From a bacterium (GTDB lineage Bacteria; Pseudomonadota; Alphaproteobacteria; Rhizobiales; JAKIUO01), in contig JAAETJ010000327.1 in the NCBI GenBank assembly GCA_024228495.1, positions 1 through 39,459 on the forward strand: 39,459 nt of DNA, written 5' to 3'. Position numbers and translations under genes: made by a program. Shown one piece after another: positions 1 through 39,459 of the stretch (positions are counted from its first letter, which is position 1; every line of letters begins with the position of its first letter). Under the pieces are notes generated by a model, which saw nothing but the letters and a program-made list of their open reading frames with translations, made no database searches and was not told where the DNA came from.

Positions 1-2
1 AA

Positions 3-79
3 TGGCGCGCCGGGGAGGATTCGAACCCCCGACCCCTAGATTCGTAGTCTAGTGCTCTATCCAGCTGAGCTACCGGCGC
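3..79 (-). tRNA. tRNA-Arg(ACG)
   Basis: Read on the minus strand the sequence folds as a full cloverleaf. The acceptor stem is GCGCCGG paired with CCGGCGC, the D arm contains AGCTCAGCTGGATAGAGC, and the 7-nt anticodon loop CTACGAA has anticodon ACG. The T arm is GGGGG-TTCGAAT-CCTCC. CCA is encoded in the genome at 3-5. The ACG anticodon, normally edited to ICG, reads CGU, CGC and CGA. Confidence 0.97.
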
Positions 80-515
80 GTAAGATGATATAGATGCGAA
101 ACAATCGCATGAATGGGCAAAAATTTGCCCCTCTTGCGGATGTTTGCCAAAGGAGCTGGTTTGCGTTCTCAAGCGTATAACGTCTTGTCTAGATAAACGC
201 AAGCGGTCAATTGTTCTTGCAACACCCTCGTCCTCACTTTTTCGCGTTCATAATGAAGGTTCACATAACCAAAAACAAACAGCTGATGATTAAAGATCAT
301 CACCCATGAGAGATGTGCTACAATTCCTGCCACGGTCTTTAATGAACCCGTAGCGAGATGAGCCGGTAATGTGATGCCCTCCAGGCGGGATGACGCTGTA
401 GCGGGTCAATGGCCGCACAAAGGCATCATTTAAAGTCACCGATAGGATTCGTAAATCCCACGCCTTTCACCGGGGCGTTCATAGAGGACAGTAACCCTCC
501 CACAATTGAGAAAGC
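80..515. other. Intergenic stretch without a recognisable gene
   Basis: I see no supported gene between the tRNA-Arg and the IS21-type end. A short perfect hairpin (GGGCAAA-AA-TTTGCCC) lies near 117-132. On the minus strand two overlapping frames stay open for roughly 45 to 70 codons between about 165 and 450. I cannot match either to a family, and neither has a convincing start, so this may be decayed mobile DNA next to the tRNA. Confidence 0.4.
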
Positions 516-546
516 GGACAACAAGACTGCGCATTCTGGTGAACAA

Positions 547-599
547 GACCACCTATTCCGATCCAATCCGACCACCTAATCGGGAGCATCCCGACCACC
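547..599 (+). repeat. IS21-type terminal repeats, three copies at 23-nt steps
   Basis: The motif GACCACC occurs at 547-553, 570-576 and 593-599, exactly 23 nt apart. The last two copies are preceded by similar sequence (ATCCGACCACC, TCCCGACCACC). Serial short repeats of this kind at a transposon end, just upstream of istA, are typical of IS21-family elements, where the transposase binds them. The outer boundary of the element is not clear; it is probably between 515 and 545. Confidence 0.65.
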
Positions 600-690
600 T
601 TGTAAAATAGGTTGTGGACGGGCGGAAATAGCGTCGCCGGGGAATCGAAACGAGACCTATTCTCTCGCCTTTTGAAAAGGAGGTGGGGGG

Positions 691-985
691 ATGGCCAACG
701 AGAGGTTGCCCATGCGGAAAAACAGGGATGTGCTGCGGCTGGATTTTGACGGTCTGTCGCGGCGTAAGATTGCGCTGTCATTGCAGGTCGAGCGCACGAC
801 GGTCAGGGAGTATTTGATCCTGGCAAAGCTGGCCGGTCTGTGCTGGCCGTTGCCGGACGGTTTGAGCGATAAGAAACTGGAAAAGCATCTATTTCCGCCA
901 CTTGGTGACTTTGAGGCGCAAAAACAGCAGCTGCCGGACTGGAAAATCATCCATAAGGAGCGCGCCAAGCCCAATGTCACGCTGG
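691..985 (+). pseudogene. istA: IS21-family transposase IstA, N-terminal fragment
   Basis: The frame starts at ATG 691 behind a strong AGGAGG at 679-684. It encodes a helix-turn-helix region with the usual IstA wording (LDFDGLSRRKIALSLQVER, then TTVREYL). It continues to a segment resembling the pre-catalytic part of IstA (IIHKERAKPNVTLA, about residues 87-100). Full-length IstA is 400-500 residues and carries a DDE catalytic domain, and istB should follow; both are absent. From about 985 the similarity passes abruptly to IS30-type sequence in another frame, so this is a truncated gene. The open frame runs on to 1089 only by chance. Confidence 0.75.
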
Positions 986-1240
986 CAAACGTGGCTATCA
1001 GAACAAACAGGCCCATAATGAGGCCTCTGAGCGGCGCAAAAAAGCCTCCAGCGTGGCCCGTAAAATCAGCTTTGCACATGTCGAGTTGATCGAAAAACTG
1101 CTGACCGGACAGCGATGGAGCCCGGATCAGATCAGCGGCTGGCTGGCACGCGGCAAGATTTTTGTTTCGCATGAATGGATTTATCGGCACATCTGGGCTG
1201 ACAAGAAAACGGGGGGCAATTTGTGGATGCATCGCCATAT
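985..1240 (+). pseudogene. IS30-family transposase fragment
   Basis: In the frame of position 987, upstream of the GTG at 1053, the translation reads RGYQNKQAHNEASERRKKAS. It continues with RWSPDQISGWLARGK and VSHEWIYRHIWADKKTGG. This is the region of IS30 transposases between the DNA-binding domain and the first catalytic Asp. About 85 of roughly 320-380 residues remain, with no start, no DDE triad and no C-terminus. It abuts the IS21 istA fragment with no spacer, so a recombination or deletion has fused two unrelated insertion sequences. Confidence 0.75.
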
Positions 1241-1377
1241 TTCATTTGCGAGCTGAGCCACTTCTGGGTGTGTAGTAATTGCGGCAAATCCGGTACGAAA
1301 TGTCATTTCATTGGCACTATAATGGCACTATGAGAGAGTTGTCGATCTTAACAATTTCTCTAACTCATTGAAATATA

Positions 1378-1454
1378 TGGTACCGCTGATCTGAATTGAA
1401 CAGATGACCTCCTGATCCACAATCAGGCGCTCTAACCAACTGAGCTACAGCGGC
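1378..1454 (-). tRNA. tRNA-His(GTG), alphaproteobacterial type without G-1
   Basis: The minus strand folds as a cloverleaf with acceptor GCCGCTG pairing with CAGCGGT. The anticodon stem-loop is CCTGA-TTGTGGA-TCAGG with anticodon GTG, the T arm is ATCTG-TTCAATT-CAGAT, and CCA is encoded at 1378-1380. The base pair at the end of the acceptor is G1:U72, the discriminator is A73, and the base just 5' of G1 is U. The usual bacterial G-1:C73 identity pair is therefore missing. Loss of this pair is known in a large group of Alphaproteobacteria and fits their divergent HisRS. Confidence 0.95.
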
Positions 1455-1760
1455 ATACACAGGAAATATACGAGGATATTTTCCTGTGTCTGTTTAGCCT
1501 GAACTTTGGGGCAATACAAGAGCTAAAGCACACCTCTCATTCAATCTTGTTGTGAAATTTGTACCGCCCCCAAGCAAGGCTGGTATTGTGTCTAAATATC
1601 AGATATCAGGCGGTAATTCGGAACGAAAAAATGCATTTGTGGACGAACATGTCCCAGATAGGGTAATTTGAGTAAAGTACAGGTTCAATCAAGGAGGTTC
1701 GGCCGGAGCGAAAAGTTTAAATTACCCCAGTTTATAGATCATTTGCCAAGGAGTTGGCAG
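1455..1760. other. Upstream region of the sensor kinase, no gene seen
   Basis: About 305 bp separate tRNA-His from the short upstream ORF at 1761. I find no supported coding sequence or clear terminator here. The region must contain the promoter of the sensor kinase, but no good -35/-10 pair stands out. Confidence 0.4.
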
Positions 1761-1799
1761 ATGCGTAAAGGCGACTGGGTCGCGCGCCCCCAATCATGA
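1761..1799 (+). CDS. 12-codon upstream ORF overlapping the sensor kinase start
   Basis: ATG 1761 has a strong Shine-Dalgarno (AAGGAG, 1749-1754, 6 nt spacing). It opens a 12-codon frame reading MRKGDWVARPQS. The stop TGA at 1797-1799 overlaps the kinase ATG at 1796-1798 as ATGA. The kinase ATG itself follows a C-rich stretch with no ribosome site. The arrangement fits translational coupling, in which ribosomes finishing the short frame reinitiate on the kinase. Expression of the peptide is inferred, not shown. Confidence 0.45.
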   Translation: MRKGDWVARPQS

Positions 1800-3802
1800 C
1801 ATCAGCAACTCCCTTCATAAATAGCGATCATTGCGAACAGCTTTGGAGCGGTTCCATGCCCGTATGGCTGTGGGATGTGGAGTGCTCCCGCATTGCCTGG
1901 GCTAATCGGGCTTGCCTTGAATTTTGTGGTGCGCTGACGATGAACGAATTAATCCGCTTGAAATTCCAGCATGATGCGCCTTTTGCACGCCAGTTGGCAC
2001 GGCTGTCCAAGCAGCAAATGGGCGTGGCTGGTGTGCGAGAGCTTTTGCGCTTTCCAACAAAGGGTGGGGAATTCATCCTTGATTGTCTTTGTTCCTCGCT
2101 GGAAATCGAGTCCGGGCGAGCGGGTGTCCTGGTGGAGCTTGTTGCTGACAAGGGGATGGTCAAATCGGCACTTGATGAGGCCCCAGCCGAGCCTTACAAG
2201 AACGGTCATCTGGAAAGCACCGAAAAAGAGTCTGGCTTGATGGTCGACCAGATTGTCCAGCACAATCCAAAAGCACAGTCAAAATATATGCCGGCAATCG
2301 ATCTCGGGGAACAGGTTGCGTCAGCAGATACCCAAAAGCCAGAAAATGCAATGAACGGGCTTGAAATTGAGGCGGGACAAGTTGACGATGAAGATTTGCG
2401 CACTTTGCGTGAAATCGCCCTCATGATTAATGGACCGGGCGGTGGGGCAGCTTTAGGGGTGGCGCAAGCGAACGTGCCTTCTGGTTCCCCTGCGGGTGAT
2501 GGGCGCCCCGTTGTCGCCACGCGCAAAACCGGTGCAATGCCAAATGCCGATAAGCCTTCGTCCCTGGTAGAAAAAGATCATTCGTCTACCAATCAGGCTG
2601 CAAGGGCTGAACGGCAAAGCGACCAACCTTCTCCAATTGTTGGAGGCGAGCGTAATTATTTTCTTGAAAGCTTGCCAGCGGCCCTGGCGATTGCAATGGG
2701 CGGGCGGTTGATACGGGCCAATAAGACGTTCTTGTATGCGTTCGGCTTTGGTTCTGAAAGTGAGTTGCGTAAGGCCGGGGGATTGGCTGCGCTGTTTCCG
2801 CGAAGTCAAAACGGTGTGCTGATCGAAGACGGCTCAACCTTGGACGCTGAACAAAGCAAGCGCCAAAAAAGCCATTCGGCGCGGATCGAAACGCTGGCCA
2901 TTTCGCGTTCGGGTCGCCAGCGCCACATCCCTATTGCCTTTCGCAACGTATCGACGGGGCACGAACCTGTACAAATCTTGATCTTGCATGAAGATGCGCT
3001 TTGGCAAGATGAAAATTCGCTTGAAGCACCTGAATTGGCGAGACAAGAATATCTGAGGGATGATCCGCAAAATATTGGACAAGACAGTATTGATTTTCTG
3101 GCCACAGTATCTCACGAAGTGCGCACGCCGCTTAATTCGATTATCGGGTTTTCCGAATTGATGAAAGATGAGCGGTTCGGTACCGTCGATGTCAATCGGT
3201 TCAGGGGCTATGCCGCCGATATTCATGCCAGCGCCGTGCATGCCCTGAGCCTGATTAATGATCTGCTCGATATCACCAAGATTATGGCAGGCAAACCGGA
3301 TCTGGAATTTGCGGATGTGGAAATTGACGGGGTCATAATTGACGCGTTGAACGGCATGCGCGTGCAAGCGCAGAAAAAGCAGATTATCTTGCAGTTTTCA
3401 ATCGAAGACGGCTTGCCCGCTCTATATGCAGACAAGCGCAGTTTGAAACAAATTTTGCTCAACCTGATTTCCAATGCTGTTAAATTTACACAAGCTGGCG
3501 GTCAGGTGAGTGTATCAGCGCGCCCCAGCGCAAGTCATGGCGTCATCTTGAGTGTCACTGATACCGGCATCGGTATGCAGGCGGATGAGATCGGCACAGC
3601 GCTGGAGCCGTTTGCTCAAATCAAGACAGCTCAAAATAGTAATTTCGGGGATATGTCACAGACCGAAAAGGGCTCCGGTCTTGGACTGCCGCTAACCAAG
3701 GCGTTAGTCAAGGCACATCATGCCAGCTTCAATATTGTCAGCACACCAGGGCGCGGCACCACCATTGAAATTCACTTTCCCGCCGAACGATTGGCACGCT
3801 GA
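1796..3802 (+). CDS. PdhS-like PAS sensor histidine kinase
   Basis: This 668-residue protein is a probable cytoplasmic sensor kinase; I see no membrane segment. Residues about 17-80 and 285-395 look like PAS domains, joined by a long polar, low-complexity linker. The HisKA domain has the H-box VSHEVRTPLNSIIGF with phospho-acceptor His at residue 440. The HATPase_c domain shows the N-box NLISNAVKFT, the G1 box DTGIGM and the G2 box GSGLGLPL. Sequence around the dimerisation domain resembles PdhS/DivJ/PleC-class kinases, which act on DivK in Alphaproteobacteria to control division and polarity. That partner assignment is inference. The ATG at 1796 lacks its own ribosome site and overlaps the short ORF at 1761-1799. 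No response regulator gene lies beside it, consistent with a phosphorelay encoded elsewhere. Confidence 0.85.
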   Translation: MTSATPFINSDHCEQLWSGSMPVWLWDVECSRIAWANRACLEFCGALTMNELIRLKFQHDAPFARQLARLSKQQMGVAGVRELLRFPTKGGEFILDCLCSSLEIESGRAGVLVELVADKGMVKSALDEAPAEPYKNGHLESTEKESGLMVDQIVQHNPKAQSKYMPAIDLGEQVASADTQKPENAMNGLEIEAGQVDDEDLRTLREIALMINGPGGGAALGVAQANVPSGSPAGDGRPVVATRKTGAMPNADKPSSLVEKDHSSTNQAARAERQSDQPSPIVGGERNYFLESLPAALAIAMGGRLIRANKTFLYAFGFGSESELRKAGGLAALFPRSQNGVLIEDGSTLDAEQSKRQKSHSARIETLAISRSGRQRHIPIAFRNVSTGHEPVQILILHEDALWQDENSLEAPELARQEYLRDDPQNIGQDSIDFLATVSHEVRTPLNSIIGFSELMKDERFGTVDVNRFRGYAADIHASAVHALSLINDLLDITKIMAGKPDLEFADVEIDGVIIDALNGMRVQAQKKQIILQFSIEDGLPALYADKRSLKQILLNLISNAVKFTQAGGQVSVSARPSASHGVILSVTDTGIGMQADEIGTALEPFAQIKTAQNSNFGDMSQTEKGSGLGLPLTKALVKAHHASFNIVSTPGRGTTIEIHFPAERLAR

Positions 3803-4019
3803 TTGTTCGCGCGGTGAATATGCCGCATATCTGTTAAAGAGCCTACAATTCAGGCCCCTTGTGTGCCAAACGGTTCTAATTAGGTAAACAGTTTGTGAGA
3901 TCACCCCGTTATTACCCATAAAACAGTTGCTTTTGCGGGGGGACAGCGATATTGCAGTTGCAAGTAACAGGCTTTTAAATGCAAGCTGCGGATGAGTATA
4001 TTTTTTGGAGACGAGTTAA

Positions 4020-4850
4020 ATGACGATACGTATTTTTCTGTCCATGCTTGTTGCGGGACTGTTCCTGAGCTTTGCTTCCGTCAGTGGTGTATCAGCATTA
4101 AATTCTGATGATTTTGTGACTGCCCCGTCGATTAAAAAACAACGCTATATAAAGAAACGCGTCAAACGCAAAACGGTCAAAAATCATAAAATTCGCAAGA
4201 CCTCGAAGAAACGGACGTCTTTAAGGCTTGAAAAGACCTCTCGTCTTCGGGCTAAGAAGCGTGTGATCCGGTATAAGAGAAATGGCAAGAAAGTCACACG
4301 TGCTTCTTTGAGCTTGAATAGTATCAAGAATGCCCGCCACGCCAAACTGACCTCCAGGGGCCGTATGAGCGTTGCCAAGGATACCAGAAGAAAGACCGTT
4401 CGTAGTTTTGGTAGCCGTGTCAGTTATAAATATCGGCCCGGCACTGTAGTGTTGAGCAATTATACGCGTCGTTTGTACTATGTCGTGCGCCCTGGCAAAG
4501 TCATTACCTACCCCATCGCCACTCCGCGTCCCGATGAAGTCTGGTCAGGCAGCACCAAAATTACAAAAAAGAAGCTCAACCCTGATTGGTACCCAACACC
4601 AGCCATGCGCGAGAAGAATCCCGACCTCCCCGAAAAGGTCGCGGGTGGATCATCTGCAAACCCATTTGGCAAACGTGCCTTGTATCTGGGCAGCTCGCTC
4701 TACCGTATTCATGGTACCAACCGCCCCGGCTCAATCGGCAAATCGGCTTCTGGTGGCTGCTATCGGATGCGCAATGGTGATATCGCCAAGCTTTGGCGTA
4801 TGGTCAGGTCAGGCACGCCAGTTGTCGTCCTGACCCGCAAAAAGATTTAA
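4020..4850 (+). CDS. Secreted L,D-transpeptidase, YkuD fold
   Basis: This 276-residue protein has a signal peptide (hydrophobic residues about 4-25), a very basic Lys/Arg-rich region (about 40-130), and a C-terminal YkuD catalytic domain (about 140-275). The active-site signature is present as a conserved His in YRIHGTN and the sequence SASGGCYRM, with nucleophile Cys at residue 247. Such enzymes form 3-3 cross-links in peptidoglycan or attach outer-membrane proteins to it in the periplasm. The basic region probably binds the wall or anionic polymer and is longer than usual. ATG 4020 follows TTGGAGACG at a proper distance. It lies alone, about 215 bp after the sensor kinase on the same strand; a shared role is not shown. 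Confidence 0.9.
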   Translation: MTIRIFLSMLVAGLFLSFASVSGVSALNSDDFVTAPSIKKQRYIKKRVKRKTVKNHKIRKTSKKRTSLRLEKTSRLRAKKRVIRYKRNGKKVTRASLSLNSIKNARHAKLTSRGRMSVAKDTRRKTVRSFGSRVSYKYRPGTVVLSNYTRRLYYVVRPGKVITYPIATPRPDEVWSGSTKITKKKLNPDWYPTPAMREKNPDLPEKVAGGSSANPFGKRALYLGSSLYRIHGTNRPGSIGKSASGGCYRMRNGDIAKLWRMVRSGTPVVVLTRKKI

Positions 4851-4996
4851 TTCTCACCAATGATAAACTAGCGGCGCTGCCGGAAGACCCGTGATGTTTT
4901 ACATTTAAGAAAGATCTCCCGGAGTACTTTTACCGCTCGAAGTACAACCAAAAAGATATTTCATGTCGAAGACGACAAATCATGTGAACATAAACT

Positions 4997-5760
4997 GATT
5001 ACCCCACGTTTCCGCCAATTTCAGACTGTCATATGTTCTTGGAAGGGGAGCGCAGTGACACGTAGGCCAGCCGTTCGATCATATCGGCCATTTTCGAGCA
5101 CCTGTTGAAGCGATATTCAAACTCTGCCAGATAGCGCGCAACACAGCGCAGATGAATGCGTTGCGGGCGGTTCTCACGCTTCTCGACGACGGCAATGAAA
5201 GGGGTTTTGTTTTCGCTGCCACGCCCGCTTTTTCCTTCTTTTTTGCCCCCTATATAAGCATTGTCCATCTCAATTTCGCCTTCAAGCATTTTGCCTCCAT
5301 CACGTTCGCGCATAACCTCGCCCGGCTTGCTGCGAAGCGCCTTGGCGGTGTTCCATTTGACACCCGGTTTGCGTGATAGAGACAGGCTTAAAATTCCAAA
5401 TTTTTCCTGTGTTATCATATAGATAAGAAGTAACTAATTTGACGAGAGAGTTTTTCGACCCCTGGAAAATTTTGCTGGCTTTGACAGAGGTTTGATGATG
5501 ACATTCATTACATTGCAAAAGCTTGTGGTTTTCCAACCGGCAGAACTGTTTGCTATCCCATTTCGGGCATCTGAAGCCATCCGGCCAGCGCAGATTTTCA
5601 AGTTCAGTCCGACATTGATCCTCGGTGCTGAAACGGGCGTAAAAATCGATGAGGCTAAGTCCTTTTTGAAACTGAACAGTATTCCTTGCCATTAATTATC
5701 TTCTTGTTCCATATCGATAGAAAATAATTACGGCATGGATGCGGAAACGTCGGGGTAATC
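4997..5760 (-). mobile_element. Decayed IS1595-family element with both inverted repeats
   Basis: The left end GATTACCCCACGTTTCCGC (4997-5015) matches the reverse complement of the right end (5741-5760), apart from one inserted G. The repeats enclose a broken transposase gene. I could not find a convincing 8-bp target duplication: the flanks are CATAAACT on the left and ATGAAAAT on the right. At about 760 bp it is shorter than the usual IS1595 length because of an internal deletion. Confidence 0.8.
5029..5692 (-). pseudogene. IS1595-family transposase, frameshifted and internally deleted
   Basis: The gene reads on the minus strand from ATG 5692. The N-terminal part (about 92 residues) has the IS1595 opening NTVQFQKGLSL and a zinc-ribbon region. 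One ribbon cysteine appears lost, since CPKW stands in place of CPxC. Near 5417 the frame shifts, and similarity continues in the frame of 5418 (ITQEKFGILSLSLSRK, then EIEMDNAYIGGKKEG with the first catalytic Asp). At about 5135 there is an in-frame join that removes most of the catalytic core, so the C-terminal RYLAEFEYRFNR motif follows IHLRCV directly. The protein cannot be active. Confidence 0.88.
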
Positions 5761-5795
5761 ATGAAAATGAAAGGAAGGAGTTGTTGGGGGCCTGG

Positions 5796-7253
5796 CTATT
5801 TAATGCCGTTAAAGCACATATATTTTATTTCAAGAAATTCTTCACAGCCATATTTGGACCCTTCGCGGCCAAGTCCCGACATTTTGACGCCGCCAAAGGG
5901 GGCAACCTCGGTGGAAATCAGTCCGTCATTAATGCCTACCAGCCCCACTTCCAAGGCCTCGGCGACGCGCCAGATACGGCGCATGTTTTCCGAGTAAAAA
6001 TAGGCCGCTAGTCCAAACGGCGTGTCATTGGCAAGCTCAATGGCCTGTTCTTCGGTGTCAAATTTGAATATTGGCGCAACGGGGCCAAAGGTCTCTTCGC
6101 GTGCCACTTTCATATCGAATGTTGCATCGGCGAGAACCGTTGGCTGGAAAAAGGTGCCGCCAAGCTCATGGGGCTTTCCACCAGTAATGACCCGCGCCCC
6201 TTTGGAGACAGCGTCCTCGATATGCTCCACGACTTTTGAAATCGCGTTGTCGTTGATCAACGGACCTTGCGTGACATTACCAGACAAAGCGGGACCAACG
6301 CTGAGCGCTTCAACACTTGTAGCTAGTTTTTTGATGAAAGCCTCATAGACGCCCGACTGCACCATCAAGCGGTTTGCACAGACACAAGTTTGACCGGCAT
6401 TGCGATATTTGGAGACCATTGCCCCGGCAACGGCTTCATCGAGATCAGCATCGTCAAAGACTATAAAGGGAGCGTTGCCACCAAGTTCAAGCGACAGTTT
6501 CTTTATGGTTTTGGCACATTGTTCCATCAAGATTTGCCCGACCCTCGTGGAGCCGGTGAAAGATAGTTTGCGCACCGTCGGATTGCTGGTGAGTTCACCG
6601 CCGACTTCGCTGGTCTGGGTGGTCGGGAGGACATTGAAAATGCCGGGCGGAAATCCAGCCTCATCCGCTAATTGCGCCAGAGCAAGAGCGGATAGCGGCG
6701 TGTCGGGGGCGGGTTTGATGATGACCGGGCAACCAACCGCTAAAGCTGGTGCGCATTTACGGGTAATCATGGCGGTGGGGAAATTCCACGGCGTAATCGC
6801 CGCCACCACGCCGATTGGTTGTTTTATGACAATAATGCGTTTGTCGCTGCTTGGTGCGGGGATGGTGTCGCCATAGATCCGTTTGGCTTCTTCGGCGAAC
6901 CATTCAACAAACGAGGCGCCATAGGCGACTTCGCCAAGGCTCTCGGCCATTGGTTTGCCTTGCTCAAGACTAAGGATCATTGAAAGGTCTTGTTGATTTG
7001 CCATGATGAGCTCGAACCAGCGCCGCAAAATATCTGATCGCTGCTTGGCGGTGAGGGCGCGCCATTCAGGCCATGCCTGATTCGCCGATTCAATGGCTTT
7101 GCGGGTTTGTACGGCTCCCATATCAGCCACGCAAATGATCTTGTTATTGTCAGCTGGATTAAGTACGGGGAAGGTCGCACCATTGTCTGCACCAAGCCAT
7201 TGGCCGTTGATATATGCATCTTTTCGTAGCAATTTCTGGTTGGTAAGATTCAT
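5796..7253 (-). CDS. gabD: NAD(P)-dependent succinate-semialdehyde dehydrogenase
   Basis: This 485-residue aldehyde dehydrogenase is close in length and motifs to GabD. It shows the Rossmann nucleotide-binding region with FTGSTRVG, the general base Glu256 in LELGGN, and catalytic Cys290 in AGQTC. The C-terminal region includes EETFGPVAP and FGGVKMSGLGREG. The expected reaction is oxidation of succinate semialdehyde to succinate in GABA or related breakdown, in the cytoplasm. Related enzymes act on glutarate semialdehyde or other aldehydes, so the substrate is inferred. ATG 7253 lies in a 126-bp gap divergent from the SLC13-type permease. The neighbouring IS remnant ends 35 bp from its stop codon. 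Confidence 0.9.
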   Translation of the reverse strand: MNLTNQKLLRKDAYINGQWLGADNGATFPVLNPADNNKIICVADMGAVQTRKAIESANQAWPEWRALTAKQRSDILRRWFELIMANQQDLSMILSLEQGKPMAESLGEVAYGASFVEWFAEEAKRIYGDTIPAPSSDKRIIVIKQPIGVVAAITPWNFPTAMITRKCAPALAVGCPVIIKPAPDTPLSALALAQLADEAGFPPGIFNVLPTTQTSEVGGELTSNPTVRKLSFTGSTRVGQILMEQCAKTIKKLSLELGGNAPFIVFDDADLDEAVAGAMVSKYRNAGQTCVCANRLMVQSGVYEAFIKKLATSVEALSVGPALSGNVTQGPLINDNAISKVVEHIEDAVSKGARVITGGKPHELGGTFFQPTVLADATFDMKVAREETFGPVAPIFKFDTEEQAIELANDTPFGLAAYFYSENMRRIWRVAEALEVGLVGINDGLISTEVAPFGGVKMSGLGREGSKYGCEEFLEIKYMCFNGIK

Positions 7254-7379
7254 AACAATTTGCCTGTCTTTGTTGTTATTAAAATATAAAATACTCTAGC
7301 GAATTTGGACGCATACGTCAGCGTTAAAATACTATATCCTGAAATGAACGGGTCTGGCTGATTAAGAGAGGATGGTGAT

Positions 7380-9149
7380 ATGCATATGTGGGTTTCATTT
7401 GCGATCATCGCCGTTGCTGTCTTTTTATTCGTCAGTGAGTGGATTGAACTGGAGCTGGTGTCGCTCGGCGTGATCGCCGCGCTGTTACTTTTGTTTCAGA
7501 TTGTTCCGTTGACCGGTGAGAGTGGTCAAAACCTGCTCTCTCCAGATATTTTGTTGTCCGGGTTTTCCAATACGGCGCTGCTGACTATTCTTGCCTTGCT
7601 GGTGATCGGGCAGGGGTTGCATCATTCTGGCGCCCTTGATGGGGTGACGCAAATATTGTCAACGGCAAGGCGTTCGCGTGCCACTTTACTGATTATGTTG
7701 TGCCTGATCGGGGCTGGCATCATGAGCGCATTTTTGAATAATACGCCGGTTGTCGTGATGTTTATCCCGATTATCGCGGCCCTCGCCAACCGCTATGGAC
7801 CGGGCGCCGGGCGCATGCTCATTCCTTTGTCATTTATATCCATCCTTGGCGGCATGGTGACCTTGGTCGGGTCGTCGACCAATCTGCTGGTCGCTGGACT
7901 GGTGGAGAAAACTACCGGTATGCAGATGGGGTTTTTCGATCTGTCCATGCCTGGAATTTTGCTGGCGGTGATTGGTGGTTTTTATGTGTTGTTGGTCGTA
8001 CCTCGTTTGTTAAATCATGATTTTAAAAAGGGCGGCACCAAGAAAAAATTTCGTAGTGGTGTCCAATTTCTCGCGCGTATTGAGGTGCAGGGTCAGCATA
8101 AGCTCATGGGTGAAATGAGTGTGGACGGAGCCTTTGCTAGTCTCAAGGGTGTGACTGTGCGCTTTATTAAACGCCACGGCATGGTCAAGATACCGCCCTT
8201 TAATAATATCACCTTGCGCGAGCATGATATTGTGCAATTTGCCGGAACTAGGGCACAGGTACAAGAGCTTGTCGATCTCAACCCCGATGGCGAACATATG
8301 TTGTTGGCAGAAGCGGCCATTGCGCCTGCCTCAAGGCTTGGGGGGCGCAATATTGTCGATGAGGAGTTCACCGAGCAAACCGGTTGCTACATTATTGGTA
8401 TTCAAAAGCACAAGCGCATGAAGCTCGATGTGCGTAACAAGATAAGATTACGTCCCGGGGATGTGTTTTTAATTGCAGGCACAAAAGTCAACATCAAAAA
8501 GCTGCGGTTGGACCGTGACCTGATGGTGTTGGAGGGATCGGTCTCCACCATCCATGCGTTCACCAAAGCCAATCTGGCGCTTGGCATTTTTGCAGCTGTT
8601 GTGCTGGTAGCCGCGTTTGGACTGGTGCCGATCGTCATATCGGCGATTGCCGGCGCTCTATTGATGCTGTTGTCGGGATGCTTGAATATAGCGCAAGCAA
8701 CACGCGCCATTGATCGGCGCATTGTCTTGCTGATTGCCGCCAGTATCGCCATGGCAGCGGTGCTTGAAGAAACCGGCGGGGCGGCCTTTATCGCCAATGG
8801 GCTGGTGGGGCAGTTGGCGGGATTTGGTCCAGAGATCACCTTGTCGGCACTATTTCTGCTGGTCGCGGTGCTGACGAACCTGTTGTCAAATTCAGCAACG
8901 GCACTTTTGTTTACACCAATTGCCATCAATATGGCTGCTTCCCTAAACGTGCCTGTTGTGCCGTTTATCCATGCTGTGATTTTCGCGGCCAATTGTTCGT
9001 TCGCTTCCCCTCTGGGCTATCAAACCAACCTGCTGGTCATGAGGCCAGGCAATTACCGGTTCGCAGATTTCATCCGCACCGGTGGGCCACTGGTGGTGGT
9101 GATCTGGATTTCGTTTTCGTTCATCGCGCCTTGGTATTACGGGCTTTAA
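7380..9149 (+). CDS. SLC13/CitT-type permease with TrkA_C domains
   Basis: This 589-residue membrane protein has hydrophobic segments in the first 215 residues and the last 190. Between them are two soluble TrkA_C (RCK_C)-like modules at about 222-285 and 310-385. Family-typical features are the NNTPVV motif near residue 120, GSSTNLLV near 177 and the second-half motif NLLSNSATALL. Proteins of this design move sulfate, dicarboxylates or other anions with sodium or protons. The cytoplasmic TrkA_C modules probably sense a ligand. ATG 7380 follows AGAGGA at good spacing. It is divergent from gabD and convergent with the 2-hydroxyacid dehydrogenase. A shared role with gabD in uptake of a C4 acid is possible but unproven. 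Confidence 0.88.
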   Translation: MHMWVSFAIIAVAVFLFVSEWIELELVSLGVIAALLLLFQIVPLTGESGQNLLSPDILLSGFSNTALLTILALLVIGQGLHHSGALDGVTQILSTARRSRATLLIMLCLIGAGIMSAFLNNTPVVVMFIPIIAALANRYGPGAGRMLIPLSFISILGGMVTLVGSSTNLLVAGLVEKTTGMQMGFFDLSMPGILLAVIGGFYVLLVVPRLLNHDFKKGGTKKKFRSGVQFLARIEVQGQHKLMGEMSVDGAFASLKGVTVRFIKRHGMVKIPPFNNITLREHDIVQFAGTRAQVQELVDLNPDGEHMLLAEAAIAPASRLGGRNIVDEEFTEQTGCYIIGIQKHKRMKLDVRNKIRLRPGDVFLIAGTKVNIKKLRLDRDLMVLEGSVSTIHAFTKANLALGIFAAVVLVAAFGLVPIVISAIAGALLMLLSGCLNIAQATRAIDRRIVLLIAASIAMAAVLEETGGAAFIANGLVGQLAGFGPEITLSALFLLVAVLTNLLSNSATALLFTPIAINMAASLNVPVVPFIHAVIFAANCSFASPLGYQTNLLVMRPGNYRFADFIRTGGPLVVVIWISFSFIAPWYYGL

Positions 9150-9322
9150 AAGAACGTGCTGCTCAGATTGTCCGCATATATTTGGTACAGAGAACCGCTT
9201 CCTGGACAAGCTTAGCGCTGATCCGGGGTCCAGGGGTTTCACATTATTGGCATTGACTATTTACTGGTCGTTGCACCGGGTCCCGAGGCAATCCCGGGAA
9301 GCGAAACAGTAGTTTTGTTGAG

Positions 9323-10294
9323 TCAGGCGACGCGGTCGCGTGGCTCTTTGCCTGCAAAGAACGCGTCGAGATTATCGAGGGCGCGCGCACCCATGGCGTC
9401 TCTCGTTTCTCTTGTGGCGCTACCTATATGGGGCAGCATGAAGACATTGTCGAAGGGCGCAAATTTTGGATTGCCGCCAGGCTCCACTTGAAAACAATCA
9501 AGACCAGCTGCCGCGATATGCCCTGATTGGAGAGCCTCGATCAGATCATCTTCGATGACCAAAGCACCGCGAGCGGTATTGACCAGTATAGCACCCCTGG
9601 GCAGCAGAGCGAGCGTGCGGGCATTGATGATGCCGGTGGTCTCAGGTGTGTTGGGGCAATTGAGCGACAAGTATTGCGAGACTCCAAGCAGGCTTTCCAG
9701 TGTGTCGTGATAGGTGGCTCCTGCTTCGCGTTCCGGGGTCAATTTGCTTCGATTGAAATAATGTACATCCATATCAAACCCGCGACAAAATTTTGCCATG
9801 GATTGTCCAACGCGGCCCATGCCGATAATGCCAATGCGTTTGCCTGAGACTTGCGTCCCGACCATGAAGGAGGGGCTCCAGGAGGACCAGTTGCCGGTGC
9901 GCACCATGCGGTCCCCTTCAACAGCTCTGCGCGCTGCGCCAAGCATCAACAGCATGCCGATTTCAGCGGTGGCATCGGATAAAACATCTGGTGTGTTGGT
10001 GACGACGATGCCGCGTTCGCCAAGCGCCTTCAAGTCACAATGGTCCGTGCCAACGGAGTGATTGGCTATTATTTTGATGCGATCAGAAAGGGCAGCGGTG
10101 ACCCGCCTATCTATGATTTCACTGTGAGATGGCAGGATCGCATCGACATTGCGTGACATCTCAATAAATTCATCCCCCGTAAAGGTGCGATCTTCGGGGT
10201 TATCAATCACCTCATAGTTTTGCGCGGCTCTCGTCATTGTATTGTCTGTCAGTTTGCGGGTGATCCAGACAACCGGTTTGGCAGTTGAGTTCAT
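9323..10294 (-). CDS. D-2-hydroxyacid dehydrogenase (glyoxylate/hydroxypyruvate reductase type)
   Basis: This 323-residue protein has the family's NAD-binding motif IGIIGMGRVGQSMAKF, where the second domain begins. It also carries the active-site Arg in VNTARGALV, the Glu in the DCFQVEP block and the His in LPHIGSATRETR. This set is typical of glyoxylate/hydroxypyruvate reductases and D-glycerate dehydrogenases, which reduce 2-oxo acids with NAD(P)H in the cytoplasm. It is the last gene of the minus-strand block that contains glycolate oxidase. It could therefore handle the glyoxylate made by GlcDEF, returning it to glycolate or working on hydroxypyruvate. The exact substrate is open. A 45-bp gap separates it from the small membrane protein upstream. 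Confidence 0.88.
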   Translation of the reverse strand: MNSTAKPVVWITRKLTDNTMTRAAQNYEVIDNPEDRTFTGDEFIEMSRNVDAILPSHSEIIDRRVTAALSDRIKIIANHSVGTDHCDLKALGERGIVVTNTPDVLSDATAEIGMLLMLGAARRAVEGDRMVRTGNWSSWSPSFMVGTQVSGKRIGIIGMGRVGQSMAKFCRGFDMDVHYFNRSKLTPEREAGATYHDTLESLLGVSQYLSLNCPNTPETTGIINARTLALLPRGAILVNTARGALVIEDDLIEALQSGHIAAAGLDCFQVEPGGNPKFAPFDNVFMLPHIGSATRETRDAMGARALDNLDAFFAGKEPRDRVA

Positions 10295-10339
10295 GTTAAG
10301 GCCTCGTTCCCGATTATTGGGTATTAATGAAAGGAGAAA

Positions 10340-10540
10340 CTAGCGGTTTTTGCGGAGGCACTCATCCCAAAAATCATAGGCTGCCAGCAACAGCACGAAG
10401 ACGGATATGACCCAGAACGGCAAGCCGCCCCAGAAACCGGCAAATCCTGTCGAGATGCTGTAGGCAAGGCCAAGTATGAAGGCGGCTAATGTGGCAAAGC
10501 CGATGAACCCGGTCGCCAATTTGATTGAATTTGTTTTCAT
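10340..10540 (-). CDS. Small two-helix membrane protein
   Basis: This 66-residue protein has two hydrophobic stretches (about residues 9-31 and 37-55) and a basic tail ending in KNR. ATG 10540 is preceded by AAGGAAGGA, a strong ribosome site. It sits between the amidase and the hydroxyacid dehydrogenase with short gaps on both sides, so it is probably co-transcribed. I do not recognise the family. Size and topology would suit a small accessory of a membrane transporter or a regulator, but nothing in the sequence proves it. Confidence 0.65.
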   Translation of the reverse strand: MKTNSIKLATGFIGFATLAAFILGLAYSISTGFAGFWGGLPFWVISVFVLLLAAYDFWDECLRKNR

Positions 10541-10607
10541 TGCGTCCTTCCTTCCTTCTTTGATTATAGCCCCATACGAGGCTGATGTCTTCAGGGTTTC
10601 TTATTGT

Positions 10608-11927
10608 CTATGCCAGTTGTTTTTCCAGCCAGCTTGCGGTGCGTAGCAAGCGATCATCCTGTTCAGTGAAACCTACCAGTTGCACGCCCATAGGCAAATA
10701 GTTTTCGCTGCTTAGCATGGGTAGGGATAAACAGGGCAGTCCCGCCAGTGTCCAGATGGTTGAGCAAATGGGATCGCCAGAGCCCTCCTCAAGCAAGGGG
10801 GCTTCACCAAGCGCTGAAGGCGTGATGATTGCATCATAATCACAGAAAAACTCTGTGAAATAGTTATTTGCGGCGCTGACCATCTTGAGCGCTTCGCGAT
10901 AGGTTTTTTCTGAAATTCTTTCAGCACTTTTTCGTTTGGGGGCTAAAGTCTCGTGAATATGTTCCGGGCTGGTTGTGGGGTCGTTGCCCAAGTTTTCCAG
11001 GAATTCATATTCGTGAATGATCTGATGTTCACGGATGACATCTGTGAATGAATTTGGTGCCGATATCCTCTCGACACGGTCTCCCAGCAGAGATAGGATT
11101 TCCTCCATCCCTTCTTGCATGGCGGGCGTTAGCTTGTTCTGATAGGGCAGATCAAACCAGGCAAAGATCGGCTCGACCGGCACTTTTGCGCGAGCGCCCT
11201 TAAGCATGTTTGGTTTGGCGCGGGCATATGTTGCAGGGTCGACCGGATCATGCCCCGCCAGCACATCGACCAGCAAGGCGATATCTTTAAGCGAGCGGCC
11301 CATCACGCCGACCTGATCCAGGGTCTGTGAGGTTTGCAAGCACCCGCGACGCGAAATGATTCCGCGTGTTGGCTTGAACCCGTAAGTACCGCAAAAGCTC
11401 GCAGGGCGAATGACTGAGCCATTGGTCTGGCTGCCGATGGCCAGGGGCACATGGTCTGTAGCGACGCTGGCAGCGGACCCGGCAGACGAACCGCCCGTTG
11501 TATGTTTGTCATTATAAGGGTTGCGCGTTGGTCCCCTCATGGCGAAGGCCAACTCGGTGGTGACGGTCTTGCCCAAAACAATGGCGCCAGCTTCATGCAG
11601 CTTGTCGACAACGGCGCTATCAGTATTGGGCCGACGGTCGCTATGGCATTTGGTGCCCCAGGCGGTGGGCATGTTGCTGGTGTCATAAATATCTTTGACC
11701 CCGACTGGAACGCCGTGCAGGGGCCCACATGGTGCTCCCTTTTGATGCATGACATCTGCAGCATCGGCGAGCGTGAGCGCCAGTTCAGAATCCAGAAAAG
11801 CCCAGGCCCCGATTTTATCATCGGTCTGCTTGATACGCTCAAGGCAATCTGTGACCAGCTCCCTTGAGGTGATATTTCCATTGCAAATTTTTTTTGCCGC
11901 TTTGCGCGCGGACAATTGTGAAAGCAT
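10608..11927 (-). CDS. Amidase signature family hydrolase
   Basis: This protein of about 439 residues belongs to the amidase signature superfamily. The Ser-cisSer-Lys triad is visible: Lys in GVPVGVKDIYD, the cis-Ser region GGSSAGSAAS, and the nucleophile Ser in GSQTNGSVIRPASFCG. The last motif is slightly unusual, with NGSVIRP where GGSIRxP is common. Such enzymes cleave amides, ureido acids or carbamates; the substrate cannot be read from the sequence. I place the start at ATG 11927 because GAGG lies 5 nt upstream. It follows the DctM of TRAP set 1 by about 20 bp, so the transporter may import an amide or acid on which it acts. Confidence 0.85.
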   Translation of the reverse strand: MLSQLSARKAAKKICNGNITSRELVTDCLERIKQTDDKIGAWAFLDSELALTLADAADVMHQKGAPCGPLHGVPVGVKDIYDTSNMPTAWGTKCHSDRRPNTDSAVVDKLHEAGAIVLGKTVTTELAFAMRGPTRNPYNDKHTTGGSSAGSAASVATDHVPLAIGSQTNGSVIRPASFCGTYGFKPTRGIISRRGCLQTSQTLDQVGVMGRSLKDIALLVDVLAGHDPVDPATYARAKPNMLKGARAKVPVEPIFAWFDLPYQNKLTPAMQEGMEEILSLLGDRVERISAPNSFTDVIREHQIIHEYEFLENLGNDPTTSPEHIHETLAPKRKSAERISEKTYREALKMVSAANNYFTEFFCDYDAIITPSALGEAPLLEEGSGDPICSTIWTLAGLPCLSLPMLSSENYLPMGVQLVGFTEQDDRLLRTASWLEKQLA

Positions 11928-11949
11928 CAAAGCCTCTTAGAAGTGAGAT

Positions 11950-13317
11950 TTATTTGACGTAAGAGCCAAACAGATAATCAGGAAGCCATAGAGCGATGGC
12001 CGGGAATTGATACATCAGGAACATGCTGAAGATGACGATCCCCAGATAGGGCATGATTCCACGGAAAATATCCATGAGCTCAATCGCGCCTTTTAGCACC
12101 CCTTTCAGGTAATAGGCCGACATGGCCATGGGCGGCGTCAAGAACGAGGTTTGCAGATTGAGCGCCACCAGCATCGCAAAGAAATAAGGATTAATACCAA
12201 AATTATCGAGCATTGGCAGGAAGATGGGTACAAAGATTATAAGGATTTCAGACCATTCCAGTGGCCAGCCGAGCAGGAAGATAATGACTTGTGCCATAAT
12301 CAGGAACTGCCAGGGTGTCAGATTGAAGGAGAGCACATATGCTTCGATGACGGTGTGCCCGCCCAGATAGGAGAACACGGACGCGAAGGTCCAGGAGCCA
12401 ACAAATAACCAGCATACCATCGCCGTCGCCTTGGCCGTGAGAAAGACGGATTCTTTGAGTTTTTGCCAGGTCAGTGCACCATAAAGGGCTGCAAGCACCA
12501 GTCCTCCCAAAGCTCCCATTGCAGCGGCCTCGGCAGGGGTTGCAAGGCCGCCCAATATCGAGCCAAGCACCAGCAAGATCAGTGCGGTCAAAGGGACAAA
12601 AGAGGTCAGCAGCTGCCAGTAGACCTGGCGCCGCGAGATGGTGATATTATGGTCCGGCTTGGGAGCGATTGACGGATTAATCATGACGCGAATGATCACA
12701 TAGGCAATATAACTACCAGCAAGTATCAGTCCGGGAAAAACGGCTGCCGCATACAAACGAAGCGGTGATAGCTCGGCAATGGCAGCATAAACAATCAGCA
12801 TAATCGAAGGCGGGATCAAGATGCCTAGCGTTCCTCCGGCACAGATCACTCCAGAAGCAAAACTCTTGTCATAATTTGCCTTGGCCATGGCGGGATAGGC
12901 CAGCAGTCCCATCAAGGTGACAACGGCACCAACAATGCCGCTGGCGGTTGAAAAGACGGCGCAGGTCAAAAGCGCGGCGACGGCCATTGAGCCCGGCAAA
13001 TTGCGTGCCGCGAGCTGCAAGCTCTCGAACAGGCGATTGACTATATTGGCGCGTTCCACCACATAGCCCATAAACAAAAATAGCGGGATGGCGACAAGGG
13101 TGTCGTTTTCCATTACCGAATAGGTATTTTGATTCAGCAGATAGAAAATCTTGTTACTGAAAACATCAGCCAATCCTTCTATGGAATCGAGATCAAGATA
13201 GGCGTAATAGCCAAATCCAACCCCCATCGCCAGCAATGTAAAGGCAACAGGAAAACCCAGCATCACCAAAAAGATGAACAGGCTCAGCATGAGAATGGCG
13301 ACTTCAGGATTGGTCAT
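11950..13317 (-). CDS. dctM: TRAP transporter large permease (DctM), set 1
   Basis: This 455-residue, very hydrophobic protein matches the DctM subunit of tripartite ATP-independent periplasmic transporters, with about 11-12 membrane segments. The motif ICAGGTLGILIPPSIMLIVY and the C-terminal LQTSFLTPPMAMSAYYLKG are hallmarks. The insert near residue 75 (LFLFMGYVVERA) is typical of the mannitol/chloroaromatic and 2-oxoacid branch. It forms the sodium-driven channel with DctQ and receives substrate from DctP. It lies downstream of its DctQ with a gap of about 110 bp, longer than in set 2. Confidence 0.93.
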   Translation of the reverse strand: MTNPEVAILMLSLFIFLVMLGFPVAFTLLAMGVGFGYYAYLDLDSIEGLADVFSNKIFYLLNQNTYSVMENDTLVAIPLFLFMGYVVERANIVNRLFESLQLAARNLPGSMAVAALLTCAVFSTASGIVGAVVTLMGLLAYPAMAKANYDKSFASGVICAGGTLGILIPPSIMLIVYAAIAELSPLRLYAAAVFPGLILAGSYIAYVIIRVMINPSIAPKPDHNITISRRQVYWQLLTSFVPLTALILLVLGSILGGLATPAEAAAMGALGGLVLAALYGALTWQKLKESVFLTAKATAMVCWLFVGSWTFASVFSYLGGHTVIEAYVLSFNLTPWQFLIMAQVIIFLLGWPLEWSEILIIFVPIFLPMLDNFGINPYFFAMLVALNLQTSFLTPPMAMSAYYLKGVLKGAIELMDIFRGIMPYLGIVIFSMFLMYQFPAIALWLPDYLFGSYVK

Positions 13318-13428
13318 TAGCGCGAAGGCTCCGTTTTATTTTTGTTGGTCGTTCCTTCGCTCGTCCCGGTTATCATGTTGGTAGCTGTGCTTGTTTCGGG
13401 TGATCGATGGTTGGTTGTTTTTCTATTG

Positions 13429-13998
13429 TTATTTTCCAGGTGTTTTCGCGTGCATAAGAGCATCTTCGGTTTCTCGAACATCTTCCAGACGCGGGAGCCA
13501 GGCGCCTGTTTTCATGGCCTTCCAGCAGCGCAACAGTTCTGCAAACCCTTGCAGGATCAGCAGTCCACCAGCGACTGGAATCAGTGTTTTGAAAAAGTAG
13601 ATCTGGATGCGAGCGGGACTGTTCCAGCTGACTTCCTTGTAGCGCCAACTGTCGGAAGCAATCTCGGCACCATACCAGAACAGGGCCAGCATGCCAGGGA
13701 AAAAGAACAGCAGGTAAAGTAGAAAGTCGATACGTGCCTGCCATTTGACGGACCACAAGCGATAGAGGACATCAGCACGTACATGGGCGTCCTGGGCCAA
13801 GGCATAAGGGCCAGACATCAAGAAAAGTGCACCGTACATCTGCACCATCATGTCAAAGGCCCAGACGGTGGGCGCGTTCAAGACATAGCGCATGAAGACT
13901 TCGTAAGAGACCGAAAATGTCAGGATCAGAATGCACCATCCAAACGCGCGGCCGACCCAGATACTCAGACTTTCGATCGCATGAATTAAAGCAGTCAA
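13429..13998 (-). CDS. dctQ: TRAP transporter small permease (DctQ), set 1
   Basis: This membrane protein of about 189 residues has four hydrophobic segments and the DctQ pattern VSYEVFMRYVLNAPTVWAFD, followed by GPYALAQDAHVRADVLY. I choose the TTG at 13998 because GGGGGAAG lies just upstream. The longer frame (to 14088) has no ribosome site and adds an unlikely cysteine/arginine-rich leader. DctQ bridges the large permease in the inner membrane and supports docking of DctP. It lies between dctP and dctM of set 1. Confidence 0.88.
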   Translation of the reverse strand: MTALIHAIESLSIWVGRAFGWCILILTFSVSYEVFMRYVLNAPTVWAFDMMVQMYGALFLMSGPYALAQDAHVRADVLYRLWSVKWQARIDFLLYLLFFFPGMLALFWYGAEIASDSWRYKEVSWNSPARIQIYFFKTLIPVAGGLLILQGFAELLRCWKAMKTGAWLPRLEDVRETEDALMHAKTPGK

Positions 13999-14152
13999 GT
14001 CACTTCCCCCAAAGATTCTCGTAACGGAACCTTTCATAGAAATATAGGATATTGGTCTGCGTACAAAGCATCGGGCGCAGAGCCGCAAGGCCAGGGCGGG
14101 AGCTGATCAATTTGCTCCCGCCCTGGAATTTGCAAGTCGTCCTAAGGGCGAT

Positions 14153-15274
14153 CTAGCCGAAATAATGCTTGTATGCCAGCTTGTAATCAGGCTGGTTGAG
14201 GTTCAGGTACCCCATGACCTCTTTGGCATATTTCTTTTGCGATTCAATTACTTTGGCAAAGAAAGGGTCTTCGCCGGCAAGGCGTTTTACCACAATATCC
14301 CAAGCGGCCAATTGGCCTTTCATGACACTATCTGGCGTGCGATGAACGTTGACGCCTTGACCTTTCAGTTTTTGCAGATCTTCTGAATAGCGTTTGGTGT
14401 TGTGCCAGTAGAAGTTGGAATTTTCAGCTTCTGATGCATAGCGTAGAATGTTCTGCAATTCACTTGGAAGCTTATCATACATCTTCTTGTTGAAGCTGAC
14501 TTCAAAGAATTCCTGCGATTGATGGAAGCTGGCAAGATGGTAATCTTTCGAAACATCCTGCATGCCGAAGTCACGATCCGAGGTTGGATTGTTAAATTCA
14601 GCGGCATCAATCAGCCCGGATTTCATGGCAGGCTGAATTTCGCCACCAGGAAGCTGTACAACCGACATGCCCATTTCGAGCAGAACGTCTGCTGCAAGAC
14701 CAACAGTACGATATTTCAGGCCCTTCAGCTGGGAAACATCTTTGATCTGCTCCTTAAACCAGCCGAACGGCTGTGCGGGCATGGGGCTGTTAAAGAAGCT
14801 CACCACGTTGAGACCAAGTTTGGCCATCAGTTCATCAAACAACTGTTGTCCGCCACCGTAATGGACCCAGCCAAGCACTTCCTGGCTCGACCAGCCAAAG
14901 CAGGGGCCAGTACCAAACAAGGAGGCTGATTTGGATTTGGAATACCAATAAGCTGGTACATAGTGGCAGGCATCAAGCACGCCGCGATGCACGGCATCTT
15001 GCATCTGAGAGGTTTTGACCACCGAGTTAACAGAGAGTAGATCAATTTTCAGATCTTTGCCCGCCATCGCATGGACGCGATCCACATAGGATTTGGCATT
15101 TTCAAGGAAAATACCACCGCCCCAGGCTGCTTGCAATTTGATGGTTTTGGTCTTGGCATGTGATACATGCGGCATGGCAACAGCGGCGGTCACACCTGCG
15201 ACAGCTGCGGCACCACCCTTGAGGAACTTCCGACGTGTGGCGACTTTGTCGGTCTTAGTTGAATCATCAGTCAT
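14153..15274 (-). CDS. dctP: TRAP substrate-binding protein (DctP), set 1, Tat-exported
   Basis: This 373-residue protein begins with a twin-arginine signal (ATRRKFLKGGAAAVAGV) and an Ala-rich hydrophobic stretch ending near SHA. The mature part is a DctP-type periplasmic binding protein with the substrate-carboxylate region LKGLKYRTVGLAADVL and the later LPGGEIQPAMKSGLIDAAE. The closest described branch, by my reading, is the TakP/lactate-binding type that takes 2-oxo or 2-hydroxy acids. ATG 15274 follows GGAGA. The 230-bp gap upstream, after glcF, may hold a separate promoter for this set. Confidence 0.92.
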   Translation of the reverse strand: MTDDSTKTDKVATRRKFLKGGAAAVAGVTAAVAMPHVSHAKTKTIKLQAAWGGGIFLENAKSYVDRVHAMAGKDLKIDLLSVNSVVKTSQMQDAVHRGVLDACHYVPAYWYSKSKSASLFGTGPCFGWSSQEVLGWVHYGGGQQLFDELMAKLGLNVVSFFNSPMPAQPFGWFKEQIKDVSQLKGLKYRTVGLAADVLLEMGMSVVQLPGGEIQPAMKSGLIDAAEFNNPTSDRDFGMQDVSKDYHLASFHQSQEFFEVSFNKKMYDKLPSELQNILRYASEAENSNFYWHNTKRYSEDLQKLKGQGVNVHRTPDSVMKGQLAAWDIVVKRLAGEDPFFAKVIESQKKYAKEVMGYLNLNQPDYKLAYKHYFG

Positions 15275-15507
15275 ATTTGTCTCTCCATACGTTTTTTATT
15301 TTTGACTACCCATTCTTAAAGTATGAGGGGCATCTCACAATTGATGACCCTGTTTAGTATGCGGCACTTTGTCTACTTGATTTCTCCGCACACGCTGGAA
15401 AGCGTAGCAACTATCATCAGTCAAATCAACCGTTTTCAGTCCTTTGGGGTAAACATATGGCGGGGATCAACGGTTCTGAATATCTAGCTTGAATGTATTT
15501 ATTCAAT

Positions 15508-16734
15508 TTATATTTCAATAGCTTGATCTATCAGCTCAATCCAGTGCAGAACCGGAGTTTTTGTGCCGGTTTGCAAATGCAGTTGGCAGCCAATATTGGC
15601 GGTGGCAATGAGGTCAGGTTTCTCCCCCTCCAGGACGCTAATTTTACGTGTCAAAAGCCGTTTGGCCATTGCGGGTTGTAATATGGAATAGGTCCCAGCT
15701 GAGCCACAACACAGGTGATTTTCACTTGTTTTCAATAGCTCGAAACCGCTTTGTTTGAGAATAGTCGAGATCAGATCAGGTAGTGCTTGACCATGTTGCA
15801 ATGTACACGGGTTGTGAAGGGTGACTTTTCGTTTTGTCGGGCACAGGTTGAGTTTGTCTAGCTGTTCATTGGCAAGTATCTCTGCGATGTCTTTCGCGAG
15901 ATCTGAAACCCGCGCGGCTTTTTGCGCATAAGTTGGATCATCCTTTAGCAGGTGACCATATTCCTTGATCATGGTGCCGCAGCCAGAGGCGGAAATGACA
16001 ATCGCTTCGGCACCGTTTTTAATGTCCGGCCACCAGGTATCAATATTGGTACGCATATTGTCGAGGCCCTCTTCGTGAGCGCCTAGATGATAGCTGACGG
16101 CACCGCAGCAGCCAGTTTTTGCTGGAGTGGTGAGTGAAATGCCGAGCTGGTCGAGCACGCGAGCGACCGCTGCATTGGTATTGGGCGTTGCGGAGGGTTG
16201 GGCGCAGCCTTCAAGTAATAACATGACCCGTTTGTGGGTGTTTGAGTGGGGGCGTTGCGGGGACGATATTTGCCGCGGTGGTATTTTACTTTTGAGAGCT
16301 GCAGGCATAAGGGGGCGCACGCTTTGGCCAACGCGCAGCAATGCGCCAAACAAGGTGGCATTGGGCAAAGTCTTGCGCAATCCCCAGCGGATCAGGCGCT
16401 GGCCCGGATGGCGCGGTAATTCCTCTTCCATGACACCGCGGGCCATGTCGATGAGGCGCCCATATTGTACGCCAGAAGGGCAGGTGGTTTCGCAGGAGCG
16501 GCAGGTCAGGCAGCGATCAAGATGGGTGCGCGTGGCGCTGGTGACATCGGTCCCTTCGAACAATTCCTTGATGAGATAAATGCGCCCGCGTGGTCCATCG
16601 CGTTCATCGTTCAATGTTTGATAGGTGGGACAAGTGGCGTTACAAAACCCGCAATGAACGCACGAGCGCAAAATGCTTTGTGCTTCATTGGCAAGCGGCG
16701 TCCCGGCAAATCTTGGGGCGAGTTGGGTTTTCAT
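15508..16734 (-). CDS. glcF: Glycolate oxidase iron-sulfur subunit GlcF
   Basis: This 408-residue protein has two 4Fe-4S motifs near the N-terminus (CVHCGFCNATCP and CLTCRSCETTCP). Two CCG-type cysteine-rich domains follow (KTGCCGAVSYHLG and HLCCGSAGTYSILQ). This is the standard GlcF layout. The subunit carries electrons from the flavin subunits GlcD and GlcE to the respiratory chain at the membrane. The start at ATG 16734 follows AAGGTG and lies 12 bp after glcE, so the genes are translated together. Confidence 0.95.
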   Translation of the reverse strand: MKTQLAPRFAGTPLANEAQSILRSCVHCGFCNATCPTYQTLNDERDGPRGRIYLIKELFEGTDVTSATRTHLDRCLTCRSCETTCPSGVQYGRLIDMARGVMEEELPRHPGQRLIRWGLRKTLPNATLFGALLRVGQSVRPLMPAALKSKIPPRQISSPQRPHSNTHKRVMLLLEGCAQPSATPNTNAAVARVLDQLGISLTTPAKTGCCGAVSYHLGAHEEGLDNMRTNIDTWWPDIKNGAEAIVISASGCGTMIKEYGHLLKDDPTYAQKAARVSDLAKDIAEILANEQLDKLNLCPTKRKVTLHNPCTLQHGQALPDLISTILKQSGFELLKTSENHLCCGSAGTYSILQPAMAKRLLTRKISVLEGEKPDLIATANIGCQLHLQTGTKTPVLHWIELIDQAIEI

Positions 16735-16746
16735 GCGCGTATCACC

Positions 16747-17808
16747 TTACATCCAGCCGTACAGGCTGCCGGGATTCAAAATATTATCGGGGTCAAAGGC
16801 CTGTTTGAGGCGCTTGTGTATTTTTTTGTGCGTGTTTGACAGGGCTGGGCGCAGTTCTTTTTGACGGTCGCCGCCTTTAAACATAGTGACGTGTCCGCTG
16901 GCTTTGATGGCCAGCTTTTCGAGATCTGCAAGCTCATGATCACCGCGGAGCCAGCGTTGCGCACCGCCCCAGTCAACCAGCATATCATTTGGGTCCAGCA
17001 GCGCGGGCGCTGTTGGTTTGATCGAGAAACGCCAAAGAGGCTCATCGCCAGAAAAAAATGTCAGCCTTTGTTCGCGTAAATCACTCCAAAAGCTGCTATC
17101 TGAAGCCAGCGTTTCACCGCCCCATAATTTGTGAGTAGCCTCCACCCCCTGGCTGGTGCCCGACAAGCGCATATATAGCACGCCCTCGCTCCAAGCGGCA
17201 CCGCTCACCGCTTGTGCGGAATTGGTCAAAGCCGTTATTTTTTTTATGGCTTCATTTTGTGGCAGCTCGAATGTCAGGGTCATGCTTTGCTGGGTGCGGG
17301 GCAACAATTTCAAGCTCACTTCGGTGAGCACTCCAAGGCTTCCCAAGGCTCCGGCTTGTAGGCGCGTGACGTCATATCCGGCGACATTTTTTATTACTTC
17401 GCCGCCAAAGCGTAGATGCTGCGCGCGCCCGTTAATGAGCAGCACTCCAAGCGCCATATCGCGTATTGATCCTGTGTAGGGGCGCACCGGTCCGGACAGA
17501 TTGCAGGCCAGCGTGCCGCCAATCGTGGCACCATCGCCCAGATGCGGCGGTTCGAACGGCAGCATTTGACCTTGTTCTTCAAGGACCGCTTCAATCTCAT
17601 CAAGAGTTGTACCAGCGCGCACGGTTAGCACCAGTTCGGTTGGGTCATACGAGACGATACCTTGATGCGCCGCCATGTTGAGCGGTGTTCCTGTGACCTT
17701 TCTGGCGAGCATGCCCGCTTTGCTATTGCCGCCAATAATTTTCAAGGGCATTTTTTGTGACCGGGCGTCCATGACCTGGGCAAGCAGTTGCGCGCTGATA
17801 TCAGTCAT
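16747..17808 (-). CDS. glcE: Glycolate oxidase FAD-binding subunit GlcE
   Basis: This protein of about 353 residues has a PCMH-type FAD-binding fold: the region TVRAGTTLDEIEAVL, then GDGATIGGTLACNLSGP and ENVAGYDV-like EVIKNVAGYDVTRL. It is shorter than GlcD and lacks the full C-terminal substrate domain, as is normal for GlcE. I prefer ATG 17808, which overlaps the glcD stop as ATGACTGA. A longer frame to 17919 would run deep into glcD. Together with GlcD and GlcF it forms the complex that oxidises glycolate to glyoxylate. Confidence 0.92.
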   Translation of the reverse strand: MTDISAQLLAQVMDARSQKMPLKIIGGNSKAGMLARKVTGTPLNMAAHQGIVSYDPTELVLTVRAGTTLDEIEAVLEEQGQMLPFEPPHLGDGATIGGTLACNLSGPVRPYTGSIRDMALGVLLINGRAQHLRFGGEVIKNVAGYDVTRLQAGALGSLGVLTEVSLKLLPRTQQSMTLTFELPQNEAIKKITALTNSAQAVSGAAWSEGVLYMRLSGTSQGVEATHKLWGGETLASDSSFWSDLREQRLTFFSGDEPLWRFSIKPTAPALLDPNDMLVDWGGAQRWLRGDHELADLEKLAIKASGHVTMFKGGDRQKELRPALSNTHKKIHKRLKQAFDPDNILNPGSLYGWM

Positions 17809-19264
17809 GAGCGTGAGCCTCATGACCGTGATCGTGGCCGAGTGCGCGATATTCCTGACATTGTTTGAGGGTCGGGATGCCTTTCCCAGGATTGAGGATG
17901 CCAGCTGGATCAAACGCATCTTTGATATTCATGAATTGTTTGATTTCCTCATCGCTAAACTGGGCGGGCATTTGGCGAATTTTTTCGATCCCCACGCCAT
18001 GTTCGCCGGTGATGCAGCCACCGGCCTCAACGCATAGCTCAAGAATTTCGCCTCCGAGCTGTTCGGTGCGCTCCAGCTCGCCAGGGACACCCGCATCATA
18101 TAAAATTAGCGGGTGTAGATTGCCGTCGCCCGCATGAAAGACATTGGCAACGCGCAGACCATGCCGTTGAGCAAGGCTGGAAATTTTTGATAATACTTGG
18201 GAAATCTTGGAACGTGGAATAGTGCCATCCATGCAGTAATAATCGGGGGACAGGCGACCAATGGCCGGAAACGCTGATTTGCGTCCCTTCCAAAACAGAG
18301 CGCGTTCAGTTTCATTTTGCGACACTTTGATGGTGGTGGCGTTTTGTTTTTTGAATATATTTTCGATGCGGGTGATATAGGCCTCGACTTCGTTGCTGGT
18401 ACCGTCCAGTTCGCACAATAAAAGGGCATGGCTTTGCGTGGGATATCCGGCATGCGCGAAATTTTCGGTGGCCGTGATGGCCAGATGATCCATCATTTCC
18501 AGACCGGCCGGGATGATGCCACCGGCGATAATATCGCGCACTGCATCGCCTGCCTGTGAGACATTCTCAAAACCTGCCATGACGACCCGGGAATTCTCGG
18601 GGGTCGGCAATAGCTTGACAGTGATTTCAACAATGATGCCAAGCAGTCCTTCCGATCCGGTCATCAGGGCCAGCAGATCCAATCCCGGCGTGTCGAGGGC
18701 TTGCGAACCAATGGTCAAAAACTCGCCTTGTGCCGTGATCATTTTGACTTCGAGAATATTGTGAACGGTCAACCCGTATTTGAGGCAATGTACGCCCCCT
18801 GAATTTTCAGCAACATTACCGCCAATAGTGCAGGCAATCTGTGAAGAGGGGTCGGGGGCATAGTAAAGGCTGAGATCGCGTACAGCTTCCGAGATGGCAA
18901 GGTTGGTGACGCCGGGCTGCACGCGAGCGGTGCGCGCATCCGCGTCAATTTCAAGAATTTTGTTGAATTTTGCAAGGCCCAAAAGCACCCCTTGTGAATG
19001 CGGCATAGCACCAGCACACAGGCTGGTTCCTGCCCCGCGCGCCACGACAGGAACCTGTTTTTCATAGCAGATCGCAACGATTTTTTCGACCTGCTCAATG
19101 GTGTCGGGCAAAACCACCAGCAAGGGCATCTCGCAATAGGCAGAAAGGCCGTCACATTCATAGGGTTTTTGGGTTTCGCGGTCCGCGATGATGGCGTCTA
19201 TTGGTAAAAGGGACGAAAATTCTCTCACCAGATCATTTCGGACGATCATATCATCTTCAGGCAT
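17801..19264 (-). CDS. glcD: Glycolate oxidase catalytic subunit GlcD
   Basis: This FAD-linked oxidase has the two halves of the family. The N-terminal PCMH domain shows VARGAGTSLCAGAMP and the block IGGNVAENSGGVHCLKYG. The C-terminal FAD_oxidase_C domain contains FHAGDGNLHPLILYD and GEHGVGIEKI. It oxidises glycolate, and often D-lactate, to the 2-oxo acid. Two starts are possible. ATG 19264 has GAGG five bases upstream and gives 487 residues; TTG 19291 adds nine residues and has a weaker AGGA. I choose the ATG. It ends in an 8-nt overlap with glcE. Its start lies about 70 bp after the dctM stop of TRAP set 2, so transport and oxidation genes are likely in one operon. Confidence 0.94.
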   Translation of the reverse strand: MPEDDMIVRNDLVREFSSLLPIDAIIADRETQKPYECDGLSAYCEMPLLVVLPDTIEQVEKIVAICYEKQVPVVARGAGTSLCAGAMPHSQGVLLGLAKFNKILEIDADARTARVQPGVTNLAISEAVRDLSLYYAPDPSSQIACTIGGNVAENSGGVHCLKYGLTVHNILEVKMITAQGEFLTIGSQALDTPGLDLLALMTGSEGLLGIIVEITVKLLPTPENSRVVMAGFENVSQAGDAVRDIIAGGIIPAGLEMMDHLAITATENFAHAGYPTQSHALLLCELDGTSNEVEAYITRIENIFKKQNATTIKVSQNETERALFWKGRKSAFPAIGRLSPDYYCMDGTIPRSKISQVLSKISSLAQRHGLRVANVFHAGDGNLHPLILYDAGVPGELERTEQLGGEILELCVEAGGCITGEHGVGIEKIRQMPAQFSDEEIKQFMNIKDAFDPAGILNPGKGIPTLKQCQEYRALGHDHGHEAHAHD

Positions 19265-19332
19265 AAAGACCTCATATAGCGGTTTCGCCAAACTGGTTTG
19301 ATCCTATGGCAGTTCCGCTTCCTTGCCAATCC

Positions 19333-20712
19333 CTACTTGAACAGCATGTGCGGTAGCCAGGTGACGATTTGCGGGAACATCCAGAACAGCGCTAGCGCAA
19401 AAATCTGAATACCGATAAACGGCATCACACCGCGATAAATATCGATGGTGTGAATTTCGGGCGACGCAACACCGCGCAGATAAAATAGCGCAAAGCCAAA
19501 GGGTGGGGTGAGAAAACTGGTTTGCAGATTGACACCGATCATCACGCCAAGCCACAAGGGATCAAATCCCAAAGCAATCAGGATGGGGCCAACGATGGGC
19601 ACCACCACGAAGATGATTTCAATGAAATCGAGGAAGAAGCCCAAAAAGAACATGACCACCATGACCAGCAGCATGGCGGCATTGGGACCACCTGGAAGAT
19701 TGTGTAAAAACTCCTCCACTACTTCATCGCCGCCAAAGCCACGAAAAACGAGTGAAAACATTGATGCGCCAATAAGGATCAGGAATACCATGGAACTGAT
19801 CTTGGTGGTAGATTGCGCAACCATTTGCAAAATGCGCAAATTGAATGCCCCGGCCTGCCAGGCCAACAGGCTGGCGCCAACGGCTCCAACGGCCGCTGAT
19901 TCCGTTGGTGTCGCGACGCCCATCAAGATCGATCCCAAGACCAGCAGGATGAGGAACAAGGGAGGAAACAGAATTTTCAGGACATTCCATATGCCGATAA
20001 TTACCTGATCGCTCGAAATCGCCATCGGCGGACAAGATTGCGGGTGTCGGAACGCTATGAAAATCTGCCAACCTATATACATGGTGACGAGCATTAGGCC
20101 GGGGATCAAAGCGCCGGCAAACAGATCAATGGCGGTGATCGGTTCGGGAACCAGCACGCCTTTCATTTGCGCGGCCTGTTCGTTTGCCCCTTGCAAAATA
20201 TCGCCGAGTAAAACCAGCGCAATGGAAGGCGGGATGATTTGGCCAAGGGTGCCAGATGAGCAAATAAGACCGCAAGCAAGGCGCGGATCATAGCCCGCTC
20301 GCAGCATGACCGGCAGGCTCAATAGTCCCATGGTAACGACGGTTGCGCCAACAATGCCGGTTGAGGCGGCCAATAGCGTGCCGACCAGCAGCACCGAAAT
20401 GCCCAGCCCGCCACGCAATTGCCCAAACATCCGGCCCATTGCTTCCAGCAGTTGCGCCGCCAGATTAGATTTTTCCAGCATCACCCCCATAAACACAAAC
20501 AAGGGCACGGCAACCAGTGTTTCGGCCTTCATGATGCCAAGAATACGCAAGGGATAAACGAATAATATGCCAGAATTGAAAAGCTCCAGATAGTCTCCCA
20601 AAAAGGCGAACAGGACGGCCATGCCGCCAAGCGTGAGAGCAACGGGAAACCCGAATATCAGCACCGTGATAGTAGCCGCGAACATGATCAGGGCAAGGGT
20701 TTCTGATGTCAT
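19333..20712 (-). CDS. dctM: TRAP transporter large permease (DctM), set 2
   Basis: This 459-residue polytopic protein has the DctM hallmarks ICSSGTLGQIIPPSIALVLLG and, near the end, LQTSFLTPPFGFALFYLRGV. The loop around residue 200 (NEQAAQMKGVLVPEPITAID) is typical of the branch that pairs with TakP-like binding proteins. Its ATG overlaps the dctQ stop as ATGA, and glcD follows within about 70 bp. It is related to the set 1 DctM but clearly diverged, so the two sets are not a recent duplication. Confidence 0.93.
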   Translation of the reverse strand: MTSETLALIMFAATITVLIFGFPVALTLGGMAVLFAFLGDYLELFNSGILFVYPLRILGIMKAETLVAVPLFVFMGVMLEKSNLAAQLLEAMGRMFGQLRGGLGISVLLVGTLLAASTGIVGATVVTMGLLSLPVMLRAGYDPRLACGLICSSGTLGQIIPPSIALVLLGDILQGANEQAAQMKGVLVPEPITAIDLFAGALIPGLMLVTMYIGWQIFIAFRHPQSCPPMAISSDQVIIGIWNVLKILFPPLFLILLVLGSILMGVATPTESAAVGAVGASLLAWQAGAFNLRILQMVAQSTTKISSMVFLILIGASMFSLVFRGFGGDEVVEEFLHNLPGGPNAAMLLVMVVMFFLGFFLDFIEIIFVVVPIVGPILIALGFDPLWLGVMIGVNLQTSFLTPPFGFALFYLRGVASPEIHTIDIYRGVMPFIGIQIFALALFWMFPQIVTWLPHMLFK

Positions 20713-21263
20713 GAGGTGGTCCCCTCATCGCTTGCTTGATAAGGGGAGGGGCTTGGCTGTCCCGTGATCAGGGCAATGATACTGCGCAGCAGAAGTGCCA
20801 GGATCTGTAAGCCGAACAGAATGCAAAAAACCGCGATGACTGACTTCAACAGGAAAACGCCGGGCAGCCCCCCCGCTTCGGCTGATCGCTCCATATTATC
20901 GATTGAGCGGAGGATGAGTGGCCAGCTACGGGTGAAAATGAGATAAATCAGCGGCCCGGCAAGAAATATACTGCCCAAAATATCTACTATAGCCTTGTAG
21001 CGTGTACTGGCGGTGCGATAGATCAGGTCAATGCGCACATGACCATCATGCATCAAAGTATATCCTGCCCCCAGCATGAACACTGTGGCATGGATCCAGA
21101 TATATAATTCCTGCATCCATACAAAACCGTACAAGAACGCATAGCGCAAGACAACGACTATGAACACATTGACGACCATCAAAATAGTCAGCCAGCCCAT
21201 CAGGCGTCCGACCATCTCGTTGAGCCGGTCAATGAACCCGATAAATGCTCGCATTGCGTTCAT
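20709..21263 (-). CDS. dctQ: TRAP transporter small permease (DctQ), set 2
   Basis: This 184-residue membrane protein has four hydrophobic helices and the DctQ signatures VVLRYAFLYGFVWMQELYIW and GAGYTLMHDGHVRIDLIYR. ATG 21263 follows a G-rich ribosome site (GGGGGGGGAAG). The stop overlaps the dctM start by 4 nt. It completes the second TRAP system with the flanking dctP and dctM. Confidence 0.92.
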   Translation of the reverse strand: MNAMRAFIGFIDRLNEMVGRLMGWLTILMVVNVFIVVVLRYAFLYGFVWMQELYIWIHATVFMLGAGYTLMHDGHVRIDLIYRTASTRYKAIVDILGSIFLAGPLIYLIFTRSWPLILRSIDNMERSAEAGGLPGVFLLKSVIAVFCILFGLQILALLLRSIIALITGQPSPSPYQASDEGTTS

Positions 21264-21381
21264 GAAATTGCTTCCCCCCCCAGATACAAAGCTAGATATG
21301 ATGAGGGAGGAATTTGACTAGTGCAAATTCCTCCCTCTATAGTGTGTTGCTCAACAAAGGCTAACAGAGTTTGCGAGACAA

Positions 21382-22485
21382 TTATACCGACTTGAAATTA
21401 GCTGCGACGCGTGCTGCCAAAAACTCGGCTTCGGAATATTTCGACCAATCTAGCATAGTACGACGGAACTCGATGATGTGGTTGAACAATACCTTACCAT
21501 CTTTGGAACGAGAAGCGACTTCGGGCAAAACTGTGGTGGCGCGCTCGCCAATGGCTTTCACGAGTTCATCACTATATTTTAGCAGCTTGACGCCATGATC
21601 ATTGACCAGCTTTTGCAGTGCCGAATTATTGATGGCCTGGAATTTTGACAAGATGAACATGTTGGTTGCTGCGGCGCCGCGCAAGATGACCTGTTTGAGA
21701 TCATCGTCAAGTTTTTCCCATTCCTTGAGGTCAAAAAATCCGTCAAGGATGGTGGCAGGTTCATGCCAGCCGGGATAATAGTAATTCTTGACGACCTTGT
21801 AGAGCCCCTTGCCCATGTCTGGTGCGGGACCGATCCATTCGGTGCCATCAATGGCGCCGGTGGTCAATGCGGGTAGCACTTCAGAGCCCGGCAGCAGCAC
21901 CACATTGGTGCCAAAGCTTTTGAGGATTTCGCCACCAAGGCCCGGCATGCGGAATTTGAGCCCCTTGAGGTCAGCAACGGTGTTGATTTCTTTCTTGTAC
22001 CAGCCGCCCATCTGATTGCCGGTGTTGCCGAGGGGCAAAAATTTGAGACCTAGCGGATTATAGGCATGTTTGTCGGCAGCTTCGATACCGCCACCATAAT
22101 AGCACCAGGCATTTTGTTCTTGCGCGGTGAGGCCATATGGCATGGCAGCGACAAAAGAGATGGAACTTGATTTTCCGGCCCAGTAATAAGGAGCGCCAAA
22201 ACCCATTTGGGCAGTTCCAGATTGCACGGCGTCAACGGCTTCAAACGGTTTAACGAGTTCACCCGCGTGATAAATCTTGATGCTCAGTCGTGCATCCGAA
22301 GCGCTTTTAACGAATTTGGCAAACTCGTTCAGTGCCTGGCCGAGTAATCCGGCTTTGCCGAATGCCGAAACGGCGATCCATTGCTTTTTTCCTTTGGACA
22401 GAGCTGGCGTTGAAAGCGTTGTGGCAGCGGCGGCACCGCCAACGGCACCAAAGGCGCTTTTTTTGATGAATTCGCGACGTTTCAT
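21382..22485 (-). CDS. dctP: TRAP substrate-binding protein (DctP), set 2
   Basis: This periplasmic binding protein is about 367 residues from ATG 22485, which has AGGAG eight bases upstream; a longer frame to 22542 lacks support. The N-terminus MKRREFIKKSAFG followed by an Ala-rich stretch is a twin-arginine signal. Family features include GAPYYWAGKSSS, the Arg-containing LKGLKFRMPGLGGEIL and LPGSEVLPALTTGAIDGTEW. These fit the TakP/2-oxoacid and lactate-binding branch. As the first gene of the minus-strand block it probably sits just behind the promoter of the transporter and glc operon, in the 65 bp before the regulator pseudogene. Confidence 0.92.
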   Translation of the reverse strand: MKRREFIKKSAFGAVGGAAAATTLSTPALSKGKKQWIAVSAFGKAGLLGQALNEFAKFVKSASDARLSIKIYHAGELVKPFEAVDAVQSGTAQMGFGAPYYWAGKSSSISFVAAMPYGLTAQEQNAWCYYGGGIEAADKHAYNPLGLKFLPLGNTGNQMGGWYKKEINTVADLKGLKFRMPGLGGEILKSFGTNVVLLPGSEVLPALTTGAIDGTEWIGPAPDMGKGLYKVVKNYYYPGWHEPATILDGFFDLKEWEKLDDDLKQVILRGAAATNMFILSKFQAINNSALQKLVNDHGVKLLKYSDELVKAIGERATTVLPEVASRSKDGKVLFNHIIEFRRTMLDWSKYSEAEFLAARVAANFKSV

Positions 22486-22549
22486 AGATTTGTTCTCCTG
22501 GGTTATCAAAGCTGATTTAACATTCTGCGTGAAGTCTAACAACCTTGTT

Positions 22550-22936
22550 TTGACAAAAAATCAAGTCACGGTGTTGCTGGTGGATGATCATCCCCTTGTG
22601 ATAGATGGCATCCGTTCGTGCATTGAGACCTATGACCATATTAAGGCGTCACCTGTTTAAGCTCGGGAGTTACAGAAATTCTGCTATCCCTCTGCTATCC
22701 CACTGCTATCCCATGGAGATGCAAAAAAAAAGCGGTCCGTTGACCACGAGAGAACAGTCCACATTGTTGATGTTGCAAGAGGGCCAAAGCAACAAGCATG
22801 TGGCCTGGGAACTGGAAATCGGTGTCCTGACAGTCGAACCCCACCGGCGCAATATCAAGAAAAAGTCAAGATCAGTTCCACCTCTGGCCTGACCCGTTAT
22901 GCCATAGAGAATGGCCTTGCTAAAACAAAGGTATAG
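22550..22936 (+). pseudogene. NarL/LuxR-type response regulator, deleted and frameshifted
   Basis: The left part (from TTG 22550) reads TKNQVTVLLVDDHPLVIDGI, the receiver start with its acidic pair. It breaks near 22655, before the phospho-acceptor Asp. From about 22735 the same strand encodes the LuxR DNA-binding domain (GPLTTREQSTLLMLQEGQSN and VEPHRRNIKKK). The ending STSGLTRYAIENGLAKTKV then lies in another frame, after a shift near 22865. About 100 residues of receiver and linker are missing. The join contains an 11-nt tandem repeat. The gene is divergent from TRAP set 2 and may once have regulated it. Confidence 0.85.
22680..22712. repeat. Three tandem 11-nt repeats
   Basis: TCTGCTATCCC occurs at 22680-22690 and 22691-22701, and ACTGCTATCCC follows at 22702-22712. 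The repeat lies exactly in the deleted middle of the response regulator pseudogene, so slippage during decay is a simple explanation. Confidence 0.8.
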
Positions 22937-22993
22937 CCCCCCCATTTTGACGGGACGTTTGTTTTCTGGTCGCAGTTGGTCTATGCCCCTTGT

Positions 22994-23734
22994 ATGAGCG
23001 AACAAATTTCATCCCACAGGCTTTATATCGATGCGCCGCTGGCGAGCGATCGGGCTTTTAATTGCGCCCCGACGCAGGCCCATTATCTATTAAGTGTTTT
23101 GCGTCTTGGTGAGGGGGCGCAGCTGCCCGTTTTTAATGGCCTTGAGGGGGAGTGGCTGGCCAGATTACGCATGGCTGGCAAGAAGAAGTGCGATCTCATC
23201 ATCGTTAAGCAATTGCGCAAGCAACAAGCGGGACCTGCCATTCATTATCTGTTTGCGCCATTGAAAAAGGCGCGACTTGATTATATGGCGCAAAAGGCCA
23301 CTGAACTGGGTGTAGAGACCCTGCGGCCGGTGCTAACAAGGCGCACCAATGTGGCGCGCATCAATGATGGCCGTTTGCGCGCAAATGTCATTGAAGCGGC
23401 TGAACAATGCGGTGTGTTACGTGTCCCGCAGATCTTTGAGCCTTGTAAGCTGGAGCAATTATTGGGGCAATGGGACGCAAATATACCGATTATTTTTTGC
23501 GATGAAGCAGCTCCCATAAAATCGCCGATTGAGGCGCTGTCACAATTGCCACCAAACGCCCCTTTAGGGGTGTTGATTGGTCCAGAAGGGGGCTTTGATG
23601 AACACGAACGCGCGCAATTAAGCGTTCTTTCTCATGTGCATGCAATATCGCTGGGACCACGGATTATGCGCGCCGATACGGCTGCCGTGGCGGCATTGGC
23701 GCTGGTCAATGCCGTATTATTTGATTGGCGATAA
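22994..23734 (+). CDS. rsmE: 16S rRNA m3U1498 methyltransferase RsmE
   Basis: This protein of about 246 residues starts at ATG 22994; an upstream TTG would add six residues. It has an N-terminal PUA-like region (HRLYIDAPL, then HYLLSVLRLGEG) and a SPOUT methyltransferase domain. The deep-knot motifs LIGPEGGFDEHE and SLGPRIMRADTAAVAAL are clear. KARLDYMAQKATELGV marks the domain start. It methylates U1498 of 16S rRNA. It is followed after 90 bp by gshA on the same strand, a common order in Alphaproteobacteria. Confidence 0.95.
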   Translation: MSEQISSHRLYIDAPLASDRAFNCAPTQAHYLLSVLRLGEGAQLPVFNGLEGEWLARLRMAGKKKCDLIIVKQLRKQQAGPAIHYLFAPLKKARLDYMAQKATELGVETLRPVLTRRTNVARINDGRLRANVIEAAEQCGVLRVPQIFEPCKLEQLLGQWDANIPIIFCDEAAPIKSPIEALSQLPPNAPLGVLIGPEGGFDEHERAQLSVLSHVHAISLGPRIMRADTAAVAALALVNAVLFDWR

Positions 23735-23824
23735 AGGTGTTGCTTGCAACATGGGTTCACTCGCGCCATAAGAAAGCTTTACATACCAGATGGTCTCTTT
23801 AGGGTCAGATATGAGGAAATTGCT

Positions 23825-25189
23825 ATGGCGGATAGTGGGAAATCTCCGGTTGTTGAGCACCGCGATGAACTGGTGGCCTATCTTGCATCGGGGTGCAAGC
23901 CGTCGAGCGATTGGCGTATTGGCACCGAGCATGAAAAATTTGGCTTTCATACTGAAGATTGCTCACCATTGTTCTATGAGGGAGAACGCGGCATCAAGGC
24001 GTTGTTGACCGGCATGCAGGATCAGTGCGAATGGAAACTGGAATATGAGGGCGAAAATATTATTGGTCTTCACTGTCCGCAGCGCGGTTCGGTGACATTG
24101 GAGCCTGGGGGGCAGTTTGAACTCTCGGGAGCACCGCTTGATAATATTCATGACACCTGCTGTGAGGTGATGCGCCATCTTGATGATGTAAAAAAAGTCG
24201 CTGACCCGCTGGATATCAAGTTTCTGGGTATGGGTTTTTCTCCTAAATGGCAGCTCGACGAGATCCCTGTGATGCCCAAGGGGCGTTACAAGATCATGCG
24301 CGAATATATGCAAAAAGTCGGCAATCATGGCCTTGACATGATGTTTCGATCCTCGACTGTACAGGTCAATCTGGATTTCTCGTCTGAAGCCGACATGGTA
24401 AAAAAACTGTGTACATCGCTGGCGCTGCAACCCATCGCCACGGCTCTGTTCGCGAGTTCGCCCTTTACGAACGGCAAACCCAACGGTTTTTTGTCCTATC
24501 GCTCGGAGGTCTGGCGCGATACAGATGCGGACCGTACCGGTATGATCCCCTTTGCCTTTGAAGATGGCATGGGGTTTGAGAGATATACCGACTATGCGCT
24601 TGATACGCCAATGTATTTTGTCTGTCGGGGTGGTTCCTATCTAGACGCCTCCGGACAGAGTTTTCGCGATTTTTTGGCCGGTAAGCTGCCAGCCTTGCCT
24701 GGTGAAAAACCAACGCTTGCCGATTGGGAAGCCCATTTGACGACCCTCTTTCCCGAGGTACGAATCAAGCGCTATATGGAAATGCGCGGCGCCGATAGCG
24801 GTCGCTGGCGCGAATTATGTGCCCTGCCAGCTTTCTGGACCGGGCTTTTATATGATCAAGGCTCGCTGGATGCCGCCTATGATCTGATCAAGGACTGGAG
24901 TACGGACGAGCGCCAGAGCTTGCGTGACATGGTCCCCAAAACAGCTCTGCAGACGCAGTTTCGTAACGGCAGATTGCTGGATATTGCACGCGAATTCATT
25001 AATATTTCAAAGGCTGGTTTAAAAGCACGCGCACGCCACAATGATAGCGGTGTTGATGAACGCGTATTTCTTGATGCGGTAGAAGATGTGGTCGAGGAAG
25101 GGCGCACCCGCTCTGAACGTTTGCTGGAGCAATATGACAATGAATGGCAGGGTGATATTAACCAGCTGTTCAAAAACCATGCCTATTAA
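23825..25189 (+). CDS. gshA: Glutamate-cysteine ligase, plant/alphaproteobacterial type
   Basis: This protein of about 454 residues makes gamma-glutamylcysteine, the first step of glutathione synthesis. It shows the family's opening WRIGTEHEKFGF, the substrate and metal-binding LEPGGQFELSGAP, the block FRSSTVQVNLDFSSE and the later YMEMRGADSG. This is the class shared by plants and Alphaproteobacteria rather than the E. coli type. ATG 23825 has GAGGA nearby; an in-frame upstream ATG at 23744 would add 27 residues and is less likely. Confidence 0.95.
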   Translation: MADSGKSPVVEHRDELVAYLASGCKPSSDWRIGTEHEKFGFHTEDCSPLFYEGERGIKALLTGMQDQCEWKLEYEGENIIGLHCPQRGSVTLEPGGQFELSGAPLDNIHDTCCEVMRHLDDVKKVADPLDIKFLGMGFSPKWQLDEIPVMPKGRYKIMREYMQKVGNHGLDMMFRSSTVQVNLDFSSEADMVKKLCTSLALQPIATALFASSPFTNGKPNGFLSYRSEVWRDTDADRTGMIPFAFEDGMGFERYTDYALDTPMYFVCRGGSYLDASGQSFRDFLAGKLPALPGEKPTLADWEAHLTTLFPEVRIKRYMEMRGADSGRWRELCALPAFWTGLLYDQGSLDAAYDLIKDWSTDERQSLRDMVPKTALQTQFRNGRLLDIAREFINISKAGLKARARHNDSGVDERVFLDAVEDVVEEGRTRSERLLEQYDNEWQGDINQLFKNHAY

Positions 25190-25272
25190 TCAGGCTGGCC
25201 CGTAGAAACACCGTCTGATTTGGAGCGTGAGTTGATGTCTCGTGATTGTGCCAGATCCAGAGCAGCTTGTGA

Positions 25273-26412
25273 TCATTTGGTTGGAGATATCTGGCATGTC
25301 GTCAAACCCTTTTTGAAGCACTCGCTATATTGGTTGGCCAGGAGCACGCGCTTTGAGGTTACAGGATGGGACGACAGGTAATCCCAATAACTATTTTCGT
25401 CGACTTTATTTTTTTTATTTTTGCCTGATTTGGCGATCTTGTGTTCCCCCGCTTTCTTTTTGCGCTCCTTTGTGAGCTGCGTGACATGATTTGTCATGCG
25501 GTTCATGATGTTCGAAAATGACACCGGATCAATCCTTGCCGCAAGCATTTTTTTAAAGGCAAATTCATCCGCTTGCGATTCATGATCTCGCGAGTAGGCC
25601 GTGCTGACAAGCAGGGATCCCAGCCCCACGCCCATATCTCCCAGAAAGTTTATATCGCCGACAACCAGCATAACCGAAACAGTGATAAAAGTGCTTTCAA
25701 TAAGCGTTGTGAGACTATGGCGGCGCTCGACATGACCGATTTCGTGCAGTATGACGCTGTCCATCTCGTCCTGATTGGCGCATAGCTCAACAAATTTGTC
25801 AGTTAAAATGATGTCCCCCGACGGCAAGGCAAGCGCGTTTGGAATGCCATGCCAGTTGCGAAAATGCAGCTTGTATTTAATTGTTTTAGAATTACTTCCA
25901 AGGGGTACAAGGCTTGTTACAAAACGAGATCGGATCTGTTTTTTTCGTGCGTCAGCAAGCTTGCTTTTGCCAAGCAGGTATTTATCAAAAAATTTGAGTG
26001 TATTGAGGGCGATCAGCTCATTGGTTTTATGGGGCAGGGCGTGCGCGATTTTTTCACTTGTCCACGGTACGCCCCATTTGAAAAATCCAAACGTAAACAG
26101 GGCGGTGATAAAAACACCGGTCACCACCCACTTCATATTGGATTCTATGCGGTGAATAAAGCCGCTAACACTGCTGGATTTTTGTAGCCAGCGATCAATC
26201 GTATCATTGTTAGGGCTGGCAAATATCGATCCGTCTTCAAGGGTGACATTACGCTCGATATTGCCGAGGCGGTCACTGATTTTAAGGTCAGCGATCTTCC
26301 CTCGGTAGCAATGCCCCTCTTTGGTGTGCAGTTCATAGAGGCCGTCTTTTACGTTCAGTGAGGCATCTTGTTGTGCAGCGCTTCCCTCAGCGTGCCATTT
26401 TCCGTGGATCAT
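25273..26412 (-). CDS. M48-family metallopeptidase with membrane anchor
   Basis: This 379-residue protein has a soluble N-terminal region of about 90 residues (TLEDGSIFASPNNDTIDRW). One hydrophobic segment follows (about 94-112), then an M48 peptidase domain. The zinc motif is HEIGH, with His223 and His227, inside SVILHEIGHVERRHS; the third ligand is the Glu of RDHESQADEFA. Such peptidases act on misfolded or envelope proteins. It lies 44 bp after the DUF898 gene on the same strand. DUF898 and M48 genes recur as neighbours in other proteobacteria, as far as I recall, so a shared role in the envelope is likely. Confidence 0.88.
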   Translation of the reverse strand: MIHGKWHAEGSAAQQDASLNVKDGLYELHTKEGHCYRGKIADLKISDRLGNIERNVTLEDGSIFASPNNDTIDRWLQKSSSVSGFIHRIESNMKWVVTGVFITALFTFGFFKWGVPWTSEKIAHALPHKTNELIALNTLKFFDKYLLGKSKLADARKKQIRSRFVTSLVPLGSNSKTIKYKLHFRNWHGIPNALALPSGDIILTDKFVELCANQDEMDSVILHEIGHVERRHSLTTLIESTFITVSVMLVVGDINFLGDMGVGLGSLLVSTAYSRDHESQADEFAFKKMLAARIDPVSFSNIMNRMTNHVTQLTKERKKKAGEHKIAKSGKNKKNKVDENSYWDYLSSHPVTSKRVLLANQYSECFKKGLTTCQISPTK

Positions 26413-26456
26413 GATCTTGACTTTACACTCGTATTTGTCTGGACGAATTGTGGCTG

Positions 26457-27761
26457 TTAGACTCCAATGCCAATGTCTACATTGAAGGCATCGCCGATCT
26501 GGTCTCCAAGGGAAGATTCTTGCGATTGTTTTTCAGTGACATATTGATCAAAGCCTACTTGTGTATTGACATGAGTTCCGGTCAGCATCAGGCGGGCCAT
26601 TCTCACCTTTGCCCAGCAAAACACTAGGCCCGCTACAAAAACGGTTACAAGTCCGAGGCCAGCCGACAGTATGATGGCCATGGTGTTCCCTGGGCCATAC
26701 GCAGCTTGAATAATGCCGAACAATATTCCAGCAGCGATCAGTGGCAGGACGATAGCAATAAGGTTGGTGAGCGAAACCCAAGCCAGGGACCGGGCTTTGA
26801 GGGTCGAAGCAAATGAAATTTTGCCATCAAGAGTTGTATTGTCATAGATATATCTTCTCTGCCTGCTGGTCACATATGACCCAGCCAGCACAAAGACCAA
26901 GATCAATCCCAGATAAAGTGCCGCAATTACTGGCATAAGCATTGGCAACATTGTCTTTATCATTTCTGGATTTTCCTTGGCGATTTTCGTCATGGAGCCG
27001 AGCGATCCAAGGTCCGTAAAAGCGCTCAGGATGAGGGCAGCGACCACTGAAAAAAGGATGAAGCCGATAAGTCCAAAGAGCACTCCCAAAATGGTATATT
27101 TAAAAAGAGGCCCGACCTTGAGGCCGGTTTGAAAAAGGCCTTGACCATATCGGGTACCGCTCAGCTGATAAGTTGTGTTTCTTTTTTTCAAATATGCAAA
27201 GGCCAAGATGGAATAGACAAGGGTTACAATACCCATGATCACGCCAAGAATGATGGCCGGTCCAGTCGGCGTGCCAGTCCCATTCATGGTTTTCATCGCG
27301 AAAACAGTTATCACGATGAGGAGAAAAAACAGGACATAAAGGCCAATGGGCATGATCAGATAGTTGAGATAGGCCCGGCCTAGTTTGCCGGCAAAGCCAA
27401 AGCGCACATTACTGAAGCTTGTCATGCGCAGACCAAAAATCATGCTACGCCAGATAATCCATGGCAACGCAAGCAGGAAAGCAACGAACAATATGAGGCC
27501 TAACCTGGGTGAAATCTGTTGCAGTATAGAATAAAGAACAAACAGTCCCATGGCAATCAGATAGCCGAAGAAAAGCTGTTTTCCCGTAGCATGATATTCA
27601 AAATTCCTGGCATCCAGCTTGCTGTTGGCATAGAAATAGCGATTGGTTCTCACCTTGGCCCAGGGGAAGTACAATCCTACTGTGACAATGGTCAGCAAGA
27701 TGTTGACAATCCATATCCTGAAATACTCAAGGCTCTTGCCATCAAAACTTAGCGCCTGCAT
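26457..27761 (-). CDS. DUF898 (YjgN-type) membrane protein
   Basis: This 434-residue, strongly hydrophobic protein has the DUF898 features: FDGKSLEYFRIWIVNILLT at the start, then TVGLYFPWAKVRTNRYFYAN and the later TYQLSGTRYGQGLF. The region near residue 300 (SRQRRYIYDNTTLDGKISF) repeats the theme. It has roughly ten membrane segments and an acidic, soluble C-terminal tail. The family's function is unknown. ATG 27761 follows AGGAG at 7 nt. It is the first gene of a pair with the M48 peptidase and is divergent from the LTA-synthase-like gene. Confidence 0.88.
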   Translation of the reverse strand: MQALSFDGKSLEYFRIWIVNILLTIVTVGLYFPWAKVRTNRYFYANSKLDARNFEYHATGKQLFFGYLIAMGLFVLYSILQQISPRLGLILFVAFLLALPWIIWRSMIFGLRMTSFSNVRFGFAGKLGRAYLNYLIMPIGLYVLFFLLIVITVFAMKTMNGTGTPTGPAIILGVIMGIVTLVYSILAFAYLKKRNTTYQLSGTRYGQGLFQTGLKVGPLFKYTILGVLFGLIGFILFSVVAALILSAFTDLGSLGSMTKIAKENPEMIKTMLPMLMPVIAALYLGLILVFVLAGSYVTSRQRRYIYDNTTLDGKISFASTLKARSLAWVSLTNLIAIVLPLIAAGILFGIIQAAYGPGNTMAIILSAGLGLVTVFVAGLVFCWAKVRMARLMLTGTHVNTQVGFDQYVTEKQSQESSLGDQIGDAFNVDIGIGV

Positions 27762-27940
27762 TGCTGTTCTCCTGATTTCCTCAATAGGGTTTTCGTAACA
27801 TAAAGCTGTTTTATGAAAACATGCGATAAATGAGGCGGCCTATCAACAGATCTTTTGGCATCCGTTGACATGAAGCTTTTGTGAACCTAGCTTTGCGTGA
27901 AGAATTATTTTTCGCAGATGTGAGCTAAGGAACAACCAGA

Positions 27941-29878
27941 TTGACTAACTCAAGTTTTGCAAGCAGCAGCCGCTATCATCTGGCCTGGCGCATTTATCTT
28001 CTGGCCCTGGTTTATTTCATATCGACCAGATGCCTTTTACTCTTTGTTGCCATGAAAGCTGGCACTGCGATCTCCTTCACACAGGCCCTGCATATCTATG
28101 GCGTCGGGTTTTTGTTTGATACCGTTTATTATTTGTATGTGCTTATCCCCATAAGCCTTTATTTCTGGCTGATCCCCGACAAACTTTGGGCAACAAGGCT
28201 CAATGAGCTGTTTTTGCATGTCATGGTATTTGTGACGATCTATGTCATGGGCTTTACGATGATTGGTGAGTACTTGTTTTGGGACGAGTTCAATGTGCGC
28301 TTCAATTTCATCTCGGTGGATTATCTGGTTTATCGGCGCGAGGTCAGCAACAATATACTGGAATCCTATCCGGTCTTTCCATTGCTGGCAGCGCTCGCCG
28401 TGATCACTTTTCTGGTTTATTATGCCACTATGCGCCGCGCTGTTAAAGCAGTGATTGAAGTGCGTGAACCTTTCAAACGGCGCACCATATTGGCGCTGGC
28501 CAATTTTGCCCTTGCGGGCTTGTTTGTTGTGACGATTGGTCAGCATTTGCGCAGCGGTGAGAGCAATGTACAGGTGCGTGAGCTGGCAAGTAACGGGCCG
28601 TATCAGCTGTTCGCGGCGTTTCGCAATAATGAGTTGAGCTATATGGAGTTTTACGCGGTGCTCGACGAGCTGGTGGCGGGGCAACTTCTGCGTCTTGAGG
28701 TAGGCGAACCAGCCGCTACATTCACCTCATCAGAAGGTTTTGATATTACCCGCACAATCGATAATCCGGGCGCTCCACGCTACAATAATGTCATGCTGGT
28801 AATGGTTGAAAGTTTTTCTGCAAAATTCATGGCGACGTTTGGCAACAAGAAGAATTTGACGCCGGTGCTCGATGGCCTTGCGGACAAGTCTTTATTCTTT
28901 AATCAAATGTATGCAACCGGTACCCGCACCACCCGCGGGCTGGAAGCCATGACCTTGTCGATCCCTCCGACTCCGGGTCGCTCGATTGTCAAACGTATTG
29001 GCAAGGAGCGCGATTTGTTTTCGCTGGGCAATGTGCTCGGCACCAAGGGCTATGATGTCCGCTTCTTATACGGTGGGCGCGGCTATTTCGATAATATGAA
29101 CAGCTTCTTTGATGGCAATGGCTACAAGACCATTGATGAGCTCTCGGTGCCTGATGATGAAATCGGCTTTGAAAATGCCTGGGGTATGGCCGATGAATAT
29201 CTGTTTGACCAGGCGCTCAAATCAGCCGACGAGGCGCAAAAAAGCGGCAAGCCGTTTTTCTTCCACGTCATGACCACCTCAAATCATCGTCCCTATACCT
29301 ATCCAGATGGCCGCGTTGATATTCCGTCTGGAAGCCATAGGCACGGGGCGGTCAAATATTCGGATTGGGCGATTGGTGACTTTCTCAAAAAAGCTCGCAC
29401 TAAACGGTGGTTCGACAAAACGCTATTTGTCATTGTCGCGGATCATACAGCTGGGGGTGCCGGCAAGCAGGATTTGCCGGTCTCGCGCTATCACATCCCC
29501 GCGATGATCTATGCGCCAAAACTGGTCGACCCAAAACGCATTGACACCATCGCCAGTCAGATTGACCTAGCCCCGAGCATTCTCGCTTTGCTCAATATGG
29601 ATTATAAATCCTTTTTCTATGGCCGGAATATCTTTGATGTGCCCAAAGGAGAGGGGCGTGCACTGATCGCCAATTATCAATATCTGGGCTATTACAACAA
29701 AGAGGGTTTGTCAGTGCTGGGGCCTCGCAAATCAGCGCGAAAATTTACCTTCAAGCCAGATGGCAGCGTGGACAAAGTGGTTGAGAACGCTGCTGACCCG
29801 CATACACAAATTGCCAAGGCTTATTACGAAGGTGCCTATCTGGCCTTTGATAAAAAGCTCAACAAGTGGAAACCCTGA
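27941..29878 (+). CDS. LTA synthase-like membrane sulfatase-fold enzyme
   Basis: This 645-residue protein has about five N-terminal membrane helices (to residue about 205) and a large periplasmic alkaline-phosphatase/sulfatase-fold domain. The metal-binding region VMLVMVESFSAKFM, the nucleophile Thr in YATGTRTTRGLEAM and the late VIVADHTAGGAGK are visible. The enzyme class moves phosphoglycerol-type or phosphoethanolamine-type groups onto lipids or glycans. In Gram-negatives it modifies periplasmic glucans or lipopolysaccharide. TTG 27941 follows AAGGA; no upstream ATG fits. It stands alone, divergent from DUF898, and I cannot name its acceptor. Confidence 0.87.
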   Translation: MTNSSFASSSRYHLAWRIYLLALVYFISTRCLLLFVAMKAGTAISFTQALHIYGVGFLFDTVYYLYVLIPISLYFWLIPDKLWATRLNELFLHVMVFVTIYVMGFTMIGEYLFWDEFNVRFNFISVDYLVYRREVSNNILESYPVFPLLAALAVITFLVYYATMRRAVKAVIEVREPFKRRTILALANFALAGLFVVTIGQHLRSGESNVQVRELASNGPYQLFAAFRNNELSYMEFYAVLDELVAGQLLRLEVGEPAATFTSSEGFDITRTIDNPGAPRYNNVMLVMVESFSAKFMATFGNKKNLTPVLDGLADKSLFFNQMYATGTRTTRGLEAMTLSIPPTPGRSIVKRIGKERDLFSLGNVLGTKGYDVRFLYGGRGYFDNMNSFFDGNGYKTIDELSVPDDEIGFENAWGMADEYLFDQALKSADEAQKSGKPFFFHVMTTSNHRPYTYPDGRVDIPSGSHRHGAVKYSDWAIGDFLKKARTKRWFDKTLFVIVADHTAGGAGKQDLPVSRYHIPAMIYAPKLVDPKRIDTIASQIDLAPSILALLNMDYKSFFYGRNIFDVPKGEGRALIANYQYLGYYNKEGLSVLGPRKSARKFTFKPDGSVDKVVENAADPHTQIAKAYYEGAYLAFDKKLNKWKP

Positions 29879-29896
29879 CCCTCAATGGTTGCTAGC

Positions 29897-30790
29897 CTAA
29901 ATTGTGCCGCATAGCACTTTGGGCATGGCAAGGTTTGTCAGGCGCGTGACGATGTGATCCGCCATCGCCTTGATGTGCGGAGATTTGATTTTTTTGCCAT
30001 GTATCAGGGCAATCTTCGCTTGTGGGAGCGGCGGAAAACCTTCTTCTTCTGTCAAAATACGTAGATCGCCGGGACAAATAGCGCTTTGCGGCATGATGCC
30101 AACCGCTAGCCCTGCCTGAATAGCTACATTCATGCCTAGCGTGCTGGCGCTCATGTAAGCGGTACGGTAGGGGCGTCCGATGGCGTCCAGCGCATCTTCG
30201 GCAGCCTGGCGCCAGGTACAGCCGTCCGGTACAACAGCCAAAGGCAATACAGCCTCTTCATGAGCCAGGTGCCCCATGCTGGTCACCCAGTGCAAAGGTT
30301 CAATCCGAAACAGTTGCCCCTCCACATCGCCTTTGACGAAATCCTTGTTGACAATTGCCAGATCGAGCTTGTCATTCTTAATGCGGTGCCACAATCCGCT
30401 GGAGGTCTCGCAAACCACTTCCACCTCGACGCGCGGATGGGTTTGCGAAAAATGCGACAGGATTACCGGCAAAAATTGTTCGGCATAATCATCAGGGGCG
30501 CCAATGCGGATGCGCCCTTCGAGGTCAGGCTTGGTCAAGGCGGCCATGGCTTGCTCGTTCAAGGCAACGATGCGCCGGGCAAAGCCAAGCAGGTGCTCGC
30601 CCTCCGGCGTCAGTTGATTGGTCCGGCCGACACGCTGAAACAAGGTTTTGCCAACTGTGTCCTCCAGCCGTTTCATCTGCATAGAAATGGCCGATTGGCT
30701 CTTGTTGACCTTGGCAGCGGCGTTGGCATGGGAACCAGTTTCATCAATCGCGATGAAAGTCACGAGTTGATCTGTATCCAGGAGAAGCAT
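29897..30790 (-). CDS. LysR-family regulator (VtlR-like branch)
   Basis: This 297-residue regulator has the N-terminal winged helix (FIAIDETGSHANAAAKVNKS, then QSAISMQMKRLED) and a two-lobed effector domain containing RIGAPDDYAEQFLPVILSHF. The wording resembles the LysR branch that includes VtlR, which in Brucella and Agrobacterium controls small DUF1127 proteins and an Hfq-dependent sRNA. Here it is divergent from a DUF1127 gene, which supports that reading but does not prove it. A perfect 14-bp palindrome lies 25 bp upstream of its ATG, a good place for autoregulation. Confidence 0.9.
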   Translation of the reverse strand: MLLLDTDQLVTFIAIDETGSHANAAAKVNKSQSAISMQMKRLEDTVGKTLFQRVGRTNQLTPEGEHLLGFARRIVALNEQAMAALTKPDLEGRIRIGAPDDYAEQFLPVILSHFSQTHPRVEVEVVCETSSGLWHRIKNDKLDLAIVNKDFVKGDVEGQLFRIEPLHWVTSMGHLAHEEAVLPLAVVPDGCTWRQAAEDALDAIGRPYRTAYMSASTLGMNVAIQAGLAVGIMPQSAICPGDLRILTEEEGFPPLPQAKIALIHGKKIKSPHIKAMADHIVTRLTNLAMPKVLCGTI

Positions 30791-30814
30791 GTATCACCTC
30801 ATAGAATTGTTGAA

Positions 30815-30847
30815 ATGTTATAGTTCAATAATTTTGAACTATAACAT
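30815..30847. promoter_or_regulatory. Perfect 14-bp inverted repeat, probable LysR operator
   Basis: ATGTTATAGTTCAA (30815-30828), a 5-nt spacer TAATT, then the exact reverse complement TTGAACTATAACAT (30834-30847). It contains T-N11-A style half-sites, as LysR proteins prefer. It lies between the LysR start (25 bp away) and the -35 box proposed for the DUF1127 gene (13 bp away), so one dimer or tetramer could control both. No T-run follows, which argues against a terminator. Confidence 0.65.
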
Positions 30848-30859
30848 CAAAAACTTTCG

Positions 30860-30888
30860 TTAGACAAATATATAAAAAGGATTATATT
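30860..30888 (+). promoter_or_regulatory. Candidate sigma-70 promoter for the DUF1127 gene
   Basis: TTAGAC (30860-30865), a 17-nt spacer, then TATATT (30883-30888). The hexamers and spacing suit a housekeeping promoter. It would give a leader of roughly 115 nt before ATG 31011. The adjacent palindrome ends 13 bp upstream of the -35 box, suitable for an activator. Confidence 0.45.
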
Positions 30889-31010
30889 CTAACTCATGCG
30901 CTGCAAATGAGTGCAGACGAAAATCAAACTCTAAATACAATACCCATCGTCATAGAGCCGTATAGGAAATATACGGTAGCGGCGTTGGCTGGTTTCAAAA
31001 GGCAAAGATC

Positions 31011-31343
31011 ATGATATTCTTCAATAGCTCTACTCTCGGGCAATTCAACATTGGACAGTTCAACATCAGTGGCTTTAAAGCGACGATTAAATCGATCGCA
31101 GGCCGCAAAGCGCTGACGGGTTTGGCACGCAGAATTAAGGCTCATAAAGAAATGAGTAGACTGCACAATCTCGATGACCGCATGCTCAAGGATATTGGCA
31201 TTGTGCGTTCAGACCTTGATTGGGCGATGGCGGAGGCAGGTCGTATGGATCCTTTGGCCGCGTTGCAAAACCGGCGTTGTGAGAGCGAGCATGCTGAACA
31301 TTTGGCGACAGCAAAAGCTTATTGCGCAGCGGTCAACAAATAG
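31011..31343 (+). CDS. DUF1127 (YjiS-like) small protein
   Basis: This 110-residue protein has the DUF1127 core at about 49-75 (MSRLHNLDDRMLKDIGIVRS). Many alphaproteobacterial DUF1127 proteins are only 45-50 residues; this one has longer tails on both sides. DUF1127 proteins are linked to RNA turnover and to phosphate or carbon metabolism in Agrobacterium, and several are VtlR targets. The DUF1127 core is rich in basic residues. ATG 31011 follows AAGG at 8 nt. The gene is divergent from the LysR regulator and closed by a strong terminator. Confidence 0.85.
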   Translation: MIFFNSSTLGQFNIGQFNISGFKATIKSIAGRKALTGLARRIKAHKEMSRLHNLDDRMLKDIGIVRSDLDWAMAEAGRMDPLAALQNRRCESEHAEHLATAKAYCAAVNK

Positions 31344-31402
31344 AAATTTGTACAGATTTCACTCTGGAGAAATTTCTTATCTGTCGTTTCTCTGGGAATT
31401 CT

Positions 31403-31443
31403 GGAGGGTGTCTCATCAAATGAAGAGACACCCCTCCTTTTTT
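31403..31443 (+). terminator. Rho-independent terminator after the DUF1127 gene
   Basis: GGAGGGTGTCTC (31403-31414) pairs with GAGACACCCCTCC (31425-31437) with one bulged base. A 10-nt loop separates the arms and a run of six T follows. It lies 60 bp after the DUF1127 stop. Confidence 0.9.
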
Positions 31444-31514
31444 AGCGGGCATTCTTTTTTAAGGGATGCCCGTGTTAGAGTGCTCGTATATTTTGGAGAA
31501 CGGATATAACAAAA

Positions 31515-32396
31515 ATGAGCTCGCAGCATATTCTACTGGCCATTATGGTCACGGCGATCTGGGGCTTTAATTTTGTGGTTATTCATTGGGGCCTTGGCGA
31601 CATGCCACCCCTTTTGCTATCGGCCATGCGGTTTCTGGTAGCGGCTATCCCGGCCGTATTTTTTGTCAAACGCCCAAATATCTCCTGGGGCATGTTGACT
31701 GCCATTACCTTTTTTCATGTCTCACAGTTTAATCTTCTGTTTTTTGGTATGTCTGCGGGCCTGTCCGCAGGCATCGCCTCGGTTGTGATCCAGTTACAGG
31801 CTTTTTTCACAGTACTTCTGGCGGCAATTTTACTGGGAGAAAAACCGCGTGGGCGTCAGATCGCCGGTATGGCGCTGGCCTTTGCGGGCATGATCATCAT
31901 TGCTCTTTCAAAAAGCGGCAGTGGTACCCTGCTTGGATTGGGGCTGACGATTTTTGGTGGCCTGTCCTGGGCGATCACCAACATTTTCATGAAACGGGCA
32001 GGTTCTATCGATATGTTTGCCCTTCTGATCTGGGTTGCTGCCCTTGGCGCGCTGCCAATGTTTGGGGTGTCTATGTTGGTGGAGGGGCCAGATCAGGTCG
32101 TTACGGCTCTTGCCAATCTATCATGGAGTGGCGGCGCCTCAATAGCCTTTATGGCCTATGGCGCTACCATTTTCGGGTTCGGGGTATGGGGGCTCTTGCT
32201 GCACCATTATCAGGCCGTCAGAGTTGCGAGCTTTTCATTGCTGGTGCCTGTATTTGGCATGGCTTCGGCGGCCTTATTGCTGGCAGAGCGTTTTAGCACA
32301 GATAAAATGATCGCCGCGCTTTTGGTGTTGGCAGGGCTCTATCTGGTGGTGGTGCACAAATCGGCTGCACAGGTACACACCAAAAAACGCGTCTAA
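31515..32396 (+). CDS. EamA-type drug/metabolite exporter
   Basis: This 293-residue inner-membrane protein has about ten helices arranged as two EamA repeats. Signatures include AIWGFNFVVIHWGLGDMPP at the start, VVIQLQAFFTVLLAAILLGE in repeat one and the second-half PVFGMASAALLLAE. It is closest to EamA, the cysteine/O-acetylserine exporter, but substrates vary widely in this family. It begins 170 bp after the DUF1127 stop, beyond the terminator. Its end overlaps that of the convergent DUF937 gene by 4 nt. Confidence 0.88.
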   Translation: MSSQHILLAIMVTAIWGFNFVVIHWGLGDMPPLLLSAMRFLVAAIPAVFFVKRPNISWGMLTAITFFHVSQFNLLFFGMSAGLSAGIASVVIQLQAFFTVLLAAILLGEKPRGRQIAGMALAFAGMIIIALSKSGSGTLLGLGLTIFGGLSWAITNIFMKRAGSIDMFALLIWVAALGALPMFGVSMLVEGPDQVVTALANLSWSGGASIAFMAYGATIFGFGVWGLLLHHYQAVRVASFSLLVPVFGMASAALLLAERFSTDKMIAALLVLAGLYLVVVHKSAAQVHTKKRV

Positions 32397-33076
32397 AAGG
32401 CTCTGTACTCCATCGCAGTTTGCCCATACCCCGCACGACTTGGATTTAGAGAGCTGATTTTCTCTTCGATTTCCACCCTGGCGAGCGTATTGAGAATATC
32501 CTTGATCGAGCTCATAGCCTGCTTTTTTTCGGGTCGCGGTTTTGGTGGGGGGCTTTTTGTCCGCACAAGTTCGGCAAGCTTGTAGGTGCCGCTCTGATAT
32601 GACGCATGATCATTAAACGGCCCGATATCGGGGCAGCGATTGGCGAGTTGGCGCAGGGGTTCGTTGGAGCGTTTGGCCAGCGCTCCCATATAAAAGATGG
32701 CGATATAGGGCATCATGCGCCGCACGAGGGCAACATCAATGTGAGCACCCTCAGAGGCCACGAAGGCAACGGTGCGAATGATCGCTTCATTGCGCAAGAG
32801 CAGGCTCAAAATGCCGGTGCCATTGGCAAGGATACGTGAACATTCAAATAGATCATTGGCGTTTTGATCTCGCTGATACTGGCCTGATGCAAGTTGTGCC
32901 AGGATGGCCGCCAGACCTTGTGGGCTGGCCATGCGGCGCGTCAGGGCGTCTTCTAGCATGGGCACAACATATGCGAGCACCACTTCGACCCGATCTTGTG
33001 ATAATTTGAACTGTGCTCCGAACAAGGGGATGCTTTGCCCTTGCCGGGCCTTTGAAATGAGGTCGAGAATGTCCAT
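32393..33076 (-). CDS. DUF937 (YidB-like) protein
   Basis: This protein of about 227 residues starts at ATG 33076. The first residues (MDILDLISKARQGQSIPLFG, then AQFKLSQDRVEVVLAYVVPML) match the start of DUF937 proteins. The frame continues upstream to 33202, but that extension looks non-coding. It has no signal peptide or membrane segment. The tail is polar with a proline/lysine-rich piece (SPPPKPRPEKKQ). The family has no agreed function. The ribosome site is weak. Confidence 0.75.
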   Translation of the reverse strand: MDILDLISKARQGQSIPLFGAQFKLSQDRVEVVLAYVVPMLEDALTRRMASPQGLAAILAQLASGQYQRDQNANDLFECSRILANGTGILSLLLRNEAIIRTVAFVASEGAHIDVALVRRMMPYIAIFYMGALAKRSNEPLRQLANRCPDIGPFNDHASYQSGTYKLAELVRTKSPPPKPRPEKKQAMSSIKDILNTLARVEIEEKISSLNPSRAGYGQTAMEYRAF

Positions 33077-33826
33077 TGCTACGCCGCGCTTTCGATTTAT
33101 GGGGTCTGCCAATCTGATAAGTGAAACGTCTGCGGACAATGTGCGCCCCCCGAAGTGGGGCCTTTTTACGCAACCGATCAGCAGATACAGGTGTGCTGAC
33201 AACCAGGGTTCTTAATGATGGAACAGCTGAACTATGGAATTATTGTGCAGCTGATCGTATATAGAATTGGTAACTGGTTCATTCTGGCGTCGAAATGTGG
33301 CGGAATCCGGTGTTGCGAAGAATGCGGAACAAGAACAGAGCCAAGGCTATAAATTAAAAAAAGAGTGTTGCAAAAAGGATAGCCTGTTATGGCGATTATA
33401 AAAGCCCCGTTTCAACTCCCAAACGCAACATCTGTTTACTGATGGAATATGGTTTTGGTTCGCCGGTTTTTCGGGCCGGGTCAAGGGCGGCAAGATCACC
33501 AATTATCGCTCACGGTAGAGCTGACGTTTGAACTTGATGCCTAACAGGCGCTCATTCAGATATCAATAAAGAAAATAAAGGGTCGTGGGCAAAATCTATT
33601 CACGACCTTTTTGTTAGCGGTACATACCCGCGTGAGACCAGAGCAGTTTCAGCTTGAAAAACCTTACCCATAAAAGCTGACGGGGGTTGCAAGAAAGAGC
33701 GGTTACTGGCAAGAATATGCTTGATGGTATTTGCTTGATCAATCGGGCATTTTTAGCGTGGTTGAGACCGCTCCTACGTTTTTGATCATTTTGCGGGTTG
33801 CTATTTGTTGTAAAGGTTTTGTTTGT
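33077..33826. other. About 750 bp without a clear gene
   Basis: Between the divergent DUF937 gene and the first PAN/cysteine-repeat gene I see no supported protein. There are two tiny frames, one of 16 codons from about 33389 behind AAGGA and one of 26 codons just after it. A hairpin with a T-run lies at 33581-33612. The promoter of the downstream gene must be here. A small RNA ending at the hairpin is possible. Confidence 0.4.
33581..33612 (+). terminator. Terminator-like hairpin with no annotated gene before it
   Basis: GGTCGTG (33581-33587) pairs perfectly with CACGACC (33601-33607), with a 13-nt loop, and five T follow. On the other strand the stem is followed by CTTTATTTTC, so it could act both ways. 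There is no recognised gene ending here on either strand. Confidence 0.6.
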
Positions 33827-35275
33827 ATGCGCCAGGCTTGTCGTTTTCTAGAATGTGCTTTTAATGGTTCGTTTATTTTCAAGAGCTGGCAACTAATCAT
33901 TCCTGTCGTGGCCATTATGTTTCTGGTTGTTTCTGGTTTTTCATATGCCCCAAAAGCTCTGGCGGCGAAAGCCAACCAGATCCGCATTGGTGGCGACTAT
34001 AATTATTTAAGAGTGCCCGCAGGATCTGGCTATCGCTGGTGTGAAGAGAGTTGCCGTAATGACGCCAGATGTAAATCCTGGACCTTTCTCAAGCCAAGTC
34101 GACAGTGCCGCCTGAAACGCTTCGTCGCGCCCGCTCGTCCCAGCAAATGTTGTATCTCAGGGGTGAAGAAGGTTTCTCGAAAGAAAAACCGCCGGGAAAT
34201 TTGTGCTGATTTTGCCAGCCGGGCCGTCGATCAGCACGATGAAAACCTGGCGCGCAAATGCGGTTATCGTGGTGAAAAATGGAGCGAGCGCTATAAAAAG
34301 CATTTTCGCGGTTGCCTGTCTTTGAGCGCCAAACAGCGCAATACCCTCACGGTTGATCGCAAGAACGCCTTGCAGCGCTGTGAGAAAAACCGGCACCGTA
34401 CCAATCGTGAATGTCAGCGGTTTGCACAAACAACAGAAGATATCGTCAATTCGGCAGGGCGCAATAATTGTCAATTGACGCCCGCCAAATGGCTTGGCGA
34501 TTTTAATACGGCCTTTAGCTGGTGTCGCCGCAGCAAGGATGATGCCAATGAGGGCGTTTTAAGCCACGCGCGTGCCGCTTTGTCTTCTTGCCTGCGGCGA
34601 GGAGGCGGACCCTTTGTGAAGCGCTGCGACAATTATGCGCAAAGGGCTGTGAAACAATATGGTAAGGCACGCAGCAATGAATGTGGTTTTTCTGGCAGCC
34701 GTTGGCATGATGATTATCGCGCTCATTATCAATGGTGTTTAAAGGTTGATCCTTGGGATATCCGCAATGAAACGCAGGTGCGCGCCGATACGCTCGAGAG
34801 ATGCGTTGCGCAAGGCGGTAGCGGTGAAGAAGGTAAAGTTGCTTGCGATCACTATGCGCGTCTGGCAAGTGAGCAAACGCGCTCCAATCGCAAACAGAAT
34901 TGTGGTCTCAAGGGGCGGCGCTGGCTGGCTAATTATGATCGCCATGTTTCCTGGTGCGCTAAAACGTCAAAAATCAATCGTGATGACGAACTGAAGTATC
35001 GCGAAGCCGAACTTTCGAAATGTTTCGAGCGTGGCGGCGACGCTTTCATTGAAGCCTGCGATGTCTATGCGGTGCGCTCGCTTCGCCAATTCGAAAAGAA
35101 CGTTGCGCGGAGCTGCAATTATCGCGGCAAATACTGGCATGATAGCTATATTGGTCACTATAAATGGTGTGCCAAGGCATCGACGGGACGCCGATCTCGC
35201 AAGATGCTGGAGCGCAAGGCGCTGCTTTCGACCTGTAAATTCGGTTTTAAACTGCCGTTTGGCCGCAAGCGCTAG
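33827..35275 (+). CDS. Exported PAN/Apple protein with five cysteine-rich repeats
   Basis: This protein is about 482 residues from ATG 33827; the open frame reaches back to TTG 33731 without support. A signal or anchor segment spans about 22-45 and ends near ALAAK. A PAN/Apple domain (about 53-115) follows, with six Cys and the bacterial ending KCCISGVK. Then come five repeats of 70-73 residues with first Cys at 126, 196, 267, 340 and 411. Each has the pattern C-x2-[FY]-[AS]-x14-C-x6-W-x10-C-x21-C, without one insertion or deletion. The even cysteine count suggests two disulfides per repeat in the periplasm or outside the cell. The protein is very basic. PAN domains bind protein or glycan; the repeat is unknown to me. 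The next gene is a longer paralogue. Confidence 0.85.
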   Translation: MRQACRFLECAFNGSFIFKSWQLIIPVVAIMFLVVSGFSYAPKALAAKANQIRIGGDYNYLRVPAGSGYRWCEESCRNDARCKSWTFLKPSRQCRLKRFVAPARPSKCCISGVKKVSRKKNRREICADFASRAVDQHDENLARKCGYRGEKWSERYKKHFRGCLSLSAKQRNTLTVDRKNALQRCEKNRHRTNRECQRFAQTTEDIVNSAGRNNCQLTPAKWLGDFNTAFSWCRRSKDDANEGVLSHARAALSSCLRRGGGPFVKRCDNYAQRAVKQYGKARSNECGFSGSRWHDDYRAHYQWCLKVDPWDIRNETQVRADTLERCVAQGGSGEEGKVACDHYARLASEQTRSNRKQNCGLKGRRWLANYDRHVSWCAKTSKINRDDELKYREAELSKCFERGGDAFIEACDVYAVRSLRQFEKNVARSCNYRGKYWHDSYIGHYKWCAKASTGRRSRKMLERKALLSTCKFGFKLPFGRKR

Positions 35276-35293
35276 ACCGACAAAAGAGGGGGT

Positions 35294-35340
35294 GTATTTC
35301 CCGGAAATACCACACTATTTGGTGAGGACGGTATTTTTTT
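35294..35340 (+). terminator. Overlapping alternative hairpins ending in a T-run
   Basis: GTATTTCC (35294-35301) can pair with GGAAATAC (35303-35310). The second arm overlaps AAATACC (35305-35311), which can instead pair with GGTATTT (35330-35336), followed by T to 35340. The two folds exclude each other. A simple weak terminator after the first PAN gene is the plain reading; an attenuator for the second gene is the bolder one. The one-base loop of the first hairpin is tight, so it would really form with 7 bp and three loop bases. Confidence 0.4.
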
Positions 35341-35526
35341 GCCTATGTAGCGGCTTTTTTGAAGGTTTAGACGCTCCAGGGATCAAAAAAATGCCGTATC
35401 CCGTTTTACTTTTGCCAAACTGCTGACATACTATTGTTAAAAACTGCTATTGGTCGGGTTCGCTTTGTACCCGATACTAGGAAGAATGCGCCAATTATTC
35501 AAAGGCGTTTCAATGAGGAGCTCTGC

Positions 35527-38046
35527 ATGCAGCCGTTTAGAACAACCTTCCAATTTTTCAAGGGAGCGCTCATTGTCTTCTTTGCTTTGATAGCTATTTT
35601 GTTTGCGCCGACCGGTAATGCCATAGCTGAAGAAGTAGATAGCCTGAGAATTGGCGGTGACTACCAGTTTTTGACTTTGCGGGTTGGAGATGACTTCAGA
35701 GTTTGCCGACGCGCTTGTAAAGATGATGCGAGCTGCAAGGCCTGGACCTTCATCAAGGAACGCACGAAAAAGAAAGAGGGGATCAGTTTCAATCTTGGTC
35801 CTGATCTCAATATTGGTTTTGGTGGTAAAAGAGAAGTTATTCCTCCCCAATGCCGTCTCAAGCATAGTGTTGGTCCAAAGCACACCAATGAATGTTGCAC
35901 ATCCGGCGTCAAGCAGGTCGTCCAACGCACGCGCCCCAACAAGGCAGAGCGCTGTGCCAATTACGCAGAATCGGCTCTTGAACAACAAGATAAAAACCTG
36001 ACCCAGCGCTGTCACTTTCGCGGGACCCGGTGGCAGGCCAGTTATCGCAATCATTATCGCTGGTGCATGGATAGCTCACGACGGTCTTCGGTGCGCGAAA
36101 CAGAAGTGCGCGATGATAAACTTCGAGATTGCCGTGATAATCGCCGCGTGCGCCGCGATCGCCAGTGTGATCGCTATGCCAGCACCGCAATGGATGTCAT
36201 TGCGCAGGCTGACACCCATAATTGTCGTTCGTCCAACCGCGAATGGGACAAAGAGCATGAGCGGGTTTATCAGTGGTGCCTTGACAATGGCAGAGCCAAA
36301 CGCCGTGATGTTCTGGAGCGGGCACAATCGAAACTTGCCTCATGTATCCGGCGCGGTGGCGGTGCCCGTTCAGAGCGCTGTGAAAACTATGCGGAAGATG
36401 CGCTAGAGCAGGTTAATCGAGCCAAGAAGAATGATTGCCGGGCTCGCGGCACGACTTGGGCTGGGGATTTCAAGACACATTATAAAGAATGTCGTAATCT
36501 AAACGGTCGTCAGATGCGCGCCAAAACGCAATTGCGCAAGAGTTTCATAAACCGTTGTATCCGCCGCGGTTCACAGCCAAGGATCATGGAAACCGGATCG
36601 GTAGAAGTGCGTCAGAGAAATGCCCGTCAATGGCATAGCGTACGGTTCTCGAAAAGATATCGAGATCCCGTTGTGATCATGGGACCTGTCTCCTTTAACG
36701 AAAATGAACCGGCACATGCCCGTGTACGCAGTGTTTCATCGCGTGGCTTTGAATTCCGTATTGAGGAATTTGGCAAAGACGGCACTCATGCCCGCGAAAG
36801 CCTTTCTTATATGGTGATCGAGAAAGGCATTCACGATTTTGGCGGCACCATCATTGAGGCCGGCACCATTTCTACGAGCGCAGATATGGTCGATCGCGAC
36901 TGGTCACCGGTCCGCCTGTTCAGCAGATGGAGTAAGGCTCCCATTGTGCTTGCCCAGACCCAGACCTTCAAGAGCAGTGATCCTGTGAATGCCCGGATCA
37001 AAAATGTCACCAGTCGGCAGTTTGAAGTCACGCTGAGTGAGAAGGAAAGTGATCGCCGCGGACATGCACGAGAAGTTGTGGGCTATGTGGCGATATCGCA
37101 AGGTCGTCACCGTCTTGATGGCGGTCAAGCGAATGACGTTGGCGTATGGAGTGGACGCGTCTCGCGTGCGAATAACAAATGGCGCAAGATTGACTTCCCC
37201 AATCGTTTTGGTAGCAACCCTGCCGTGTTTGCAAGGGCTCAGTCTTCAAATGGGGCTGACACATTTGATGTGCGCTACCAGAGATTGACGTCGCGCCGTG
37301 TCGAGTTGCGTTTGCAAGAAGAGCAAAGCAAGGATCGTGAAACCAACCATACCAATGAAGTACTTGGTGTGATAGCCATGCCGTTTGGCAGCTATTGGGC
37401 CACCTCATCGCGCTCCATAGATGACCAAATTGCCAAAGAACGGCGTCCTGTTCCCGCCCCGCGCCCGGTTGATTCCTCATCTGGCGGCGGTGCCAACCTG
37501 GTAGATTGCCGTGATTATTCGAGGCTGGCTGTGGCACAGTTCGATCGCGCAAGACGTAACTCGTGTGGTTTCATTGGCACTAACTGGCATGGTGAGGCCA
37601 ATCGGCATCGTCGCTGGTGCCGTCGCAATGGATTGCGGGCTGCTGATCGCTTTATTGTCAAGCACAGAAACCAGTTACGCAATTGCCTCGCTAGGGCTGA
37701 TAATCAGCCCGTCCAGGAGAGTGAATGGATATCGATTGGATGCGCCAGAGTTGCCTTCAAGAAGGATAGAGAAAGTTTCAGGCTTGATCGTAACAAGGGG
37801 CGGTTTAGCGCTCTGATGCTGAAGGGTGGAAAGGCCAGGTTGTCGATCTATGAGGTTAAAGTAAACTACGCCAATCGTACTTCGCAGGTTCTGTCCTATC
37901 GAGGGAAATTGGGACGTGGCGATTCAACTGGGCCTCTTGATCTCAAAGGGAATAAGAGCTTTATTTCCAAGATTGTCGTGACTGCCAAGGCGAAGCTGTC
38001 ATTCCCACCCAAGCAAGGTCGTTTGTGTGTGCTAGGCAAGCGCTAG
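35527..38046 (+). CDS. Exported multidomain PAN, cysteine-repeat and lectin-like protein
   Basis: This 839-residue paralogue of the preceding protein starts at ATG 35527 behind GAGGAG. The order is: signal peptide (1-35); PAN/Apple domain (about 42-137, six Cys, with a basic insert at about 80-107); three cysteine repeats with first Cys at 143, 214 and 285. Three similar beta-rich units follow at about 355-450, 450-540 and 540-630. Each has a W near its start, a PVV/PIV/PAV strand, an N-rich turn and a conserved HA/HT..E region. After a Pro/Ser/Gly linker comes a fourth cysteine repeat (661-720), then a C-terminal domain (about 735-839) starting EWISIGCARVAF. The beta units recall H-type lectin domains, so glycan binding is a guess. 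All four cysteine repeats keep the same spacing as the neighbour. Confidence 0.85.
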   Translation: MQPFRTTFQFFKGALIVFFALIAILFAPTGNAIAEEVDSLRIGGDYQFLTLRVGDDFRVCRRACKDDASCKAWTFIKERTKKKEGISFNLGPDLNIGFGGKREVIPPQCRLKHSVGPKHTNECCTSGVKQVVQRTRPNKAERCANYAESALEQQDKNLTQRCHFRGTRWQASYRNHYRWCMDSSRRSSVRETEVRDDKLRDCRDNRRVRRDRQCDRYASTAMDVIAQADTHNCRSSNREWDKEHERVYQWCLDNGRAKRRDVLERAQSKLASCIRRGGGARSERCENYAEDALEQVNRAKKNDCRARGTTWAGDFKTHYKECRNLNGRQMRAKTQLRKSFINRCIRRGSQPRIMETGSVEVRQRNARQWHSVRFSKRYRDPVVIMGPVSFNENEPAHARVRSVSSRGFEFRIEEFGKDGTHARESLSYMVIEKGIHDFGGTIIEAGTISTSADMVDRDWSPVRLFSRWSKAPIVLAQTQTFKSSDPVNARIKNVTSRQFEVTLSEKESDRRGHAREVVGYVAISQGRHRLDGGQANDVGVWSGRVSRANNKWRKIDFPNRFGSNPAVFARAQSSNGADTFDVRYQRLTSRRVELRLQEEQSKDRETNHTNEVLGVIAMPFGSYWATSSRSIDDQIAKERRPVPAPRPVDSSSGGGANLVDCRDYSRLAVAQFDRARRNSCGFIGTNWHGEANRHRRWCRRNGLRAADRFIVKHRNQLRNCLARADNQPVQESEWISIGCARVAFKKDRESFRLDRNKGRFSALMLKGGKARLSIYEVKVNYANRTSQVLSYRGKLGRGDSTGPLDLKGNKSFISKIVVTAKAKLSFPPKQGRLCVLGKR

Positions 38047-38065
38047 ACACAAGCTATTGTCTACA

Positions 38066-38390
38066 TTACCCCAATGGATAATCCTCCAGTCTCTGCCTGG
38101 TCGTGAATTTTATTTTCGGTTTTTTTGTTTTCAGGAAATAGGTGACCAGGCAGGAGATGATGTGGACAAAGACATTTTCTGATGAGCTATGTCTTGAGTG
38201 CTCCATTCCCATATCCTGCTCGAACACGCCAAAGGCTGTCTCTACGATAAATTGCATTCACATCAATAGCTTGTTACAAAGTTGCAGGAGGTAGTAGTTT
38301 AGATTCTCACGGATGGCGACCAGAATATGCAGACCTTTTTCCCGGAGTTCATCAAATAGTTTCTTTAAAATATCGCCTTTGTCATTCGTG
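38066..38390 (-). pseudogene. IS982-family transposase, C-terminal remnant
   Basis: On the minus strand, from about 38390, one frame reads DKGDILKKLFDELREKG and IRENLNYYLLQLCNKLLM, then stops at 38258. Directly after, in another frame, come FIVETAFGVFEQDMGMEHSR and HIISCLVTYFLKTKKPKI. Together these match the last third of IS982 transposases, including the final catalytic Glu in IVETAF; a few codons and the frame are lost at the join. The N-terminal two thirds are absent. It lies 20 bp after the PAN/lectin gene. Confidence 0.75.
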
Positions 38391-38400
38391 CTCCATGACC

Positions 38401-38769
38401 TTAACGGGACTTTTTCTTCTTTCGTTTGGAATGGCCGATTGTCTTGATAAAGCTGGCCAGTAGAAAGAGGGGTGCGGCTCCCGCCACCAGCAACGGCAGT
38501 TCATTTGATGACCAGGTCCTCGATTGTCCATAAGACATGAGATAAAATCCGGCCACAGAGATGATCGTGATCCATCCCCCAAGTCTCATATAGATCCAGC
38601 TGATGAGCAGACCGGCCAACACTCCAAAAGGAAAAAACAGCGCCAGCAGCTGTTCGTTGGCTGTTGGTTCGTGCGATATGATCTTGTCACTCGCCAGCAT
38701 GAGACCCAAGGCGCCAAAGGCGATGAGAGTATAGAGGCGGGCTATTTTTGCGATCAGTTTCGAGACCAT
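38401..38769 (-). CDS. Small four-helix membrane protein, unknown family
   Basis: This protein of about 122 residues has four hydrophobic stretches and a very basic C-terminus (SKRKKKKSR). I prefer ATG 38769 because GAGGGA lies about nine bases upstream; ATG 38778 and TTG 38793 are alternatives. I do not recognise a characterised family. Helix three contains WIYMRLGGWITIISVAGF. It is separated by about 40 bp from the gene upstream on the same strand, so the two may be co-transcribed. Confidence 0.6.
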   Translation of the reverse strand: MVSKLIAKIARLYTLIAFGALGLMLASDKIISHEPTANEQLLALFFPFGVLAGLLISWIYMRLGGWITIISVAGFYLMSYGQSRTWSSNELPLLVAGAAPLFLLASFIKTIGHSKRKKKKSR

Positions 38770-38811
38770 CTTTGACATTCCCTCAAGCGACAAAGACCGG
38801 GCCCCGTGCGA

Positions 38812-39459
38812 CTATCTAATCACCGGACTATCGATACATATGCCCACGACGCGCAATGTAATAATATCACTTTCATGCTCAGACCGGGCTCGAAGATATA
38901 TATATCGGCCCTTTATAAGTTTGCCTGGTGTGGCCGTGACCCATTTGTTACGCCTGCTTACGCTTGTTTTTTTGGGGACCCCTTGATATTGAAATCGCAC
39001 AGAGCGACTGTATCCCTTGTCGGCAATCGTAAATTTGGTCAAGACATTGTCACCAAAACAAGCCTGAATTTTGACACCAGGCCCCCAGTTCCGACTTTTT
39101 GCAAAGAGTTTTATATGCCCTCGTTGACGGCCTTTGCTGTTATTTGCCTCTATCATTGCGCCCATGGTTTTTGTGTAGCTTTTGGCAGGTGCTGGTGTGG
39201 TGTCCGGGATGTAATCGCTCTCAGCATAAGACCGGGCTTCCCACTGACTATCGAAATCATAGGATTCAGTGTCTTCGGTTTTGTCTTTCGTATCTTTCGT
39301 ATCTCGCGTATCTCGCGTATCTCGCGTATCTCGCGTATCTCGCGTATCTCGCGTATCTCGCGTATCTCGCGTATCTCGCGTATCTCGCGTATCTCGCGTA
39401 TCTCGCGTATTCGGGGTGGGGCGGGCAACCGCGGGGCGCATCTGGCGCTCAGATTGTCT
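38812..39459 (-). CDS. Repeat-bearing protein, 5' end outside the window
   Basis: The frame is open to the window edge on the minus strand, so the first residues are missing; an internal ATG at 39441 would give 209 residues. A low-complexity segment of one NTR and eleven DTR triplets, then two DTK, comes first and is followed by an acidic stretch. The C-terminal 110 residues look folded, with alternating beta-strand-like pattern (GHIKLFAKSRNWGPGVKIQA to TLRVVGICIDSPVIR) and two Cys. I do not recognise the domain. The charged repeat probably forms a flexible linker. Confidence 0.6.
   Translation of the reverse strand, partial: RQSERQMRPAVARPTPNTRDTRDTRDTRDTRDTRDTRDTRDTRDTRDTRDTRDTKDTKDKTEDTESYDFDSQWEARSYAESDYIPDTTPAPAKSYTKTMGAMIEANNSKGRQRGHIKLFAKSRNWGPGVKIQACFGDNVLTKFTIADKGYSRSVRFQYQGVPKKTSVSRRNKWVTATPGKLIKGRYIYLRARSEHESDIITLRVVGICIDSPVIR
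39303..39410. repeat. Twelve perfect copies of a 9-bp tandem repeat
   Basis: CTCGCGTAT is repeated twelve times without a mismatch over 108 bp. Two imperfect copies (CTTTCGTAT-like) lie just before it at about 39285-39302. On the minus strand it encodes the tripeptide Asp-Thr-Arg. As the unit is a multiple of three, a change in copy number alters linker length but not frame. Confidence 0.95.

Follow-up and report, generated by a model that had tools for sequence, protein, structure and literature searches.

A four-cysteine repeat family in predicted secreted proteins of Hyphomicrobiales

The nine cysteine-rich repeats encoded by two plus-strand genes in the window (the whole 39 459-nucleotide stretch of DNA analysed, contig JAAETJ010000327.1) are copies of a real domain family of ~60 residues, which appears to be undescribed in Pfam, NCBIfam, PHROGs and PDB. 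The repeat probably serves outside the cell as a module for binding or as a scaffold. For the fuller reading, we infer with about an even chance of being right that it is an undescribed module of this kind and that PAN-headed, cationic, adhesin-like chains are built from it.

Nine copies of the repeat in two genes

A pattern search of both translated open reading frames gave an exact fit to C-x2-[FY]-[AS]-x14-C-x6-W-x10-C-x21-C in nine of nine copies, five in the product of gene 1 (ending at 35275) and four in that of gene 2 (ending at 38046). All nine have the cysteine spacing 18-17-21 (C-x18-C-x17-C-x21-C). When the residues of the same two proteins were shuffled, this spacing alone gave 0.0055 and 0.0005 matches per shuffled protein, far below one, which bears out the nine invariantly spaced copies reported in the initial annotation. 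Its other counts were reproduced: the Trp and the aromatic-small pair are present in 9/9 copies and a Trp directly precedes the third Cys in 7/9, with low identity between copies (15–42% pairwise, mean 28%). Its link of 10–13 residues between flanking cysteines is true inside each run of copies, but not for copy 4 of the gene 2 product, which is 316 residues away from copy 3 with an H-type-lectin-like segment between them. The repeat itself was thus correctly described, whereas the surrounding signal peptides, PAN domains and lectin-like segment had been missed.

Gene 1 (33827..35275) encodes a 482-residue predicted secreted protein with a PAN domain and five repeats. The ATG at 33827 is its likely start and has its counterpart in the start of the L056 orthologue. 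By eye, a signal peptide can be read at 33827..33964 (hydrophobic core, AxA site KALA/A), and after it comes a PAN/apple domain (33980..34162) with six cysteines and a C-C-I-S-G motif; its match to Pfam PAN_4 (E 3.4e-5, 24.2 bits) falls just under the curated cut-off of 27. The repeats, each supported by pattern and profile matches, lie at 34202..34381, 34412..34591, 34625..34804 (the copy modelled by AlphaFold2), 34844..35023 and 35057..35236. Repeat 4 is of a C-[DEN]-H-[YF]-A-R type that is also found as the second repeat in many relatives. Beyond its final repeat Cys, the gene 1 product carries a short basic, aromatic tail (35237-35272). Such tails are also seen in L059, L033 and L037 and in many members; examples in PAN-repeat proteins are KFGFKLPFGRKR, KKIFKF, LKFIFKF and RLFGKIGIQWR. 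This C-terminal tail is possibly a sorting or membrane-contact signal.

Gene 2 (35527..38046) encodes an 839-residue protein, also predicted to be secreted, and probably starts at the ATG at 35527, which has GAGGAG upstream. A signal peptide read by eye in the translation (35527..35628) precedes a PAN domain with an insertion (35641..35907), whose PAN_4 match (E 2.3e-6, 28.0 bits) exceeds the curated cut-off of 27. Repeats 1–3 (35953..36132, 36166..36345 and 36379..36558) are separated from repeat 4 (37507..37686), all again matched by pattern and profile, by the H-type-lectin-like segment (36559..37503), in which about three copies of ~95 residues can be seen by eye. Searched alone, this segment passed the Pfam H_lectin (PF09458) cut-off of 24 (E 1.1e-6, 29.1 bits), whereas the score was 23.7 bits when the whole protein was scanned; protein 1 and the other scanned members of the family gave no H-type lectin match. 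The C-terminal domain (37687..38043) holds the last two cysteines and is weakly DUF2541-like (Pfam E 0.036, below cut-off), with a comparable weak match in L088. In L056 the gene 2 orthologue (4575-7084) is read as two overlapping frames split inside the lectin-like segment, the cause being a genuine frameshift or an error in the metagenome assembly. Cysteines are even in number in each part of both mature proteins (20 repeat and 6 PAN in protein 1; 16 repeat, 6 PAN and 2 C-terminal in protein 2).

Spread and conservation of the family

A first profile, built from eleven copies, recovered the full set of nine and, at each of two other loci of the same genome, one strong copy. The repeat was present in at least 4 of 385 genomes of a class sample (the window's own and 3 further) and in at least 41 of 199 Hyphomicrobiales genomes; a later, enlarged profile, used to search 398 genomes of the order, found it in at least 87 of them and in at least 48 of 141 genera, all these genome counts being lower bounds, as the scoring covered a limited number of candidates in each genome. 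None was seen outside the order in a phylum sample, where the three matching genomes of 399, including the window's own, all belong to it. As to phyletic spread, which the initial annotation had proposed to check, the repeat is common within this order. Relatives with the repeat are named as Hyphomicrobiales, Hyphomicrobiaceae and unplaced Alphaproteobacteria metagenome assemblies. Hyphomicrobiales is a large order with many plant symbionts and environmental bacteria.

The consensus is C-x2-[YF]-A-x2-A-x2-Q-x3-N-x4-C-G-[FYL]-x-G-x-R-W-x6-H-x2-W-C-x10-E-x3-R-x3-L-x2-C. Across 190 distinct copies, Cys1, 2, 3 and 4 were kept in 99, 97, 100 and 97%, respectively, Trp27 in 97%, His34 in 86% and Arg53 in 85%. 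Copies without a Cys in its column mostly have one displaced nearby. Of a total of 137 distinct copies, 95 have the exact spacing. The repeat region had no significant profile match in Pfam, NCBIfam or PHROGs, two profiles found no match among PDB sequences, and our literature searches found no paper on the family; the claim that no named family has this pattern therefore stands for those databases. A mobile origin of the repeat proteins was rejected: protein 1 gave no tblastn hit against plasmids or phages, nor did two single-repeat members against plasmids, and the family had no match in viral contigs. A fold search in viral proteins likewise gave nothing at E 0.001.

Predicted fold and cysteine pairing

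An AlphaFold2 model of one repeat (gene 1 repeat 3, with 39 copies) was compact and confident (pLDDT 90.3) and had three helices, at about repeat positions -1 to 17, 31–40 and 43–63. The small, structurally constrained and disulfide-compatible domain proposed in the initial annotation agrees with this model and with the near-invariance of the four cysteines. In a model of the full-length protein, PAN strands and five largely helical units can be made out, with a low pTM of 0.34. Both the three-helix fold and the secretion of the proteins are predicted.

We infer that disulfides form within the repeat, and how they pair, the conserved cysteines and their even numbers being indirect evidence. 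The helix lengths in the model speak against the suggested Cys1–Cys2 and Cys3–Cys4 pairing, since they place these cysteines near opposite ends of long helices. For the remaining pairings we ran a mean-field coupling analysis (~146 effective sequences), from which the cysteine columns were removed because invariant columns give artefacts. The best diagonals gave a weak signal for parallel helices 1 and 2 and antiparallel helices 1 and 3 and helices 2 and 3, and weakly fit the 1–4/2–3 pairing over 1–3/2–4. In L100 and L101 both Cys2 and Cys4 are displaced, a joint shift that mildly points to 1–3/2–4. The top coupled pairs, R26–E49 and Q11–R53, involve conserved residues and may owe their signal to joint loss in degenerate copies.

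The repeat was compared with known systems. The N-terminal domains of both window proteins match PAN_4 (PAN/apple; Pfam PF14295, PF00024) close to its cut-off, above it in protein 2 and just under it in protein 1, and in Foldseek they point to the apple lectin SML-2 at high probability but with weak E-values (prob 0.98–1.00, E 0.2–0.8; 1.00 and 0.2 for gene 1). The modelled repeat, in contrast, consists of helices throughout, and no PAN model matches any of the nine copies. Twin CX9C (CHCH) proteins have short helices and two disulfides and lie outside the cytoplasm. The repeat would share these features, its disulfides being putative, but has no sequence match to them, three helices rather than two, and C-x18-C and C-x21-C; two C-x9-C motifs are absent, the spacing being 18, 17 and 21 in 9/9 copies. 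Against PDB structures the best Foldseek hit to the repeat had E 5.2, with no fold match at E 0.001 by a method that is weak on small helical domains. An extracellular domain so far undescribed, with a new, small disulfide-stapled three-helix fold and spread across Hyphomicrobiales in PAN-headed bead arrays dedicated to surface recognition and with position-specific repeat types, is a tentative proposal whose truth we consider rather doubtful.

Architecture, genomic context and selection

We surveyed the architecture of 83 non-redundant open reading frames, none of them cut at the 5′ end of its locus. By a simple rule, a hydrophobic, signal-like segment is present in 74 of the 83, and several others have one but lack an ATG in the tested stretch. 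The share of proteins with a PAN-type cysteine motif rose with repeat number: 0 of 44 for a single repeat, 4 of 13 for two, 11 of 13 for three and 13 of 13 for at least four. Partner domains are mostly of extracellular recognition types: PAN in 13 of 29 scanned (49.7 bits in the relative L050), H_lectin, and the extracellular modules WSC (L034) and FG-GAP (L088), which in relatives share polypeptides with the repeat as distinct domains and are partners only. The two window proteins are strongly basic (pI 9.9 and 10.2).

We favour an extracellular binding or spacer role because of the predicted secretion, the PAN, lectin, WSC and FG-GAP partners and the high pI. The repeat would be an autonomous secreted domain of three helices and two disulfides. 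Its conserved residues may form the core and internal bonds (R26–E49 and Q11–R53 being candidate pairs), with the remaining surface variable, and since the kept residues have this look, a rigid-bead role is suggested. Strung behind PAN, and in gene 2 also around the lectin-like segment, such beads would give basic extracellular chains with a pI of about 10. Glycans or glycoproteins may be recognized by the PAN and lectin parts, with the array of cationic beads acting as a spacer and as a many-site binder of anionic surface polymers; overall, these would most likely be surface or secreted adhesins or binding proteins. However, fusions to a caspase domain (Peptidase_C14; L105:2099-3499, one repeat copy near the C-terminus) and to TPR (L106) do not resemble adhesins, the basic charge of some single-repeat proteins is mild (pI about 8.4), none of the members found has an established function, and at the full-length pTM noted above the chain shape is not fixed by the model.

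Many members are predicted secreted single domains of ~65 residues, which could be antimicrobial or effector-like peptides acting on other cells, with the arrays as their multimers. We consider this very improbable: no immunity-like partner gene was seen among the shared neighbours, and throughout the genus both genes occur in the same gene order and evolve under purifying selection. Within-genus dN/dS was 0.08–0.10 for gene 1 and 0.12–0.17 for gene 2, and selection therefore maintains both genes. These low values across both genes also speak against an array of protease inhibitors or protein traps, in which, by analogy with tandem Kazal or BPTI domains, each bead would offer a variable loop. 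A tandem array of disulfide-compatible beads that share little sequence identity would suit such a role, as would the caspase-domain fusion, but no hypervariable exposed loop is evident, and the long loop linking helix 1 to helix 2 holds the conserved G21, G24, R26 and W27; we regard this reading as improbable.

The adhesin-like reading has also to be set beside that of a cell-envelope structural protein, which would sit in the periplasm or at the outer membrane, bind peptidoglycan or LPS and, with its neighbours, contribute to envelope stability. The basic charge would fit, and in relatives the PAN-repeat genes lie beside a divergent MATE transporter gene (7 distinct genomes of 5 genera, L035 and L059 being the same locus) and a convergent IalB gene (9 genomes of 2 genera), with DUF937 kept nearby in the window genus and L059. 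The window genes, however, adjoin EamA, DUF937 and DUF7670 rather than MATE or IalB, opposite-strand neighbours are weak evidence for shared function, and the lectin, WSC and FG-GAP partners point outward. We judge an envelope role unlikely, if less so than the inhibitor array. In L059 (554-9203), DUF937, MATE, two PAN-repeat genes and IalB occur together, followed by cytochrome-oxidase-subunit-like genes.

The genes flanking the window pair (EamA, DUF937, DUF7670 and a tripeptide-run gene) keep their order in three relatives of the same genus. The last of these, a minus-strand gene (38812-39441), contains a 9-base tandem repeat (39289-39410; 13.6 copies, 98% match) that codes for an Asp-Thr-Arg run. 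In L056, L057 and L058, matches to the gene are confined to the sequence around the run, and in L058 another tripeptide is repeated at this place; the stretch looks hypervariable.

We also compared protein 1 with L054, a relative placed in a different taxonomic family. Its repeats 1, 2, 3 and 5 were nearest to the L054 repeat at the same position (45, 28, 52 and 42% identity), repeat 2 by a hair only, whereas repeat 4 was nearer to L054 repeat 3 (43%) than to repeat 4 (38%). On these values, fixed repeat types by position are no more than suggestive.

Implications

Extracellular cysteine-rich bead arrays are already known in general. The novelty here is the repeat family, and possibly its fold, rather than the bead-array principle. 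A curated model of the repeat would annotate many secreted proteins together, and the association of repeat number with PAN across the order offers a handle on what the chains bind.
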